Origin: Bradyrhizobium guangdongense
GTDB taxonomy: Bacteria > Pseudomonadota > Alphaproteobacteria > Rhizobiales > Xanthobacteraceae
Reading direction: 5' to 3'
DNA length: 64,000 nucleotides
Assembly: GCF_004114975.1 (NCBI RefSeq)
Contig: NZ_CP030051.1
Coordinates: 3,906,001-3,970,000, forward strand
Below the pieces are notes generated by a model. That model was not told the DNA's origin. It did no database searches and saw only the letters and a program-made list of their open reading frames with translations. A program made the position numbers and the translations under genes. Shown here piece after piece: positions 1 to 64,000 of this stretch (position 1 is the first letter of the stretch; every line of letters starts with the position of its first letter).

Positions 1-18
1 GAGCCGGAGGTTTTGCCC

Positions 19-444
19 TCAACCCGCGTGTCGCTCGCCCGCGGCTGCTCCCGGGGCCTGAATGCGTGGCAGCGGCAATTTGAAATGGCGCTTCGCGTAA
101 GCGACGATTTCGTTGTCTGAGGGATGATCGGCTGCTTCCACCGCGGCAATCCGTTTGGCGACCTCGGGCGCATGAGCACGGATGTGGCTGGCGAGTTCCG
201 TCTTCGCGCCTGCCGGACCGATGATGAGGATCTCGCCGGCATCGGTGATCGCCTTGGTCACCTCGGCATAGAAGGTCTTGTCGGGTGCGGCATGACCGCT
301 GCCGATGGCATTGGCTTTGTGATGGAGATGCCGCGTCGCCAGCTGCGGGTGCAAGGTGACTTCATCGGAACCGCTCAGGCCGAGATGGAAGATCCGGGCC
401 TGCGAATGATCGATCCAGACGACGGCGTGAAAATGAGAGGGCAT
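19..444 (-). CDS. Translational machinery protein, archaeo-eukaryotic release-factor-like
   Basis: This encodes about 141 residues from the ATG at 444. An in-frame ATG at 480 would add 12 residues, but 444 has an AAGG about 9 bases upstream while 480 has no ribosome binding site. The protein opens with a VVWIDHSQARIF-type strand, then a His-rich loop, a central ILIIGPAGAK strand-loop and a basic C-terminus. This pattern matches short rhizobial proteins usually named translational machinery protein, related to domain 3 of eRF1/Pelota-like factors (family knowledge, not tested here). No signal peptide or membrane helix is visible. It lies downstream of opgC on the same strand with a gap of about 150 bases, so co-transcription is possible. 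Its substrate is unknown. Confidence 0.65.
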   Translation of the reverse strand: MPSHFHAVVWIDHSQARIFHLGLSGSDEVTLHPQLATRHLHHKANAIGSGHAAPDKTFYAEVTKAITDAGEILIIGPAGAKTELASHIRAHAPEVAKRIAAVEAADHPSDNEIVAYAKRHFKLPLPRIQAPGAAAGERHAG

Positions 445-595
445 GTGCTTGGGCCTTGTCCGAGAGGAGACCGCCGACATCGCGGCGGCGTGTGTCCGAC
501 AGACACTAGGCCCACCGGCATCGCCCCCGGTTGACGCAGGTCAAACCGATCCCGGACAAGCCTGGCTTCGACGCTCGCTCGGAACAGCGGGCGTT

Positions 596-1774
596 TCAGG
601 CCGCCTTGGCCGCGGGGCTCGCTGCAGGCTTCGCCGGCGGCGGCTTCAGCGGCTTGTCCTGCCGCTTCGACCAGGAGATGTAATAGGCGACCGTCGTCAT
701 GATCGCGATGCCCGCGATGGAGACGAAGAGCTGCGCAAACAGCGAGCCCGAGCTCATCGACAGCTCGAAATGGCCGACGAAGGACAGGAACACGCCGACG
801 CAGAACACGGCGAGCGATTGCTGGCCGCAAACGATCACCGGATCGAAGATCTTCCACTCGAGGCCCGGCCAGTCCTTCGGCACGAAGCGGATCACCAGGA
901 TCACGATCACGACGAAATGGATGAAACGGTAGGGCGCGAGGTTGGTCTTGTCGTTCGGATTGAACGTCGAGAACAGCCATTCCGGGAACATGCCGCCGAG
1001 GGTGGGGAAGCGGCCGGCCATGGTCATGACCAGTGCGAAGAGGAGATAGCCGAGGCAGAGCCACAGCGTCACGGGCGCATTGATCAGCGTCATCGAGCGG
1101 CGCGCACCGCCCATCGCGCACCAGGCGCCGAACACGAACAGCACCTGCCAGCAATAGGGGTTGAAGTACCATTGGCCGGCCGGATAGGCGGTCAGGTTCA
1201 GGCTGAAATGACGCGCTGTCAGCCAGAGAATGATGGAGAGCACCATCGTCAGATCGGGCTTGCGCAGCATGAACCACAGCACCGGCGGAAACAGGCCCAT
1301 CAGCACGATGTAGAGCGGCAGCACGTCGAGATTGAGCGGCTTGAAGCGCAGGAACAGGCCCTGGCGCAGCGTCTCCGTGGCGTTGTCGACGAGACCGGCG
1401 ACGTTGAACTCGTTGATCATCTCGGAATCGCCGAAGCGCAGCGCCAGATAGCTGATCGAGGCGATGTAGATCACGAACAGGATGATGTGGGCGACGTAGA
1501 GCTGCCAGACCCGCTTGGTGAGGCGGGTGGCGCCGACGATGAAGCCGCGCTCCAGCATCATGCGCGCATAGACGAACGATGCCGTATAGCCCGAGATGAA
1601 GACGAACAGGTCGGCGGCGTCGGAAAAGCCGTAGTTGCGTGTCGTGATCCAATTCACGATGTTGTCGGGGATGTGATCGAGAAAGATCGCCCAATTGGCG
1701 ATGCCGCGGAACAGGTCGAGCCTGAGGTCACGACCCTTTTCGGGCAGCGTGGCGTTGATGTTCAGAAAGGCCAT
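596..1774 (-). CDS. opgC: OpgC-family membrane acyltransferase
   Basis: This is a polytopic inner-membrane protein of about 392 residues with roughly ten hydrophobic segments. It starts with RLDLFRGIANWAIFLDHIP, the typical first helix of OpgC-like proteins, in which Arg and His flank the membrane segment. OpgC proteins transfer succinyl or similar groups onto periplasmic glucans (family knowledge). The tail is Lys/Ala/Pro-rich and probably cytoplasmic. I chose the ATG at 1774 because the conserved part begins there. The open frame continues upstream to 1924 through five-residue repeats (LAKIC) encoded by a 15-bp tandem repeat, which I read as leader DNA; if translation began at 1924 the protein would gain 50 residues. 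The ribosome binding site at 1774 is weak, so the start is uncertain. Confidence 0.85.
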   Translation of the reverse strand: MAFLNINATLPEKGRDLRLDLFRGIANWAIFLDHIPDNIVNWITTRNYGFSDAADLFVFISGYTASFVYARMMLERGFIVGATRLTKRVWQLYVAHIILFVIYIASISYLALRFGDSEMINEFNVAGLVDNATETLRQGLFLRFKPLNLDVLPLYIVLMGLFPPVLWFMLRKPDLTMVLSIILWLTARHFSLNLTAYPAGQWYFNPYCWQVLFVFGAWCAMGGARRSMTLINAPVTLWLCLGYLLFALVMTMAGRFPTLGGMFPEWLFSTFNPNDKTNLAPYRFIHFVVIVILVIRFVPKDWPGLEWKIFDPVIVCGQQSLAVFCVGVFLSFVGHFELSMSSGSLFAQLFVSIAGIAIMTTVAYYISWSKRQDKPLKPPPAKPAASPAAKAA

Positions 1775-1820
1775 GCGACGGAAGCTCTCGAAGGGGACGG
1801 ATGTGCTGGTGTCGGCGAGG

Positions 1821-1880
1821 CAAATGTTGGCAAGGCAGATTTTGGCAAGGCAAATTTTGGCAAGGCAAATTTTGGCAAGG
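1821..1880 (-). repeat. Four tandem 15-bp repeats in the opgC leader
   Basis: Four head-to-tail copies of a 15-base unit (plus-strand consensus CAAATTTTGGCAAGG) lie at 1821-1835, 1836-1850, 1851-1865 and 1866-1880, with a degenerate fifth half before them. The last two copies are identical and the first two differ by one base each. The tract is AT-rich for this genome. It lies 47 to 106 bases before the opgC ATG chosen here, or inside the N-terminus if translation starts at 1924. Because the unit is a multiple of three, copy-number change would not shift the frame. Confidence 0.9.
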
Positions 1881-2090
1881 CTTGGCCGCCGGGCGGGATT
1901 CCCGGGCGGACGGCGGGTACGCAATTGTCACAGTGCAGCATAATGACTATACCCGTCGGTGAGGGACCCCGGAGGGCCGGAATCACCGATCAGTTCCCCA
2001 AAGGTGTCTCTATACTATGCCGACGGTTTCCACCAATCGCTACCGTGACGCATTAAAATCGAACGAAAGACCAAGAGGCCGGACCCGCCA

Positions 2091-2396
2091 ATGACCGCAC
2101 GCATTTTCAAGCCCGCCAAGAACGCGATGCAATCCGGCCGGTTCAAGACCAAGGAATGGCAGCTCGATTACGAGCCGGAGCAGCCGCGTGCCGTCGAGCC
2201 GCTGATGGGCTGGACCTCGTCCGGCGACATGAAGCAGCAGATCACGCTGCGCTTCCACACCAAGGAGGAGGCGGTCGCCTATTGCGAGCGCAAGGGCATC
2301 GCCTACCAGGTGATCGAGCCCAAGGAATCGGCGCATCGGCAGATCGCCTACGCCGACAATTTCTCCTTCCGCCGCGGCGAGCCCTGGACGCACTGA
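2091..2396 (+). CDS. NDUFS4-like complex I accessory subunit
   Basis: This 101-residue protein matches the ETC complex I subunit conserved region family (18-kDa NDUFS4-type accessory subunit of NADH:ubiquinone oxidoreductase), which alphaproteobacteria share with mitochondria. It starts ARIFKPAKNAMQSG and has the family's W-x-L-x-Y-E/D strand (WQLDYEPEQP), a conserved LMGWTSSGDM segment, and an F-x-T-K-E-E-A-V-A-Y-C-E-R-K-G helix. It ends in YADNFSFRRGEPWTH, also typical. There is no signal peptide or membrane segment, as expected for a peripheral-arm subunit. The SD-like AGAGG lies rather far upstream. It is monocistronic and divergent from opgC. Length is normal for the bacterial family. 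Confidence 0.9.
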   Translation: MTARIFKPAKNAMQSGRFKTKEWQLDYEPEQPRAVEPLMGWTSSGDMKQQITLRFHTKEEAVAYCERKGIAYQVIEPKESAHRQIAYADNFSFRRGEPWTH

Positions 2397-2493
2397 GGGT
2401 CCCCCTTCGGCAGTCCCGCTGAACAGCCCCTTGGCACTCCTTGTCCCACGTGCTTCGCTGCCTCGCATGACACGACCATGACGAGGACAGGGG

Positions 2494-2988
2494 ATGGCCG
2501 GGCGTGACCAGCTCGACGGCGTCGATCTGAAGATAATCTCCGAACTGCAGCAGGACAGACGGGTTCGCAACAACGAGCTGGCGCTGCGCGTCGGCGTGTC
2601 CGCACCGAACTGCCTGCGGCGGCTCAAATCACTGTTCAGTCGCGGCGTGATCCGCGCGGTGCGCGCCGTCATCGACGAGCGGCTGCTCGGCTACGAGGTT
2701 GTGTCGTTCGTCTCGATCCAGCTCGGCAGCCAGGCGCAGCCGGTGCTGGAGGCGTTCGAGATGGCGATATCGGCGATCCCGCGGATCCAGCAGTGCTGGC
2801 GAATTTCGGGCGACACCGACTATCTGCTCAAATGCGTCGCGCCGAGCGTCGAGAGCATGCGCCGGCAGCTTTTGCATTTCGCGGCCATGCCGAACGTAAA
2901 GAACGTCCGCAGCTTTCCGGTGCTGGGCGTTGCGAAAGACGTGCCGCTGCCCGTGCCTGACGTCGTGGCTGCAGCATCTGCAGGTTAG
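2494..2988 (+). CDS. Lrp/AsnC family transcriptional regulator
   Basis: This 164-residue protein has a winged-helix domain at residues 5-60 (LDGVDLKIISELQQDRRVRNNELALRVGVS, then CLRRLKSL) followed by a RAM/ACT-like ligand-binding domain. The ligand-binding half carries the usual I-P-x-I-Q-x-C-W-x-I-S-G-D-x-D-Y-L-L pattern near residues 89-112. Lrp/AsnC proteins form octamers and sense amino acids. GAGGA precedes the ATG. No amino-acid gene lies next to it, so the effector cannot be named; the leucine catabolic operon 2 kb away and aapJQMP 31 kb away are possible targets only. Direct repeats and a dyad lie just downstream at 3012-3069. Confidence 0.92.
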   Translation: MAGRDQLDGVDLKIISELQQDRRVRNNELALRVGVSAPNCLRRLKSLFSRGVIRAVRAVIDERLLGYEVVSFVSIQLGSQAQPVLEAFEMAISAIPRIQQCWRISGDTDYLLKCVAPSVESMRRQLLHFAAMPNVKNVRSFPVLGVAKDVPLPVPDVVAAASAG

Positions 2989-3201
2989 GGATTTCGCGCT
3001 TCACGACAGGAATTATACAGCTTCGTGGCATTATATAGCTTACTAGATCACATAACAAAGACATGTGATTTGCGAAGTGCTGCAATGCGCTGGGCCGTGA
3101 TTGTCGGCTCATGGGCGCGGCCTACATCCGAGGTGTGAACCCTCAGCCTGCGTCGCATGCCGAGGATTGTTTTGTGGGACTCCTTAAGCAGGAAAGACAA
3201 C

Positions 3202-3498
3202 ATGACCTCGATTTCGAAGACGTTCGCAGCTTCCGCTGCGACGCTGGCTGCATCTGCGTTTCTGGTTTTGACGGCGCCGACCGCGAAGGCTGACGACTAC
3301 TGCATTACCAACGGCGCCCAGGCCGCTCACGGTTGCGGCTATCCGACCATGGAAGCCTGCCGGTCCGCAGCCGGCGGCATCGGCGGTACCTGCTCGCAGA
3401 GCGGCGGCGCGAAGACCGCCAGCGACGCGCTCGCCTTCCAGCCGAAGCAGACCAGGCACCCGAAGCTCCGTCCGGGCGCCCAGACCAACTCGAACTAA
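3202..3498 (+). CDS. DUF3551-type small secreted cysteine-containing protein
   Basis: This is 98 residues from the ATG at 3202, which has AGGAAAG 6 bases upstream; upstream in-frame starts lack one. A signal peptide covers residues 1-29 (ASAATLAASAFLVLTAPTAKA, with Ala-x-Ala cleavage before DDYC). The mature part is about 70 residues with four cysteines in the order C..C..C..C (DDYCITNG, HGCGYPT, EACRSAAGG, GTCSQ), the spacing seen in Bradyrhizobium DUF3551 proteins. Function is unknown; it is probably periplasmic with disulphides. It is followed by two hairpins and a convergent AraC gene. Confidence 0.8.
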   Translation: MTSISKTFAASAATLAASAFLVLTAPTAKADDYCITNGAQAAHGCGYPTMEACRSAAGGIGGTCSQSGGAKTASDALAFQPKQTRHPKLRPGAQTNSN

Positions 3499-3529
3499 CG
3501 CAGAGCGTTAGAAGCCGTTTCGAGCTTTG

Positions 3530-3556
3530 CGGCCTCCGAGGTGATCTCGGGGGCCG
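3530..3556. terminator. Hairpin between convergent genes
   Basis: The arms at 3530-3540 and 3546-3556 (CGGCCTCCGAG against CTCGGGGGCCG, one G-T wobble) enclose a five-base loop and are followed by TAAATTT. It lies between the convergent DUF3551 gene and the AraC gene, so it is probably a shared terminator. A second tight hairpin (CTAACGC, loop AGA, GCGTTAG) overlaps the DUF3551 stop codon at 3495-3511. Confidence 0.6.
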
Positions 3557-3591
3557 TAAATTTGTGACAAGCACGCGACATCGCTCGCGCC

Positions 3592-4629
3592 TCAGCGATA
3601 GCGGCCGCGAAACTCGCGCGGGCTGGCGCCGGTCCAGTTGCGGAAAGCGCGCGAGAAGCTCTTCTCGTTTCTGAAGCCGGCGATCTCCGCGATCCGCTTG
3701 ATCGGGGTGCGGCCGCGCATCAGTTCCAGCTTGGCGAGTTCGAGCTTTGCCTCCTCCTTGAGCTCGCGCAACGAGGTTGCCTCCTCGCGCAGACGGCGAT
3801 GCATGGTGCGGGTGGAGAGCGCGAGCTCGCTGGCGACATCCTCGGCGCCGAGACTGCGTCCGCGCGCCGCGCGCAGCACGCGCCGGACACGCTCGACCAG
3901 GAGGCGGTCGCGTCGATAGGGCCGATAGGGCAGCACGGTCAGGCGCAGCGCGCCCTTGAGCATGCTGTCGAGATCGGCCGCGCTGCGCGTCAGCGGCAGC
4001 GAGAGATAGTGCCGGTCGAAGCAGATGCTGGCGCGGCCCGCGTCGAAGCGGACGGTCTTGCAGAAGATCGTCGGGTACACCGAGACGTGGCCGGGCTCGG
4101 CATAAGGAAATTCCGCCGCTCGCAAAGCGATCGTGGAATCGATCGACCAGCAGGAGAAGCCGAGCACGTAGCGGAGCAGGGTGACGAGGCAGAACTCGCG
4201 CAGATCGCCGAGCTCGCGCTGCTCGCGGATCGAGATGGTCGCGGTCTCCTCGCCGGTGGCCAGCTCGAACAACACGTCTTCGGTCAGCAGGCGATGATGC
4301 CGGCACCAGCGCTTGAGCGCGACTTCGAGCGTCGGTGCGGTGATCGAGGCGCGGCACAGCATGCCATAGCTGCCCCAGGGCAGCCGGCGCGAGAACCAGC
4401 CGAGCGCCTCGTCGTCGAGCTCGCGCATGGCATGGCCGGCGAGCGCCTCGAACTGGGCGGCCGTCACCCGCCCATCCCGGGATCCCAGGAGATCGGGGAG
4501 GACCTGACCCTTGCTCAGCGCCTCGGCCGGATCCCTGCCATAACGGGCATAGGCGGCGACCACACCCCGGACAAAGGCGGCAGGGGTCATGGCGCGGCGG
4601 GGTGTGGCGGTTGCGGCCTGAAAGGTCAT
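3592..4629 (-). CDS. AraC-family transcriptional regulator
   Basis: This 345-residue protein starts at the ATG at 4629, with AAGGGA seven bases upstream; the open frame continues past it but overlaps the divergent promoter. Residues 1-220 look like the AraC N-terminal arabinose-binding-like domain of the ArgR/OruR/VqsM subgroup (segments GMLCRAS, HHRLL, VYPTIF). Residues 245-345 hold the double helix-turn-helix ([17 protein letters not shown] and [20 protein letters not shown]). It is divergent from the isovaleryl-CoA dehydrogenase operon, so it is the likely local regulator. In gammaproteobacteria the equivalent operon is usually controlled by the MerR-type LiuR, so an AraC controller differs from that model. 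The ligand is inferred to be a branched acid or its CoA ester. Confidence 0.88.
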
Positions 4630-4640
4630 CGAAATCCCTT

Positions 4641-4670
4641 GGAAAATCCTCGCCAAACTTGGCGGAAAAT
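4641..4670. promoter_or_regulatory. Candidate AraC operator between araC-type gene and ivd
   Basis: Two direct copies of GGAAAAT at 4641-4647 and 4664-4670 are 23 bases apart, about two helical turns. A perfect CGCCAA-AC-TTGGCG palindrome at 4651-4664 lies between them. Direct repeats about two turns apart are typical of AraC-family operators. The site is 12 bases from the regulator start and about 85 bases before ivd. It was found by eye and is untested. Confidence 0.4.
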
Positions 4671-4753
4671 GCAACCTTTTCGACCGCCCCGGTGCCCAGG
4701 CGGCAGTAGGGTCGGGGCCGACAAGACCTTGCAAGATCCCAGGAGGAATCGCC

Positions 4754-5926
4754 TTGAACATCCCGAGCATCGATTTCGATCTGGGCGAAGACATCAGCAT
4801 GCTGCGCGACACCGTGCGCGCCTTTGTCGAGGCGGAGGTGGCCCCGCGCGCGGCCGAGGTCGAGAAGGCCAATCTGTTCCCGGCCGACCTCTGGAAGCGC
4901 TTCGGCGACCTCGGGCTGCTCGGCATGACCGCACCGGAGCAATATGGCGGCTCCAACATGGGCTATCTCGCCCATATCGTCGCCATGGAGGAGATTTCCC
5001 GCGGCTCGGCCGCGATCGGACTGTCCTACGGAGCCCACTCCAACCTCTGCGTCAACCAGATCCGCCGCAACGGCAATGACGCACAGCGGCAGCGCTATCT
5101 GCCGAAGCTGATCTCCGGCGACTATGTCGGCGCGCTCGCGATGTCCGAGCCGGGCGCCGGCTCCGACGTCGTCTCGATGAAGCTGCGCGCCGACAAGCGC
5201 GGCGACCGTTATGTGCTCAACGGCTCGAAGATGTGGATCACCAATGGCGGCGACGCCGACGTGCTCGTGGTCTACGCCAAGACCGATCCTGAAGCCGGTC
5301 CGCGCGGCATGACCGCCTTCCTGATCGAGAAAGGCTTCAAGGGTTTTACGCACGGCCAGCATCTCGACAAGCTCGGCATGCGTGGCTCCAACACCTACCC
5401 GCTGTTCTTCGACGAATGCGAGGTGCCGGAAGAGAACGTGCTGGGCAAGGTGGGTGAGGGCGTCAAGGTGCTGATGTCCGGCCTCGACTATGAGCGCGCG
5501 GTGCTGTCCGGCGGCCCGCTCGGCATCATGGCGGCGTGCATGGATGCCGTGGTGCCCTACATGCACGAACGCAAGCAGTTCGGTCAGCCGATCGGCGATT
5601 TCCAGCTGATGCAGGGCAAGCTCGCCGACATGTACGCGACCTGGCAGGCCACACGCGCCTATGTCTACGCCGTCGGCAAGGCGTGCGACCGGGCCAATCA
5701 CGCACGCACGCTGCGCAAGGATGCCGCAGCCGCGATCCTTTATTCCGCGGAGAAGGCGACGTGGATGGCCGGCGAGGCGATCCAGGCGCTCGGCGGCGTC
5801 GGCTACACGTCCGAGTTTCCGGTCGGCCGGCTCTGGCGGGATGCCAAGCTCTATGAGATCGGCGCGGGGACGTCAGAGGTCCGCCGCATGCTGATCGGCC
5901 GCGAGCTGATGTCCGAGACGGCTTAA
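4754..5926 (+). CDS. ivd: Isovaleryl-CoA dehydrogenase
   Basis: This 390-residue FAD flavoprotein oxidises isovaleryl-CoA to 3-methylcrotonyl-CoA in leucine breakdown and passes electrons to ETF. Acyl-CoA dehydrogenase signatures are EPGAGSDV (132-139), MWITNGG (160-166) and GAGTSEVRR near the C-terminus. The catalytic base is probably Glu247 in LDYERAV, the position specific to isovaleryl-CoA dehydrogenases; most other family members use a Glu near residue 370. Translation starts at a TTG with a perfect AGGAGG at 4741-4746, seven bases upstream. It is the first gene of a four-gene operon and divergent from the AraC gene. Length is normal. Confidence 0.95.
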
Positions 5927-5950
5927 AACCTTCACCTCATTGGAATCAAC

Positions 5951-7555
5951 ATGCCGCTCCATTCCAGCATCGATCCCTCGTCGTCAGATTTTGCGCGCAA
6001 TGCGGACGCCATGCGCGCGCTCGTCGCGGACTTGCGCGAGAAGCTCGCCCAGGTCGCCGGCGGCGGCGGCGAGGCCTCACGCAACCGCCATACCGCGCGC
6101 GGCAAGATGCTGGCGCGCGAGCGCGTCGATCTGCTGCTCGACCCCGGCACCTCGTTCCTGGAGCTGTCGCCGCTGGCGGCTCATGGCCTCTATGGCGGTG
6201 ATGTGCATTCGGCGAGCATCGTCACCGGGGTGGGGCGGATTTCGGGCCGCGAATGCGTCGTGGTCGCCAACGACGCCACCATCAAGGGTGGCACCTATTA
6301 TCCGATGACCGTGAAGAAGCATCTGCGCGCGCAGGACATCGCGCGGCAGAACAATCTCCCTTGCGTCTACATGGTCGATTCCGGCGGCGCCTTCCTGCCG
6401 CTGCAGGACGAGATCTTTCCGGATGAGCGGCATTTCGGTCGCATCTTCTACAACCAGGCGCAGATGTCCTCGCAAGGCATTCCGCAGCTCGCGATCGTGA
6501 TGGGTTCGTGCACGGCCGGCGGCGCCTATGTGCCGGCGATGTCGGACGAGAGCATTATCGTGCGGAATCAAGGCACGATCTTTCTCGGCGGCCCGCCGCT
6601 GGTGAAGGCCGCGACCGGCGAGGTCGTCAGCGCCGAAGAGCTCGGCGGCGCCGACGTGCATTCGCGGCAGTCGGGCGTGACCGACCACTATGCCCAGAAC
6701 GATGCGCATGCGATCGGCATTGCCCGCCGCATCGTCGGTACGCTCAAACCTGCGGCGCGGCCGAACCTCAACATGCATCCACCGCGCGATCCGCTGTTTG
6801 CCGCGGAGGAGATTTACGGCGTGGTGCCGGTCGATGGCAGGAAGCCGTTCGACGTGCGCGACATCATCGCCCGCGTTGTCGACGGCTCGGAATTCGACGA
6901 ATTCAAGAAACTCTACGGCACGACGCTGGTGTGCGGCTTTGCCCATATCTGGGGCTATCCGGTCGGCATCGTCGCCAACAACGGCATTCTGTTCAGCGAG
7001 AGCTCGCTGAAGGGTGCGCATTTCATCGAGCTGTGCTGCCAGCGCGGCATTCCCCTGGTGTTCCTGCAGAACATCACCGGCTTCATGGTCGGCAAGAAAT
7101 ACGAGGCCGGCGGCATCGCGCGCGATGGCGCCAAGCTGGTGACCGCGGTTGCGACCGCCTCGGTGCCGAAATTCACCGTGGTGATCGGCGGCTCCTACGG
7201 CGCCGGCAATTACGGCATGTGTGGCCGTGCCTATTCGCCGCGCTTCCTCTGGATGTGGCCGAATGCGCGCATCTCGGTGATGGGCGGTGAGCAGGCCTCG
7301 ATGGTGCTGAGCCAGGTCCGCCGCGACAATATCGAGGCCAAGGGCGAGAGCTGGTCCAAAGAAGAGGAAGACAAATTCCGCGAGCCGATCCGCGCACAAT
7401 ATGAGAGCCAGGGACATCCATATTATGCGACCGCGCGCCTGTGGGACGACGGCGTGATCGATCCCGCCGACACGCGCCTCGTGCTCGGCCTCGGCCTCTC
7501 GGCGGCGTCGAATGCGCCGATCGAACCGACGAAATTCGGCCTGTTCAGGATGTGA
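5951..7555 (+). CDS. mccB: Methylcrotonyl-CoA carboxylase, carboxyltransferase (beta) subunit
   Basis: This 534-residue protein transfers the carboxyl group from biotin to 3-methylcrotonyl-CoA, giving 3-methylglutaconyl-CoA. It has the N- and C-terminal crotonase-like halves of acetyl-CoA carboxyltransferases. Visible signatures include [22 protein letters not shown] near residues 40-62, [16 protein letters not shown] in the middle, and [16 protein letters not shown] with [18 protein letters not shown] in the C-terminal half. The last set separates the MCC beta clade from propionyl-CoA carboxylases. It lies 24 bases after ivd and overlaps the reading zone of the next gene by only a few bases, so it is co-transcribed. 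It works as a hexamer with the alpha subunit encoded next. Confidence 0.95.
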
Positions 7556-7559
7556 TGCG

Positions 7560-9563
7560 ATGGACCGTTCAAAACTCTACCGTCGTTTTCGCACGCTCCT
7601 GATCGCCAACCGCGGCGAGATCGCCTGCCGCGTCATCCGCACCGCCCGTGCCATGGGCCTGCGCACCGTCGCGGTTTATTCCGAGGCCGACCGCGATGCG
7701 ATGCATGTCGCGCTCGCGGACGAGGCCGTGCTGCTCGGGCCCGCGCGCGCCCGCGACAGCTATCTCAACGTCGAGCGGCTGATCGAGGCCGCCAAGAAGA
7801 CCGGCGCTGAAGCCGTGCATCCCGGCTACGGCTTCCTTTCAGAGAATGCCGGATTCGCACAGGCCTGCCTCGATGCCGGTCTCGTCTTCGTCGGCCCGAC
7901 AGCCGAGATGATGAATGCGATGGGTTCGAAGTCGGGCTCCAAAGCGCTGATGGAGAAGGCCGGGGTGCCGCTGGTGCCAGGCTATCACGGCGAGGCCCAG
8001 GACGATGCGACGCTGGCGAAGGCCGCGGACAAGATCGGCTTCCCCATCCTGGTGAAGGCCTCCGCCGGCGGCGGCGGCCGCGGCATGCGCATTGTGCGTT
8101 CGGCGGAGGAGCTTGCGCCGGCGATCGTCAGCGCCAAGCGCGAGGCCAAGGCCGCGTTCGGCGATGATCGCATGCTGATCGAGAAATATGTCGACAATCC
8201 CCGGCATATCGAGGTGCAGATCATCGGCGACGGCCACGGCAATCTCCTGTCGCTGTTCGAGCGCGAATGTACCTTGCAGCGCCGGCACCAGAAGGTGATC
8301 GAGGAAGCGCCGTCGCCGACACTCAACGCTGCCCAGCGAGAGACCGTCTGCGCGGCCGCGCGAAAGGCCGCGGGTGCGGTGAGTTATGTCGGCGCCGGCA
8401 CCATCGAGTTCGTCTCCGATGGCAAAGACGTGTTCTTCATCGAGATGAACACGCGTCTCCAGGTCGAACATCCCGTGACCGAGCTGATCACGGGCATCGA
8501 TCTCGTCGAATGGCAATTGCGCGTGGCCTTCGGCGAGGCGCTGCCCCTCAAGCAGGACGAGATCAAGCTCAACGGCCACGCCGTTGAAGCGCGCGTCTAC
8601 GCGGAAAATCCGACCAAGAACTTCATGCCGTCGGTCGGCAGGATCTCGACCTGGCGGCTGCCGGCCGAGACCGGCGGCCTGCGCATCGACGCCGGCTACC
8701 GCGAGGGCGACAGTGTATCGCCGTATTACGACGCCATGCTGGCGAAAATGATCGCATGGGCGCCGACGCGCGATGTCGCGATCGATCGACTCAACCGCGC
8801 CCTGGAGGACTCCGACGCCCGCGGCATCGTGACCAACATCCCGTTTCTGTCGGCCCTGGTGACGCACGCGAAGGTGCGGGCGAACGCGATCGACACCGGC
8901 TTCATCGAGCGCGAGCTCGCGGTCTTGACGCAGACCTCGCCAGCACCCGGCGAGCTCGAGCTTTGCGCCGCGGTGGCTGCGATCGTCAATGATGAGCGTT
9001 TAGCTGCACAAAGCGAGGCAAATTCACCTTGGAAGACCTTCGGCTGGCAGCCGGTCGGCCGCCGCCAGCGCAGCTTTGCCTTCCGCGTCGGGCATGGGCC
9101 GGAGCAAAAGATCACGCTCAATTACGGCAGCGGACCGTCGACGCTGGTGGTCGGCGAGCGCGAGCTGGCGTTCGCGGTCGCGCCGAAGGACGGCGGTTTC
9201 GACCTGACGCTCGATGGCATCAAATCCTCGGTTGCCGCCGTGATCGCCGGCCATGAGCTCTATTTGCGCACACGCAACGGCCGCTTCGACCTGCATTGGG
9301 TCGACCCGTTCGGCGGCGAGAGCGAGGAGCATGTCGGCGAGGACAAGATCGCGGCGCCATTGCCCGGCACGGTCGTCGCCGTGCTGGCCGAGGAGGGGGC
9401 GAAGCTCGAGAAGGGCGCGCCGATTCTCACCCTGGAAGTCATGAAGATGGAGCAGACGCTGCGCGCGCCGTTTGCGGGCGTACTGAAATCCATCAGGTGC
9501 ATGGTCGGCGACATCGTGCAGGAAGGGGTCGAGCTTGCCGTGGTCGAGCCCTCGGGAGAGTGA
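7560..9563 (+). CDS. mccA: Methylcrotonyl-CoA carboxylase, biotin (alpha) subunit
   Basis: This 667-residue protein combines biotin carboxylase with a biotin carboxyl carrier domain. The N-terminal biotin carboxylase opens with RRFRTLLIANRGEIACRVI. It has the ATP-grasp glycine-rich loop KASAGGGGRGMRIV, and FIEMNTRLQVEHPVTE. A middle region links to the C-terminal biotinyl domain, whose EVMKMEQ motif puts the biotinylated lysine at about residue 629. The ATG at 7560 lies 4 bases after the mccB stop, so translation is probably coupled. It needs biotin protein ligase, which is not in this window. No residue I would expect for activity is missing. Confidence 0.95.
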   Translation: MDRSKLYRRFRTLLIANRGEIACRVIRTARAMGLRTVAVYSEADRDAMHVALADEAVLLGPARARDSYLNVERLIEAAKKTGAEAVHPGYGFLSENAGFAQACLDAGLVFVGPTAEMMNAMGSKSGSKALMEKAGVPLVPGYHGEAQDDATLAKAADKIGFPILVKASAGGGGRGMRIVRSAEELAPAIVSAKREAKAAFGDDRMLIEKYVDNPRHIEVQIIGDGHGNLLSLFERECTLQRRHQKVIEEAPSPTLNAAQRETVCAAARKAAGAVSYVGAGTIEFVSDGKDVFFIEMNTRLQVEHPVTELITGIDLVEWQLRVAFGEALPLKQDEIKLNGHAVEARVYAENPTKNFMPSVGRISTWRLPAETGGLRIDAGYREGDSVSPYYDAMLAKMIAWAPTRDVAIDRLNRALEDSDARGIVTNIPFLSALVTHAKVRANAIDTGFIERELAVLTQTSPAPGELELCAAVAAIVNDERLAAQSEANSPWKTFGWQPVGRRQRSFAFRVGHGPEQKITLNYGSGPSTLVVGERELAFAVAPKDGGFDLTLDGIKSSVAAVIAGHELYLRTRNGRFDLHWVDPFGGESEEHVGEDKIAAPLPGTVVAVLAEEGAKLEKGAPILTLEVMKMEQTLRAPFAGVLKSIRCMVGDIVQEGVELAVVEPSGE

Positions 9564-9564
9564 T

Positions 9565-10476
9565 ATGGGCAATCCCGTCCGCATCATCGAAATGGGGCCG
9601 CGCGACGGCCTCCAGAACGAGAAGACGTCAGTCAGCGTCGAGGCCCGCATCTCATTCATCGAGGCGCTGGTCGGAGCCGGCCTCAACACGGTCGAGGTTG
9701 GAGCCTTCGTCTCGCCCAAGGCGATCCCGCAGATGGCGAGCTCCGAGGCCGTGTTGCGTGGCGTCGCCCATTTGAGCGGGGCCGAATTCCACGTGCTCGT
9801 GCCGAACGAGAAGGGCTACGATGCCGCGCGCGCGGCCGGCGCAAAAGTCGTATCGGTGTTCGCCGCAGCATCCGAAGGGTTTTCCCGCGCCAACATCAAT
9901 TGCACGGTCGCGGAGTCCATCGAGCGGTTCAAGCCGGTTCTGGCACGCGCCAAGGCCGACGGTGTCAAGGTGCGCGGCTACATCTCCTGCGTGCTCGGCT
10001 GCCCGTTCGACGGCGAGATCAAGCCGAAGGCGGTTGCCGAGCTCGCTGGCACGCTGTGGGAGCTCGGCTGCTACGAGATCTCGCTAGGCGACACCATCGG
10101 CGTCGGCACGCCTGACAAGGCGAAGGAGATGCTGCGCGCCGTGGTCGCTAACGTCCCCGCCGCAAAGCTCGCAATGCATTTCCACGATACCTACGGTCAG
10201 GCGCTGGCCAATCTCTATGCCGGGATGGAAGAGGGCGTCCGAGTCATCGATGCCGCCGCCGGCGGTCTCGGCGGCTGTCCTTATGCACCGGGCGCCACCG
10301 GCAATGTCGCGACCGAGGACGTCGTATACATGCTCGAAGGCATGGGAGTGAAGACCGGCGTAGACATGGAGAAGCTGCTGGCGGCGACGAACGCAATGAG
10401 CGCCGTGCTGGGCAAGCCGCCCGTGAGCCGGGTTGCGACCGCGCTGAATGCCAAGAGGAAGCGGGCTGCGTCCTAA
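9565..10476 (+). CDS. hmgL: Hydroxymethylglutaryl-CoA lyase
   Basis: This 303-residue TIM-barrel enzyme splits HMG-CoA into acetyl-CoA and acetoacetate, the last step of leucine catabolism. It begins VRIIEMGPRDGLQNEK, the family start with the metal-binding Asp. Further features are SCVLGCPFDGEI, the metal-binding MHFHDTYGQALAN, and the catalytic cysteine loop GGLGGCPYAPGATGN near residues 230-245. GGGAGAG lies five bases before the ATG, which starts one base after the mccA stop. It closes the operon. I see no methylglutaconyl-CoA hydratase gene in the operon, although the pathway needs one between the carboxylase and the lyase. Confidence 0.95.
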   Translation: MGNPVRIIEMGPRDGLQNEKTSVSVEARISFIEALVGAGLNTVEVGAFVSPKAIPQMASSEAVLRGVAHLSGAEFHVLVPNEKGYDAARAAGAKVVSVFAAASEGFSRANINCTVAESIERFKPVLARAKADGVKVRGYISCVLGCPFDGEIKPKAVAELAGTLWELGCYEISLGDTIGVGTPDKAKEMLRAVVANVPAAKLAMHFHDTYGQALANLYAGMEEGVRVIDAAAGGLGGCPYAPGATGNVATEDVVYMLEGMGVKTGVDMEKLLAATNAMSAVLGKPPVSRVATALNAKRKRAAS

Positions 10477-10496
10477 CTCTCCGTCACTGCGGGCGT

Positions 10497-10544
10497 AGCG
10501 AAGCAATCCAGAGTCTTTCCGCGAGAATTCTGGATTGCTTCGCT
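10497..10544. repeat. REP-like palindromic element at a convergent junction
   Basis: Perfect 16-base arms at 10497-10512 and 10529-10544 (AGCGAAGCAATCCAGA and its complement) enclose a 16-base loop. Less perfect pairing extends outward to about 10487 and 10556. I recognise this as a dispersed intergenic repeat common in Bradyrhizobium chromosomes (memory, not searched). It lies between the convergent hmgL and dctM genes and could end transcription in both directions. Confidence 0.75.
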
Positions 10545-10572
10545 GTGCTCGCAATGACGATGGAGAATGTCG

Positions 10573-11931
10573 CTACCTGCTCGCATCCGGCCCCATCACC
10601 AGGTCCGGCAGCCAAGTCGAGATCTCCGGCACGAGGCAGAGCAGCAGCACCGCGCCCATCATCAACAGCACGAAGGGCAGCGTGCCCCAAATCACCTCGC
10701 TGAGCGAGATGTCTGGCGCGACATTGCGGATGACGAAGATGTTGAGGCCAACAGGGGGATGGATCAACCCCATCTCCATGACGATGGTCATGACCACGCC
10801 GAACCAAATGATGTCGAAATTGGCGGCGCGGAGCGGCGGCAGGATGATCGGCGCCGTCATCAGGATGATCGAGACCGGCGGCAGGAAGAAACCGAGCACG
10901 ACGACCATGACGAGGATCGCGAACAGCAGTCCCCAACGCGGCAGGTGCATGGCGACGACGGATTCGGCCGCCGATTGCGAGATGTGCAGATAGCTCATCA
11001 CGTAGGAATAGAGCAGCGACATGCCGATGATCATCATCAGCATGGTGGATTCCCGGATCGTCGATTTCATGATCGGGCCAAGATCGCTCGGCCGCCACAC
11101 GCCATAGATCGCCGCAATCAGGCCCAGCGCCAGCAGGCCGCCGAGCCCGGCCGTCTCCGACGGCGTGGCATAGCCGCCATAGAGCGCCGCCATCACGCCT
11201 GTCAGCAGCAGCACGAACGGGATGACGCGCGGCAGCACGCTGAAGCGTTCGGCGAGCGTATATTCGTCGCGGGTCAGGATGGCAGCTTCCGGGCCGCCTT
11301 TCTTGTAGGCGGCTTCAGCCGCGGCGTATTCCTGGCGGAAACGGATCACGGCGTAGCCGCCGAACAGCGTGACCAGCAGCAATCCGGGGCCGATGCCGGC
11401 GAGGAACAGGCGTCCCAGCGACTTCTCCGCGGCCACCGCGAACAGGATCATGGTGATGGAGGGGGGCAGCAGAATGCCAAGCGTGCCGCCGGCGGCGATG
11501 ATGCCGGCCGCGAAACCGCCGGAATAGCCGCGCTTGCGCATCTCCGGAATGCCGGCCGAGCCGATCGCCGAGCAGGTGGCAGGGCTCGAGCCCGCCATCG
11601 CCGCGAACAGCGCGCAGGCGAAGACGTTGGCAACGCCGAGGCCGCCGGGCACGCGATGCAGCCAGGCATGCAGGGCCGAATAGAGATCCTGGCCGGCCCG
11701 CGACTTGCCGATCGCCGCGCCCTTCAGGATGAACAGCGGGATCGACAGCAGCGTGATCGAGGCCATCTCCTCGTAGACGTTCTGCGTCACCGTATCGAGC
11801 GATGCCGAGGGCATGTAGATGCCCATGAACACGACCGCGACCGCGCCGAGCGCGAATGCGATCGGCATGCCCGAAAACATCACGAGCAGCGTCGCGACTC
11901 CGTAAGCTATACCGATACCGAAGACGCTCAT
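10573..11931 (-). CDS. dctM: TRAP transporter large permease DctM
   Basis: This 452-residue protein has about 12 membrane segments and belongs to the DctM/IT superfamily. It begins IAYGVATLLVMFSGMPIAFALGAVAVVF and carries family segments such as LFILKGAAIGKSRAGQDLY, GSSPATCSAIGSAGIPEM and GIIAAGGTLGILLPPSITMIL. It is the sodium-coupled transport channel for the solute delivered by DctP. The ATG at 11931 overlaps the dctQ stop as ATGA, so the two are translationally coupled. A longer open frame upstream overlaps dctQ and lacks support. The substrate cannot be read from the sequence. Confidence 0.92.
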   Translation of the reverse strand: MSVFGIGIAYGVATLLVMFSGMPIAFALGAVAVVFMGIYMPSASLDTVTQNVYEEMASITLLSIPLFILKGAAIGKSRAGQDLYSALHAWLHRVPGGLGVANVFACALFAAMAGSSPATCSAIGSAGIPEMRKRGYSGGFAAGIIAAGGTLGILLPPSITMILFAVAAEKSLGRLFLAGIGPGLLLVTLFGGYAVIRFRQEYAAAEAAYKKGGPEAAILTRDEYTLAERFSVLPRVIPFVLLLTGVMAALYGGYATPSETAGLGGLLALGLIAAIYGVWRPSDLGPIMKSTIRESTMLMMIIGMSLLYSYVMSYLHISQSAAESVVAMHLPRWGLLFAILVMVVVLGFFLPPVSIILMTAPIILPPLRAANFDIIWFGVVMTIVMEMGLIHPPVGLNIFVIRNVAPDISLSEVIWGTLPFVLLMMGAVLLLCLVPEISTWLPDLVMGPDASR

Positions 11932-12482
11932 GGACGCCGGGCTCCTGCGAAAGGCAGCGCCAGCTGCACGAGGATCTGGACGCAGAGCAGGCTCATGCCG
12001 AGCGCCATCAGTGAATAGGGAATGGCGAGGGGCGGCGACCACATCGAATTCGAGACCTGGCCGTCGACATAGGCCTCATGCGCCAGCGTCCAGGACTTCC
12101 AGGTGAAAAACGCGCAGAACAGGAACGTCACGACGTCGACGCACCAGAGCCGGATCCTGTTCGCCAGCGGCGACAGGAGCCCGACGAAAGCCTCGATGCC
12201 GATGTGGCCGCGGTTCTGCTGCACATAGGCCGCCGTCATGAAGGTGGCGCCGACCAGCAGGAACACGGCGGCTTCATCCTGCCAGTAATTGGCGGCCTTG
12301 AACAACGCGCGGCTCAGCACGCTGTAGCTCAGGATTGCACAGGCCGCGACCAGCGCCAGCGACGCAAACACGACGATGACGCGATTGAGGATGGCGAGGC
12401 CGCGATCGAGCGCTGCCGCAAGGCCGGTCCTTGCGGCAGAATTCATCTGATCGTCCCGATCCGGAAGCGGACCGTGGCTCAT
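11928..12482 (-). CDS. dctQ: TRAP transporter small permease DctQ
   Basis: This 184-residue protein has four membrane helices, the DctQ layout: helix 1 around VIVVFASLALVAACAILSYSV, helix 2 with EAAVFLLVGATFMTAAYV, the conserved GHIGIEAF motif just after it, then two C-terminal helices. The ATG at 12482 overlaps the dctP stop codon (ATGA), which fits coupled translation. A second start at 12446 would give 172 residues and has a weak GGGA upstream. DctQ pairs with DctM to form the membrane complex. Its own stop overlaps the dctM start, again as ATGA. Confidence 0.88.
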   Translation of the reverse strand: MSHGPLPDRDDQMNSAARTGLAAALDRGLAILNRVIVVFASLALVAACAILSYSVLSRALFKAANYWQDEAAVFLLVGATFMTAAYVQQNRGHIGIEAFVGLLSPLANRIRLWCVDVVTFLFCAFFTWKSWTLAHEAYVDGQVSNSMWSPPLAIPYSLMALGMSLLCVQILVQLALPFAGARRP

Positions 12483-13501
12483 GCAGCGACGTCGGAGGCG
12501 AGCTTGAGCAGGTTCGCAGCTGTCGCGGTCTTGGCGCCGTAATCCTTCCACGCGGTGTCGCGGGCGATGTCGCGCCACTTGCCGACGGTCGCGGCATCGA
12601 GCGCCGAGACCTTGGCGCCGGCCTTCTCGTAGACCTTGGCGACCTCGACGTCGTCATCCTGCGCGCCCTTGCGGCCGAAGGCTTCGAGCTCTGCGCCGAC
12701 GGCGACGAGGATGTCCTGCTGGTTCTTAGGCAGCTTGTCGAAGATCGCCTTCGACATCATCAGGGGCTCGAGCATGAACCAGTAGGACGCGCCCGCACCC
12801 GAGGTCAGCGATTTCGCGACCTCTTCGAGGCGGAACGAGATCAGGCTGGTGGAGGAGGTGATGCCTGCGTCGCAGGCGCCGGTCTGCATCGCCGCGTAGA
12901 TTTCGTTGGAGGGGACCGACAGCACCGAGGCGCCGGCGGTCTGCAGCACCATGTCCATCTCGCGCGAGCCGCCGCGCACCTTCATGCCCTTGGCGTCCTC
13001 CGGCGCCACGATCGGCTTGGAGCGGCTGGCTACGCCGCCGGCTTGCCATACCCAGCTCAGGAGGATGATGCCCTTGTCGGCAAGGAAGTCGGTCAGCGCC
13101 TTGCCGACCGGCTCCTTTTTCCAGCGCATGCCCTGGTCATAGGTGGTAACGAGGCCGGGCATCAGGCCGATATTCGTCTCGGGCAATTCGCCGCCGGCAT
13201 AGGGCATCGGATAGAGAGAGATGTCGAGCGCGCCCTTGCGCATGGCCGAGAACTGCGCGTTGGTCTTGATCAGCGAGGAGTTCGGATAGATTTCGGCGGC
13301 GATGTCGCCGTTGCTGCGTTTGCTGACTTCGGCCGCGAACATGCGGCAGAGCCGGTCGCGGAAATCGCCCTTGTCGATGGTGCCGCCGGGGAATTGGTGC
13401 GAGATCTTCAGCGTGGTTGCGGCGTGCGCGGTGCCAATGCCGAAACGGAGAATGGCGGGTGCGGCGACGGCGGTCGCGAGCAGATGGCGGCGCGTGAACA
13501 T
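12479..13501 (-). CDS. dctP: TRAP transporter solute-binding protein DctP
   Basis: This 340-residue periplasmic binding protein is the first gene of dctPQM. The signal sequence starts MFTRRHLLATAVAAPAILRFG with an Arg-Arg pair, compatible with Tat export, and cleaves near THAAT. The mature domain has the DctP features LKISHQFPGGTIDKG, a GALDISLYPMPYAGGE stretch, and the conserved KGMKVRGGSREMDMVLQ segment whose arginine usually contacts a carboxylate. This points to an organic acid substrate but does not identify it. The neighbouring leucine operon is on the other strand across a repeat, so a functional link is speculative. Confidence 0.92.
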   Translation of the reverse strand: MFTRRHLLATAVAAPAILRFGIGTAHAATTLKISHQFPGGTIDKGDFRDRLCRMFAAEVSKRSNGDIAAEIYPNSSLIKTNAQFSAMRKGALDISLYPMPYAGGELPETNIGLMPGLVTTYDQGMRWKKEPVGKALTDFLADKGIILLSWVWQAGGVASRSKPIVAPEDAKGMKVRGGSREMDMVLQTAGASVLSVPSNEIYAAMQTGACDAGITSSTSLISFRLEEVAKSLTSGAGASYWFMLEPLMMSKAIFDKLPKNQQDILVAVGAELEAFGRKGAQDDDVEVAKVYEKAGAKVSALDAATVGKWRDIARDTAWKDYGAKTATAANLLKLASDVAA

Positions 13502-13825
13502 GGTGTGATCCCCTTGGACGGTTCTTCTTTGAAGTGATCTGAATGGGTGATGAGACCGGTGCGGAGGCCCATCCTAGCCGGTCTTCGACCTCGAATTCTC
13601 TCATCTGATAGTTCGAGACGTAATGCCGCGGCAAGGGTTGGCCTTGCTGCGCTGCACGCGCCGGCGTCACCGTGCCATCGTTAACGCTGCGACGATCGCG
13701 CGAGGCGCGCCCGACGACACGCAAAAAGATCTAAGGTCCGACGTAACAAGCACGGGCGTCGATCCGTCGAGACTCGGTAGCGGCACACGTCGCTGACAAA
13801 CACCATCTCGAAGGGATTATTTCTC
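13502..13825. other. Intergenic region, 324 bases
   Basis: This separates the divergent dctP and MxKDx-repeat genes and so must hold both promoters. I see no convincing coding frame, tRNA or strong palindrome. The last bases before 13826 (GAAGGGATTATTTCTC) contain the ribosome binding site of the small gene. Confidence 0.5.
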
Positions 13826-14068
13826 ATGACCATTCGCACCCGCATCGTGCTCGGCGTCTCGGCTGCCGCTCTCTCGCTCGGCCTTGCGCTGTCGCCGGCT
13901 GCCTTTGCTCAGGACAAAATGGGCAAGGACGACGGCATGATGAAAAAGGAAACGATGTCCAAAGACAGCATGAAGAAGGACACCATGTCCAAGGACGACG
14001 GCATGAAGAAGGATCACATGTCCAAGGACGGCATGAAGAAGGACGACGGGATGATGAAGAAGAACTGA
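13826..14068 (+). CDS. MxKDx-repeat secreted protein
   Basis: This 80-residue protein has a clear signal peptide (residues 1-29, ending AAFAQ). The mature part is almost wholly low-complexity Met-Lys-Asp-Gly repeats: MGKDDGM, MSKDSM, MSKDDGM and MSKDGM units in five-residue steps. This is the pentapeptide MxKDx repeat family, often seen in proteobacterial periplasmic proteins. The function is not established; Met- and Asp-rich periplasmic repeats suggest metal or proton buffering, but that is inference. AAGGGA precedes the ATG. The underlying DNA is also repetitive, so slippage could alter copy number in frame. Confidence 0.85.
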   Translation: MTIRTRIVLGVSAAALSLGLALSPAAFAQDKMGKDDGMMKKETMSKDSMKKDTMSKDDGMKKDHMSKDGMKKDDGMMKKN

Positions 14069-14144
14069 TCGTCTGCCGGCGCCCGGTCGTCCAACAAGAC
14101 GAGCCCGGCATGCACCCTGCGGGGCTTGGCCCACGCTCCATCAT

Positions 14145-14170
14145 CGGGTCCGCGCATTCGCGGGGACCCG
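14145..14170. repeat. Imperfect hairpin downstream of the MxKDx gene
   Basis: CGGGTCCGCG at 14145-14154 pairs with CGCGGGGACCCG at 14159-14170 apart from two extra G bases. It lies about 77 bases after the stop codon and just before the stronger hairpin at 14185. It has no T-tract. Confidence 0.45.
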
Positions 14171-14184
14171 GCTGATCCATCATG

Positions 14185-14218
14185 ATTTGACCTGAAGCAG
14201 GTGCGCTTCAGGTCAAAT
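14185..14218. terminator. Terminator between convergent small genes
   Basis: Perfect 14-base arms at 14185-14198 and 14205-14218 (ATTTGACCTGAAGC and its complement) with a six-base loop are followed by TTTTG on the plus strand. It ends the MxKDx gene and lies 11 bases beyond the DUF6481 gene stop on the other strand, so it may serve both. Confidence 0.8.
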
Positions 14219-14229
14219 TTTGTTGACGC

Positions 14230-14577
14230 TTACTTCCGCTTGGCCTTGCGGGCGGCGTAACGCGCGTCGCGCTTGGCCTTCTGCTCGGCTTCGAGCGCTG
14301 CGGCCTTGGCAGCCGCTTCCTCGGCCTCCCGCGCAAGGCGTGCCGCTTCGGCAGCCTTGGCTTCTTCCTCGATGCGCTTCTGCTCGGCCTTTTCAGCCTC
14401 GCGCGCAGCCTTTGCTTCAGCGCGCTTAGCCGCGAGCGCCTCCCGCTCGGCGCGCTTTGCCACCACAGCAGGATCGTCAGGGCCCGGCTGCGACTTGAAT
14501 TTGTTCAAAAGATTTTTGCGGGCTTCCAGCGCCGCCTTTTGCCGGTCTGCGAAGCCGGGTTCCCTAAATCCACTCAT
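14230..14577 (-). CDS. DUF6481-type alanine/lysine-rich coiled-coil protein
   Basis: This 115-residue protein begins SGFREPGFADRQKAALEARKNLLNKF, then continues as one long charged helix rich in Ala, Glu, Lys and Arg (residues 35-115), ending in basic ARYAARKAKRK. The N-terminal FxEPxFxDRQ..A..AK..LL.KF pattern matches the short DUF6481 family of alphaproteobacteria. No signal peptide or membrane helix is present. The basic helical tail could bind nucleic acid, but the function is unknown. Confidence 0.78.
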   Translation of the reverse strand: MSGFREPGFADRQKAALEARKNLLNKFKSQPGPDDPAVVAKRAEREALAAKRAEAKAAREAEKAEQKRIEEEAKAAEAARLAREAEEAAAKAAALEAEQKAKRDARYAARKAKRK

Positions 14578-14842
14578 TCGACGAGCCTTGTCATCCTCGC
14601 TTTCGATCCTACATCACTGCCTGTTGGTACGTCGGCTGGGCACAAGCAGGCGCCACACGACGCAGAAGCGTGTACATCGCCGCGCGTCGTGAAGCCACCC
14701 ATAATCGCAGCCGATCAGGTCAACGAAATCGCTTACCCAGCCGATCCTTCGTAGCCCGGAAAAACTGCCGAATTGTGATGTCCCTCATAAGGGCACCCAG
14801 CGGCGGCGCTTAGCGTCCGCCCCAACGAGACGGAGCACGGGC

Positions 14843-15079
14843 ATGATCTTTTTCCGGCTGAGCCCGAAGGCCCTTGCAATCACGGCCGCCGCGGTGGCTG
14901 TCGCCGGTGCGCTGCTGTTGGCTGGACGCCCGCAACCCATCGAGAGCACCGTTTTGGGAGCCAATTGGGAGTGCACCCAGACCGCGTTCATCCTCACGAG
15001 TTGCGCACCGCGCGCGCAGCACGCGATCCCGGCGGTTGAGACCTCGCGCAAAGAGGCGCTGAAGCCGACCAGGGGGTGA
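14843..15079 (+). CDS. Small membrane-anchored protein of unknown function
   Basis: This 78-residue protein has one N-terminal hydrophobic segment (residues 8-28, ALAITAAAVAVAGALLLAG), then a polar periplasmic tail with two cysteines in WECTQ and TSCAP. GGAG lies eight bases before the ATG. It has no recognisable domain. The opposite strand is also open here, but the plus-strand frame has the better start site and a coherent membrane-anchor pattern. It may be co-transcribed with the next gene. Confidence 0.55.
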   Translation: MIFFRLSPKALAITAAAVAVAGALLLAGRPQPIESTVLGANWECTQTAFILTSCAPRAQHAIPAVETSRKEALKPTRG

Positions 15080-15147
15080 GGGCTGCGTGGATGTGACGGG
15101 ACGTCGCAGAGGTGCTACAGGGCCTCACCGGAGCGACAAGACCTCCC

Positions 15148-15384
15148 ATGCCCAAGCCTGAATCCAATCCTGCCTCCAAGTCTGATCCGATCGAGAAGCC
15201 CAGCGGGCCGCCAAAGCCCCCATCCGGGGACAGCCGCCGCGGCGCCATCGCGGGACTGATCATCGCGGCCGTCATCCTCGGGATCGGCCTGTGGCTCGCC
15301 CGCGACCTCACGGCGGCGAGCAAGATGCAGGACTGCCTGATGTCCGGGCGCAGCAATTGCAATGTGATCGAGCCGGCCCGCTAG
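15148..15384 (+). CDS. Small single-helix membrane protein
   Basis: This 78-residue protein has a Pro/Ser/Lys-rich cytoplasmic N-terminus (residues 1-32) and one helix at about 34-53 (AIAGLIIAAVILGIGLWLA). A short tail with two cysteines follows (QDCLMSGRSNCNVI), a pattern I associate with small conserved Bradyrhizobium membrane proteins. An in-frame GTG at 15112 would add 12 residues; the ATG at 15148 starts the conserved-looking part. The role is unknown. Confidence 0.6.
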   Translation: MPKPESNPASKSDPIEKPSGPPKPPSGDSRRGAIAGLIIAAVILGIGLWLARDLTAASKMQDCLMSGRSNCNVIEPAR

Positions 15385-15581
15385 ACTGGTTTGGTGAGTC
15401 GTCGCCGAACGAAAAATTGCCGTGATCTTAATCATTTGTAACGGGACACGGCCGGATGGGCGGGTCAATTTTGACCGGTCGCTTCGGCAGGTTAGCTTTG
15501 TCAGCCGGCATCAGCCAGGTGCGATCAGAATCGTCTATCGCGCGTGGACCACGGCAATTTCTGAAAGTAGGGGGTAGCACA

Positions 15582-16364
15582 ATGAGTGCGTCCGGCCGCA
15601 TGAAGATCATCATTCCCATGGTTTCGGCCATGTCGTTGCTGGCGCTGTCAGCGCAAGCGCAGGACGCGGGTCCGCCGAAGGCCGCTGCCCAGCCGCCGGG
15701 GCAGGGTGCCGGCACGCCGCCCCAGACCAACCAGAATACGCGCAAGGGACCTCCGCCGCAGCAGGCCGCGAGACCCGCGCCGCAGCCCGGTGGCCAGGCC
15801 CATACGGCACCAGCCCCAGGCCACCACGCAGCCGGTGGTCCGGCTCCGAGACCCGGACGCACCATGGCGCGCGGCCCCGCGCCGACGCGCGACTGGGGCG
15901 GACACGCCTATCGTGGCAATCTTGCCTGGGAAGGCGGACGCTGGCGGCATGAAGTCCACAACGGCCGCTCCGGCTGGTGGTGGGACGTCGGTGGCGTCTG
16001 GTACTATTATCCGGAGCGGATGGATGGTCCGCCCGCTTACATCTCCGAAGAGTATATCGACGACGTGCCGGTGGCTTACGCACCGCCCGGTCCGCCGGTC
16101 GCCTATGAACCGCCGCCCCCACCGCCGCCGGCCGATCCGGGTGCGAGCGCGCTCGGCGGCGCCATCGTCGGCGGGGTGCTCGGTGGCTTGCTGTCCGGCA
16201 GCGCCACGGGCGCAGCCGCTGGCGCCGTCATCGGCGGCGCGACCGGTGCAATCGCGGGCGCTACGGCCGCTTCGCGCCCGGGCTACTATTGGGCCGAGGG
16301 CATTTGCTACTACCGCTATCCGAGCGGCCAGTATGTCCAGGCCGATCCGCGCGCTTGCTACTGA
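15582..16364 (+). CDS. Secreted Pro-rich protein with glycine-zipper domain
   Basis: This 260-residue protein starts at the ATG at 15582 with AGGGGG upstream. A signal peptide ends at about residue 28 (LLALSAQAQ). Next comes a Pro/Gln/Ala-rich, probably disordered region (29-100), then a Trp/Tyr-rich segment with the repeat-like GGRWRHEVHNGRSGWWWDVGG and WYYYP pattern. A short Pro run follows, then a glycine zipper (GGAIVGGVLGGLLSG and GAAAGAVIGGATGAIAGA, residues 187-225), as in outer-membrane-associated glycine-zipper proteins. A final Tyr/Cys-rich stretch resembles the Trp/Tyr segment. It is probably periplasmic or outer-membrane-associated. A strong terminator follows. Confidence 0.8.
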   Translation: MSASGRMKIIIPMVSAMSLLALSAQAQDAGPPKAAAQPPGQGAGTPPQTNQNTRKGPPPQQAARPAPQPGGQAHTAPAPGHHAAGGPAPRPGRTMARGPAPTRDWGGHAYRGNLAWEGGRWRHEVHNGRSGWWWDVGGVWYYYPERMDGPPAYISEEYIDDVPVAYAPPGPPVAYEPPPPPPPADPGASALGGAIVGGVLGGLLSGSATGAAAGAVIGGATGAIAGATAASRPGYYWAEGICYYRYPSGQYVQADPRACY

Positions 16365-16390
16365 AGCTTGAGCGCGCAATCCAACGTGAG

Positions 16391-16415
16391 CGAGGCGGGC
16401 CCGGTGCCCGCCTCG
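16391..16415 (+). terminator. Rho-independent terminator
   Basis: Perfect 10-base arms CGAGGCGGGC (16391-16400) and GCCCGCCTCG (16406-16415) with a five-base loop are followed directly by TTTTC. It lies 26 bases after the glycine-zipper gene stop. Confidence 0.88.
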
Positions 16416-16613
16416 TTTTCGTCGAGAGGCCGGGATCGCTCCGGAATGAGGAAAACACGAACATCGCCGGCGCCGTGATCTCGCGCCGGTCGCTCGCAAA
16501 ACTCGTCGCGGTAATATCGTGCGGAAGCGCAGCGATGCCACTTTTGCCCTCCGCAATCATACGGACGAATTTGCCACGCACTTGTCCATATCGGGCGGCT
16601 AGAATCTCCGTCG

Positions 16614-16766
16614 ATGTGCACGAAGTACGACCCGCAGCTTGAAGCCGAGGCAGCGATGAAGCGTGCGGCGGCGTCCGAAGGCGCCGACCGGCAACGACTC
16701 ATCGAGCTGGCGCTGGCTTGGCATCAGCTCGCCCGCGATCGTCGCGACGACGAGCGGAGAGACTGA
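16614..16766 (+). CDS. Short conserved-looking helical protein
   Basis: This 50-residue frame begins MCTKYDPQLEAEAAMKRAAA and is predicted to form two charged helices (second helix RLIELALAWHQLARDRR). The compact amphipathic pattern and codon use look like a real small gene of the type common in Bradyrhizobium, but I see no good ribosome binding site and cannot name a family. No signal peptide is present. Confidence 0.5.
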   Translation: MCTKYDPQLEAEAAMKRAAASEGADRQRLIELALAWHQLARDRRDDERRD

Positions 16767-16818
16767 TTTCTATCTTGATGGTCTGCCCGGTCCGGGCGTT
16801 GTGACGAGCCATGAGAAA

Positions 16819-16880
16819 GCCCCGTGCTCGGGGGGACAAGCACGGGGCCCTTCAAAGCCGACCGGGGCTGGCGGGTCGGC
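16819..16880 (+). ncRNA. Tandem hairpins with G-rich loops, possible structured RNA
   Basis: The first hairpin has a perfect 10-base stem (16819-16828 with 16839-16848) and a 10-base loop containing six G. Nine bases later, a second hairpin has a 7-base stem (16857-16863 with 16874-16880) and another 10-base loop starting GGGG. No T-tract follows either, so a simple terminator is unlikely. They lie between the small genes at 16614 and 17004. They could be a small RNA, a leader element or a dispersed repeat; I cannot decide. Confidence 0.4.
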
Positions 16881-17003
16881 ACCACTCTATTTCATCGCAG
16901 ACAACACGCCCGTCGCGATTCCGTTCCGCGTGGCGGCTGGCGGTTGTTTCGCTCGGCTGAAGCTCGCAAAGGAACATCTGTTCCCGGCCGACGTTGGCCC
17001 GAC

Positions 17004-17222
17004 ATGACCGACCTTGAATTGCGCGCACAGTCTTTCGAGATCGCCTGGAAATATCTCGACCAGTCCGGTCTGCTCACGGGCGAGCGCAAGGATGCGGCCC
17101 GCTTCATCCTGAACAGGATCGATCGCATGATGATTCGCGGCGAGCGGCGCAGATTGCTGCTCTCGAATGCCGCGATCGATGCGTATCGGATGCGGCCTGC
17201 GCTCGTGCCGCTCGAGGCTTGA
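17004..17222 (+). CDS. Small helical protein of unknown function
   Basis: This 72-residue protein is mostly helical: ELRAQSFEIAWKYLDQSG, then ERKDAARFILNRIDRMMIRGERRRLLLSNAAIDAY. It has no signal peptide, membrane helix or cysteine. The basic MIRGERRR centre and two-helix pattern resemble short regulatory or adaptor proteins seen in Bradyrhizobium; no function is claimed. The ATG at 17004 is preceded by GTTGGCCCGAC, without a clear ribosome binding site. It lies 116 bases before the PLP-fold protein. Confidence 0.6.
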   Translation: MTDLELRAQSFEIAWKYLDQSGLLTGERKDAARFILNRIDRMMIRGERRRLLLSNAAIDAYRMRPALVPLEA

Positions 17223-17338
17223 TAAACTCAAGCTGCAGAAACGCGGCGTTAAGACTCCTCGATACGCCGATTTCGCGGTCTCGATTCGTGCTCGGGGAAC
17301 GAAGCGGAGTCGGATCGTGAACGAACAAAAAGCCGCCG

Positions 17339-18685
17339 TTGGACCTCCTGCACACGCCAAGCGTTGAAGAGCGATGGAAGCTTTCCGATCGTTGCATCAA
17401 GACGCGCATGGAGACCATTGAAGCCTATCTCGATCGCAAGCACAGGGAAATCGGGCTGCTGAACGATTGCCTGAAGAACCCGCGACGCTTGCCCCGTCCG
17501 CGATCGGTGGATGAGGTCATCAAGACAAAATTCCAGCTCACCGCCATGCTGCATGCGGAGCATGCGCTGCAGGACTGGAAAGCGACGGAGACGGCGTGGT
17601 CGGCATCGGCCTGTCCCACCAGCGGTCCGTTCGCTTTCAGTTATGACTACCAGCGGGCAGATCTCACTGTCACCGGCCCTTCGTTCTATGAACTCGAGCA
17701 CGGCTGCATCAGCGAGACGATCTATTCCGCTTCGGGCATGGCCGCGATCTCGACGCTGCTGCTGGCATCCGCATTGACTTTCGCCCATGGAGATATTCTG
17801 GTGCTGCCGGGCTCCTACGGTGAGACGTTGGAGCTGATCGAGCGCTTTGTTCCGAGCTTGCGTCTCGTTCCCCTGAAACTGCCGCTGGCGGATGCCTTTG
17901 GCCGAACCGGCACGCCGCGCATCTTGCTGCTGGATTCGTGCATCTCTGCCGGCGCGTTCGAAGCCGTTCTGCACTGCGACGGGGCTGGCCTCGATCTTCT
18001 GGTGTTCGACACGACGTGCTTTGCCGGCCGCTCAGGGCGCATCCGGCGCGTGCTGCGCTGGGCGAAGCGATGCAGGCTTCCGGTGGTGATGGTGCGAAGT
18101 CATAACAAGCTGGATTCGCTCGGTGCGGAATACGGCAGGCTCGGTTCTGCGGTTTTCGTCAGCTGGAGCGAGCAGGGCGCTGAGCAACGCCGTTCGATGA
18201 TCAAACGGCTTGCCGTGGATACAAGCAATGCGGTTCGGCTTCTCGGCGGCGCGGCGCTGCCGGCGCACTTCCCGCCTTTTGTCGGCAGTGATGCGTATTG
18301 GGCGTTAACGAAGACCCGTGTCGCAGCCATCCTGCGCAATGGTCGCCATGCCGCTTGCTTGTTCGCGCGCGAGCTTGCTTCGCTCGCGGCCGAACTCCAC
18401 TTCACCCATGGCCTCTACGTCACGCTCCGCGCCGGTCGTCCCCTCGACGAGGCAAGTGCGCGGCGAGCCGCCGAGGCCATGAGTCACGATCTGAGCCGAA
18501 AGGGACATCCCATCCGCCACGCCGGCAGCTTCGGCTTCGACTTTGCCGCGACCGAATGGTTTCACGACGCGACCACGGACCGGTACAGCGTCCGGGTCGC
18601 GGTCCCGGATCTGCCGACCAGGCCGTGGAATGACCTTGCAGCGGCGATCGCGGAGTGGTGGCGGTCGAATCAATGCCGGCTATGA
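17339..18685 (+). CDS. Divergent PLP-dependent enzyme, fold type I
   Basis: This 448-residue protein of unrecognised family has fold-type-I PLP landmarks in the right order. A SASGMAAIS loop (residues 129-137) resembles the phosphate-binding loop of Cys/Met-metabolism enzymes. An Asp in VFDTTCF could bind the pyridine nitrogen. HNKLDSLGAEYGRLG, near residue 260, fits the Schiff-base lysine followed by the G-x-R-x-G loop. A late SVRVAV arginine could bind a carboxylate. About 95 N-terminal residues are helical and unusual. The start is uncertain: TTG at 17339 has no ribosome binding site, and an ATG at 17408 would remove 23 residues. The substrate is unknown; the neighbours give no clue. Confidence 0.7.
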   Translation: MDLLHTPSVEERWKLSDRCIKTRMETIEAYLDRKHREIGLLNDCLKNPRRLPRPRSVDEVIKTKFQLTAMLHAEHALQDWKATETAWSASACPTSGPFAFSYDYQRADLTVTGPSFYELEHGCISETIYSASGMAAISTLLLASALTFAHGDILVLPGSYGETLELIERFVPSLRLVPLKLPLADAFGRTGTPRILLLDSCISAGAFEAVLHCDGAGLDLLVFDTTCFAGRSGRIRRVLRWAKRCRLPVVMVRSHNKLDSLGAEYGRLGSAVFVSWSEQGAEQRRSMIKRLAVDTSNAVRLLGGAALPAHFPPFVGSDAYWALTKTRVAAILRNGRHAACLFARELASLAAELHFTHGLYVTLRAGRPLDEASARRAAEAMSHDLSRKGHPIRHAGSFGFDFAATEWFHDATTDRYSVRVAVPDLPTRPWNDLAAAIAEWWRSNQCRL

Positions 18686-18740
18686 TCGTCACGACCGGCC
18701 TATCGTCGATTTGCCCGGCCGACTTGTTGCCGCGCAGGCA

Positions 18741-18974
18741 TTATTCGATCGCCGATGGCTGCTTCTCATGGTCGCGATGCGTCCAGGCCTGGACGGCGGA
18801 GGCGAGGTCATGAGGGCTCATGGCAACATGGACAATGGAAGCCTGCGCCGTTTCGATGCGCTGCTTGATTGCGCCGGAGTTGACGTCGACGACTGCGTCG
18901 AGCGCCAGAAACGACATTGCAACGACCGCCACCGCAAGGGCGATTCCCATTCTCGTTAGTTCAGTTCGCGGCAT
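18741..18974 (-). CDS. Small membrane protein of unknown function
   Basis: This 77-residue protein starts at the ATG at 18974 with GAGAAGGA six bases upstream, a strong site that supports the frame. It has one hydrophobic segment at residues 10-27 (GIALAVAVVAMSFLALDAVV). A polar tail follows with Gln/His-rich stretches (ASIVHVAMSPHDLASAVQAW). It is probably an inner-membrane protein with its tail in the periplasm. It is convergent with the PLP-fold gene. No domain was recognised. Confidence 0.6.
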   Translation of the reverse strand: MPRTELTRMGIALAVAVVAMSFLALDAVVDVNSGAIKQRIETAQASIVHVAMSPHDLASAVQAWTHRDHEKQPSAIE

Positions 18975-19157
18975 CGACGGTCCTTCTCGGGCAAAGCTAG
19001 CCCGCCGCGCATAGATAGGGCGCGTCCGTCCGGTTCAAAGACCGGAGAAAGCCAACCCACGCGTTCGTGAAAGACATGGGATCGGCAAGGAAGGGATCGG
19101 GTGGCGCGTTTCGCGTTTCATGATGAACGCCGTCGCACGTCGACAAGGCTGAGGTTT

Positions 19158-19234
19158 TGGCGATCCCGGCAGGAATCGAACCTGCAACCCTCAGAGTAGA
19201 AATCTGATGCTCTATCCAGTTGAGCTACGGGACC
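19158..19234 (-). tRNA. tRNA-Arg (anticodon TCT)
   Basis: This is a complete 77-base cloverleaf on the minus strand including an encoded CCA. The acceptor arm is GGTCCCG with CGGGATC, the D-arm GCTC/GAGC, the anticodon stem TCAGA/TCTGA around loop TTTCTAC, the T-arm GCAGG/CCTGC with TTCGATT, and the discriminator G. The anticodon TCT reads AGA/AGG, rare codons in this high-GC genome. Confidence 0.97.
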
Positions 19235-19637
19235 GTCCTGAACCGCCCCGCGCTGGGGCCGGCTGTTCATATAGCATGCCAATAGGAAAAATCCGGCGTT
19301 TCGCCAAGTCTGAACCGAACCGTTTTCCTCTGTGGCGCGACAAAACGGAACGGTGAAGTGTCAGGGTGCCGGGTTGAGCGGCAGCGGACTGGACGACGGA
19401 TCACGTCGCCGGCAACGCTGGCCAGCTTCCGGGACACGGTCGCCGGCCGACTGGTCGGGTATTGGCTGCGCCACAGGACGGCGCGCGCGGCGGTATCTTG
19501 ATCGGTCTCCTCTGGGCGTGACTTGCCATGGCGAATGCGACGTTTTGCACCTCTGGTTCCATCGCCTTGAGTCTGTCACCTTTCCGCGCACTTCATCGCC
19601 GCCGCGGCGCTCGTCCGCGATTTCCGGGAGTCCAATC
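19235..19637. other. Intergenic region upstream of the A2M gene, 403 bases
   Basis: This holds the divergent upstream regions of tRNA-Arg and the macroglobulin gene. The macroglobulin frame stays open back to 19332, but no signal peptide or good start lies there. One modest dyad is present (CCGTTTT at 19320-19326 with AAAACGG at 19342-19348). I see no other gene. Confidence 0.5.
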
Positions 19638-22600
19638 ATGATCGGTCTGGTTCGCGCCGTCACCCTCTGCGCCGCGCTGGCGTTGGGCCTGAGCGCCGCG
19701 CACGCCGCTGAAAAAGCCTTCAAGCGCGACGATCTCGCCGATTCCGCGATCAAGCTGGAGGCGCAGATCAAGAGCGAGGCGGGGCCAGTCGCCAAGACCA
19801 ATGCGACGCTGCGCACCGACGCCGACGCCGCTTTCAAGCGCTTCGATTTCCGCACGGGCCTGTCGGTGCTCGGCCAGATCGCCGCGACCACCCCGGAGGA
19901 TGCTGGCAACTGGTTGCGGCTCGCCAGGGCCATCTTCCAGATCATGCCGAAGAGCTCGAGCGAACAGACGTTCCTGCTGGAGCGTGCCTCGACCGCGGCC
20001 TACATCGCCTATATGCGCGCCGGCAATCCGGGCGAGGAGGCCGATGCGCTCGCCGTGCTCGGCAGGGCGCTGGCTGAACGGCATTTGTTCCGGCCGGCGC
20101 TGGATTCGCTGCGGCTGTCGCTCGATACCAAGGAGGTCGCCGACGTCCGCGGCCAATACGAGAAGCTGCGCGACGAGCACGGCTTCCGGCTGCTCGACTA
20201 CACCGTGGACTCGGATTCGGCGAGCCCGCGCGCCTGCTTCCAGTTCTCCGAGGAGCTCGCCAAGCGCACCGACTTCGCGCCCTTCCTGGCGCTGGCGGGT
20301 CAGGACAAGCCGGCGCTGTCGGCCGAAGGCAAGCAGCTCTGCGTCGACGGGCTGAAGCACGGGGAGCGCTACAACATCAATCTGCGCGCCGGCCTGCCGT
20401 CCACGGTGAAGGAAGGCTTGCCGAAATCGGCCGAGTTCAACATCTATGTGCGCGACCGCAAACCGTTCGTGCGCTTCACCAGCCGCGCCTATGTGCTGCC
20501 GCGCACCGGCCAGCGCGGCATTCCCGTCGTCAGCGTCAACACGCCCGCGGTGAACATCAACGTCTTCCGCATCGGGGACCGCAACCTGATCAACACGGTG
20601 GTCGACAGCGACTTCCAGAAGACCTTGTCGAAATATCAGCTCTCGGATCTCGGCAACGAGCGGGGCGTCAAAGTCTGGTCCGGCGAACTGGCGACGGCGA
20701 TGACGCTGAACCAGGACGTCACCACGGCATTTCCGGTCGACGAAGCGCTTGGCGAGCTCCAGCCCGGCGTCTACGTGATGACGGCCGCAGCCAAGGGGCC
20801 GGGCTCGGACGACGATTACCAGCTCGCAACGCAATGGTTCATCGTCTCTGACCTTGGCGTCACGGCCTATTCCGGCAATGACGGCATCCACGTCTTCGTC
20901 AACTCGCTGGCTTCGACCGACCCGGTCGGCAAGGCCGAGGTGCGGCTGGTTGCCCGCAACAATGAGATTTTGGCGACGCGCAAGACCGACGAAGCGGGCC
21001 ACGTTCTGTTCGAGGCGGGGCTCGCGCGCGGTGAGGGCGGCCTGTCGCCGGCCATGCTGACGGTCACCGGCGAGAAGGCCGACTATGCCTTCCTCAGCCT
21101 CAAGACCTCCGCCTTCGACCTGTCCGACCGCGGCGTTGCCGGCCGCGCGGTGCCCGCGGGCGCCGACGCCTTCGTCTATGCTGAGCGCGGCGTCTACCGC
21201 TCCAGCGAGACCGTCTATCTCACCGCGCTGCTGCGCGACGGCCAGGGCAATGCCGTCAATGGCGGGCCGCTGACGCTCGTGATCGAGCGCCCCGACGGCG
21301 TCGAATTCCGCCGCGCCGTGCTGTCCGACCAGGGCGCCGGTGGCCGCACGCTTGCCGTGCCGCTCAACTCCGCCGTCCCGACCGGCACCTGGCGGGTGCG
21401 CGCGTTCACCGATCCGAAGGGCTCTTCGGTCGGCGAGACCACCTTCATGGTCGAGGACTATGTCCCGGATCGGATCGAATTCGACTTGTCCGCCAAGGAC
21501 AAGCTGATCAAAGCTAATACTCCTGTGGAGCTTAAGGCGGACGGCCATTTCCTGTACGGCGCGCCGGCGTCGGGCCTCCAGCTCGAGGGCGACATGCTGA
21601 TTGCGCCGGCTGCCGAGCGGCCCGGATTTGCCGGCTACCAGTTCGGCGTCGCCGACGAGGAGACCACCTCGAATGAGCGTACGCCGCTGGAGAACCTTCC
21701 CGAGGCCGACGCCAACGGCGTTGCCACATTCCCGGTGACACTCGACAAGCAGCCGGCCTCGACCCGCCCGCAGGAAGCGCAGATCTTCGTCCGCATGGTC
21801 GAGACGGGGGGACGCGCCGTCGAGCGCAAGCTGGTGCTGCCCGTTGCGCCCGCAACCGCCCTGATCGGCATCAAGCCGTTGTTCGCAGACAAGAACGTCG
21901 CGGAAGGCGACAAGGCCGATTTCGACGTCGTGTTCGTCTCGCCCGAGGGCAAGACCCTGGCCCGCGACGGCCTGCGCTATGAGCTCCTGAAGATGGAGTC
22001 GCGCTACCAATGGTATCGCCAGAACAATTACTGGGAGTACGAGCCGGTCAAGTCGACGTCGCGCGTTGCTGACGGCGACGTCACGATTGCAGCCGACAAG
22101 CCCACCCGCATCTCGCTGGCGCCGCGCCCCGGCCGCTACCGGCTCGAGGTGAAGTCGAACGATGCCGACGGCCCGGTGACGTCGGTGCAATTCGACGTCG
22201 GCTGGTATTCCGACGGCAGCGCCGACACGCCGGACCTGCTGGAAACCTCGATTGACAAGCCGCAATACGCTTCAGGCGACACCATGACGGTGTCGGTCAA
22301 TGCCCGCACCGCCGGCAAGCTCACCATCAACGTGCTCGGCGATCGCCTGCTGACGACGCAAACCATCGACGTCAAGGAAGGCACTGCGCAGGTGAAGATC
22401 CCGGTCGGCAACGACTGGGGCACCGGAGCCTATGTGGTGGCGACGCTGCGCCGTCCGCTCGATGCGGCCGCCCAGCGCATGCCGGGCCGTGCGATCGGCC
22501 TGAAATGGTTCGGGATCGACAAGCAGGCCCGTACGCTCCAGGTGAAGCTGACGCCGCCGACGCTGATCCGGCCGAATTCGATGCTGAAGATCCCGGTCAA

Positions 22601-24842
22601 GCTCGACGGCCTCAATCCAGGCGAGGATGCCAAGGTGGTCATCGCCGCCGTCGACGTTGGCATCCTCAATCTCACCAATTACAAGCCGCCGGCGCCGGAC
22701 GATTATTATCTCGGCCAGCGCCAGCTCTCAGCGGAGATCCGCGATCTCTATGGGCAGCTGATCGACGGCATGTCGGGTACGCGCGGCCAGATCAAATCCG
22801 GCGGCGACGCCGGCGCGGCCGAGTTGCAGGGCTCACCGCCCGCGCAGAAGCCGCTGGCGCTCTATTCGGGCATCGTCACTGTCGGCGCCGACGGCAGCGC
22901 CGAGGTGAGCTTCGACATACCCGAGTTCGCCGGCACAGCCCGCGTGATGGCGGTGGCATGGACCGCGACCAAGCTCGGCCGCGCCAACACCGACGTCGTG
23001 ATCCGTGATCCTGTGGTGCTGACGACGACGCTGCCGCGCTTCCTGCTCAACGGCGACCACGGCACGGTCAACCTCGAGGTCGACAATGTCGAGGGCCAGG
23101 CCGGCGACTACGTGATCAAGGTGAAGACGGGCGGCCCGGTGAAAATGACCGGCAATCCCGCCACCACCGTCAAGCTCGCCGCCAAGCAGCGCAACTCGTT
23201 CTCGCTCGCGCTCGATGCGACCGCGGCGGGGCAGGCGACGCTCGATGTCGACATCAAGGGGCCGAACGGCCTGGCGCTGGCGCGTCACTACGCGTTCGAC
23301 GTCAAGGCGGCGACGCAGGTGCTGGCGCGGCGCTCGATCCGGACGCTGGCGAAGGGCGAGAGCCTGACGCTGACCTCGGACATGTTCTCCGACCTCGTGC
23401 CGGGCACCGGCAGCGTCTCAGTCTCGGCGAGCCTGTCGACGGCGCTCGATGCGGCGACGATCCTGAAGGCGCTCGACCGCTATCCCTATGGCTGCTCGGA
23501 GCAGATCACGAGCCGCGCGATGCCCCTGCTTTACGTCAACGACCTCGCGGCCGGGGCGCATCTCGCCATGGACACCGAGGTCGACCAGCGCATCCGCGAC
23601 GCCATCGAGCGGCTGTTGGCCCGTCAGGGCTCCAACGGCTCGTTCGGCCTGTGGTCGGCCGGCGGCGATGATGCCTGGCTGGATGCCTACGTGACGGATT
23701 TCCTCACCCGCGCCCGTGAAAAGGGGTTTGTGGTGCCGGACATCCTGTTCAAGAACGCGCTGGATCGTATCCGCAACTCGGTCGTCAACGGCAACGAGCC
23801 GGAGAAGGACGGCGGCCGCGATCTCGCCTATGGCCTCTACGTGCTCGCCCGCAACGGCGCAGCGCCGATCGGTGATCTCCGCTATCTCGCCGACACCAAG
23901 CTGAACAACCTCGCAACCCCGATTGCGAAGTCTCAGCTAGCGGCCGCGTTGGCGCTGGTCGGCGACCGCAACCGCGCAGAGCGGGTCTATGGCGCGGCGC
24001 TCGACAGCCTCGCGCCAAAGCCGGTGCTCGAGTTCGGCCGCACCGACTACGGCTCGCAGCTGCGCGATGCGGCAGCGCTGGTCTCGCTCGCGAGCGAGGG
24101 CAACGCGCCGAAGGCGACGCTGACGCAAGCCGTGGCGCGGGTCGAGACCGCGCGCGGGCTCACGCCCTACACCTCCACGCAGGAGAATGCGTGGCTCGTG
24201 CTGGCGGCGCGCGCGCTCGCCAAGGAGAACCTCTCGATCGAGGTCGACGGCCAGGCGGTCAAGACCGCGCTCTACCGCAGCTACAAATCGGACACGCTGA
24301 GCGGCAAACCGCTGAAGATCACCAACACCGGCGATGCGCCCGTGCAGGCGGTGGTTTCGGTGTCCGGCTCGCCGGTGACGCCGGAGCCGGCGGCTTCGAA
24401 CGGCTTCAAGATCGAGAGGAACTATTTCACGCTCGACGGCAAACCCGCCGATATCAGCAAGGTCAAGCAGAACGATCGCTTCGCCGTGGTGTTGAAGGTT
24501 ACGGAAGCCAAGCCTGAGTACGGCCACATCATGGTGTCCGACTATCTGCCGGCAGGCCTCGAGATCGACAACCCGAAGCTGGTCTCGTCGGGCGACAGCG
24601 GCACGCTGGACTGGATCGAGGACGGTGCGGAGCCCGAGAATACCGAGTTCCGCGATGACCGCTTCACGGCGGCCATCGATCGCGCCTCGGATTCCAAGGC
24701 AGTATTCACTGTCGCCTACGTGGTGCGCGTGGTCTCGCCCGGCAAATACGTGCTGCCGCAAGCCTATGTCGAGGACATGTACAATCCCTCGCGCTACGGC
24801 CGCACCGGCACGGGCACCGTCGAGGTGCGGGCGGCGAAGTGA
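19638..24842 (+). CDS. Bacterial alpha-2-macroglobulin family protein
   Basis: This very large periplasmic protein of 1734 residues starts at the ATG at 19638, with GGGAG seven bases upstream. A signal peptide ends near residue 23 (ALGLSAAHAA); no lipobox cysteine is seen, unlike the E. coli lipoprotein. An N-terminal helical, TPR-like stretch is followed by many MG-type beta domains. The thioester motif is GCSEQ (Cys at about residue 1286), in the CxEQ form needed for the Cys-Gln thioester. After it comes the thioester-domain alpha/alpha barrel (ITSRAMPLLYVN) and a C-terminal receptor-like domain. Such proteins trap invading proteases in the periplasm. The next gene encodes PBP1C, the standard partner. 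Confidence 0.93.
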   Translation: MIGLVRAVTLCAALALGLSAAHAAEKAFKRDDLADSAIKLEAQIKSEAGPVAKTNATLRTDADAAFKRFDFRTGLSVLGQIAATTPEDAGNWLRLARAIFQIMPKSSSEQTFLLERASTAAYIAYMRAGNPGEEADALAVLGRALAERHLFRPALDSLRLSLDTKEVADVRGQYEKLRDEHGFRLLDYTVDSDSASPRACFQFSEELAKRTDFAPFLALAGQDKPALSAEGKQLCVDGLKHGERYNINLRAGLPSTVKEGLPKSAEFNIYVRDRKPFVRFTSRAYVLPRTGQRGIPVVSVNTPAVNINVFRIGDRNLINTVVDSDFQKTLSKYQLSDLGNERGVKVWSGELATAMTLNQDVTTAFPVDEALGELQPGVYVMTAAAKGPGSDDDYQLATQWFIVSDLGVTAYSGNDGIHVFVNSLASTDPVGKAEVRLVARNNEILATRKTDEAGHVLFEAGLARGEGGLSPAMLTVTGEKADYAFLSLKTSAFDLSDRGVAGRAVPAGADAFVYAERGVYRSSETVYLTALLRDGQGNAVNGGPLTLVIERPDGVEFRRAVLSDQGAGGRTLAVPLNSAVPTGTWRVRAFTDPKGSSVGETTFMVEDYVPDRIEFDLSAKDKLIKANTPVELKADGHFLYGAPASGLQLEGDMLIAPAAERPGFAGYQFGVADEETTSNERTPLENLPEADANGVATFPVTLDKQPASTRPQEAQIFVRMVETGGRAVERKLVLPVAPATALIGIKPLFADKNVAEGDKADFDVVFVSPEGKTLARDGLRYELLKMESRYQWYRQNNYWEYEPVKSTSRVADGDVTIAADKPTRISLAPRPGRYRLEVKSNDADGPVTSVQFDVGWYSDGSADTPDLLETSIDKPQYASGDTMTVSVNARTAGKLTINVLGDRLLTTQTIDVKEGTAQVKIPVGNDWGTGAYVVATLRRPLDAAAQRMPGRAIGLKWFGIDKQARTLQVKLTPPTLIRPNSMLKIPVKLDGLNPGEDAKVVIAAVDVGILNLTNYKPPAPDDYYLGQRQLSAEIRDLYGQLIDGMSGTRGQIKSGGDAGAAELQGSPPAQKPLALYSGIVTVGADGSAEVSFDIPEFAGTARVMAVAWTATKLGRANTDVVIRDPVVLTTTLPRFLLNGDHGTVNLEVDNVEGQAGDYVIKVKTGGPVKMTGNPATTVKLAAKQRNSFSLALDATAAGQATLDVDIKGPNGLALARHYAFDVKAATQVLARRSIRTLAKGESLTLTSDMFSDLVPGTGSVSVSASLSTALDAATILKALDRYPYGCSEQITSRAMPLLYVNDLAAGAHLAMDTEVDQRIRDAIERLLARQGSNGSFGLWSAGGDDAWLDAYVTDFLTRAREKGFVVPDILFKNALDRIRNSVVNGNEPEKDGGRDLAYGLYVLARNGAAPIGDLRYLADTKLNNLATPIAKSQLAAALALVGDRNRAERVYGAALDSLAPKPVLEFGRTDYGSQLRDAAALVSLASEGNAPKATLTQAVARVETARGLTPYTSTQENAWLVLAARALAKENLSIEVDGQAVKTALYRSYKSDTLSGKPLKITNTGDAPVQAVVSVSGSPVTPEPAASNGFKIERNYFTLDGKPADISKVKQNDRFAVVLKVTEAKPEYGHIMVSDYLPAGLEIDNPKLVSSGDSGTLDWIEDGAEPENTEFRDDRFTAAIDRASDSKAVFTVAYVVRVVSPGKYVLPQAYVEDMYNPSRYGRTGTGTVEVRAAK

Positions 24843-26983
24843 GTGATGGAATGAACAAGCCGCTGAACGATGGCGTGGATGGCCGGGACAAGCCCGGCCA
24901 TGACGGAATGCGGAGTAGGGGCTATCGCGTCCTCTCTGCCCTCGCGCTCGCATTCATCCTCGCGATTATCGGATTCGTCTGCTGGGTCTATTCCCTCGGC
25001 CCGCTGCCGCTCGAGGAAGCGCGCCGTGTTTCCACCACGGTCATCGACCGCAGCGGCAAGCTGCTGCGTGCCTACGCCATGGCGGACGGACGCTGGCGGC
25101 TGCCGGTCGATGCCAAAGCCAGTGTCGATCCGACGTATCTCAAGCTGCTGTTCGCCTATGAGGACCAGCGCTTCTATGCCCATGACGGCATCGATCCCCT
25201 GGCGCTGGGCCGCGCCGCGATCCAGCTTGCGACGCGTGGGCACATCGTGTCCGGCGGCTCGACCATCTCGATGCAGCTCGCCCGTCTGATGGAGCCGCGG
25301 CGGCAGCGCTCGCTCTACGCAAAACTGCATCAGATCGTCCGCGCGATCGAGCTGGAGCGCAGCTTGAGCAAGGACGAGATTCTCAACCTCTACCTCGCGC
25401 TCGCGCCCTATGGCGGCAATCTCGAAGGTATCCGCGCCGCATCGATCGCCTATCTCGGCAAGGAGCCGAAGCGGCTGTCGCTGGCCGAGGCTGCGTTGCT
25501 GGTGGCGCTGCCGCAATCGCCGGAGACGCGCCGGCTCGACCGCCATCCCGATATCGCGCGTACCGCGCGCGATCGTGTGCTCGACCGCATGGTCGAGGAC
25601 CATGTGGTGAGTGCGGAGGACGCCAGGCAGGCGAGGGCAGTTCCCGTTCCGAAGCTGCGCAAGCCGATGCCGATCCTGGCGCCGCATGCCTCAGACACTG
25701 CGCTGGCGACTTTCAAGGATGCGCCGGTCATCAGCCTGACCCTGGACGCTAATCTCCAGAAGGTGCTGGAGCCGCTGGCGCGCGACCGCGCCATCGCGCT
25801 GGGACCGAACGTCTCGGTCGGCATCATCGTGATCGACAACGACAGCGGCGACGTGCTCGCCCGCGTCGGCTCGGCGGATTATTTCGACGAGAGCCGGGCA
25901 GGGCAGGTCGACATGACGCGCGCTATCCGCTCGCCGGGCTCGACGCTGAAACCGTTCATCTACGGCCTCGCCTTCGAAGACGGTTTTGTTCACCCCGACA
26001 GCCTGATCGACGACCGCCCGGTGCGCTTCGGCTCCTACGCGCCGGAAAATTTCGACATGACCTTCCAGGGCACGGTGCCGGTGAAGAAGGCGCTGCAGAT
26101 GTCGCTGAACGTGCCGGCGATCGTGCTGCTCGACCGGGTCGGCTCGAGCCGTTTGGCCTCGCGGCTGCGACAGGCCGGCGCCAATCTGGTTCTGCCCAAA
26201 GACGAGGCACCGGGGCTCGCCATGGGGCTAGGCGGCGTCGGCGTCACGCTCCAGGATCTCGTGCAGCTCTATGCAGGATTCCCCCGGCTCGGCACCACCA
26301 AGCCGCTGCGCGAGGTCATGACGGCCAAGGACGATCGCGAGCCGCTGCGGCTGCTGGATCAGGTCGCAGCCTGGCAGGTCGGCAACGTGCTGCTGGGAAC
26401 CCCGCCGCCGGAAAACGCCGTCCATAACCGCATCGCCTTCAAGACCGGCACCTCCTATGGCTATCGGGACGCTTGGTCGGTCGGCTTCGACGGCCGGATG
26501 ACCATCGGCGTCTGGGTCGGCAGGCCCGACGGTGCGCCGGTTCCCGGTCTGATCGGCCGCGTCGCCGCGGCGCCCATCCTGTTCGATGCCTTCGCACGCA
26601 GCGGAAAAACTCTGGTTCCGCTGCCGAAGCCGCCGCGGGGAACCCTGGTGGCCAGCAACGCCAAGTTGCCGTTGCCGTTGCGACGGTTCCGACCCGTCGG
26701 GGAACTGGTCCGGACCGGCGGCGAGCAGGCCCTCCACATCCAGTTCCCGTTGAATGGCACAAGGATCGACGTGGATCGCTCAGGCGGCACTGAAGGCGCG
26801 GCCATGCCCGTGAAGGTCGCCGGCGGGGTATTGCCGATGACCGTGATGGTCAACGGCACCGCGCGCGGCGAGATCGACGGACGGCGCCAGCGCTTGATCG
26901 ATCCGCCCGGCCCGGGCTTTGCCAGGCTGACCGTGATCGACGCCACGGGCGCCGCGGACACAGTTGTCATTCGAATTCAATGA
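24839..26983 (+). CDS. pbpC: Penicillin-binding protein 1C
   Basis: This bifunctional peptidoglycan synthase has up to 714 residues. After an N-terminal membrane helix, the GT51 glycosyltransferase carries EDQRFYAHDGID (catalytic Glu at about 108) and GGSTISMQLARL. The transpeptidase has the SxxK motif in SPGSTLKPF (Ser about 368), an S-x-N in MSLNVPA, and KTGTSYGYRDAW (Lys about 535). A PBP1C-type C-terminal beta domain closes it. Starts are GTG 24839 (overlapping the A2M stop), ATG 24851 or ATG 24908. The first two place a dispersed palindrome inside the coding region, so 24908 (691 residues) may be right. It probably repairs wall damage alongside the macroglobulin. Confidence 0.93.
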   Translation: MSDGMNKPLNDGVDGRDKPGHDGMRSRGYRVLSALALAFILAIIGFVCWVYSLGPLPLEEARRVSTTVIDRSGKLLRAYAMADGRWRLPVDAKASVDPTYLKLLFAYEDQRFYAHDGIDPLALGRAAIQLATRGHIVSGGSTISMQLARLMEPRRQRSLYAKLHQIVRAIELERSLSKDEILNLYLALAPYGGNLEGIRAASIAYLGKEPKRLSLAEAALLVALPQSPETRRLDRHPDIARTARDRVLDRMVEDHVVSAEDARQARAVPVPKLRKPMPILAPHASDTALATFKDAPVISLTLDANLQKVLEPLARDRAIALGPNVSVGIIVIDNDSGDVLARVGSADYFDESRAGQVDMTRAIRSPGSTLKPFIYGLAFEDGFVHPDSLIDDRPVRFGSYAPENFDMTFQGTVPVKKALQMSLNVPAIVLLDRVGSSRLASRLRQAGANLVLPKDEAPGLAMGLGGVGVTLQDLVQLYAGFPRLGTTKPLREVMTAKDDREPLRLLDQVAAWQVGNVLLGTPPPENAVHNRIAFKTGTSYGYRDAWSVGFDGRMTIGVWVGRPDGAPVPGLIGRVAAAPILFDAFARSGKTLVPLPKPPRGTLVASNAKLPLPLRRFRPVGELVRTGGEQALHIQFPLNGTRIDVDRSGGTEGAAMPVKVAGGVLPMTVMVNGTARGEIDGRRQRLIDPPGPGFARLTVIDATGAADTVVIRIQ
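24880..24900. repeat. REP-like palindrome at the 5' end of pbpC
   Basis: TGGCCGGG at 24880-24887 and CCCGGCCA at 24893-24900 enclose ACAAG. I recognise this as a very common dispersed palindrome in Bradyrhizobium genomes; read in one frame it gives the familiar spurious AGLVPAIH-type peptide. It falls just before or inside the start of pbpC, depending on the start codon used. Confidence 0.8.
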
Positions 26984-27033
26984 CGGTGGCTTAAGCGGTT
27001 GTGGCGATGGCGGTTTCAGCGTAAGCGGAACCA

Positions 27034-28776
27034 ATGGCCGAGACCTACCCGACTCCCCGTTTTGGAGCGCCCCGAGAGCCGAAAACGCCCGTGAATCCGG
27101 GCAGTGGGCTCGTGCGGATGCTCGACTTCGTCACTGCCAGCCACGCCCGCGCCGTGGGCTTCCTGGTGCTGAGCGCGCTCCTGCTGTTTCTGCCGGGATT
27201 CTTCACCATCCCGCCGGTCGATCGCGATGAGGCCCGCTTCGCGCAGGCCACCAAGCAGATGGTCGAGAGCGGCGATTATGTCGATATCCGCTTCCAGGAG
27301 GACGTGCGCTACAAGAAACCGGTCGGCATCTACTGGTTGCAATCCGCGGCCGTCGAGGTCGCGACGGCGCTGAAGCTGCCAAAGGCTGAATTGCGGATCT
27401 GGGTCTATCGGCTGCCGTCGCTCGCCGGGGCGATCGGCGCGGTGCTGATGACCTATTGGACGGCGCTCGGCTTCGTGACGCGGCGAGCCGCAGTGCTTGC
27501 TGCCCTGCTGATGTCCGCCTCCGTGCTGCTCGGTGTCGAAGCGCGTCTGGCCAAGACCGACGCCGTGCTGCTGTTCTCGGTGGTCGCTGCGATGGGCGCG
27601 ATGGCGCGGGCCTATCTGTCCTGGCAGCGCGCCGAGGACGAGACCCATCCGCCGTGGAGCTGGCCCGCGATCTTCTGGACCGCGCTCGCTGTCGGCATCC
27701 TGATCAAGGGCCCATTGATCCTGATGTTCGCGGGCCTGACCATCGTCGCGCTCGCGATCCAGGACCGCGATGCCTCCTGGCTGTGGCGCTTGCGTCCGGT
27801 CTGGGGCCTGATGTGGATGCTGGTGCTGGTGTTGCCCTGGTTCGTCGCCATCTTCTGGCGCGCGGGCGATGCCTTCTTCGCCGATTCCGTCGGCGGCGAC
27901 ATGCTGAGCAAGCTCGCTGCGCAGGAATCCCATGGGGCGCCGCCCGGACTTTACCTGGCGCTGTTCTGGATCACGTTCTGGCCCGGTGCTCCGCTCGCGG
28001 CGATGGCGGCACCCGCGGTATGGCGGGCGCGGCGCGAGCCCGGCGCGCAGTTCCTGCTGGCCTGGCTGATCCCGTCCTGGATCGTATTCGAGGCGGTCCT
28101 GACCAAGCTGCCGCACTACGTGCTGCCGCTCTATCCTGCGATTGCGATCCTCACCGCCGGAGCGCTGGAGCGTAACGTGCTCTCGCGCTCCTGGCTGGCG
28201 CGCGGCTCGGCCTGGTGGTTCGCGGTTCCTGCCGCCGGCTCGATCATTGCGGTGATCGGCGCCGTGATGCTGACCCGGCAGCCGGCTTTCGTGGCTTGGC
28301 CTTTCATCGCGGCCTCGCTGATCTTCGGCCTGTTCGCCTGGTGGCTTTACGACAATAACCGCGCGGAGCGCTCGTTGCTCAACGCCCTGGCCGCCGCGCT
28401 GATGCTGGCCGTCGTGGTTTACGGCATCGTGCTGCCGTCGCTGACACCGCTGTTTCCGAGCATCGAGATCGCGCGCGCCTTGCGCAACGTGACCTGCGTC
28501 GGCCCCAGGGCGGCAGCTGCCGGCTATCACGAGCCGAGCCTCGTCTTCCTGACGGGAACGCAGACGCTGCTGACCGACGGATCTGGCGCCGCCGATTTCC
28601 TCCGGCAGGGAAGTTGTCGGTTTGCGCTGATCGAGCAGCGTTCGGAGCGCAGCTTCGCGCAGCGCGCCGAGGCGATCGGGCTTCGCTACAAGGTCGGCGC
28701 GCGCATCGACGGCTATAATTTCTCGCAAGGACGCGCGATCTCGATCTCGATCTTCCGCTCCGAGGGCACCGAATAG
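27034..28776 (+). CDS. GT39 (ArnT-like) glycosyltransferase
   Basis: This 580-residue inner-membrane protein has about 12 hydrophobic segments. Like ArnT and protein mannosyltransferases, it has an acidic motif in the first periplasmic loop (PPVDRDEARFAQATKQM, residues 64-80), followed by RYKKPVGIYWLQ. These enzymes move a sugar from a polyprenyl-phosphate donor to lipid A or a similar acceptor on the periplasmic side. It is the first gene of a cassette with a PAP2 phosphatase, a GT2 enzyme and an LpxB-N-like protein. The donor could be the polyprenyl-linked sugar made by that GT2. The C-terminal soluble domain is short. Sugar identity is unknown. Confidence 0.9.
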   Translation: MAETYPTPRFGAPREPKTPVNPGSGLVRMLDFVTASHARAVGFLVLSALLLFLPGFFTIPPVDRDEARFAQATKQMVESGDYVDIRFQEDVRYKKPVGIYWLQSAAVEVATALKLPKAELRIWVYRLPSLAGAIGAVLMTYWTALGFVTRRAAVLAALLMSASVLLGVEARLAKTDAVLLFSVVAAMGAMARAYLSWQRAEDETHPPWSWPAIFWTALAVGILIKGPLILMFAGLTIVALAIQDRDASWLWRLRPVWGLMWMLVLVLPWFVAIFWRAGDAFFADSVGGDMLSKLAAQESHGAPPGLYLALFWITFWPGAPLAAMAAPAVWRARREPGAQFLLAWLIPSWIVFEAVLTKLPHYVLPLYPAIAILTAGALERNVLSRSWLARGSAWWFAVPAAGSIIAVIGAVMLTRQPAFVAWPFIAASLIFGLFAWWLYDNNRAERSLLNALAAALMLAVVVYGIVLPSLTPLFPSIEIARALRNVTCVGPRAAAAGYHEPSLVFLTGTQTLLTDGSGAADFLRQGSCRFALIEQRSERSFAQRAEAIGLRYKVGARIDGYNFSQGRAISISIFRSEGTE

Positions 28777-28777
28777 G

Positions 28778-29611
28778 ATGTCGGGCTCCCCCTCCATCGC
28801 GCCGCGTGCGAGTTACCCGCTGCAGCTGCTCACCGTCACCGGGCACGCGCTGGCGCAGCTCGTGCGCGCCCCCACGCATTCGCGCCGCGCCGCGGCTGCG
28901 CGAAAACTGGCGCGGCATTCGCTTTGGCTCAGCGCGGCGGGCGCAGCGCTGATCATCGTGCTGATGCTCGCCTTTGACCGGACCGAGATCCAGCTGATGC
29001 CGGCGCGCGGCACGCCGGCGCTCTGGCCGATCCGGATCCTCACCGATTTCGGCAAGGACGTGAATGTGCTCTCCGTGCTGGGCATTGCGCTGGTGATCGT
29101 GGCGCTCGTGACCGCTGGGATGCACGGCACGCGCCGCGCGCTGCTGCTCGGCCTTGGCACGAGGCTGCAATATCTGTTTCTGTCCGTTGCCGTCTCGGTG
29201 TTCGTCGCCGAGATCCTGAAATATCTCATCGGCCGCGGGCGGCCGTTCGTCGGCGGCAAGGCCGATCCTTTCAACTTCATCCCCTTCGAGGGGACGGGGG
29301 CTTATACCAGCCTGCCGTCGGGCCACGCGGTGACGGCGTGCGCGTTGGCGTTTGCGGTCGCGGCACTTTGGCCGCGCCTGCGCGCCGTCATGTTCACTTA
29401 CGCAATCGTGATCTTGCTGACGCGCCTCGTCCTGCTCGCACACCACCCGAGCGACGTCACGGCGGGCGCGCTGGTCGGCATGGTCGGCGCCATGGCGGTC
29501 CGCTACTGGTTTGCGGCCCGCCGGCTCGCTTTTGCCATCCAGGCGGACGGCACCATCGTGCCGCTTCCGGGGCGCTTCAAAAGGGTTGCCCGTAGCCCGT
29601 CAGCCCCATAA
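28778..29611 (+). CDS. PAP2-family membrane phosphatase
   Basis: This 277-residue membrane protein starts one base after the GT39 stop. The three PAP2 signatures are present in order: KYLIGRGRP (motif 1, K-x6-R-P), PSGH in SLPSGHAVTA (motif 2) and R-x5-H-x3-D in TRLVLLAHHPSD (motif 3 with catalytic His). About six membrane helices are predicted. In this setting it is probably a lipid A or polyprenyl-pyrophosphate phosphatase, like rhizobial LpxE or undecaprenyl-pyrophosphate phosphatases; the sequence alone does not decide which. Co-transcription with its neighbours fits a role in clearing a phosphate before sugar addition. Confidence 0.9.
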   Translation: MSGSPSIAPRASYPLQLLTVTGHALAQLVRAPTHSRRAAAARKLARHSLWLSAAGAALIIVLMLAFDRTEIQLMPARGTPALWPIRILTDFGKDVNVLSVLGIALVIVALVTAGMHGTRRALLLGLGTRLQYLFLSVAVSVFVAEILKYLIGRGRPFVGGKADPFNFIPFEGTGAYTSLPSGHAVTACALAFAVAALWPRLRAVMFTYAIVILLTRLVLLAHHPSDVTAGALVGMVGAMAVRYWFAARRLAFAIQADGTIVPLPGRFKRVARSPSAP

Positions 29612-29677
29612 AAGCGGCTGCCTGCCGGGGCCGTCGGTTCCAGAGGTCGCAGGCCAATCCAACCACGAGCGCTCGAT

Positions 29678-30412
29678 TTGTCGTCGTCCCAGCCTTCGGT
29701 TTCCATCGTTGTCCCCGTGCGCAACGAAGCCGACAACATTGCGCCCCTGATCGAGGAGATCACGGCCGCGCTCGATGGCCGCTGGGCCTACGAGATCATC
29801 TATGTCAATGACGGCTCGACCGATGCGACCGGCGAGCGGCTCGCGGCGATCATGGCGCAACGGGACAATCTGCGGCAGTTGCGCCACACGAAATCGGGCG
29901 GCCAGTCGGCGGCAGTGCGCAGCGGCGTGCGCGCGGCGCGCGGTTCGATCGTGGCGACGCTCGACGGTGACGGCCAGAACAATCCCGCCTTCCTGCCCGA
30001 TCTGATCGCGGCGGTGGAGAAGGGCGCCCATGTCGGGCTCGCCGCGGGTCAGCGCGTCGGGCGCAAGGACACCGGCTTCAAGAAATTCCAGTCGCGCGTC
30101 GCCAACAAGGTCCGCAACGCGATCCTGAAGGATGGCACGCGCGATACCGGTTGCGGGCTGAAGGCGTTCCGGCGCGAAGTCTTCCTGATGATGCCCTATT
30201 TCGACGGGCTGCACCGCTTCCTGCCGGCGCTGATCCGCCGCGAAGGTTTTGACATCGCCTATGTCGATGTGATCGACCGGCCGCGCCATTCCGGCGTATC
30301 CAACTACGGATTCTTCGACCGGCTATGGATCGGGATCATGGATCTCGCCGGGGTGTGGTGGCTGATCCGCCGCAAGAAACCGACGCCTGAAGTGACCGAG
30401 GTGAAGGCATGA
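29678..30412 (+). CDS. GT2 polyprenyl-phosphate glycosyltransferase
   Basis: This 244-residue protein of the dolichyl-phosphate mannose synthase / RgtE / ArnC type opens with VSIVVPVRNEADNI. It has VNDGSTDATGERL near residues 46-58 and LDGDGQNNP (DxD-type metal site) near 100, ending in a basic RRKKPTPE tail after one amphipathic or membrane helix. It lacks the two C-terminal helices of ArnC, as do several rhizobial Dod-P-sugar synthases. Translation seems to start at TTG 29678; no ATG gives the first beta strand. Its last codons overlap the next gene start (ATGA), so it is tightly coupled to the LpxB-N-like protein. Confidence 0.88.
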   Translation: MSSSQPSVSIVVPVRNEADNIAPLIEEITAALDGRWAYEIIYVNDGSTDATGERLAAIMAQRDNLRQLRHTKSGGQSAAVRSGVRAARGSIVATLDGDGQNNPAFLPDLIAAVEKGAHVGLAAGQRVGRKDTGFKKFQSRVANKVRNAILKDGTRDTGCGLKAFRREVFLMMPYFDGLHRFLPALIRREGFDIAYVDVIDRPRHSGVSNYGFFDRLWIGIMDLAGVWWLIRRKKPTPEVTEVKA

Positions 30413-30747
30413 TCATCCAGTACGGCCAGGCGCTGAGCAATTATCTCTACGACGTCTTCGTCGCCAAGTTCGATTTCTGGCTGGCTTTCGGCCTTGTTGC
30501 ACAGCTGTTCTTCACCGCGCGCTTCCTGGTGCAGTGGATCGCGAGCGAGCGCGCCGGCAACAGCGTGGTGCCGATGGCGTTCTGGTTCTGCTCGATGGGC
30601 GGCGGCCTGATGACGCTGGTCTACGGCGTCGTGAAGCGCGAGCCCGTCATCATCCTCGGGCAGGCGCTGGCGACCGTCATCTATGTCCGCAACATCATGC
30701 TGATCATCAAGAACCGCGGCCGCACGTCGAAGACGCTGGAGCGGTGA
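30409..30747 (+). CDS. Lipid-A-disaccharide synthase N-terminal-domain membrane protein
   Basis: This 112-residue protein has about three membrane helices. It matches the stand-alone LABN domain (named after the extra N-terminal part of some LpxB proteins): FDFWLAFGLVAQLFFTARFLVQW, then ERAGNSVVPMAFWFCSMGGGLMTLVYG. Such small proteins sit beside GT2 and GT39 enzymes and are thought to help flip or present polyprenyl-phosphate sugars; that role is inferred from context rather than proven. The ATG overlaps the GT2 stop. The stop is only nine bases from the end of the convergent Na/Pi transporter gene. Confidence 0.88.
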   Translation: MIIQYGQALSNYLYDVFVAKFDFWLAFGLVAQLFFTARFLVQWIASERAGNSVVPMAFWFCSMGGGLMTLVYGVVKREPVIILGQALATVIYVRNIMLIIKNRGRTSKTLER

Positions 30748-30756
30748 TCGGAAGCT

Positions 30757-32445
30757 CTAACGCGGCAGCGCCGTCGCGCCTGAAGCGGGCAGGGCTGATG
30801 TCTCCGCCTCGGTCCGGCGGTAGGGCTCTCCTGCTGCATCCAGCACGGGATAGGCGACCGAGCAGATATGCGAGTGGATGCGCCTGAGATCGCGCAGCAC
30901 GTCCAGATGCAGCGAGGTGGTCTCGATGGTCTCCGGGCGCCCCTCGCGCAGGCGGTCGAGATGGCGTTCGACGGCGGCAAGCTCGGTGTTCTTCAGCGCG
31001 GTCTTTTCCACCAGCAGCTTGCGGGCCTCGTTGGCATCGCCCGACATGAACACGCCGAACGCGATCCGCAATGACTCCATCGTGCGCTTGTGGAAGGCGG
31101 CGAGCTCGTCCGCGCCCTCGGGCGAGAACTGGAAGCGCCGCTTGATCTTCTTGGTGGCGAGCTCGCTCAGATTCTTGTCGATGATGTCGCCGATATGTTC
31201 GAGGTTGATGGCGAAGGAGATGATCTCCATTGCACGCCGGCCCTCGCTCTCGTCGAGACTGCCGCGGGTCAGCTTCGTGACGTAGAGCTTGATGGCCTCG
31301 TCGAGGCTGTCGACGACATTGTCCGTCTTCGAGACCTGGTCGACCAGCGAGCGATCGCCCGTCATCATCGCAGCCATCACCTTGCGCAGCATGGTTTCGA
31401 CGAGATCGCCCATGCGCAACGTCTCGCGGGCAGCATCGGCGAGCGCGAGCGAGGGTGTCTCCAGCGCGCTTTCATCGAGATAGCGGGGCCGAGCCGGATC
31501 GGTCTCCTGCACACGATCGGGCAGCAGGCGGGTCAGCAGGCGCGACATGCCATCGAGCAGGCCGATGAAGATGACGGCCGTGCCGACGTTGAAAGCGATG
31601 TGAAACGCCGCGATCATCTTGGCGAGGTCGGGCTGCCAGGCGTGCATGTGGCTCGCGATCGTGCCCAGGAACGGCAGGACCAGTGCAATGCCGATGACGC
31701 GATTGACGAGATTGCCCACCGGCAGACGATAGCTAGCGGGATCGTCGCGCCTTGCGCCTTCAAACACAGGATTGACGGCACTGCCGAGATTGGCACCCAA
31801 CACCAGCGCCAGCGCCGCATCGGGCGTGATGAACTGCGAATAAGCCAGCGACATGATCAGCAGCACGCTGGCGACGCTCGAATGCACGGCCCATGTGAGC
31901 ACTGCGGCGACAATGATGCACAGGATGGGGTCGCCCGTGATCGCCGACATCACGACGCGCACACCCGGCGCGTTCTCCGCCGGCGCCAGTGTATCGAGCA
32001 GGATGTGCAGCGACAGCAGCATCAAGCCGAGGCCGATGCAAAGCCGGCCGATATCCTTGATCCGCGAGCGCGGGCCGGAACGAAAGGCGACGAGGCCTAG
32101 CACGAACAGTACGGGCGCAATGGCTGCGATATTGAACGACAGCGCCTGCACGATGAGCGTCGTGCCGACATTGGCTCCCAACATGATAGCAAGCGCGGCC
32201 ACGAGGCTGAGCAGGCCCTCGGCGGCAAAGGAGCTGGTCAGCAGCGCGGTCGCCGTGCTGCTCTGAAGCAGTGCGGTGAGGCCGAGGCCCGCGGCAAATG
32301 CGCTGAAGCGGTTGCCGAGCGCCTTGCCAAGCAGGCGTCGCAGATCGGGGCCGAAGGCGCGCAGGATGCCGCTCTGGACCATGTGCAGGCCCCACAGCAG
32401 CAACGCCACGCCGCCCATCAGATCGAGCAGAACCAACGTTCCCAT
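30757..32445 (-). CDS. Na/Pi cotransporter family protein with PhoU-like tail
   Basis: This 562-residue protein has about eight to ten hydrophobic segments in the first 330 residues and a soluble tail. Both PNaS repeats are visible: QSSTATALL with GANVGTTL in the first half, and a second SSVASVLLIMSLA with GANLGSAVNP. The C-terminal 190 residues are helical and PhoU-like (ETMLRKVMAAMMTGDRSLVDQVSKTDNVVDSL, then INLEHIGDIIDKNL), as in the YjbB/NptA group. It probably exports or imports phosphate coupled to sodium. It is downstream of metC on the same strand with a gap of about 130 bases, so it may have its own promoter. Confidence 0.9.
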   Translation of the reverse strand: MGTLVLLDLMGGVALLLWGLHMVQSGILRAFGPDLRRLLGKALGNRFSAFAAGLGLTALLQSSTATALLTSSFAAEGLLSLVAALAIMLGANVGTTLIVQALSFNIAAIAPVLFVLGLVAFRSGPRSRIKDIGRLCIGLGLMLLSLHILLDTLAPAENAPGVRVVMSAITGDPILCIIVAAVLTWAVHSSVASVLLIMSLAYSQFITPDAALALVLGANLGSAVNPVFEGARRDDPASYRLPVGNLVNRVIGIALVLPFLGTIASHMHAWQPDLAKMIAAFHIAFNVGTAVIFIGLLDGMSRLLTRLLPDRVQETDPARPRYLDESALETPSLALADAARETLRMGDLVETMLRKVMAAMMTGDRSLVDQVSKTDNVVDSLDEAIKLYVTKLTRGSLDESEGRRAMEIISFAINLEHIGDIIDKNLSELATKKIKRRFQFSPEGADELAAFHKRTMESLRIAFGVFMSGDANEARKLLVEKTALKNTELAAVERHLDRLREGRPETIETTSLHLDVLRDLRRIHSHICSVAYPVLDAAGEPYRRTEAETSALPASGATALPR

Positions 32446-32578
32446 GCTCCGTGTCCGGATGAGAGTCGATTGGTGAGGCTAGCGCCAAATGCTTGAGGTT
32501 CAAACCATTTGTTGGCGCAGCCGCGTTAACGTCTGCGCCAGTTGTACGTTCCGCAGGCGCATTGCCTTGTGAGCAGGC

Positions 32579-33763
32579 TCACATTGCCGCTTTGAGGGCA
32601 GCGAAGCCGCGATCGAGATCGGCCTTGAGATCGTCGACGCTCTCGAGCCCGATGTGAAGGCGCAGTGTCGGACCGCCCGGCGCCCATTTGGTCGCGGTGC
32701 GATAGGCGTCGCAGTCGAAGGGAATCGCAAGGCTCTCGAAGCCGCCCCAGGAAAAGCCCATGCCGAACAGCTTGAGCGTGTTGAGCATGGTGTCGACGGA
32801 CTGCTGCGGAGCCGGCTTCAGCACGATGCTGAAAAGGCCCGAGGCGCCGGTGAAGTCGCGCTTCCAGATCGCATGACCCGGATCGGTCTCGAGCCCCGGA
32901 TGCAGCACGCGCGCGACCTCGGGTCTGGCGGCGAGCCAGCGCGCCATGTCGAGGCCGGAGCGATGATGCTGCGCGAGCCGCACTGATAGCGTGCGAAGGC
33001 CACGCAGCGCCAGGAAGACGTCATCAGGTCCGGCGCAGACGCCGAGCAGGCGGATGCCTTCCGTGATCTGCGGCCAGGCCTTGGCGTTGGCCGAGATAGT
33101 GCCGAACATGATGTCGGAATGGCCGCCGATATATTTGGTGGCGGCCTGCATGGAGATGTCGACGCCTTGCTCCAGCGAGCGGTGGTAGAGCGGCGTTGCC
33201 CACGTGTTGTCGTCGATGACGAGCGCGTCCTTCGCATGCGCGACCTCGGCGATGGCGCGAATATCAGGCATCTCGAACGATTGCGAGCCCGGCGCCTCGA
33301 CCAGCACGGCACGGGTGTTGGGCTTGAACAGCTTTTCGATGCCCGCACCGATCAGTGGATCGAAATAGGTGGTCTCGACGCCGTAGCGGGCGAGCATGCC
33401 GTTGCAAAAATTGCGTGAGGGCCGGTAGATGTTGTCGACGACCAGAAGATGGTCGCCGGTCTTCAGCACCGAGAGCAGGGTGGTGGAGATCGCCGAAAGC
33501 CCCGACGGCACGATGCCGACGCCGGCGCATTGCGGGCCCTCCAGCGCCATCAGCGTGTCCTGGAAGGCGCGCGTGGTCGGGGTGCCGTGGCGGCCATAGG
33601 TGAACTCGCCGCGATGGGCATGTAGGTCCTCGGCGGTCGGATAGAGCACGGTCGAGCCGTGGAACACCGGCGGATTGACGAACCCCTTCTGTGCCTTGGT
33701 GTCGCGGCCGGAGGTGACCAGCCGGGTTTCGGCCTGCTGCTGGAGGGGGTGCGAGGAATCCAT
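32579..33763 (-). CDS. metC: Cystathionine beta-lyase
   Basis: This 394-residue Cys/Met-metabolism PLP enzyme converts cystathionine to homocysteine, pyruvate and ammonia. Features: KGFVNPPVFHGSTVLYPT at the start, YGRHGTPT, the PSGLSAIST loop (86-94), Asp185 in IDDNTW, and the PLP lysine Lys210 in ATKYIGGHSD. The WATP and GGHSD details favour the MetC rather than gamma-synthase clade. The ATG at 33763 follows a leader with a possible UUCG-capped hairpin. It lies divergent from aapJ, and the sulphur-assimilation gene cysK is 5 kb away. A hairpin (GTGAGC, AG, GCTCAC) overlaps its stop codon. Confidence 0.93.
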   Translation of the reverse strand: MDSSHPLQQQAETRLVTSGRDTKAQKGFVNPPVFHGSTVLYPTAEDLHAHRGEFTYGRHGTPTTRAFQDTLMALEGPQCAGVGIVPSGLSAISTTLLSVLKTGDHLLVVDNIYRPSRNFCNGMLARYGVETTYFDPLIGAGIEKLFKPNTRAVLVEAPGSQSFEMPDIRAIAEVAHAKDALVIDDNTWATPLYHRSLEQGVDISMQAATKYIGGHSDIMFGTISANAKAWPQITEGIRLLGVCAGPDDVFLALRGLRTLSVRLAQHHRSGLDMARWLAARPEVARVLHPGLETDPGHAIWKRDFTGASGLFSIVLKPAPQQSVDTMLNTLKLFGMGFSWGGFESLAIPFDCDAYRTATKWAPGGPTLRLHIGLESVDDLKADLDRGFAALKAAM

Positions 33764-34159
33764 GCGTCTGCTTTCAAAAAGCGCGTTACCGCCGGCGCGG
33801 ATCGCACGGTCGGGACGGCCCGAAGGCCGCGGACGTTAATAACAGAACACAGAAGAGTCCCGTCAACCCCTTGACCCGGCTCGCCAGTCGTTCTGTGATG
33901 CGCAGGTGCTATTCAGTCGCCGCATGTTGAGGGGCAGCCGCGACCTTCGATCCATCGTCTGACCGGACCTTGCGCCACAGCCACAAAGGCGGGCGCCTGC
34001 GGCGGGGATTAGGGTATGGCCTCTCAGGATGGGCGAGTGTTCGGCAAGGTTTTCCAGCATGACTCTTGCAAGGCAGGTCTTTCCTAGGATTTGCCCCGGC
34101 AGAGACGATCCTGAGACAACATTCCTGACGTTGAGACGATCTTGAAAGGCCTTCAGCCC
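33764..34159. other. Intergenic region between divergent metC and aapJ, 396 bases
   Basis: This region should hold both promoters. On the metC side it contains a possible sigma70 promoter and a UUCG-capped hairpin. On the aapJ side, 34055-34070 partly resembles a sigma54 promoter, and AAAGG at 34145-34149 is the aapJ ribosome binding site. I see no credible coding frame and no known riboswitch. Confidence 0.5.
33837..33866 (-). promoter_or_regulatory. Candidate sigma70-type promoter for metC
   Basis: On the minus strand, TTGACG (33861-33866) and TTATTA (33837-33842) are 18 bases apart. Transcription would start near 33830, giving a leader of about 65 bases with a CGGCC-TTCG-GGCCG hairpin. 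This is a reading by eye with moderate match to consensus. Confidence 0.35.
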
Positions 34160-35176
34160 ATGAAACGCGTAACCCTGGCTCTCTCTCTTGCTCTCGCCGC
34201 CGGCCTCTCTGCCCAGGCCGCCGACGCGCAAACGCTCAAGACCATCAAGGACCGCGGCATGCTGTCCTGCGGCGTCAGCCAGGGCCTGCCCGGCTTCTCC
34301 TCGCCCGACGACAAGGGCAACTGGACCGGTATCGATGTCGACCTCTGCCGCGCGATCGCGGCGGCGGTCTTGAACGATCCGACCAAGATCAAGTTCGTGC
34401 CGCTGTCGGCCAAGGACCGCTTCACGGCGCTGCAATCCGGCGAGATCGACGTCTTGTCGCGCAACACCACCTGGACGGTATCGCGCGACACCTCGCTCGG
34501 GGCCAATTTCACCGGCGTCACCTATTATGACGGGCAGGGCTTCATGGTGAAGAAGTCGCTCAAGGTCAATTCCGCGCTGGAGCTCAACAGCGCCTCAGTT
34601 TGCGTCCAGACCGGCACCACCACCGAGCTGAACCTCGCCGACTACTTCAAGGCCAACAACATGAAGTACGAGGTGATCGCGTTCGGCACGATCGACGAAG
34701 CGATCAAGGCCTACGAGTCCGGGCGCTGCGACGTTTTCACCGACGATTCATCCGGACTCTATGCCAGCCGCCTGAAGCTGACGAACCCTGCCGATCATGT
34801 CGTGCTCCCCGAGATCATTTCGAAGGAACCGCTGGGACCGATGGTGCGCCACGGCGACGATCAATGGTTCGACATCGTGAAATGGACGCTGTTCGCGATG
34901 GTCACGGCCGAGGAACTCGGTATCACCCAGAAGAACGTCGACGAGATGGCGAAGTCCGACAAGCCGGAGCTGAAGCGGGTGCTCGGCACCGACGGCAATC
35001 TCGGCGAACAGCTTGGCCTCACCAAGGACTGGGTGATCCGGATCGTGAAGGCGGTCGGCAATTACGGCGAGTCGTTCGATCGCAATGTCGGGGCCGGTTC
35101 GCCGCTCAAGATCAGCCGTGGTCTCAACAATCTCTGGACCAAGGGCGGCCTGCAATACGCGCCGCCGATCCGCTGA
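34160..35176 (+). CDS. aapJ: General L-amino acid ABC transporter, binding protein AapJ
   Basis: This 338-residue periplasmic protein has a signal peptide at residues 1-23 (LALAAGLSAQAADA). The mature protein starts TLKTIKDRGMLSCGVSQGLPGFS, with the family-3 solute-binding layout: DLCRAIAAAVL, LSAKDRFTALQSGEIDVLSRNTTWT (with the Arg and Asp that grip the amino-acid backbone), and DEAIKAYESGRCDVFTDDSSGL. Length and ending (NNLWTKGGLQYAPPIR) match AapJ. It leads a four-gene operon aapJQMP, the broad-specificity permease of Rhizobium that takes up most L-amino acids and influences efflux. AAAGG lies 10 bases before the ATG. Confidence 0.95.
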   Translation: MKRVTLALSLALAAGLSAQAADAQTLKTIKDRGMLSCGVSQGLPGFSSPDDKGNWTGIDVDLCRAIAAAVLNDPTKIKFVPLSAKDRFTALQSGEIDVLSRNTTWTVSRDTSLGANFTGVTYYDGQGFMVKKSLKVNSALELNSASVCVQTGTTTELNLADYFKANNMKYEVIAFGTIDEAIKAYESGRCDVFTDDSSGLYASRLKLTNPADHVVLPEIISKEPLGPMVRHGDDQWFDIVKWTLFAMVTAEELGITQKNVDEMAKSDKPELKRVLGTDGNLGEQLGLTKDWVIRIVKAVGNYGESFDRNVGAGSPLKISRGLNNLWTKGGLQYAPPIR

Positions 35177-35200
35177 TCGGTCGACGCGCAGGCTGCGCCG

Positions 35201-36406
35201 ATGGGCGTCGAGGCCCGGAAACCGCCACCGCAACTCGCGCTGAAGCTGAAGCGCGCGCTCGGCGGCAAGGCAGGCTGGAACGGCGTTGCCGTCCAGCTCG
35301 TCTTTGGCGCGATCCTGGCCTGGATCGCCTATGAGGTCATCTCGAACGCCCGCACCAACCTGGAAACCCAGCACATCGCCGCGGGGTTCGGGTTCCTCAA
35401 CAACAGCGCCAGCTTCGACGTCAATCAGACCCTGATCTCCTATTCGGGGTCCAACACCTACTTCCGCGTCTTCCTGGTCGGCATCCTGAACACGTTGCTG
35501 GTCTCGGTGGTCGGCATCTTCTTTGCGACCTTGATCGGTTTCGTCGTTGCACTCTGCCGTTTGTCGCCGAACTGGCTGGTATCGCGCGTCGGCGGCCTCT
35601 ATGTCGAGGCCATCCGCAACCTGCCGCTCTTGTTCCAGATCCTGTTCTGGTATCTCGCCGTGCTCGCCGCATTACCGGCGCCGCGGCAGAGCCTGTCGAT
35701 CTTCAATGCGATCTTCCTCAACAATCGGGGCGTGATCGTGCCGTCCCCGGAGGGGCAGCCCGGCCTCGTTCCGTTCCTCGCCGTGGTGGCGCTCGGCATC
35801 GTCGCCTCGCTGGTTTTGCGCAGCTATGCGCGGCGGGCGCTGTTTGCTCAAGGTCGCGCGATCCGGATCTGGCCGTACGTGCTGACATTGCTCGTCGGAT
35901 TGCCTGTTGTCACGATGCTTGCGTTCGGTCCACCTGTCACGTTCGAATTTCCGCAGCTGAAGGGATTCAATTTCGCCGGTGGCGCGCGGATCATTCCGGA
36001 GCTCGTCGCATTGACGGTCGGATTGTCGACCTACACGGCGGCCTTCATCGCCGAGATCGTCCGCGCCGGCATCCTGTCGGTCCATAAGGGGCAGATGGAG
36101 GCAGGCTCGTCGCTGGGCCTCAGCCGAGGCGCGACCTTGCGGTTGATCGTGGTGCCGCAGGCCATGCGCGTGATCGTGCCGCCGCTCACCAACCAATACC
36201 TCAACCTGACGAAGAACTCGTCGCTTGCGGTCGCGATCGGCTATCCCGACCTGGTCTCGGTGTTCGCCGGCACGGCATTAAGCCAGACCGGACAGGCGAT
36301 CGAGATCCTTGTCATGACGATGGGCGTTTATCTCCTGATCTCGCTCGCCACCAGCGCCATCATGAGCATCTACGGCTGGCGCCTCAGCCGGAGCCTGAGT
36401 GCATGA
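35201..36406 (+). CDS. aapQ: General L-amino acid ABC transporter permease AapQ
   Basis: This 401-residue inner-membrane protein is larger than most His/Glu-type permeases because of an insertion between the first and later helices, as in known AapQ proteins. The periplasmic insertion is around residues 55-85 (FLNNSASFDVNQTLISYS). The C-terminal half has the EAA loop (EAGSSLGLSRGATLRLIVVPQAMRVIVPPLTNQYLNLTKNSSLA), which docks on the ATPase AapP. It starts at the ATG at 35201, 24 bases after aapJ. Its stop overlaps the aapM start (ATGA), fitting coupled synthesis of the permease pair. Confidence 0.94.
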   Translation: MGVEARKPPPQLALKLKRALGGKAGWNGVAVQLVFGAILAWIAYEVISNARTNLETQHIAAGFGFLNNSASFDVNQTLISYSGSNTYFRVFLVGILNTLLVSVVGIFFATLIGFVVALCRLSPNWLVSRVGGLYVEAIRNLPLLFQILFWYLAVLAALPAPRQSLSIFNAIFLNNRGVIVPSPEGQPGLVPFLAVVALGIVASLVLRSYARRALFAQGRAIRIWPYVLTLLVGLPVVTMLAFGPPVTFEFPQLKGFNFAGGARIIPELVALTVGLSTYTAAFIAEIVRAGILSVHKGQMEAGSSLGLSRGATLRLIVVPQAMRVIVPPLTNQYLNLTKNSSLAVAIGYPDLVSVFAGTALSQTGQAIEILVMTMGVYLLISLATSAIMSIYGWRLSRSLSA

Positions 36407-37926
36407 GCGATCTGGCCGCCTCGTCCTCCTTTGTCCGGCAGGATCTGGTTGCCGAGCGCCCCGCGCCGGTGACGACCACCGGTTTCGTCGGCTTTGTGCG
36501 CACGCGCCTGTTGAACTCGCCGACCAATATCCTGCTGACGATCCTCGGCCTCTTGCTGGTCTGGTACACCGTCGTTCCCACCATCAAGTTCCTGCTGGTC
36601 GATGCGGTCTGGAGCGGCAAGGATCGCACGGCCTGCCTCGCCGAGAATGCCGGCCATCCGGTCGGCGCCTGCTGGCCCTTTATCCAGGCCAAGTCCACGC
36701 AGCTCTTCTACGGCTTCTATCCGGAGGCCGAACTCTGGCGGGTCAACCTGACCTTCGCGCTCGGCGCAGTGCTGCTGTTGCCGCTGCTCATTCCGAAGTT
36801 GCCGGCCAAGGGCTTGAATGCCGGGCTGTTCTTCTTCGCCTTTCCGGTGGTGGCATTCTTCCTGCTGCATGGCGGCGGCATCACCGGCTTCGGCGTGAGC
36901 TGGGTGGCGGGCCTGCTGCAATTGTTCGCCGACAGCATCAGCGGCGTCGGCGAGGTTCTGGTTGGTCTGAGCAAGAGTTCGGCCGCCGGCCCGCTGCTCT
37001 GGGCGATCGGCAGCATCATCGGGCTGGTCGGCACGTTGCTGCACTGGGTGATCTTTCCATTGACCTGGCTGCGCGACCAGATGCAGGCGGCAGGACAGGG
37101 GCCCTGGCTCGACTTCCTGATCACGGCCGTGATCGTATCGGCGATCCTGTTCGTGCTCGGTGGCGGCGCGCGCACCGGTTCCCGACCGCTGATCGCCGGC
37201 CTCGCCACGTTCGCCGCGATGGCCGCGGTGATCAAGCTGATGGGGCTCGATCACGGCGGCTTGCCGATCGTCGACACGCGGCTGTGGGGCGGGCTGCTGG
37301 TGACGCTGGTGATCGCGATCACCGGCATCGTGGCGTCATTGCCGATCGGCGTTGCGCTGGCGCTCGGCCGGCGATCGACCATTCCCCTGATCCGGATCTT
37401 CTCGATTATCTATATCGAATTCTGGCGCGGCGTGCCGTTGATCACCGTGCTGTTTTTTGCAACCTACATGCTGCCTCTGTTCCTGCCGGGCAATTTCACC
37501 GTCGACGGCTTGGTGCGCGCACTGATCGGCGTGTCGCTGTTCACCGGCGCCTATCAGGCCGAGAATCTGCGTGGCGGTCTGGCGGCGGTGCCGCGCGGGC
37601 AGGGCGAGGCGGCCTCCGCGCTCGGCCTGTCCTGGTGGAAGACCACTTCGCTGATCGTGCTGCCGCAGGCACTGCGCCACGTCATCCCCGCCATCGTCAA
37701 CAGCTTCATCTCGCTGTTCAAGGACACCTCGCTGGTCTCGATCGTCGCGCTGTTCGATCTGCTCGGCTCGCTGCGCGCCTCTTTCGCCGATCCGGTCTGG
37801 ACCACGCCCTCGACCGCCTTCACCGGCTTCGCCTTCACCGGCATCATCTACTTTAGCTTCTGCTTCGGCATGTCGCGCTACTCGCTCTTCGGCGAGCGCC
37901 GTCTGAACGCCCACCGTCGCAACTGA
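36403..37926 (+). CDS. aapM: General L-amino acid ABC transporter permease AapM
   Basis: This 507-residue partner of AapQ begins with a polar cytoplasmic stretch (residues 1-38), then several extra helices before the conserved permease core. The core holds the HisM-like segment [24 protein letters not shown] and the EAA loop [44 protein letters not shown] near residues 404-447. A periplasmic loop near residues 75-90 contains [14 protein letters not shown], so a disulphide is possible. The start overlaps the aapQ stop and its stop overlaps the aapP ATG at 37926, so all three form one translational unit. Confidence 0.94.
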
Positions 37927-37937
37927 TGGAGCTCACC

Positions 37938-38675
37938 ATGTCCGACCCCATCGTCAAGATTTCCGGCCTGAACAAATGGTACGGCGACTTTCATGTGCTG
38001 CGCGACATCGACCTCGAGGTCGAGAAGGGCGAGCGCATCGTGATCTGCGGTCCGTCCGGTTCGGGCAAGTCGACGCTGATCCGCTGCATCAACGCGCTGG
38101 AGGAATTCCAGGAGGGCGAGATCGTCGTTGATGGCATCGAGCTCGGGCCGAACCTCAAGCATGTCGATGCGGTGCGCCGCGAAGTCGGCATGGTGTTCCA
38201 GAGTTTCAATCTGTTTCCGCATCTCACCGTGCTGGACAATTGCACGCTGGCGCCGATCTGGGTGCGCAACATTCCCAAGAAGGATGCCGAGGAGACCGCG
38301 ATGAAATTCCTGGAGCGGGTCAAGATCCCGCACCAGGCCAATAAGTTTCCCGGTCAGATGTCGGGCGGTCAGCAGCAGCGGGTCGCGATCGCGCGCGCCC
38401 TGACGATGAACCCGAAGGTGATGCTGTTCGACGAGCCGACCTCGGCGCTCGACCCCGAAATGGTCAAGGAGGTTCTCGACACCATGGTCGACCTCGCCAA
38501 GGAGGGCATGACCATGCTGGTCGTGACCCACGAGATGGGCTTTGCCCGGGAGGTCGCCAACCGCGTCGTGTTCATGGATGCCGGCCAGATCATCGAGGCC
38601 AACACGCCGAACGAGTTTTTCGCCACGCCCCAGCACGCCCGCACGAAACTGTTCCTGAGCCAGATCCTGCGCTGA
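37938..38675 (+). CDS. aapP: General L-amino acid ABC transporter ATPase AapP
   Basis: This 245-residue ATPase starts at the ATG at 37938, which has GGAG six bases upstream; the ATG at 37926 overlapping the aapM stop would add four residues. Walker A is GPSGSGKST (about residues 38-46), the Q-loop is [16 protein letters not shown], the signature [15 protein letters not shown], Walker [14 protein letters not shown], and the switch His is in VVTHEMGFA. It powers uptake through AapQM. It belongs to the GlnQ/HisP-type polar amino acid ATPases. The operon ends here, and the next gene is convergent. Confidence 0.95.
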
Positions 38676-38729
38676 AGTCCGGGAGCGCGTCCGATCTGGT
38701 GTGAGCGGCTTGGCGTCGACCGCCTGGCG

Positions 38730-39764
38730 CTAGACGAACGGCAGCTTGATGTTGCTGCGCTTCTCCAGCCATTCCGGCACCGGCAGGTTCTTGGCGCGCA
38801 TGAAGTCGGCGTTGAACAGCTTGGACTGGTAGCGGCTGCCGGAATCGCAGAGCACGGTGACGATGGTCTTGCCCGGCCCAAGCTGCTTTGCCAGCCGCAT
38901 CGCGCCGACAATGTTGATGCCGGACGAGCCGCCGAGGCACAGGCCTTCGTGCTGGAGCAACTCGTAGATGACAGTGACAGCTTCGGCATCGGGAACGAGG
39001 AACGCATCATCGACCTTCGCACTCTCGACGATCGCGGTCTTGCGGCCGAGCCCGATGCCCTCAGTGATGGAGTCACCGGGCGTCGCCTTGGCTTCACCGG
39101 TCCTGAAATATTCGAACATGCCGGCGCCATGCGGATCGGCGCAGGCAATCCGGATGTTCTTGTTCTTCTCTTTCAGATAGCGGCTGGTGCCGGCCAGCGT
39201 GCCGCCGCTGCCGACCGAGCAGACGAAGCCGTCGATGTTGCCGCCGGTCTGCTCCCAGATCTCGGGACCGGTCGAGTCGTAATGCGCCTTGGCATTGTCG
39301 AGGTTGTTCCACTGATCCGCGAACAGCACGCCGTTCGGTTCGGTCTTACGCAGCTCGTCGGCCAAGCGGCGCCCGACATGCTGGTAGTTGTTCGGATTGG
39401 AGTAGGGCAGTGCCGGCGATTCCAGGAGCTCGGCGCCGCACAGCTTCAGGAAGTCCTTTTTCTCCTGGCTCTGAGTCTCCGGAATCACGATCAGCGTGCG
39501 ATAGCCTCGCGCGCTGGCCACCACCGCAAGGCCGATTCCGGTGTTGCCGGCGGTCGCTTCCACCACAAGGCCGCCCGGCTTCAGCTCGCCGCGCTTCTCG
39601 GCTTCCAGGATCATCCATTTGCCGGCGCGATCCTTGACCGACTGACCGGGATTCATGAACTCGGCCTTGCCGAGGATGGTGCAGCCGGTCAGTTCGGAGG
39701 CGCGCTTGAGCTTGATGAGCGGAGTGTTGCCGATGGCGTCGACAACGTCGTTTTTGATGGTCAT
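38730..39764 (-). CDS. cysK: Cysteine synthase A-type O-acetylserine sulfhydrylase
   Basis: This 344-residue fold-type-II PLP enzyme makes cysteine from O-acetylserine and sulphide. IGNTPLIKLKRASEL opens the protein. The PLP lysine is Lys44 in NPGQSVKDRAGKWM; the usual motif is PGGSVKDR or PAASVKDR, so the Gln is a mild oddity. TAGNTGIGLAVV and SVGSGGTLAGT bind the cofactor phosphate and substrate. It carries an insertion (KKDFLKLCGAELLESPALPYSNPNNYQHVGR) and the longer C-terminus typical of a second CysK-like clade. The ATG at 39764 was chosen; a TTG three codons upstream is possible. It is convergent with aapP. Confidence 0.9.
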   Translation of the reverse strand: MTIKNDVVDAIGNTPLIKLKRASELTGCTILGKAEFMNPGQSVKDRAGKWMILEAEKRGELKPGGLVVEATAGNTGIGLAVVASARGYRTLIVIPETQSQEKKDFLKLCGAELLESPALPYSNPNNYQHVGRRLADELRKTEPNGVLFADQWNNLDNAKAHYDSTGPEIWEQTGGNIDGFVCSVGSGGTLAGTSRYLKEKNKNIRIACADPHGAGMFEYFRTGEAKATPGDSITEGIGLGRKTAIVESAKVDDAFLVPDAEAVTVIYELLQHEGLCLGGSSGINIVGAMRLAKQLGPGKTIVTVLCDSGSRYQSKLFNADFMRAKNLPVPEWLEKRSNIKLPFV

Positions 39765-39847
39765 GTCAGGCAATTACCGGCTGGTTCACGATATGGGCGC
39801 GACCCTAAAGTAGGGTCGCCGGCCACACAAGGCGAGGGCGCAAACTC

Positions 39848-41077
39848 TTATTGCTGCTTTGCGAAGATGACCTGCCGGACGTCGATGTTGCCGGAGAGGA
39901 ATCCGGCCTCGCAATAGGCGAGATAGTACTCCCACAGCCGCCGGAACCGGTCGTCGAAACCGAGCGGCACGAGACCTGGCCAAGCCGCACGGAAATTATT
40001 TCGCCAGGTGGCGAGCGTCTTGGCATAATCTTGTCCAAAGATGCGCTCGCGGATAACAGGAACGCCAAACCGCTCTCCCAGCGACTTCAAGATCGCCGGC
40101 GAGGGCAGCATGCCCCCAGGAAAGACATAGCGCTGGATGAAGTCGACCTCGCGCCGGTAGCCCTGGAAAAGCGTGTCCTGGATCGTGATGGCCTGGATGC
40201 CGGCCAACCCGCCGGGCAGCAGCCGGTCACGTAACTGGGCGAAATAGCGCGGCCAGAACTGCTCGCCGACCGCCTCGATCATCTCGATCGAAGCGATCCG
40301 GTCGTAACGATCGCGCTCGTCGCGATAGTCCTGGAGCCGGATCTCGACCTTCTCGGCGAGGCCCGCCTCAAAGATGCGCTTTTGCGCAAAGTCGCGCTGC
40401 TCGGTCGAGATCGTCAACCCAACCACGCGCGCGCCAAAAGTCTTGGCCGCAAATTCGGCGAAGCCGCCCCAGCCACAGCCGATCTCGAGCAGCTTCTGGC
40501 CTGGCTTCAGATCGATCGCCTCGGCGAGGCGGCGATATTTGTTGGTCTGCGCGGCCGTGAGATCTGCGGTCGATTCCTCGAACAAGGCGGACGAATAGGT
40601 CATGCTCGGATCGAGCCAGGCCGCGTAGAACGCGTTGCCGATGTCGTAGTGGGCGTGGATGTTGCGCCTTGCCTGACGAGGGGTGTTGCGGTTGAACCAG
40701 TGCTGCACCATCTGCACGAACCGCATCAAGGGCTTGTCGCGCAGCATGGCCTGGATCAGGTCGTGGTTGACGCAGAACAGGTAGAGAAATTGCGTGAGAT
40801 CAGGCGTATCCCAGTCGCCGGCGAGATAGGCTTCGGCAATGCCGATGTCGCCGCCGTTGATCAGGCGCGAGGCGAAGCCGTAATTGTGCAGGCGCATGAC
40901 CGCGTTTGGACCCGGCTCAACTCCGCCGAGCCTGATCACGCGCCCATCGGGCAGAGTGACATCGAGGGTGCCCCGCCGCAGTCGCGAGCCGAAGGTGAGC
41001 GCAAGGCGCACGATGCGCGGCAGGTCCGCGAGCACTGTTTCGACGTCATCAGGTGTCACCGAGATAGCATTCGGCAT
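39848..41077 (-). CDS. cfa: Cyclopropane-fatty-acyl-phospholipid synthase family protein
   Basis: This 409-residue SAM-dependent methyltransferase adds a methylene bridge to unsaturated phospholipid acyl chains. The N-terminal lipid-binding part has GGDIGIAEAYLAGDWDTPDLTQF. The catalytic domain carries YSSALFEE, the SAM motif LLEIGCGWGGFAEFAA (about residues 200-215), GLTISTEQRDFA, and SIEMIEAVGEQFWPRYFAQL with the active-site Glu. C-terminal GGMLPSPAIL and WRNNFRAAW are typical. The ATG at 41077 or the GTG at 41089 could start it. It sits next to cysK on the same strand with an 83-base gap. Confidence 0.92.
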   Translation of the reverse strand: MPNAISVTPDDVETVLADLPRIVRLALTFGSRLRRGTLDVTLPDGRVIRLGGVEPGPNAVMRLHNYGFASRLINGGDIGIAEAYLAGDWDTPDLTQFLYLFCVNHDLIQAMLRDKPLMRFVQMVQHWFNRNTPRQARRNIHAHYDIGNAFYAAWLDPSMTYSSALFEESTADLTAAQTNKYRRLAEAIDLKPGQKLLEIGCGWGGFAEFAAKTFGARVVGLTISTEQRDFAQKRIFEAGLAEKVEIRLQDYRDERDRYDRIASIEMIEAVGEQFWPRYFAQLRDRLLPGGLAGIQAITIQDTLFQGYRREVDFIQRYVFPGGMLPSPAILKSLGERFGVPVIRERIFGQDYAKTLATWRNNFRAAWPGLVPLGFDDRFRRLWEYYLAYCEAGFLSGNIDVRQVIFAKQQ

Positions 41078-41685
41078 CGGCAGATCCACGACTCCAACGG
41101 ATACTGTCCGAGCGCGCCCATCCCGCTCCTATCGCTGCACCCGAGCGCGCCCCGGCAAACGGTCAGCGATCAATAATATAGGGACGTGTTTTGCCGCGTG
41201 CCAAGGACCGTTAGTGGATCGCGCCGGGAAAGCGTGCAGGCTGCCGCATTGCCGGCAATTCCCGTTCCGACGACCCCGATGCGCATTGTGGAAGTGGCCT
41301 GCCTCGCGTGACGCAGCTAAGGTGCGTTGCGGTGCAGGTTTCGTTGGAGCCAGCTCCGGTTCGGCGGCTTCGGGGCAAGTGTGGCTGCAATATCACATGA
41401 AATCTTGGTAAGCTTGATCGCGTTTCCGGATATTTCGGAAATGGAAGAAGTGATTGCGAGACGGGGACATCTTTCATTCCAATGACCCCGGCATCGCCTC
41501 ATCGAGCCGTGCGCTTCGCAAGTGCGGGACTGTCCCGCAGTTCCGCGCCCGGCTAATATGGGTTTCAGGTTGCGCAGAAAGCATCACGCTGTGAACGAGT
41601 TACAGAGAGGCCTCCGGCCGTCCGCCCGCGAATCGGCGATCCGGCCGCGCGGCGGTGGCACGATCAGCCCGGTGGAGGGTTGGAC
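41078..41685. other. Long upstream region of the efflux operon, about 600 bases
   Basis: This separates the divergent cfa and efflux genes. No credible coding frame or RNA gene is seen. At 41424-41442 there is a 19-base palindrome (TTTCCG, seven-base spacer, CGGAAA), a plausible repressor site. GGAGGG at 41674-41679 is the ribosome binding site of the outer-membrane lipoprotein gene. Confidence 0.55.
41424..41442. promoter_or_regulatory. Candidate operator palindrome upstream of efflux operon
   Basis: Six-base arms TTTCCG and CGGAAA flank a seven-base spacer, and the surroundings are AT-rich. It lies about 245 bases before the first efflux gene and about 345 bases from the cfa start. RND operons are often repressed by TetR or MarR proteins binding such dyads, but no regulator gene lies nearby. 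Confidence 0.35.
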
Positions 41686-43149
41686 GTGACACAGCGGATT
41701 CCAGCCATGCGGCAGTTGATCGGATCGGCATCCCGGACGCTGCGTGCGGTCGCGGTGGTGTGCCTTGCGTCGAGCTCGGGTGCCTGCGTGCTGACCCAGG
41801 ACCTGCCCGATCCCGCACTGGATGTGCCCGCGCAATACAAATACGCCGGGAAGGTCGATGCGCCGCCATCGCTGGATTGGTGGCGCGGCTTCCGCTCGGC
41901 GGAGCTGACGCAGCTGATGGAGGAGGCGCAAACCGTCAATCTCGACATCGCCGCCGCCGTCTCGCGCATCGTCGAGGCCGACGCGCAGGCGCGGCAGGCA
42001 GGCGCAGCGTTGTTGCCGAGCCTGTCGGGGACGGGACAAGAGGCTTATTCGCGCACCTCCGGCTCCTCGGCCTCGGGACTGACCAATGGCGGCCGCGAGG
42101 TCGTCAATTACCAGGCTTCGCTGAGCGCCAGCTACCAGCTCGACTTCTGGGGGCAGAACCGCGACGCGCTGCAAACGGCGGAGGAGACCGCCCATGCCAG
42201 CCGCTTCGATCGCGACACCGTCGCGCTGACGACGCTTGCCGCCGTTGCCAATGCCTATTTCCAGGTGCTCGTCTCGCAGGACCGGCTGCGCACGGCCCAG
42301 CGCAACATCGCCAGTGCCCAGCGCATTCTCGATGCCATTCGCGAGCGCCGCAAGGCGGGGACGGGAACCGATCTCGACGTCGCCCAGCAGGAGAGCGTGC
42401 TGGCGAACCAGAAGGCGCTGGTGCCGCCGCTGCGCCAGACCCTCGACCAGAATACCAATGCACTGGCGGTGCTGGTGTCGCGCCCGCCGGAGAGCGTGCG
42501 CCTCGCGGGCGGCTCGCTGGACAGGATTGCGATCCCACGCGTCACGCCTGGCTTGCCGTCGGAGCTGTTGACGCAGCGACCCGACATCCGCCGGCAAGAA
42601 GCCCAGCTTGCCTCAGCCACCGCCAATATCGGCAATGCCCGCGCGCAGTTCTTCCCGACCATCCAGCTCACCGGCAATGGCGGCTATCAGAGCTCGGCGC
42701 TGGTCTCCCTGTTCCAGCCGCACGCGGCCTTCTTCCAGCTGGTCGGCAGCGCGACGCAGCCGATCTTCGACGGCGGCAAGATCCTCGGCAATTTCGAATA
42801 TGCCAAGGCACGGCAGGACGAGTTGCTGCAGACCTACCGCAAGACCATCGTCCAGGCCTTCACCGACGTGGACAATGCGCTGTTTTCGATCAAGCAGACC
42901 ACGATCAAGCTGCAATTGCAGCGTGATGTCCTCAACGCCTCGCGCCGAGCCTTCGACCTGTCGGAGCAGCAATTGCGCGCCGGCACCGCCGACATCGTCA
43001 CCGTGCTCAACACCCAGCTGACCCTGTTCACGGCGGAAGACGCCCTGTCACAGGCGCAACTCGCGCGCCTTCTTGCCATTGTCAGCCTGTATCAGGCGCT
43101 TGGCGGCGGCTGGGAGCCGCGAATGGAGAAGCCGGTCAATGCTCTTTAA
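41686..43149 (+). CDS. NodT-family outer-membrane efflux lipoprotein
   Basis: This 487-residue protein starts at GTG 41686 with a perfect GGAGGG six bases upstream; a TTG at 41680 is too close to it. The signal sequence ends SSSGAC, a lipobox-like site, so lipidation is likely. After it come the OEP/TolC repeats: WWRGFRSAELTQLMEEAQTVNLDIAAAVSRI and SLSASYQLDFWGQNRDAL in the first half, and NIGNARAQFFPTIQLTGNGGYQS and FDGGKILGNFEYAKARQDE in the second. It forms the trimeric outer-membrane exit duct of the RND pump encoded next. Its end overlaps the adaptor gene start by 11 bases. Confidence 0.93.
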   Translation: MTQRIPAMRQLIGSASRTLRAVAVVCLASSSGACVLTQDLPDPALDVPAQYKYAGKVDAPPSLDWWRGFRSAELTQLMEEAQTVNLDIAAAVSRIVEADAQARQAGAALLPSLSGTGQEAYSRTSGSSASGLTNGGREVVNYQASLSASYQLDFWGQNRDALQTAEETAHASRFDRDTVALTTLAAVANAYFQVLVSQDRLRTAQRNIASAQRILDAIRERRKAGTGTDLDVAQQESVLANQKALVPPLRQTLDQNTNALAVLVSRPPESVRLAGGSLDRIAIPRVTPGLPSELLTQRPDIRRQEAQLASATANIGNARAQFFPTIQLTGNGGYQSSALVSLFQPHAAFFQLVGSATQPIFDGGKILGNFEYAKARQDELLQTYRKTIVQAFTDVDNALFSIKQTTIKLQLQRDVLNASRRAFDLSEQQLRAGTADIVTVLNTQLTLFTAEDALSQAQLARLLAIVSLYQALGGGWEPRMEKPVNAL

Positions 43150-44557
43150 GCCGGATACGAAGCAAGGCGCTCAAGAAGGCGCGAAAGGCGGGGCGGCGAA
43201 AAAATCGCGCGGCCGCGGCTTCCTCATGACGCTGATCACGCTCGCGATCCTCGGCGGCCTCGGTTATCTCGGCTGGACCGTGTGGCACCAGCAGCCGCAG
43301 CAGCAAGCCGGCTTCGGTCGTGGCCAGCAGCGCCCGGATCTGCCGGTGCCGGTGCTGGCGGCAATGCCCAGGGTCCAGGATGTTCCTGTTTATCTCGACG
43401 GCGTCGGCGCGATCCGGGCGCTCAACACGGTCACGGTGCGCTCGCAGGTCGACGGCAAGCTGATCGCGGTGAAGTTCACCGAAGGCCAGGACGTCAAGAA
43501 AGGCGACGTGCTCGGCGAGATCGATCCGGCGCTTTATCAGGCGACCTATGACCAGGCCGTCGCCAAGAAGGCGCAGGACGAAGCCCAGCTCGCCAACCAG
43601 CGGATCGACCTGACGCGCTATGAGCAGCTCGCCGCGTCCAACGCCGGCTCCAAGCAGCAGGCCGACACCCAGCGCGCCGCGGTCGCGCAGACGGAGGCGC
43701 TGGTCAAGGCGGACCAGGCGGCGATCGACAATGCGGCGGCGACGCTGAGCTACACCAAGATCGTCGCGCCGATCTCGGGCCGCGTCGGTCTGCGCCAGGT
43801 CGATCAGGGCAACATCATCCACGCGGCCGACACCACCGGCCTCGTCGTCATCACGCAATTGCAGCCGATCGCGGTGTGGTTCAGTCTGCCGCAGCAGCAG
43901 ATCATGCGCGTCAATGCGGCCGCCGCGAAAGGCGCGCTGTCGGTCGACGTGTTCGGCAACGACGGCGTCACGGTGATCGACACCGGCAAGCTCACCGGCA
44001 TCGACAACCAGGTGGACCAGACCACCGGCACGCTCAAGCTCAAGGCCGAATTCCCCAATGCCGATTACCAGCTCTGGCCGGGCCAGTTCGTCAATGTCCG
44101 CCTCAAGGTCGAGACCTTGACGCATGCGCTGGTGGTGCCGACATCGGCGGTGCAGCGCGGACCGATCGGCACCTTCAGCTACGTCATCGGCGAGGGTGAC
44201 ATCGTCTCGGCCAAACCCGTGACGGTGACTCAGCAGAACGAGCACGACGCGGTGATCGCGAGCGGTCTGACGGCGAACGACAAGGTCGTCACCACGGGCT
44301 TTGCCAATCTGTCCGACGGCTCCAAGGTCATCATCGGCCGTGACGAGCAGACGCCGTCGGCCGATCTCGCCCCGCGCAAGCGCACGCGTGCGCCGGATGC
44401 TCAGAAAAAGGACGGCCAGAAGGACGGCCAGAGCAAGGACAGCGAGTTCCGTGCCAAGCGGAAGAGCAGCGAAGGCGACCAGAAGGGCCAGACTGGACCT
44501 GCACCGGGGCCAGGGGCAAGTCCGAGTGCATCGGGACCTGGAGCCAAGCAGCCATGA
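43139..44557 (+). CDS. mdtA: RND efflux periplasmic adaptor, MdtA-like
   Basis: This 472-residue membrane-fusion protein starts at the ATG at 43139, inside the end of the upstream gene, with GGAGAAG upstream. A signal anchor at residues 28-50 (FLMTLITLAILGGLGYLGWTVW) has no cleavage Cys. It has the MFP pattern of beta-barrel, lipoyl (GQDVKKGDVLGEIDP) and alpha-hairpin, then TKIVAPISGRVGLRQVDQGNII and NVRLKVETLTHALVVPTSAVQRGPIGTF, all as in MdtA. The last 70 residues are a charged, low-complexity tail rich in Lys, Gln, Ser and Pro, longer than usual. It links the RND pump to the outer-membrane duct. Confidence 0.92.
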   Translation: MLFKPDTKQGAQEGAKGGAAKKSRGRGFLMTLITLAILGGLGYLGWTVWHQQPQQQAGFGRGQQRPDLPVPVLAAMPRVQDVPVYLDGVGAIRALNTVTVRSQVDGKLIAVKFTEGQDVKKGDVLGEIDPALYQATYDQAVAKKAQDEAQLANQRIDLTRYEQLAASNAGSKQQADTQRAAVAQTEALVKADQAAIDNAAATLSYTKIVAPISGRVGLRQVDQGNIIHAADTTGLVVITQLQPIAVWFSLPQQQIMRVNAAAAKGALSVDVFGNDGVTVIDTGKLTGIDNQVDQTTGTLKLKAEFPNADYQLWPGQFVNVRLKVETLTHALVVPTSAVQRGPIGTFSYVIGEGDIVSAKPVTVTQQNEHDAVIASGLTANDKVVTTGFANLSDGSKVIIGRDEQTPSADLAPRKRTRAPDAQKKDGQKDGQSKDSEFRAKRKSSEGDQKGQTGPAPGPGASPSASGPGAKQP

Positions 44558-44593
44558 TCCCGACAACAGCCGCTTGAGCAGCAGGCGTAACCC

Positions 44594-47500
44594 ATGGGTG
44601 TCTCCGAACCCTTCATTCGCCGGCCCATCGCGACCTCGCTGCTCGGCATTGCGCTGCTCATCGGCGGGCTGCTGGGCTATTTCGCGCTGCCGGTCTCCGC
44701 CCTGCCGCAGGTCGACTTCCCGACGGTGCAGGTGACGACGCAGCTGCCGGGCGCGAGCCCGGACGTGATCGCCTCGCTGATCACGGCGCCCCTGGAGCGG
44801 CAGCTCGGCCAGATCCCGTCGCTGACGGCGATGAATTCGACGAGTTCGTTCGGCGTCAGCCAGATCTCGCTCCAGTTCGACCTCAACCGCGACATCGACG
44901 GCGCCACCCAAGACGTGCAGGCCGCGATCAACGCCGCCGCCGGCGTCCTGCCCAAGACGCTGCCTTATCCGCCGACCTACGCCAAGGTGAATCCGGCGGA
45001 CGCGCCCGTGATGACGCTCGCGCTGCGCTCGGACACGATCTCGCTGCGGGCGATGAGCGACATCGCCGACACGCTGCTGGCACAGCGCCTCAGCCAGATC
45101 TCCGGCGTCGGCCGTGTCTCGGTGCTCGGCGGGTTGAAGCCGGCCGTACGCATCCAGGCCGATCTGGCGCGCCTTGCGGCCTACGGCATCGCGATGGAGG
45201 ATCTGCGCACCGCGATCGCCAATGCCAACGTCTCCGGGCCCAAGGGCTCGCTCGACGGCGCCCAGCAATCCTACATCATCGCCGCCAACGACCAGATCGC
45301 CGCCGCCGACGCCTACAGGCCGATCATCATCGCCTATCGCAACGGCTCGCCGGTGACGATCAGCGACGTCGCGCAGATCGTCGATGGGCTTGAGAACGAC
45401 CGCACCGGCGGCTGGTACCAGGGCACGCCGGCCGTCATCATCGACATCCAGCGACAGCCTGGCGCCAATGTGATCGACGTCGTCAAACAGATCCGAGCCG
45501 AAATCCCGAGGGTTCAGCGCGGCATTCCGGCGGGCGTGAATCTCACCATCGTCTCCGACCGCACTGTCACCATTCGCGCTTCGGTCCACGATGTGCAGTT
45601 CACGCTGGTCCTCAGCGTGGTGCTGGTGACGCTGGTGGTGCTTCTGTTTCTGCGCTCGTTGCGCGCCACGCTGATCGCGGGCGTAGCGCTGCCGCTGTCG
45701 CTGATCACGAGCTTCGGCATCATGTATTTTGCCGGCTTCAGCCTCGACAATCTGTCGCTGATGGCGCTCACGATCGGCACCGGTTTCGTCGTCGACGATG
45801 CCATCGTCATGATCGAGAACATCGTCCGCCACATGGAGAATGGCGACAGCGCGATGCAGGCGTCGCTGAAGGGCGCCAGCGAAATCGGATTCACCGTGAT
45901 CTCGCTGACGGTGTCGCTGATCGCGGTGTTCATCCCGCTCTTGTTCATGTCGGGCCTTGTCGGACGCATGTTCCGCGAATTCGCGCTGACGCTGACCATC
46001 GCGGTCGTGACCTCCGCCGTGGTCTCGCTGACGCTGACGCCGATGATGTGCTCGCGGCTGCTTCGGCACGCTCATCAGGAGCTTGCGGTGCCGGGGCTTG
46101 CCGCCGTCAGCCGCTTCATCGACCGCACCGTCGAATTCTACCACCGCACACTGCTCTGGGTGCTGGAGCGCCAGCGCGCCACGCTGGCGGTAACCTTTGC
46201 GACGCTGGTCGCAACCCTTGTCCTCTATGTCGTCGCGCCCAAGGGGTTCCTGCCGCTTCAGGACACCGCCTCGATCACGGCGGTGACAGAGGCGGGGCCT
46301 GATGTCTCCTTTGCGGAGATGCAGAAGCGGCAGGCTGAGGCCGCCGACGCCATCAAGGCCGATCCTGACGTGACAGGTGTGGTCTCGGTCATCGGTGCGG
46401 GGTCGGTCAATCCGACCACCAATGTCGGGCGCCTCGTCATGACGCTGAAGCCGCGCGGCGAGCGGCGTGACGATGTCGCCGTGGTCGTGACCCGGCTGAA
46501 AGAGCGGGTTTCCGGCATTCCCGGCATGACCGTCTACTTCCAGCCGGTGCAGGATGTGCAGATTTCGACCCAGTCGAGCCGCTCGCAATACCAGTACACG
46601 TTGACCGGCACCGATGCGACGTCGGTCTCCGAATGGGCGCGAAAGCTCGTCGACGAGATGCGGCGCGAACCCTTGTTCCGCGATGTCTCTTCTGAAGCCC
46701 AGGAAGGTGGCCTGCGCGCGCAGCTCGATGTCGATCGCACCCGTGCCGGCCAGCTCGGGGTCAGCCTGCAGACCATCACTGACACGCTGAACGATGCGTT
46801 TGCCCAGCGGCAGATCTCGACCATCTACGGCCAGGCCAACCAGTATCGCGTGGTGCTGGAAGCGCTGCCGATGTACCAGCGCGATCCCTCGATCCTGTCG
46901 AAGCTCTATCTGCCGGGCGGGGCGAGTGCCACGGTCGGCGCGCCGAACGCCCAGGTGCCGCTCTCCGCTGTGGCGACGCTGAAGCGCACCACGGCGCCGC
47001 TCGCGATTTCGCACCAGGCGCAATTCCCGGCGATCTCGCTCAGCTTCAACCTCGCGCCGGGCGCGGCGCTCGGCGATGCCGTCGAAGCGGTAAAGACGAT
47101 CGAGACCCGCATCGGCATGCCCAACAGCATCGTCGGCGTCTACGCAGGCGATGCCGCCGAATTCGCCAAGGCGCTCGCCGGCCAGCCCTGGCTGCTGCTC
47201 GCCGCCGTGATCACGATCTACATCGTGCTGGGCGTGCTCTATGAGAGCTACATCCACCCGATCACCATCCTCTCGACGCTGCCCTCGGCCGGCGTCGGCG
47301 CCATCTTGGCGCTGATCCTGTGCGGGCAGGACCTCTCGGTGATCGGCCTGATCGGCATCATCCTGTTGATGGGCATCGTCAAGAAGAACGCGATCATGAT
47401 GATCGACTTCGCGCTCGAGGCCGAGCGCGGGCAGGGCATGCCGGCGCATGAGGCGATCGTGCAGGCGTGCCTGTTGCGCTTCCGCCCGATCATGATGACG

Positions 47501-47740
47501 ACGCTGGCCGCGCTGTTCGGCGCACTGCCGCTGGCGATCGAGAGCGGCACCGGCGCCGAGCTGCGCTTTCCGCTCGGCATCTCCATCATCGGCGGCCTGC
47601 TGCTGAGCCAGCTGCTGACGCTCTACACCACCCCGGTGATCTACCTCGCGCTCGATCGCATCAACCGCCGCCTCGAGCAGGCCTTGCCGCCGCCGGAGCC
47701 CGACGCGCCCACGGCCGGCGCGACCGAGGGGATGCAGTGA
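44594..47740 (+). CDS. mdtB: RND multidrug efflux permease, MdtB-like
   Basis: This 1048-residue HAE1-type RND transporter begins SEPFIRRPIATSLLGIALLIGGLLGYF. It has two large periplasmic domains and twelve helices. The TM4 proton-relay motif is GTGFVVDDAIVMIENIVRH, with the paired acidic residues expected for an active pump. TM10-11 carries GIVKKNAIMMIDFALEAERGQ. It is followed by a second RND gene whose start overlaps its stop (TGATG), the arrangement of mdtBC, where the two proteins form a mixed trimer. Substrates in homologous systems are drugs and bile salts. Confidence 0.93.
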   Translation: MGVSEPFIRRPIATSLLGIALLIGGLLGYFALPVSALPQVDFPTVQVTTQLPGASPDVIASLITAPLERQLGQIPSLTAMNSTSSFGVSQISLQFDLNRDIDGATQDVQAAINAAAGVLPKTLPYPPTYAKVNPADAPVMTLALRSDTISLRAMSDIADTLLAQRLSQISGVGRVSVLGGLKPAVRIQADLARLAAYGIAMEDLRTAIANANVSGPKGSLDGAQQSYIIAANDQIAAADAYRPIIIAYRNGSPVTISDVAQIVDGLENDRTGGWYQGTPAVIIDIQRQPGANVIDVVKQIRAEIPRVQRGIPAGVNLTIVSDRTVTIRASVHDVQFTLVLSVVLVTLVVLLFLRSLRATLIAGVALPLSLITSFGIMYFAGFSLDNLSLMALTIGTGFVVDDAIVMIENIVRHMENGDSAMQASLKGASEIGFTVISLTVSLIAVFIPLLFMSGLVGRMFREFALTLTIAVVTSAVVSLTLTPMMCSRLLRHAHQELAVPGLAAVSRFIDRTVEFYHRTLLWVLERQRATLAVTFATLVATLVLYVVAPKGFLPLQDTASITAVTEAGPDVSFAEMQKRQAEAADAIKADPDVTGVVSVIGAGSVNPTTNVGRLVMTLKPRGERRDDVAVVVTRLKERVSGIPGMTVYFQPVQDVQISTQSSRSQYQYTLTGTDATSVSEWARKLVDEMRREPLFRDVSSEAQEGGLRAQLDVDRTRAGQLGVSLQTITDTLNDAFAQRQISTIYGQANQYRVVLEALPMYQRDPSILSKLYLPGGASATVGAPNAQVPLSAVATLKRTTAPLAISHQAQFPAISLSFNLAPGAALGDAVEAVKTIETRIGMPNSIVGVYAGDAAEFAKALAGQPWLLLAAVITIYIVLGVLYESYIHPITILSTLPSAGVGAILALILCGQDLSVIGLIGIILLMGIVKKNAIMMIDFALEAERGQGMPAHEAIVQACLLRFRPIMMTTLAALFGALPLAIESGTGAELRFPLGISIIGGLLLSQLLTLYTTPVIYLALDRINRRLEQALPPPEPDAPTAGATEGMQ

Positions 47741-50700
47741 TGGCATCGATCTCGGAGCCGTTCATTCGCCGCCCGGTCGCAACCACGCTGCTGTCGATCG
47801 GGCTGTTCCTGCTGGGCGGCGTCGCCTACGAGTTCCTGCCGGTCGCGTCCGTTCCGAACGTCGACTTCCCCGCGATCTTCGTCTCGGCCAGCCGTCCCGG
47901 CGCCGATCCGTCGGTGATGGCCGCAACCGTCGCTGCGCCATTGGAACGGCGGCTCGGCGAGATCGCAGGGATCAACCAGATCACGTCGACGAGCTCGCTC
48001 GGCACGTCGAACATCCAGCTCCAGTTCGACATCGGCCGCAACATCGACAAGGCGGCGCGCGACGTGCAGGCCGCCATCAACGCCGCGCTGGTGGATTTAC
48101 CAAGCGATCTGCCAGCGCTGCCGCGCTTTCGCAAAGCGAACACGGCCGGCGCGCCCGTCTTTGTGCTGGCGCTGACCTCGAAGACGTTGTCCGCCAGCGC
48201 CATCTACGACGTCGCCGATACCGTGCTGGCGCAGCGCATCTCGCAGGTACCTGGCGTCGGTGACGTGACTGTGTCAGGCGCCGACCAGCCGGCGGTGCGG
48301 ATCCAGCTCAACCCGGTGGCGCTGTCGAATGCGGGCATCGCCACCGACGACGTCCGGACCGCGATCGTCAACGCCAACCCGCTCGGTCCCGTCGGCATCT
48401 TCAACGGCGAGCGTCAGAGCGAGACGCTCGCGCTCAACCGGCAGATGCGCACGGCGAAAGAATTCCGCGACATCGTCGTCAAGAGTGCGAACGGCAATTT
48501 CGTCCGGCTCTCCGATGTCGCCGACATCGAGGACAGCGTCCGCAACGCGCGCTCGATCGCCTGGTTCAACAAGCAGCCGGCGGTGCTGATCCAGATCACC
48601 AAGCAGGGCGACGCAAACGTCATCGACACCGTCGACCGGGTCAAGGCGCTGATTCCCGCCCTGAAGCAGTGGATCCCGGCCGGCGTCGATGTCTCCACCC
48701 TGGTCGACCGCACTTCGACGATCCGCGCGAGCGTCATGGACATGCAGTGGACATTGCTCGCAACCGCCATCCTGGTGATGGTCGTGGTGTTCGTGTTCCT
48801 GCGCCGCGTGACGCCGACCATCGCCGCCGGCATCTCGGTGCCGCTGGCGCTGGCCGGCACCTGCGCCGGGATGTGGGTCGCCGGCTTCTCGATCGACAAT
48901 CTGTCGCTGATGGCGCTGGCGATCTCGGTCGGCTTCGTGGTCGACGACGCCATCGTGATGATCGAGAACATGTTCCGCAATCTCGAGCACGGCATGCGGC
49001 CGATGCGGGCCGCGCTGGAAGGGGCCAGGCAGATCGGCTTCACCGTGGTCTCGATCAGCCTGTCGCTGATCGCCGCGTTCACCCCGCTGATCTTCATGGA
49101 CGGCATTGTCGGTCGGCTGCTGCGCGAGTTCTCGCTGACGCTGACCTTCGCGATCGTCGTTTCGACGCTGGTCTCGCTGACGGTCACGCCGATGATCTGC
49201 GCCCATTACATCAGGCAGACGCCGTCGGGATCTGCCACGCTGTTCGACCGCCTGATCGAAGGCTCGCTGTCGCGCATCGTCTCCTTTTACGCCCGCACCT
49301 TGCGCGCGGTGCTCGAGTTCCCGCTGCTGACGCTGTTGGTGTTCTTCGCCACCATCGGCCTGACGGTGCTGCTCTACGCCAAGGTGCCCAAGGGCTATTT
49401 CCCGACGGATGATTCCGGCTTCGTCATCGGCGCGACGCGCGCCTCGGCCGATATCTCGTTCCAGTCGATGCTGACGCTCCAGCAGCGCCTCGCCGATATC
49501 GTGATGCAGGATCCGGCGGTGGCCGGCATCGGGTCGACCGTCGGCGGCGGAGGCGGGCCGGGGGGCGCGACCTCGAACCGCGGCGTCATGTTCATCAGCC
49601 TGAAGCCGCCGGAGGAGCGGGATCACGTCTCGACCCAGGTGGTGATTGATCGGCTGCGGAAGGCACTGTTTCCGGTCCCCGGCATCCGCCTCTTCATGTT
49701 CGCCGCGCAGGACGTTCGCGCCGGCGGCCGACAGAGCGATTCAAACTACCAGTACACGCTCTCCAGCACCGATCTCGATCTGCTGCAGAAATGGGCGCCG
49801 ATCGTGGCCAAGCGCATGGAGACGGTCGAGGGCATCACGGATGTTTCCAGCGACCGTGATCCCGGCGGCCTTCAGCTTACATTGAACATCGACCGTCAGA
49901 AGGCCGCGAGCCTCGGCGTCAAGGTCCAGGACATCGACAATGCGCTGAACAACGCCTTCTCGCAGCGTCAGATATCGATCATCTATACCCAGCGCAACCA
50001 GTACATGACGGTGCTGGAGATCGATCCGAAATTCCAGGTCGATCCGTCCAACCTCGATCGCATCTATGTCGCGGGCGCCGGCGATGTGCAGGTGCCGCTC
50101 TCCGCGGTGGTGCATGCGACGCGCGGGCTTGCCGCGCTCGCGGTCTACCATTCGCAGTCGGTGCCTTCGACCACCGTGTCGTTCAACACGTTGCCGGACG
50201 TGCAGCTCCAGGCGGCAACGCAGAACATCCAGCGCGCGGTCGACGAGCTGCATATGCCCGAGGGCATTCGCGGCAGCTTTGACGGCAATGCCGGCGACTT
50301 CGCCAAGACCAGCGGCCGGCAGCCGCTGCTGATCCTCGGCGCGCTGGTGGCGATGTATATCGTGCTCGGGGTGCTCTACGAGAGCCTCGCCCATCCGCTC
50401 ACGATCATCTCGACGTTGCCGTCAGCCGGCCTCGGCGCGCTGCTTGCGCTGCAGATCACCAACACGCCGCTGACGGTGATCGCATTCGTCGGCATCATCC
50501 TGTTGATCGGCATCGTCAAGAAGAACGGCATCATGATGGTCGACTTCGCGCTCGATGCCGAGCGCCAGCGCGGCCTGTCCTCGGCGGAAGCGATCTTCGA
50601 GGCGTGCCAGGCACGTTTCCGCCCGATCCTGATGACGACCATGGCCGCGCTGTTCGCCGGCCTTCCGCTGGTGGTCGCGACCGGGCCGGGCACGGAGCTG

Positions 50701-50844
50701 CGCCGCCCGCTCGGTATCACCATCATCGGTGGCCTGTTCGTGTCGCAGATCCTGACGCTCTACACGACGCCGGTGATCTACCTGCTGATCGATCGCCTGC
50801 GACGGCGCTCCGAGCCGCGCGCGCTGGCGGCACCGGCGGAATAG
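47740..50844 (+). CDS. mdtC: RND multidrug efflux permease, MdtC-like
   Basis: This 1034-residue second RND subunit starts at the ATG at 47740, overlapping the mdtB stop; GAGGGG lies just upstream. The open frame continues further upstream but inside mdtB. It starts SEPFIRRPVATTLLSIGLFLLGGVAYEFLPVA. The TM4 relay SVGFVVDDAIVMIENMFRN and the GIVKKNGIMMVDFALDAERQ motif are present, so both subunits keep the relay acids. Paralogous to the preceding gene and probably part of the same mixed trimer. It ends the operon. Confidence 0.93.
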   Translation: MASISEPFIRRPVATTLLSIGLFLLGGVAYEFLPVASVPNVDFPAIFVSASRPGADPSVMAATVAAPLERRLGEIAGINQITSTSSLGTSNIQLQFDIGRNIDKAARDVQAAINAALVDLPSDLPALPRFRKANTAGAPVFVLALTSKTLSASAIYDVADTVLAQRISQVPGVGDVTVSGADQPAVRIQLNPVALSNAGIATDDVRTAIVNANPLGPVGIFNGERQSETLALNRQMRTAKEFRDIVVKSANGNFVRLSDVADIEDSVRNARSIAWFNKQPAVLIQITKQGDANVIDTVDRVKALIPALKQWIPAGVDVSTLVDRTSTIRASVMDMQWTLLATAILVMVVVFVFLRRVTPTIAAGISVPLALAGTCAGMWVAGFSIDNLSLMALAISVGFVVDDAIVMIENMFRNLEHGMRPMRAALEGARQIGFTVVSISLSLIAAFTPLIFMDGIVGRLLREFSLTLTFAIVVSTLVSLTVTPMICAHYIRQTPSGSATLFDRLIEGSLSRIVSFYARTLRAVLEFPLLTLLVFFATIGLTVLLYAKVPKGYFPTDDSGFVIGATRASADISFQSMLTLQQRLADIVMQDPAVAGIGSTVGGGGGPGGATSNRGVMFISLKPPEERDHVSTQVVIDRLRKALFPVPGIRLFMFAAQDVRAGGRQSDSNYQYTLSSTDLDLLQKWAPIVAKRMETVEGITDVSSDRDPGGLQLTLNIDRQKAASLGVKVQDIDNALNNAFSQRQISIIYTQRNQYMTVLEIDPKFQVDPSNLDRIYVAGAGDVQVPLSAVVHATRGLAALAVYHSQSVPSTTVSFNTLPDVQLQAATQNIQRAVDELHMPEGIRGSFDGNAGDFAKTSGRQPLLILGALVAMYIVLGVLYESLAHPLTIISTLPSAGLGALLALQITNTPLTVIAFVGIILLIGIVKKNGIMMVDFALDAERQRGLSSAEAIFEACQARFRPILMTTMAALFAGLPLVVATGPGTELRRPLGITIIGGLFVSQILTLYTTPVIYLLIDRLRRRSEPRALAAPAE

Positions 50845-50882
50845 GTTGTTGAACCGCCATGCGAAGCGTATACGCGGCGGTC

Positions 50883-51623
50883 ATGTCGAAACCTGCTGAG
50901 ATCACGGCCGCAGCCCCCGAGCCGATCCCCGAATGTCCGCACTGCCAGAAGCCGATGCCGCTCTGCGTCTGCGACAGTGTCACGCCGATCGAGAACAAGC
51001 TGTCGCTCCTGATCCTCCAGCATCCGCAGGAGCAGGACAGGGCGCTGGGTACCGCACGGCTGCTCGCCAGACATTTCCCCGATGCGACGTTGCGGGTTGG
51101 ACTGTCCTGGCCGAGCCTGTCCAAGGCGCTGGGCCATCCGATCGAGAACGCCTCGCATTGGGCCGTGCTCTATCTTGGCTCGGCCCGCGCGGCCGATCTC
51201 GAGGCGGAGGGCGAGATCGTCGCGCTCAATCGCAAGGGCGAGATCGCAGACAACCAGCGCACCGCCTTGGGAAAGCTCGAAGGCGTGGTGCTGCTCGACG
51301 GCACCTGGAGCCAGGCCAAGGCTCTGTGGTGGCGCAATCCGTGGATGCTGAAGTGCCAGCGCGTCATCCTCAACCCGGCGCATCCGTCGCGCTACGGGCG
51401 CTTGCGCCGCGAGCCGCGCAAGGACGGGCTGTCGACCATCGAAGCCGCGGCCATGCTGCTGGCCGGACTGGAGAAGCGCCCGGATATCGCCGAGACGCTG
51501 AATGCGAGCTTCGAACGGATGCTGGCGCGCTATCGCGAAGTTCAGGCCGAGATGCCGAAACTGGCGCCAAAGCCGGCAGCAAAGGGCCGCCGGCGCGATT
51601 TTCGCCGCGGCAAACGGTCCTGA
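50883..51623 (+). CDS. tapT: DTW-domain tRNA-uridine aminocarboxypropyltransferase
   Basis: This encodes 246 residues from the ATG at 50883; an upstream ATG at 50859 would add eight. An N-terminal Cys cluster (CPHCQKPMPLCVCD) resembles a zinc site. The SPOUT-like DTW motif is LLDGTWSQAKALWWRNPWM near residues 140-158. RYGRLRREPRKDGLSTIEAAAMLL follows, typical of the family. Related E. coli TapT makes acp3U in tRNA. The basic C-terminus (GRRRDFRRGKRS) probably binds RNA. It lies just after the efflux operon, but its own promoter is likely. Confidence 0.88.
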   Translation: MSKPAEITAAAPEPIPECPHCQKPMPLCVCDSVTPIENKLSLLILQHPQEQDRALGTARLLARHFPDATLRVGLSWPSLSKALGHPIENASHWAVLYLGSARAADLEAEGEIVALNRKGEIADNQRTALGKLEGVVLLDGTWSQAKALWWRNPWMLKCQRVILNPAHPSRYGRLRREPRKDGLSTIEAAAMLLAGLEKRPDIAETLNASFERMLARYREVQAEMPKLAPKPAAKGRRRDFRRGKRS

Positions 51624-51664
51624 ATACGCCGAGGACGCGCGGGCAACGAGGCACGCCGAACGTC

Positions 51665-51832
51665 TTAGGGTGACAGCGGGATCGTCTCGACGCGCAGACA
51701 GGGGCGACACTGGAAGGCGTGCACTGCGGGCAGATCGAGGATGGCCGGGAGGGTCGCCAAGAACGTCATCGGACGCCGGCAGCGCGAGCAGATCAGAATC
51801 GGTGGGTCGGCTTTGACCGGGGCGGACATCAT
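51665..51832 (-). CDS. Small zinc-ribbon protein
   Basis: This 55-residue protein has two CxxC pairs (ICSRCRRP and QCRPCLRVE) separated by about 25 residues, a typical treble-clef or ribbon zinc site, with no signal peptide. I recognise this as a short family common in Bradyrhizobium; the function is unknown. The ATG at 51832 is followed by another at 51829, and the frame is open to 51868. It is convergent with the DTW gene. Confidence 0.68.
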   Translation of the reverse strand: MMSAPVKADPPILICSRCRRPMTFLATLPAILDLPAVHAFQCRPCLRVETIPLSP

Positions 51833-52106
51833 GCCCGGCAGGGTACGGCCACCGGCGACAGAGATCATGCCGGGTCAACTACTGGAACGCTATCGGAAGT
51901 CGGCAGCTTGGCCAGACTTTCGCACGCTGGGTTGACCGGCCGGACGCGGCCCTATATTCGAGTGGCACCTTCGGACCGCTCCGAGGGCGTGGGGACTTCT
52001 CGGGGAACTTGTACCGTTTTCGTCAGTGTTTGTGCGTTTCGCGCAGACCATTGAGAATGGCCCAGGTCATCCTTGCCCACTGACAAACTCGTCCTTTCGA
52101 CAATGG

Positions 52107-52180
52107 GGCCACGTGGCGGAGTGGTTACGCAACGGTCTGCAAAACCGTGTACACCAGTTCAATTCTGGTCGTGGCCTCCA
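52107..52180 (+). tRNA. tRNA-Cys (anticodon GCA)
   Basis: This is a 74-base cloverleaf with encoded CCA. The acceptor arm is GGCCACG with CGTGGCC and discriminator T; the anticodon stem ACGGT/ACCGT surrounds CTGCAAA; the T-loop is TTCAATT. The anticodon GCA reads TGC/TGT. Confidence 0.97.
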
Positions 52181-52369
52181 TCGCAACTCATTGATATATA
52201 GGCAAAAAATCGGCTTGCGGACGTGCTGTCTCGCTTGTGGATGACGCCTGCGCGCGGAGCGCGGCCACCGGGTTCGCCCGGGGGTGGTTGGAAACCCCCG
52301 ATTCAGGTCGGTTGGCATAGGGTTCGCATCAACTGGGTGATGCAGTCCCAACAACGAGCTGGAGAGCAC

Positions 52370-52516
52370 GTGGGCGAGATCGTCCGATTTATCCCGAAGT
52401 CCGAGCTGGAGAGGGCTCGCCTCATTCGCGAGGCGCGCGCGATCTATGACAGCATCTTTCCGCCTGCCGCCCCCGATCGGGCGACCCAGAGCGGCGAGGA
52501 AAGCGTCAAGAGTTGA
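52370..52516 (+). CDS. Short conserved protein of unknown function
   Basis: This 48-residue protein starts at GTG 52370 with GGAGAG close upstream. It reads GEIVRFIPKSELERARLIREARAIYDSIFPP and then a polar tail. I recognise this as a short Bradyrhizobium family; the FIPKSELERxRLIREARAIYDSIFPP core is nearly invariant in my memory of it. It is probably cytoplasmic with one long helix. No function can be given. An in-frame ATG at 52340 would add 10 residues. Confidence 0.7.
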   Translation: MGEIVRFIPKSELERARLIREARAIYDSIFPPAAPDRATQSGEESVKS

Positions 52517-52566
52517 TCGCAGGATCCGGTCGTGCGCGGCCGGGTTTTAAGGCTTGGCCAGAGGAC

Positions 52567-52758
52567 TCAGGAGGCCGCGTACCAGCCGTCCGGGAAGGGC
52601 AGCAGCGGCCAGGCGCCCTCATTGTCGTTGGCGGCTTTGGGCGTCGCATCGAAGGTCCATGTATGGGGCACGAACTCCTCCGGCGCGGGCGCGAATTCTT
52701 CATGAGTCATGGCGTCACGGACCGCATCCAGCATCAAATTGAATTCGGCTTCGCTCAT
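52567..52758 (-). CDS. Small acidic protein of unknown function
   Basis: This 63-residue protein starts at the ATG at 52758, which has GGAGGG about six bases upstream, a strong signal. It is acidic with an N-terminal helix (SEAEFNLMLDAVRDAMTHEEF) and an aromatic C-terminus (HTWTFDATPKAANDNEGAWPLLPF). No domain, signal or membrane helix was recognised. A 28-base palindrome lies about 60 bases upstream. Confidence 0.68.
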   Translation of the reverse strand: MSEAEFNLMLDAVRDAMTHEEFAPAPEEFVPHTWTFDATPKAANDNEGAWPLLPFPDGWYAAS

Positions 52759-52816
52759 CACACCCTCCGGACCACGGATGGCGCACTGTCGCAAAGCCGG
52801 TTTGTTTCCCGATTGA

Positions 52817-52844
52817 CCCGATCGTTCGCATTTTAACGATCGGG
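52817..52844. promoter_or_regulatory. Perfect 28-base palindrome upstream of the small acidic protein gene
   Basis: The arms CCCGATCGTT (52817-52826) and AACGATCGGG (52835-52844) enclose CGCATTTT. It lies upstream of both the minus-strand gene at 52758 and the plus-strand gene at 53014, so it is more likely an operator or dispersed repeat than a terminator. Half-repeats (CGATCGGGATCC) follow at 52845-52856. Confidence 0.5.
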
Positions 52845-53013
52845 CGATCGGGATCCGATTGGTTAGCGATTCCTGAAAATCCCCTGGGGAACTCTAGGTT
52901 CCTACGCGACCGCGCCAGTGTGAAAGGGATCACATCTCCCCGGATTTATTCCTCTTACGTCTTTACCCACACCGGCCAAGGCAGGCTGTGTGCAGGCAGA
53001 CAGGAGACCGGTC

Positions 53014-53409
53014 ATGAAGGCGAGGTTCTTGCGGTTTGCGGGTGTGAGAAGCCGGGCGCGCCGCGCCTCGACGGTGGGGCTGTTCCTGGCTCTGTTTTCG
53101 CCTACAGCCCATGGCCAACAGGGCACGCCGGAGCCACGGCGGGCGTGCAGGGCTGACGTCTATCGACTCTGCGCTGGCGAAATCCCTGATGTCCGGCCAT
53201 CACGGCGTGCCTGCAGCGCAAACTCTCCAGCCTGAGGGAGCCGTGCGGTGTTCGATCAGGCCGGGGGAGCCGCCCTGTGGATTTGTGCGCAGCAAGTGCT
53301 TTGCGATCCGATGCAAATCCGTCTTACACCTGACGTGGATATGCTGCGGATAAGCTGTGGATCTGTGCGTATCCGACGCAGATGTAGTGGTCCTGAGAAT
53401 CATATCTGA
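53014..53409 (+). pseudogene. Decayed secreted cysteine-rich-repeat protein
   Basis: The gene begins with a strong CAGGAGA site and an ATG at 53014, a basic N-terminus and a signal peptide ending THGQQ. RACRADVYRLCAGEIPDV follows, the first half of a cysteine-rich repeat. In that frame it ends at 53235 in nonsense. From about 53195 the expected second half (ITACLQRKLSSLREPC) reads in a different frame, consistent with one missing base. Near 53248 another shift is needed to continue as VFDQAGGAALW, down to a stop at 53407-53409. Two shifts suggest a pseudogene. Alternatively, a shortened 73-residue product may still be made. The exact 3' limit is uncertain. Confidence 0.55.
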
Positions 53410-53646
53410 CAGAGTCATGACCCAGTTGAACCTGCCGGCCAAACTCACTGGTCGGGGCCACCGTCGCGCGATGAGCGAAGCCGAATTCGCCTGCGGCACT
53501 TAAGCCAACTGCAACTCCTGCGTGCAATAAGTCTTGATCGGCGGTGATCTAGAGTGACGGGCCCGCCTTGAACGCGGCCACAGGCGACAGCGACTAACCT
53601 TGGAGTGCCTCAGGATCAGTGGAACGTGATCAAGCCTCCCTCTTGT

Positions 53647-53667
53647 AAAGCACCAAAATTGTGCTTT
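53647..53667. promoter_or_regulatory. Perfect palindrome at the start of the pspA operon
   Basis: AAAGCAC (53647-53653) and GTGCTTT (53661-53667) flank CAAAATT; a further GTGCTTT follows at 53669-53675, right before the ATG at 53678. A protein bound here would cover the start site and the probable promoter -10 region, so it is a strong operator candidate. TTGTAA at 53643 could be a -35 element overlapping it. Confidence 0.55.
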
Positions 53668-53677
53668 AGTGCTTTCC

Positions 53678-54832
53678 ATGAGCCCGTCCCCCCGGAATGC
53701 GCCATCGGCGCTTCGCTACAGGCTTGCCCCTGACCCGGCCGCCAAGGCCGCCATGGAGGCGACGTTCAGGGCGTATGACCGCATGATGGAGATCCTGGAT
53801 GAGGTCGCGCGGACCCATAATGTGGGCTCCAACGTCGTGCTGCTGCATGCCCATGCCTATGAGCCGATCCGGAAAGAAACCGCACTGCCGTCCCGCCTGG
53901 TAACGCTGGGCCTGCGCGACCGCGCCGATTATCGCGCGGCGCAGGGCCGGCGGCTGCCGCTCGACGACAAGCTCGCCAAGATCAAGGGCCCGGCGACCAT
54001 TTCGATTGCAACCGTGCAAGGGCGTTTCAGCGTGCCCTTCGACTATGCCGGCTACGCGGAGGGCTGGGGCCAGAGCGTGCCCGCGCATCTGATCCGCACC
54101 GACGATGGTTTCGAGGTTCACTACGGCGTCACGCCGAACAGTCTGCCAGAGGAGGAGAACGCCATGGATACCATCGCAGCCGCTCCCGAGAATTTCCTGT
54201 CCCGGGTCGGACGTCTGATCGCCGGCATCGCCTATGACGCGATCGAGCAGGCGGAAGGCAACAACAAGCTGAAAGTGGTCGGCCAGGCCATCCGCGAGAT
54301 CGAGCGCGCCGAGAGCGAGGCGCGTGATGCGCTCGCGGCTGCGCGCGCGGAGGAATACCGCCTCAACGCGCGTCGCACCGAAATCGAACGCGAGATGACC
54401 GATCTCGCCGCCAAGATCGAGGGTGCGGTCGCCGACAGCCGCGACGATCTCGCCCGTGCCGGCATCGCCCGGCAGATGGATCTGGAGGCGCAGTTCGAGG
54501 TGCTTTCCCGCGCCATCGACGAGAACAACGAGAAGATCGAGCAATGCGTGACCTCACTGCGTGCCGTGCTCTCGGCGCTCCAGGATGCCGAGCAGCGCCG
54601 CGTTGATCTGGAAAAGAGCGAGGCGGCCGCGAGCCACCAGGCTTCGAATTCGCCGCGCAAGCGCAGCGGCGGCTCCGCGGCGGCGAAAGCGTTGCGCGCG
54701 GGCAGGGCGGTCGCGCGCGTCACCGGCGTGCCACCGGGCATTCCGTATTCGAGCGACATCGACGAACTGAGCGCGCTCCATCGCGACAAGGAGATTGCGG
54801 CGAGGCTCGCGCGGTTGAAGTCGCGCTCCTGA
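53678..54832 (+). CDS. pspA: PspA/IM30-family protein with a 162-residue N-terminal module
   Basis: The full frame encodes 384 residues. The last 222 (from the ATG at 54164) are a normal PspA: NFLSRVGRLIAGIAYDAIEQAEG, then a long coiled coil of Glu/Arg/Ala-rich helices, and a Ser/Arg-rich end. That internal ATG has GGAGGAG six bases upstream, while the first ATG at 53678 has no clear ribosome binding site. The first 162 residues hold RYRLAPDPAAKAAMEATFRAYDRMM and then ISIATVQGRFSVPFDYAGY. This looks to me like the N-terminal wedge part of a TnpB/IS605 OrfB protein without its RuvC half. PspA binds stressed inner membrane; YqiJ and flotillin genes follow. Whether one fused or two separate products are made is unknown. 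Confidence 0.85.
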   Translation: MSPSPRNAPSALRYRLAPDPAAKAAMEATFRAYDRMMEILDEVARTHNVGSNVVLLHAHAYEPIRKETALPSRLVTLGLRDRADYRAAQGRRLPLDDKLAKIKGPATISIATVQGRFSVPFDYAGYAEGWGQSVPAHLIRTDDGFEVHYGVTPNSLPEEENAMDTIAAAPENFLSRVGRLIAGIAYDAIEQAEGNNKLKVVGQAIREIERAESEARDALAAARAEEYRLNARRTEIEREMTDLAAKIEGAVADSRDDLARAGIARQMDLEAQFEVLSRAIDENNEKIEQCVTSLRAVLSALQDAEQRRVDLEKSEAAASHQASNSPRKRSGGSAAAKALRAGRAVARVTGVPPGIPYSSDIDELSALHRDKEIAARLARLKSRS

Positions 54833-54842
54833 GGTTCGTGTC

Positions 54843-55511
54843 ATGAGCGCGTTGCTCGAACACGTCATGTCGCCGGAGGTCCGGCCGTTCGCGATCGCGG
54901 CGGCCATGATCCTCATCGTCGGCACGCTCGAAGTGGTCACGATGCTGGTCGGCGCGTCGCTCAGCGAGATGCTCGGGACCAGCATCGATTTCAGCCATCC
55001 CAGTGATAACGGCGTGATCAATGCCATCTCCTGGGTCAATGTCGGCGGCGTGCCGCTGCTGATCTTCCTGCTCCTGGCGCTCGGCGCCTTCTCGATCACC
55101 GGCTTCCTGATCCAGGACGTCGCGCGGATGGTGGCCGGTCCCTTGCCCGCCTCGATCGCCTCGCTCGCTGCGATCGTCGTCTCGGTGCCGCTGGTCCGCG
55201 CCGCCAGCGGCGGCATCGCGCGGGTCATTCCCAAGGACGAGAGCTACGCGGTCGGTCTCGGCGATCTCGTCGGCCGGGTCGGGGAGGTCGTCGTCGGCCC
55301 GCTCGACCAGGGGCCGCCGGGCCGCGTCAGCGTCGCCGACATCCACGGCAACAGGCATTTCGTCCTGGCCGTGGCTGCGCCCGACTCAGCGCCGTTGCCG
55401 CAGGGGACCCTCGTGCTCCTGGTCGATCGCGTCGACACCCGTTTCGTCGCGGTGAAGGCCGATGATGAACTCAAACCGTCCAAAGCCAGTCTAAGCCAGC
55501 AAGTCCATTAG
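54843..55511 (+). CDS. YqiJ/NfeD-like membrane protein with OB-fold tail
   Basis: This 222-residue protein has three membrane helices (near residues 17-40, 72-93 and 100-120), followed by an NfeD-type OB-fold domain (residues 135-212: DLVGRVGEVVVGPLDQG, then GTLVLLVDRVDTRFVAV). It matches the YqiJ layout that accompanies YqiK-type flotillins. NfeD-like proteins help place or regulate flotillin in membrane microdomains. GAGG lies eight bases before the ATG, 10 bases after the pspA stop; the flotillin gene starts 11 bases after it. So pspA, yqiJ-like and flotillin form one operon. Confidence 0.85.
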   Translation: MSALLEHVMSPEVRPFAIAAAMILIVGTLEVVTMLVGASLSEMLGTSIDFSHPSDNGVINAISWVNVGGVPLLIFLLLALGAFSITGFLIQDVARMVAGPLPASIASLAAIVVSVPLVRAASGGIARVIPKDESYAVGLGDLVGRVGEVVVGPLDQGPPGRVSVADIHGNRHFVLAVAAPDSAPLPQGTLVLLVDRVDTRFVAVKADDELKPSKASLSQQVH

Positions 55512-55522
55512 CGGAGAAAGTC

Positions 55523-57220
55523 ATGTTCGACATCGCAGTCCCGGCCATGATCGGCGTCGCGCTGATCGTTGTCCTCGGGATCGTCTTCACTATCCTCTAC
55601 AAGCGCGCGACGCGCGACGAGGCCTTCGTCCGTACCGGCCTCGGCGGCAAGAAAGTCGTCCTCGACGGCGGCGCCATGATCCTGCCGATCTTCCACTCCT
55701 ACGCCAGCGTCAATCTGAAGACGCTGCGGCTCACCGTCGAACGCAAGGAGCGGGAATCCCTCATCACCAAGGATCGTTTGCGCGTCGATATCGTCGCCGA
55801 ATTCTACGTGCGCGTCCGCCCCGATGAGGAGAGCATCGCGCTCGCGAGCCAGACCCTGGGTGCATTGACCAACGATGCGGAAGCGCTGCGCAACCAGGTC
55901 GAAGCCAAGTTCGTCGACGGCCTGCGCTCGGTGGCCGCGACTATGACCATCCTGGAGCTCCAGGAGAAGCGCTCGGATTTCGTCAAGCATGTGCAGTCCA
56001 CGGTCGAGTCCGACGTCAAATCGAACGGCCTCGAACTCGAGTCGGTGTCCCTGACCAAGCTCGACCAGACCGACGTCAAGTTCTTCAACCCCGAAAACTT
56101 CTTCGACGCCGAAGGTCTCACCCAGCTCAAGACCATCACCGAGACTCGCCGGCGCGACCGCAACGCTATCGTCCGAGACAACGAGGTCGCGATCGCCCAG
56201 AAGGATCTGGAGGCGCGGCAGCAGACGCTCGGGATCGAACGGACCAAGAAGGAAGCGGAGCTGTCGCAGGAGCGCGATATTGCCAACAAGACCGCGAGCA
56301 CCCGCGCCGAAGTCGCAACCGCGACGCAGACCGCGCGCCTGACTGAGGAGAACGCCCGCATCGACACCGACCGTGCCGTCGCCGAGAAGGAGGCCGGCGC
56401 CAAACAGGTCAAGGAAACCGCGGTCATCGAGTCGGACCTTGCGATCAACAAACGCAAGACCGACGCCCAGCGCGAGATCCAGATCGCGACGCAGGAGAAC
56501 GAAATCCAGATCGCGGCCAAGAGCAAGCAGACCTCGGAGGCCGTTGCCGAGGCCAAGGCTGCCGAAGCGCTCGCCGTCTCCGCGGAAGAAAAGGTGGTGA
56601 CCGCACGCGCCGTCGAAGTCGCCGACCGTGCTCGTCTGACGCAGGTGCTGGCTGCCCGCACCGAAGCCGAGCGCAAATCGACCGAGCTGATCGTCGCCGC
56701 CGAAGCCGAGAAGAGGGCCTCGCTCGACCGCGCCGAGGCCGTCAAGACGCTGGCCACGGCGGAAGCCGAGTCCAACAAGATCAAGGCGGTCGGCGTCAGG
56801 AACATCGGTGAGGCAGAAGCCGCCGTCATCACCATGAAAAACGAGGCGCAGAACAAGCTCGGCAGCAACGTCATCGATTTCGAGATCGCCAAGAAGCGCA
56901 TCGAGACGATGCCGTCGGCGCTGGCCGAGATGGTGAGGCCGATTGCCAATCTGAAAGACGTTCGTATCCTGCACACCGGCGGCGCGTTTGGCGGCAACGC
57001 CAACGGAGCCGCGGGCGTCGGCTTCGGCGAAGGGCTTGCCGGCGAATTGCTCAAGGTGCACGCCCTGCGCCCGATGATCGACGAGATCCTGCGCCAGAGC
57101 GGTTTTGCGCCGGGCGACGATCCCGTGAAAGCTTTGGTCGGCGAAGTGACAGGGAAAAGCAATGGGGCCGCGGTGCCTGCGCCCACACCGCCGGATAAAA
57201 CAAACTCCGCCGATCTATGA
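55523..57220 (+). CDS. Flotillin (YqiK-like SPFH protein)
   Basis: This 565-residue protein starts at the ATG at 55523 with GGAG upstream. One N-terminal membrane segment (VPAMIGVALIVVLGIVFTILY) is followed by the SPFH/band-7 domain (residues 35-190: GGKKVVLDGGAMILPIFHSYASV, TKDRLRVDIVAEFYVRV, ELESVSLTKLDQTDVKFFNPENFFDAEGL). A long Glu/Ala-rich coiled coil comes next (200-450), then a short C-terminal region. This is the flotillin scaffold of membrane microdomains. Together with YqiJ-like and PspA proteins it suggests a membrane-stress or domain-organising unit. A strong hairpin 42 bases downstream ends the operon. Confidence 0.92.
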   Translation: MFDIAVPAMIGVALIVVLGIVFTILYKRATRDEAFVRTGLGGKKVVLDGGAMILPIFHSYASVNLKTLRLTVERKERESLITKDRLRVDIVAEFYVRVRPDEESIALASQTLGALTNDAEALRNQVEAKFVDGLRSVAATMTILELQEKRSDFVKHVQSTVESDVKSNGLELESVSLTKLDQTDVKFFNPENFFDAEGLTQLKTITETRRRDRNAIVRDNEVAIAQKDLEARQQTLGIERTKKEAELSQERDIANKTASTRAEVATATQTARLTEENARIDTDRAVAEKEAGAKQVKETAVIESDLAINKRKTDAQREIQIATQENEIQIAAKSKQTSEAVAEAKAAEALAVSAEEKVVTARAVEVADRARLTQVLAARTEAERKSTELIVAAEAEKRASLDRAEAVKTLATAEAESNKIKAVGVRNIGEAEAAVITMKNEAQNKLGSNVIDFEIAKKRIETMPSALAEMVRPIANLKDVRILHTGGAFGGNANGAAGVGFGEGLAGELLKVHALRPMIDEILRQSGFAPGDDPVKALVGEVTGKSNGAAVPAPTPPDKTNSADL

Positions 57221-57262
57221 ATGCCGGTTCATTGCTGCGGAGAATTCGAAACGTTATGAACT

Positions 57263-57296
57263 GGCTCGTTGCGCGTCTCGCGTCGCGCAACGAGCC
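57263..57296 (+). terminator. Strong hairpin after the flotillin gene
   Basis: Perfect 13-base arms GGCTCGTTGCGCG (57263-57275) and CGCGCAACGAGCC (57284-57296) enclose an eight-base loop, 42 bases after the flotillin stop. There is no T-tract, so it may be a stabilising or factor-assisted terminator. Confidence 0.6.
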
Positions 57297-57433
57297 GGGG
57301 TGCGGATCGAGGGCGTTTCGAACCTCTCGATCGCTCTCCGGACGATTTCTTCAAGGCAACGCCGTTGGTTGCCGCGGCGCCTGCGCCGATCAAGGTCAGG
57401 CGCCGGGGCCTGTTTCGATCCAGAGAATTTCAC

Positions 57434-57802
57434 ATGAAGTATTTTCTGTCTGGACTGATCGCGATCGGATTTACGATCGCCGCCGCACCATCGATCGCCG
57501 CCGACGCCCGCAACGTCACCGTGGTCAACGAGACCGGCTACGCCATCAAGTTCCTGGGCTTCAACGCACCGGACGACGGTCTGGACGAATGGGACAACGA
57601 GCTCGACAAGGTTTTGCAGAATCAGGCCAGCACCTATGTCGAGTTCGACGAGGATGACGAAGGCTGTGTCTGGAACATCCGCGTCGACTGGCAGAACTAT
57701 GACGAAGCCGTGCTCTGGAAGAACGTCAATCTCTGCAAGATGACGGCGCTTCGGCTGCGCTACGACCCCGGCACGAAGACCACGTCTTTCATCGCCGAGT
57801 AG
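57434..57802 (+). CDS. Secreted protein of unknown function
   Basis: This 122-residue protein starts at the ATG at 57434. A signal peptide spans residues 1-23 (FLSGLIAIGFTIAAAPSIAA). The mature protein starts with RNVTVVNETGYAIKFLGFNAPDD, then an acidic DEDDEGCVWNIRVDW stretch and NVNLCKMTALRLRYDPG, with two cysteines that could pair. I recall close relatives in Bradyrhizobium and Rhodopseudomonas misnamed argininosuccinate lyase; the sequence has no lyase features. The beta-strand-rich pattern suggests a small periplasmic beta domain. Downstream is a terminator-like hairpin at 57821. Confidence 0.75.
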   Translation: MKYFLSGLIAIGFTIAAAPSIAADARNVTVVNETGYAIKFLGFNAPDDGLDEWDNELDKVLQNQASTYVEFDEDDEGCVWNIRVDWQNYDEAVLWKNVNLCKMTALRLRYDPGTKTTSFIAE

Positions 57803-57820
57803 CGCGATCTGACCTGAGCG

Positions 57821-57848
57821 CGGGGAGGGCGCGATAAGTCCTTCCCCG
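57821..57848 (+). terminator. Hairpin after the secreted protein gene
   Basis: CGGGGAGGG (57821-57829) pairs with CCTTCCCCG (57840-57848) with one G-T wobble around a ten-base loop, followed by TTGCTTTG. It lies 19 bases after the stop codon. Confidence 0.6.
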
Positions 57849-57937
57849 TTGCTTTGCGAATGACGGTGAATTCGTCCTTTGCAAGCGCAATCGGCTTTGT
57901 TATACGCAGCCGCGCGCGAACGACGGGTTCGCCTTTT

Positions 57938-58012
57938 TCCTCGGTAGCTCAGCGGTAGAGCATCCGACTGTTAATCGGATGGTCGCTGGTTCGAATCCAG
58001 CCCGGGGAGCCA
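57938..58012 (+). tRNA. tRNA-Asn (anticodon GTT)
   Basis: This is a 75-base cloverleaf with encoded CCA: acceptor TCCTCGG with CCGGGGA (two G-T pairs), anticodon stem ATCCGA/TCGGAT around CTGTTAA, and T-arm CTGG/CCAG with TTCGAAT. The anticodon GTT reads AAC/AAT. Confidence 0.97.
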
Positions 58013-58205
58013 AATTTCGCCTTGTATTCAATTGGTTGTGAGTGTCCGCTAAAGCGGCGCGCGAGGCTATTCGATCGATTTTTCAGGGCAGTCAGGGCCG
58101 AAATCGAGCCAGAATCGCGTTCAAACGGATGTGCGCGGCAGGGCACCAAATCGACTCAATTGAAATCGACTTTGTCAGGGCCGGACTCTCACGGAGCTGA
58201 TTCCC

Positions 58206-58385
58206 ATGCCCGACATCAAGATCGACCGTGCCCCCGGGGCCCCCTCGATTCTACCGGCGGATATTCCAGAGTTGAGCGATGACGAGTGCCTCGCCTGTCT
58301 CGCCCGTGCGGTCGAGACCCCCGATTCGGCGCGGCTGGACGAAGTAGCGGCCCTGATCGGGCGCCTGGCTGTCCCGATCGAATAG
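58206..58385 (+). CDS. Small protein of unknown function
   Basis: This 59-residue protein is Pro/Asp/Leu-rich: PDIKIDRAPGAPSILPADIPELSDDECLACLARAVETP. It ends in a short helix (VAALIGRLAVPIE). GGAG lies nine bases before the ATG. There is no signal peptide or membrane segment; two cysteines are three residues apart. It is transcribed towards the methyltransferase gene with a 137-base gap. Function unknown; confidence rests on start-site quality and coding texture. Confidence 0.55.
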   Translation: MPDIKIDRAPGAPSILPADIPELSDDECLACLARAVETPDSARLDEVAALIGRLAVPIE

Positions 58386-58522
58386 GCCATCTCGTCCCCG
58401 ATTTTCGCATTGGCACTGGGGTTGGCTGTCTGGCCAACGGACGTGTTGCGTTTTCGCGGAGCCTGTTCCAAAGATGCCGCCAATTCACCTCCGCGGCATC
58501 GTCCGCCTTGCAGGGTCCGCAA

Positions 58523-59185
58523 ATGTCCGGTTTCTCGACCGCGCGCCAAAAAATGGTCGATGGCCAGGTGCGCACCAATGACGTCACCGATCGCCGCATT
58601 CTCGATGCCATGCTCACGGTTCCGCGTGAGGTATTCGTGCCGGCGAGCCGGCAGGCCTTGGCCTATCTCGACCTCGATCTCGACGTGAGCGAGGGTGGCG
58701 TCAAGCGTTGCCTGATCAAGCCGCAGTTGACCGGCAAGCTGCTCCAAGCCGCCGAGATCGGCGAGGGCGACAACGTGCTGGTCGTCGGCTGCGCAACGGG
58801 CTATCTCGCCGCGCTGATCGCCAAGCTTGCTCGCCAGGTCACCGCAACGGAAAGCGATTCGGCTCTGGTCGCGAAAGCCAAGGACGCCTTCGTCGGACTC
58901 GGGCTCACCAACGTGACCTGCAAAGCTGCTGCGTGTGCCGAAGGTGACCCCTCCGCCGCGCCCTATGATGTGATCGTGCTCAACGGCGCGACTGAAGTGA
59001 CGCCGGAACGGCTGTTCGGCCAGTTGCGGGAAGGCGGGCGCCTTGTGGGCGTCTCGGCCGAATCCCGTCCGGCGCGGGCCATGATCGTGACCCGTTCCCA
59101 CGGCGAATTCGGCCATCGGCCGCTGTTCGATGCGGCAGCCCCGGTGCTCCCCGGTTTGGAACGGGCCGCCGCGTTCGTCTTCTGA
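58523..59185 (+). CDS. Protein-L-isoaspartate O-methyltransferase family protein
   Basis: This 220-residue protein starts at the ATG at 58523 with AGGG seven bases upstream. It has the PIMT-like order: MVDGQVRTNDVTDRRILDAMLTVPREVFVP, then NVLVVGCATGYLAALIAKLA as the SAM-binding loop. YDVIVLNGATEVTPERLFGQLREGGRLVGV follows. The classical PIMT active-site stretch (Ser-Gln-Pro) is replaced by RCLIKPQLTGK, so real isoaspartyl repair activity is uncertain. In many alphaproteobacteria this gene precedes tolC and popZ, as here. It may act on a different protein substrate. Confidence 0.82.
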   Translation: MSGFSTARQKMVDGQVRTNDVTDRRILDAMLTVPREVFVPASRQALAYLDLDLDVSEGGVKRCLIKPQLTGKLLQAAEIGEGDNVLVVGCATGYLAALIAKLARQVTATESDSALVAKAKDAFVGLGLTNVTCKAAACAEGDPSAAPYDVIVLNGATEVTPERLFGQLREGGRLVGVSAESRPARAMIVTRSHGEFGHRPLFDAAAPVLPGLERAAAFVF

Positions 59186-59372
59186 CCGCCGAAACCCCGT
59201 TAAAATCCCGTTCTGAATCAGAAGTGTGGCCGGGATGCTGCACGTGAAGAGTTTCCACTGAGAAATACCCGGAGGTAGTTCCGTCGCGCTCGACCGCGTC
59301 CTATGTTGCTGCGGGGCAACGACTCCACTCGGATACGGTAACCCGGCTCGCGGGCACGAGCCTGGCGTGAGA

Positions 59373-60782
59373 ATGAACGGAATTTCAGGGATGCATGGGG
59401 TGAAGCTCTTCACCGGAGCAGCGGTTTCGGTCCTGTTGCTGGCGCTTGCCGGGCCGACGCCCGCCTTGGCGGATACGATCGAGGCTGCGCTGGTGCGCGC
59501 CTATCAGAACAATCCGCAGCTGAACGCACAGCGCGCCCAGGTGCGCTCGACCGACGAGAACGTGCCGCAGGCCCTGTCAGGCTATCGTCCCAAGGTTAAT
59601 TTGAGCCTCAGCACCGGATATCAGTATCAGGACATCCAGGCGGTCCAGAAGGGCCTGCCGATCCACAGCGACCCGCCCCTTCAGCCCAACAGTGCCAGTC
59701 TGACCGTCAACCAGACGCTCTACAATGGCAACCGGACCGCCAACCAGACTCGTGTGGCAGAGAGCCAAGTCTCCGGAGCGCGCGAGGCATTGCGCGTGCT
59801 CGAGCAGACGGTTCTGCTACAGGCCGCGACGGCCTACATGGACTACCTGCGCGACGCGGCAACGCTCGAGGTTCAACGCAGCAACGTGCGTGTGCTCGAG
59901 CAGACGCTCAAGCAGACGCGCGATCGTTTCAACGTCGGCGAGGTCACGCGCACGGACGTGGCGCAATCCGAAGCTCAGTTGGCCGCCGGCAGAACCCAGG
60001 CCCTGACCGCCGAATCAAATCTGACGACGACCCGCGCGAACTTCCGCCGGATCATCGGGAATGAGCCGTCGAATCTTGCTCCGGGCTCGCCGGTCGATCG
60101 CTTCCTGCCCAATTCGATCGCCTCCGCCGTCAACCTCAGCTTGGTGGAGAACCCCAACGTCACGGCCGCGATGTACGGCATCGACGTCAACTATCTCCAG
60201 GTCAAGATCAACGAGGGCGCGTTGCTGCCGACCGTCACGGTCCAGGCTGGTGTCAGCACGGCCTACCAGCAGACCCTAACGGTTTTCCGCACCAATACCG
60301 CCTCCGCGATCGCGACGGCCTCCGTGCCGATCTTTCAGGGCGGCGCTGAATATGCGCTGATCCGCCAATCCAAGGAAAATCTGGCGCAACAGCGCCTCAA
60401 CCTCGAAACCACCCGCGATCAGACCCGAGCCAATGTCGTGCAGGCCTGGGGCCAGCTGGAAGCCGGCAAGGCGCAGGTGCAGTCCGCTCAGGCGCAGGTG
60501 ACGGCCTCCGAGATCGCGCTGAATGGTGTGCGTGAAGAGGCCAAGGCAGGTCAGCGCACCACGCTGGACGTGCTCAATGCGCAGCAGGCACTGGTCAACG
60601 CGCGCGTTGCGCTCGTCACTGCACAGCACGACCGGGTGGTGGCGTCCTATTCCGTGTTGAACGCGGTCGGTCGTCTCGCACCGCAAGTGCTCGGCCTCAG
60701 CACCACCGTCTACGATCCGAGCGTGCACTATCAGCAGGTCCGCGACAGCTGGGCCGGCGTGCGCACGCCTGACGGACGCTGA
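59373..60782 (+). CDS. tolC: TolC-family outer-membrane channel protein
   Basis: This 469-residue outer-membrane factor has a signal peptide ending at about residue 31 (AGPTPALAD). TIEAALVRAYQNNPQLNAQRAQVRSTDENVPQALSGYRPKV is the typical start, and two halves of long helices follow, with FNVGEVTRTDVAQSEAQLAAGRTQAL and AGQRTTLDVLNAQQALVNARVALVTAQHDRVVASY near the end. This is the TolC/BepC-like channel for type I secretion and efflux. Starts at GTG 59367 or ATG 59373. It follows the methyltransferase-like gene by 180 bases and precedes popZ by 300. Confidence 0.93.
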   Translation: MNGISGMHGVKLFTGAAVSVLLLALAGPTPALADTIEAALVRAYQNNPQLNAQRAQVRSTDENVPQALSGYRPKVNLSLSTGYQYQDIQAVQKGLPIHSDPPLQPNSASLTVNQTLYNGNRTANQTRVAESQVSGAREALRVLEQTVLLQAATAYMDYLRDAATLEVQRSNVRVLEQTLKQTRDRFNVGEVTRTDVAQSEAQLAAGRTQALTAESNLTTTRANFRRIIGNEPSNLAPGSPVDRFLPNSIASAVNLSLVENPNVTAAMYGIDVNYLQVKINEGALLPTVTVQAGVSTAYQQTLTVFRTNTASAIATASVPIFQGGAEYALIRQSKENLAQQRLNLETTRDQTRANVVQAWGQLEAGKAQVQSAQAQVTASEIALNGVREEAKAGQRTTLDVLNAQQALVNARVALVTAQHDRVVASYSVLNAVGRLAPQVLGLSTTVYDPSVHYQQVRDSWAGVRTPDGR

Positions 60783-61085
60783 GTCCCGTTGTTCTCCGGT
60801 CGACCTGGCTAATAGCCGAGGCCGACCGGGGCTTTGCTTGCAATCGTCAAAATCCCTGACATAGCCTTGCCAAGAAGCTGCGGGTCGATTCGCTCCGCAT
60901 CCGATGTTGCATGCGTAATGCTTGAGTGACGGGGCAGGGGCGCACCGCCTCACGTAGAGCTGTGATCTGGGGACAAGTCTGGCTGTCGCGACGAAAATGT
61001 CGGGGCGCATATCCGGAACCGGCCAATCCTGCCGTGCTTGGTGTAAAACAACGCATGCGAGGGCGTTGATGATGTGGAGTCGGAG
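60783..61085. other. Intergenic region between tolC and popZ, 303 bases
   Basis: I see no gene. GGTCG/CGACC-type partial pairing near 60797-60830 could be a weak terminator. GGAG at 61077-61080 is the popZ ribosome binding site. The popZ promoter probably lies in the second half. Confidence 0.45.
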
Positions 61086-61847
61086 ATGACGCAGCCTGCA
61101 AAGGTCACAGAACCCTCCATGGAGGAGATTCTGGCCTCGATCCGGCGCATCATTGCCGACGATGAGGCCAAGCCGCCGCCGGCGGAAGCCGCCAAGCCCG
61201 CACCGGCGCCCGCCGCACCCGCAGCGAAGCCACAGATGGCCGACGCTCCAGTATCCAAGGTCGCGCCTGCAAAACCTGCCGCGGAAAAGCCTGTGCCACC
61301 GCCGGCCGCAAAGCCCGCGCCAGCTCCTGCGCCTGCAGCGGACGCCGGCCCCAACAGCCAGGACGACATCGACGCGCTGCTAGCGGGGCTCGACGAGGCC
61401 ACGCCCGCGCCCGAGGTGCGTGCGCCGGAACCCGAGCCTGAGCCCGAACCCGACGTACTCGAGCTGACCGACGAGATGGCGATGGATCCGGAGCCGACAC
61501 CGGCGCCGTCGCCGCCAAGCTTCCGAAAGGTCGAGCCGCGCGACGATCTGGAATTCGCCGAATCGCCGCCCCCGCGTCCGGCACCCTCCTATGCGCCGGT
61601 GGACTTCGATGCGCCGCCGCTGCCCCCGCAACAACCGATCCTGGCGCAATCGACGGTCTCGGCCGTCGAATCCGCCTTCAACTCCCTGGCCCATACCGTG
61701 CTCAGCAGCAATGCGCGGACGCTGGAGGATCTGGTCAAGGAGATGCTGCGCCCGATGCTGAAATCCTGGCTCGACGATAATTTGCCGGGCCTCGTCGAAC
61801 GCATCGTAAAGGCCGAGATTGAGCGGGTTTCGCGCGGCGGCCGCTGA
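61086..61847 (+). CDS. popZ: Polar organising protein PopZ
   Basis: This 253-residue protein (DUF2497) has the PopZ plan. The N-terminal partner-binding helix is SMEEILASIRRIIADDE (residues 11-27). A long Pro/Ala/Glu/Asp-rich disordered linker follows (residues 28-180, strongly acidic in the second half), then C-terminal helices for oligomerisation (VESAFNSLAHTVLSSNARTLEDLVKEMLRPMLKSWLDDNLPGLVERIVKAEIERV). PopZ makes the polymer at the cell pole that anchors chromosome origins in Caulobacter. GGAG lies five bases before the ATG at 61086. It precedes valS, as in many alphaproteobacteria. Confidence 0.92.
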   Translation: MTQPAKVTEPSMEEILASIRRIIADDEAKPPPAEAAKPAPAPAAPAAKPQMADAPVSKVAPAKPAAEKPVPPPAAKPAPAPAPAADAGPNSQDDIDALLAGLDEATPAPEVRAPEPEPEPEPDVLELTDEMAMDPEPTPAPSPPSFRKVEPRDDLEFAESPPPRPAPSYAPVDFDAPPLPPQQPILAQSTVSAVESAFNSLAHTVLSSNARTLEDLVKEMLRPMLKSWLDDNLPGLVERIVKAEIERVSRGGR

Positions 61848-61974
61848 ACAGGCGCCGCAGCCCCGATAAAGCCCTGCTCCTGTGCCCTACTTGACCTGCT
61901 GGTCGGGCCGGAAGGCTCCTTTGCCGCTGAGCTTTCCGTTGACTTGAACCCCGCGCGCGGCTTTCTAACAGCCC

Positions 61975-64000
61975 ATGATCGAGAAAAACTACCAGCCCGC
62001 CGATATCGAAGCCCGCATGTCCGTGGTGTGGGAGGACAGCCTTGCCTTCAAGGCCGGTCGTCCCGATCGCCGCGACGCAGTGCCCTTTACCATCGTGATC
62101 CCGCCGCCAAACGTGACGGGCTCGCTCCACATGGGCCACGCGCTCAACAACACGCTCCAGGACATCCTGTGCCGGTTCGAGCGCATGCGCGGCCGCGACG
62201 TGCTGTGGCAGCCCGGTACCGATCATGCCGGCATCGCCACCCAGATGGTCGTCGAGCGGCAGCTGATGGAGCGCCAGCAGCCCGGCCGCCGGGAGATGGG
62301 CCGCGACAAGTTTCTGGAGCGGGTCTGGCGGTGGAAGGCCGAGAGCGGCGACACCATCATCAACCAGCTCAAACGCCTGGGCGCCTCCTGCGACTGGTCG
62401 CGCGAGCGCTTCACCATGGACGAGGGTCTGTCGAAGGCCGTGGTCAAGGTGTTCGTCGAGCTGCATCGCGACGGCCTGATCTACAAGGACAAGCGGCTGG
62501 TGAATTGGGACACCAAGCTGCTCACCGCGATCTCCGATCTCGAAGTGCAGCAGACCGAGGTGAAGGGCCACCTCTGGTATCTGCGGTATCCGATCGAAGG
62601 CAAGACCTTCAGCCCCGAGGATCCCTCGAGCTTCATCGTGGTCGCCACGACGCGGCCGGAGACCATGCTCGGCGACACCGGCGTTGCCGTGCATCCCGAG
62701 GACGAGCGCTATCGCAAGCTGGTCGGCAAGAACGTCGTGTTGCCGCTGGTCGGCCGCAAGATCAGGATCGTTGCCGACGAATATTCCGATCCGGAGAAGG
62801 GCTCGGGCGCGGTCAAGGTGACGCCGGCGCACGACTTCAACGACTTCGAGGTCGGCAATCGCCACGGCCTGCGACGGATCAGCGTGCTCGACAAGGAAGG
62901 CTGCCTCGACCTCGTCGATAACGAGGACTATCTGCACGACCTGCCGGAAGGTGCCTCGCAATTCGCCGAGGAGTTTCACAAGGTCGATCGCTTCGCGGCG
63001 CGCAAGCTCATCGTTGAGCGGCTGGAAGCGTTCGGCTTCGTCGAGCGGATCGAGCCGCACACTCACATGGTCCCGCACGGCGATCGCTCGAACAGCGTGA
63101 TCGAGCCATACCTGACCGACCAGTGGTACGTCGACGCCAAGACGCTCGCAAAACCCGCGATCGCGGCGGTGCGTTCGGGTGAGACCAGCTTCGTGCCGAA
63201 GAACTGGGAAAAGACCTATTTCGAGTGGATGGAGAACATCCAGCCGTGGTGCATCTCGCGCCAGCTCTGGTGGGGCCATCAGATCCCGGCCTGGTACGGA
63301 CCGGACGGCAAGGTTTTCGTCGCGGAGACCGAGGAGGAGGCGATCAGCCACGCGCTCGGCTACTACGTCGAGCAGGAAGTCATCACGGCCGAGCAGGGCC
63401 GCGAGATGGCGCTCGACCGCAACAAGCGCGAAGGCTTCATCACGCGCGACGACGACGTGCTCGACACCTGGTTCTCCTCGGCGCTGTGGCCGTTCTCGAC
63501 GCTCGGCTGGCCCGAAGATGCCCCCGAGGTGCAGCGCTATTACCCGACCAACGCGCTGGTCACCGGCTTCGACATCATCTTCTTCTGGGTCGCCCGCATG
63601 ATGATGATGGGCCTGCACTTCATGAAGGAGGTGCCGTTCTCGACCGTCTACATCCACGCCCTCGTCCGCGACGAGAAGGGCGCCAAGATGTCGAAGTCCA
63701 AGGGCAACGTCATCGACCCCTTGCACCTGATCGACGAATACGGTGCTGACGCGCTGCGCTTCACCCTGGCCGCGATGGCGGCGCAGGGGCGCGACATCAA
63801 GCTCGCCACCAGCCGTGTCGAGGGCTACCGCAATTTCGCGACCAAGCTCTGGAACGCCTGCCGCTTCGCCGAGATGAACCAGTGCATCGTGCCCGATGGC
63901 TTCGAACCGGCAAAGGCCAAGGAGACGCTGAGTCGCTGGATCGCGCATGAGACCGCGCACACCACGCGTGAGGTGACGGAGGCGATCGAGGCCTATCGCT
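61975..64000 (+). CDS. valS: Valyl-tRNA synthetase (3' end beyond the window)
   Basis: This is the first 675 codons of valS; the gene continues past the window edge with no stop. [21 protein letters not shown] is the ValRS form of the HIGH motif (His about 52). The inserted editing domain carries [22 protein letters not shown] and [27 protein letters not shown] is at about residues 571-581. The ATG at 61975 gives the usual ValRS start ([20 protein letters not shown]); no clear ribosome binding site is visible. It charges tRNA-Val in the cytoplasm. The start is 127 bases after popZ. Confidence 0.96.

Follow-up and report, generated by a model that had tools for sequence, protein, structure and literature searches.

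An uninterrupted reading frame of 384 codons and a stop occupies positions 53678-54832 (+) of the window, that is, of the whole 64,000-nucleotide stretch of DNA that was analysed; an alternative in-frame GTG at 53669 would give a product of 387 amino acids. Two parts are joined in this frame. The first, residues 1-162 (53678..54163, +), is a module corresponding to the REC lobe of TnpB, with its folded part at approximately residues 10-151 (53705-54130). The second (54164..54832, +; 222 codons and stop) is a PspA/IM30-like domain with an ATG of its own, preceded by a Shine-Dalgarno-like site (approximately 54150..54157, +; GGAGGAG at 54151-54157). The initial annotation had described a single frame with this internal ATG at 54164 and the GGAGGAG ahead of it, and both were confirmed in the sequence. 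Downstream on the same strand are the genes for a YqiJ-like membrane protein of 222 amino acids with an OB fold (54843..55511; Pfam YqiJ_N, 69.9 bits, and YqiJ_OB, 39.1 bits) and for a flotillin of 565 amino acids (55523..57220; Pfam Flot, 100.6 bits, and Band_7, 58.4 bits). The order of this three-gene operon is fusion, YqiJ-like protein and flotillin, with the fusion first.

The C-terminal part had been called a canonical PspA, which proved too strong a description. Residues 174-323 match Pfam PspA_IM30 with 43.0 bits (cut-off 33.9), but the score on the NCBIfam pspA equivalog TIGR02977 was 34 bits, far below the cut-off of 242.95. The Pfam cut-off itself was missed by four of the ten relatives scanned. 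A model of the full-length protein places helices at residues 197-252 and 256-321, a predicted long helical hairpin whose two long helices are typical of the PspA/IM30 family; overall pTM was 0.41, so the placement of the module relative to the hairpin in this model is not to be relied on.

The N-terminal module and TnpB

The earlier suggestion that the N-terminal module is the N-terminal half of a TnpB without its nuclease was borne out in profile and structure comparisons and in a blind search of genomes. Residues 1 to approximately 150 represent the DNA-reading REC lobe of a domesticated TnpB, the nuclease lobe having been lost. The WED and REC domains that make up this lobe are present, and the WED+REC fold, shared with TnpB proteins (IS200/IS605 OrfB) such as ISDra2 TnpB and the Mariprofundus-type protein P0122, spans the entire module. 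Identity to the Mariprofundus subtype is 28% over 137 columns, including the LH..AY..R..T.L helix pair. Unlike in TnpB, the RuvC nuclease half and the zinc ribbon are absent (the C-terminal half of TnpB scored 13.5), and PspA stands in their place.

Several other searches returned no TnpB. Residues 1-162 had no NCBIfam or PHROG match, and their sole Pfam match was below threshold (FGase, E 0.083). Sequence searches of the PDB, whether with a single sequence or with a profile, did not retrieve a TnpB. None of the Foldseek rows against the PDB attained an E value of 0.001, and the claim for the fold therefore leans on VIA-align and on the agreement among rows. Alignment with hhalign to ten other TnpBs was uninformative (Prob 2.6), and the link in sequence thus rests on the Mariprofundus-type TnpBs. 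We regard descent of the module from TnpB as very nearly certain.

The mean net charge of the module is +1.6, compared with +13.0 in the N-terminal halves of the nearest TnpBs. In the available text on ISDra2 TnpB, the RuvC half is described as holding the RNA scaffold together with the WED domain (PMC10097598), and the loss of positive charge in the module is consistent with loss of an RNA scaffold. This makes the RNA-binding role that had been proposed less likely; with so low a charge, DNA binding could have been lost too. An Rfam scan of 52000-58000 gave no match other than two tRNAs. The module is probably guide-free.

The same source places the TAM in the cleft between WED and REC, where it is recognized by three residues on a single REC helix (K76, F77 and Q80) together with Y52, S56, T123 and N124 (PMC10097598). 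The counterpart of this TAM-reading helix in the module is the helix at residues 72-87 (53891..53938, +), with the codon for R73 at 53894-53896. A weak alignment puts R73 near the equivalent of ISDra2 Q80; the register of R73 relative to K76 or Q80 is unsettled, and we therefore restrict the claim to the same helix region. Segment 69-81, which contains LPSRLVTLGLRD, is the most conserved of ten segments of the module (entropy 0.62, compared with 1.35 for the module).

Distribution of the fusion

The fusion was essentially full length in 81 of 146 Bradyrhizobium genomes. Copies within the genus show 88-100% identity or, for a second type, 51-62%, and the fusion extends beyond the genus to further families of the order and to further orders of the Alphaproteobacteria. 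At 153 of 154 module loci the frame stays open for at least 369 residues from the start of the module, the exception being L181, where the module stands alone. The coupling of module and PspA is not due to chance. Among the best 80 of 194 records, those with modules of 90-99% identity were nearly all named Bradyrhizobium, and the genome analysed thus appears to be one of the Bradyrhizobium group. One record titled Frankia sp. RB7 (L099, JAUEPE010000003.1) has a module 96% identical to that of the window, and may be a mislabelled or contaminated assembly.

Across 297 genomes of the order, 22 carried a YqiJ gene, and the module was found in 15 of those 22. Six cassettes were located on plasmids, in Rhizobium daejeonense, two Shinella, Bosea, Agrobacterium and R. 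leguminosarum (L182-L187). In these the three-gene cassette rides large plasmids in mostly unrelated surroundings; outside the three genes, no gene is common to all six, nor is any regulator. Both Shinella cassettes have an upstream gene of the ROK family, which includes regulators.

At L181 (G1214), the dyad described below, a stand-alone module (an open frame of 185 codons), yqiJ and flotillin follow in succession, with no match to the PspA part within the 8-kb stretch fetched. This arrangement indicates that module and dyad are a unit independent of the fusion. Three further module proteins of 162-223 residues (P0252, P0254 and P0260), on contigs longer than 8 kb, have no listed PspA domain, and these may be either stand-alone modules like that of L181 or truncated proteins. 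In one genome (G085; L218, about 2454-3476) a broken copy of the module lies beside the yqiJ-flotillin region, with no intact module, no dyad and, in the stretch fetched, no match to the PspA part.

The upstream dyad and residue 73

Upstream of the module, at 53647..53667, is an exact match to the dyad AAAGCAC-N7-GTGCTTT, a feature that the initial annotation did not mention and that we predict to be an operator. The exact dyad is unique in the 8.44 Mb genome (spacers 3-9 searched). All 154 module loci inspected carry a dyad of the form AAAGxAC-N7-GTxCTTT ahead of the module, with much redundancy among the loci; as several of these are the same place fetched twice, the 56 representatives (less than 95% identity, with L181 added) provide the fairer count. 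The operator table comprised all loci then collected except L047-L078 and L168 (TnpB, a chance match and the operator locus L078). The dyad finder covered spacers 5-8 and gave a bonus for A at the starts of the arms, and spacer 7 was the best of those tried at the 154 loci. On rechecking without the bonus, spacers 5 and 9, which have the same centre, also gave at least six pairs in 46/56 and 55/56 representatives, respectively. The arms were perfect (7/7) in 43 representatives, paired at 6/7 in ten and at 5/7 in three. Shuffled upstream stretches were perfect in 0.5% of cases, and because 11% of them reached six of seven pairs, each of the 13 representatives whose arms are imperfect carries less weight by itself.

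The dyad was found in 81/81 genomes of the genus with a full module and in 4/65 of the others (n = 146; Fisher 8e-37, relatedness ignored). In this split, the group lacking the module includes G033 (module cut by a contig end), the broken G085 and four genomes that gave PspA-like matches alone. A reversed control pattern occurred in 8/146 genomes, and a background of dyads without a module is therefore expected; three of the four module-less genomes with a dyad (L214-L216) had no module or pspA-like frame by eye. All seven YqiJ genomes of the order without a module were scanned, and no such dyad was found. Five of them (L192-L196) have pspA before yqiJ, as confirmed by a profile of the PspA part, and thus provide pspA-yqiJ-flotillin operons free of the module, in 5/5 of which the dyad was not found; of the other two, L197 breaks off at a contig end and L212 lacks a match to pspA.

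In four of these module-free operons (L192, L193, L195 and L196), an open frame of approximately 180 residues lies directly upstream of pspA and may encode their regulator. The product looked ribbon-helix-helix-like by eye only; Pfam scans of three of the four gave no match of that kind, and a ribbon-helix-helix regulator in place of the module is therefore not counted as evidence.

Both arms of the dyad tend to vary jointly, with GCAC, GGAC, GGAT, GTAC-like and ACAC versions. In many lineages the dyad lies between the hexamers TTGAAA and TATnnT of a predicted promoter; these hexamers are weak in Bradyrhizobium. The distance from the end of the dyad to the first in-frame ATG is 10-12 nt in 44/50 representatives, and at L164 the first ATG is 21 nt away.

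Residue 73 of the module tracks base 5 of the dyad, R occurring with C, and Q with G or T. Base 5 is C in one or both arms of all 44 representatives with R73, and in both arms of 41/44, the remaining three having T in one arm. None of the 12 representatives with Q73 has C at base 5 in either arm. Only two of 375 columns scored against base 5 were free of errors, namely residue 73, the only such column in the module, and residue 186 in the PspA part, a residue that L181 does not have. The rule was set down from a comparison of L040, L046 and L161-L164 with Bradyrhizobium-like loci before L173-L187 were fetched, and all 15 of these later loci, which are not mutually independent, obey it. Two of them, L174 and L181, combine R73 with GCAC inside orders in which the other module carriers found all have Q73. 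In a tree of the PspA part only and in a tree of the module without column 73 (trees were built from 35/55 and 36/56 representatives, with close Bradyrhizobium rows thinned), each trait changes three times. A sign test on independent pairs had two to three pairs and hence no power; three changes are too few for a significant test, and the pairing of residue and base is thus strong but not conclusive.

The two potential starts of the fusion differ in their surroundings. The internal start is a methionine at the aligned column in 54/55 representatives, and a Shine-Dalgarno-like site of at least 4 nt precedes it in 55/55, and one of at least 5 nt in 54/55. The corresponding numbers for the first in-frame ATG after the dyad were 3/50 and 0/50, compared with baselines of 14.9% (at least 4 nt) and 4.3% (at least 5 nt) in in-frame windows. 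For the first start, ATG only was counted, GTG being excluded, and the 5/55 representatives in which the 60 nt following the dyad contain no in-frame ATG were omitted. This layout would suit leaderless translation from the first start and ordinary initiation at the second, and the earlier proposal of dual products from two starts now appears likely.

A proposed regulator and its alternatives

From these computational data we infer, with a probability of roughly 0.7, that the fusion is an autoregulator, derived from TnpB but free of a guide, that is tethered to a membrane-stress protein and controls its own operon. The module would be a sequence-specific DNA-binding domain, and binding of the dyad by it seems to us quite likely. 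Two copies of the module, brought together in a dimer of the fusion, would hold AAAGxAC-N7-GTxCTTT in their own promoter and repress the operon, with the recognition helix (residues 70-81, carrying R73 or Q73) contacting base 5 of each half-site. On membrane damage, the fusion would be drawn into membrane-bound PspA polymers, since the chain of the module runs on into the PspA/IM30 domain, and the operator would be vacated; we would give even odds to release of this kind at the damaged membrane. PspA, YqiJ and flotillin would then be switched on, and the internal start, with its own ribosome site, could supply module-free PspA for repair. The role of a DNA-binding reporter put forward in the initial annotation thus gains indirect support from the dyad, with binding itself remaining putative.

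The best-surviving alternative, which we nevertheless consider unlikely, is that a separate trans-acting regulator binds the dyad, and that the module serves the PspA fusion structurally or in contacts with other proteins. The near-zero net charge of the module would agree with such a role. Another small gene occupies the place of the module in L192, L193, L195 and L196, a ROK-family gene lies upstream of the two Shinella cassettes, and pspA genes tend to adjoin HTH or other regulatory genes according to the available text of a survey (PMC9239133). However, the six plasmid cassettes have no regulator in common, the dyad accompanies the module across the genus and persists in L181 without PspA, and it is a residue of the TAM helix that follows the operator base, within a recognition helix that is the most conserved segment of the module.

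A guide RNA retained by the module and directing it to the promoter is a more doubtful explanation. It has a precedent in the TldRs, described in the available text as TnpBs with an inactivated nuclease domain that keep guide RNA and DNA binding, and as domesticated TnpBs that repress promoters via their guide RNAs (PMC13418256). The fusion is likewise a domesticated TnpB apparently controlling promoters, but the RuvC half, which in ISDra2 TnpB helps to hold the RNA scaffold, is wholly missing rather than inactivated. The basic charge has been lost, the Rfam scan of 52000-58000 offered two tRNAs only, and the target is a protein-type, two-fold dyad in which changes in one arm are matched in the other, as expected of a protein dimer.

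The spacing between the dyad and the first in-frame ATG, 10-12 nt in most representatives, might instead point to an RNA hairpin or translational element in the leader rather than a DNA operator. We think this very improbable, because where the hexamers are good the dyad lies between them and hence upstream of any transcript from that promoter, and because the covariation with the TAM helix would be left unexplained. Decay of a functionless transposon remnant, of which the broken module in G085 could be an example, can practically be dismissed in view of the in-frame fusion and of a module conserved across three or more orders, some of its residues being invariant; in G085, moreover, neither an intact module nor the dyad was found, nor any PspA-part match in the stretch fetched.

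A DNA-binding module within the chain of PspA would set the autoregulator proposed here apart from the E. coli system, in which PspA controls the psp response through a DNA-binding partner, PspF. The PspA_IM30 domain (ESCRT-III-like) is shared, but the putative DNA-binding part of the fusion is in the PspA chain itself, and the downstream genes are yqiJ and flotillin. According to its available text, PMC11237479 links PspA with band-7/flotillin and YqiJ-like proteins, and the effector genes of those PspA-YqiJ-flotillin neighbourhoods are the same as in the operon with the module. The rare PspA architectures named there are NlpC/P60 fusions, PspAA fusions and tandem repeats, and the word 'transposase' does not occur in its main text (PMC11237479).

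Among the literature matches listed, judged by title and the start of the abstract and with subscription papers mostly outside this scope, there was no TnpB-PspA fusion or guide-free TnpB-derived regulator. For this reason, and because the nuclease half is gone, unlike in TldR, we consider the fusion new, with the reservation that DNA binding is putative. The dyad ahead of the module and the pairing of residue 73 with base 5 are newly described here. To our knowledge, the known domestications of TnpB (Cas12, TldR) retain a guide RNA. Evenly balanced, in our judgement, is the broader proposal of a new class of transcription factor, in which the TAM-reading lobe of TnpB, free of guide and nuclease, acts as a dimeric operator binder whose specificity (R73 for C:G, Q73 for other pairs) comes from TAM recognition, and in which fusion to PspA/ESCRT-III makes a one-protein switch whose repression is lifted by damage. 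If true, this would mean that the part of TnpB that reads the TAM is enough, by itself, to give rise to a conventional sequence-specific regulator, whose specificity is switched naturally by R or Q at residue 73. It would also suggest how such PspA/flotillin operons sense membrane stress, with a single chain uniting sensor, DNA-binding domain and effector and a second product from an internal start.

A third copy of the half-site, GTGCTTT (53669..53675, +), overlaps the possible GTG start at 53669 and is present in most of the close Bradyrhizobium loci displayed, where it might provide a second, overlapping operator or a means of occluding the start codon.
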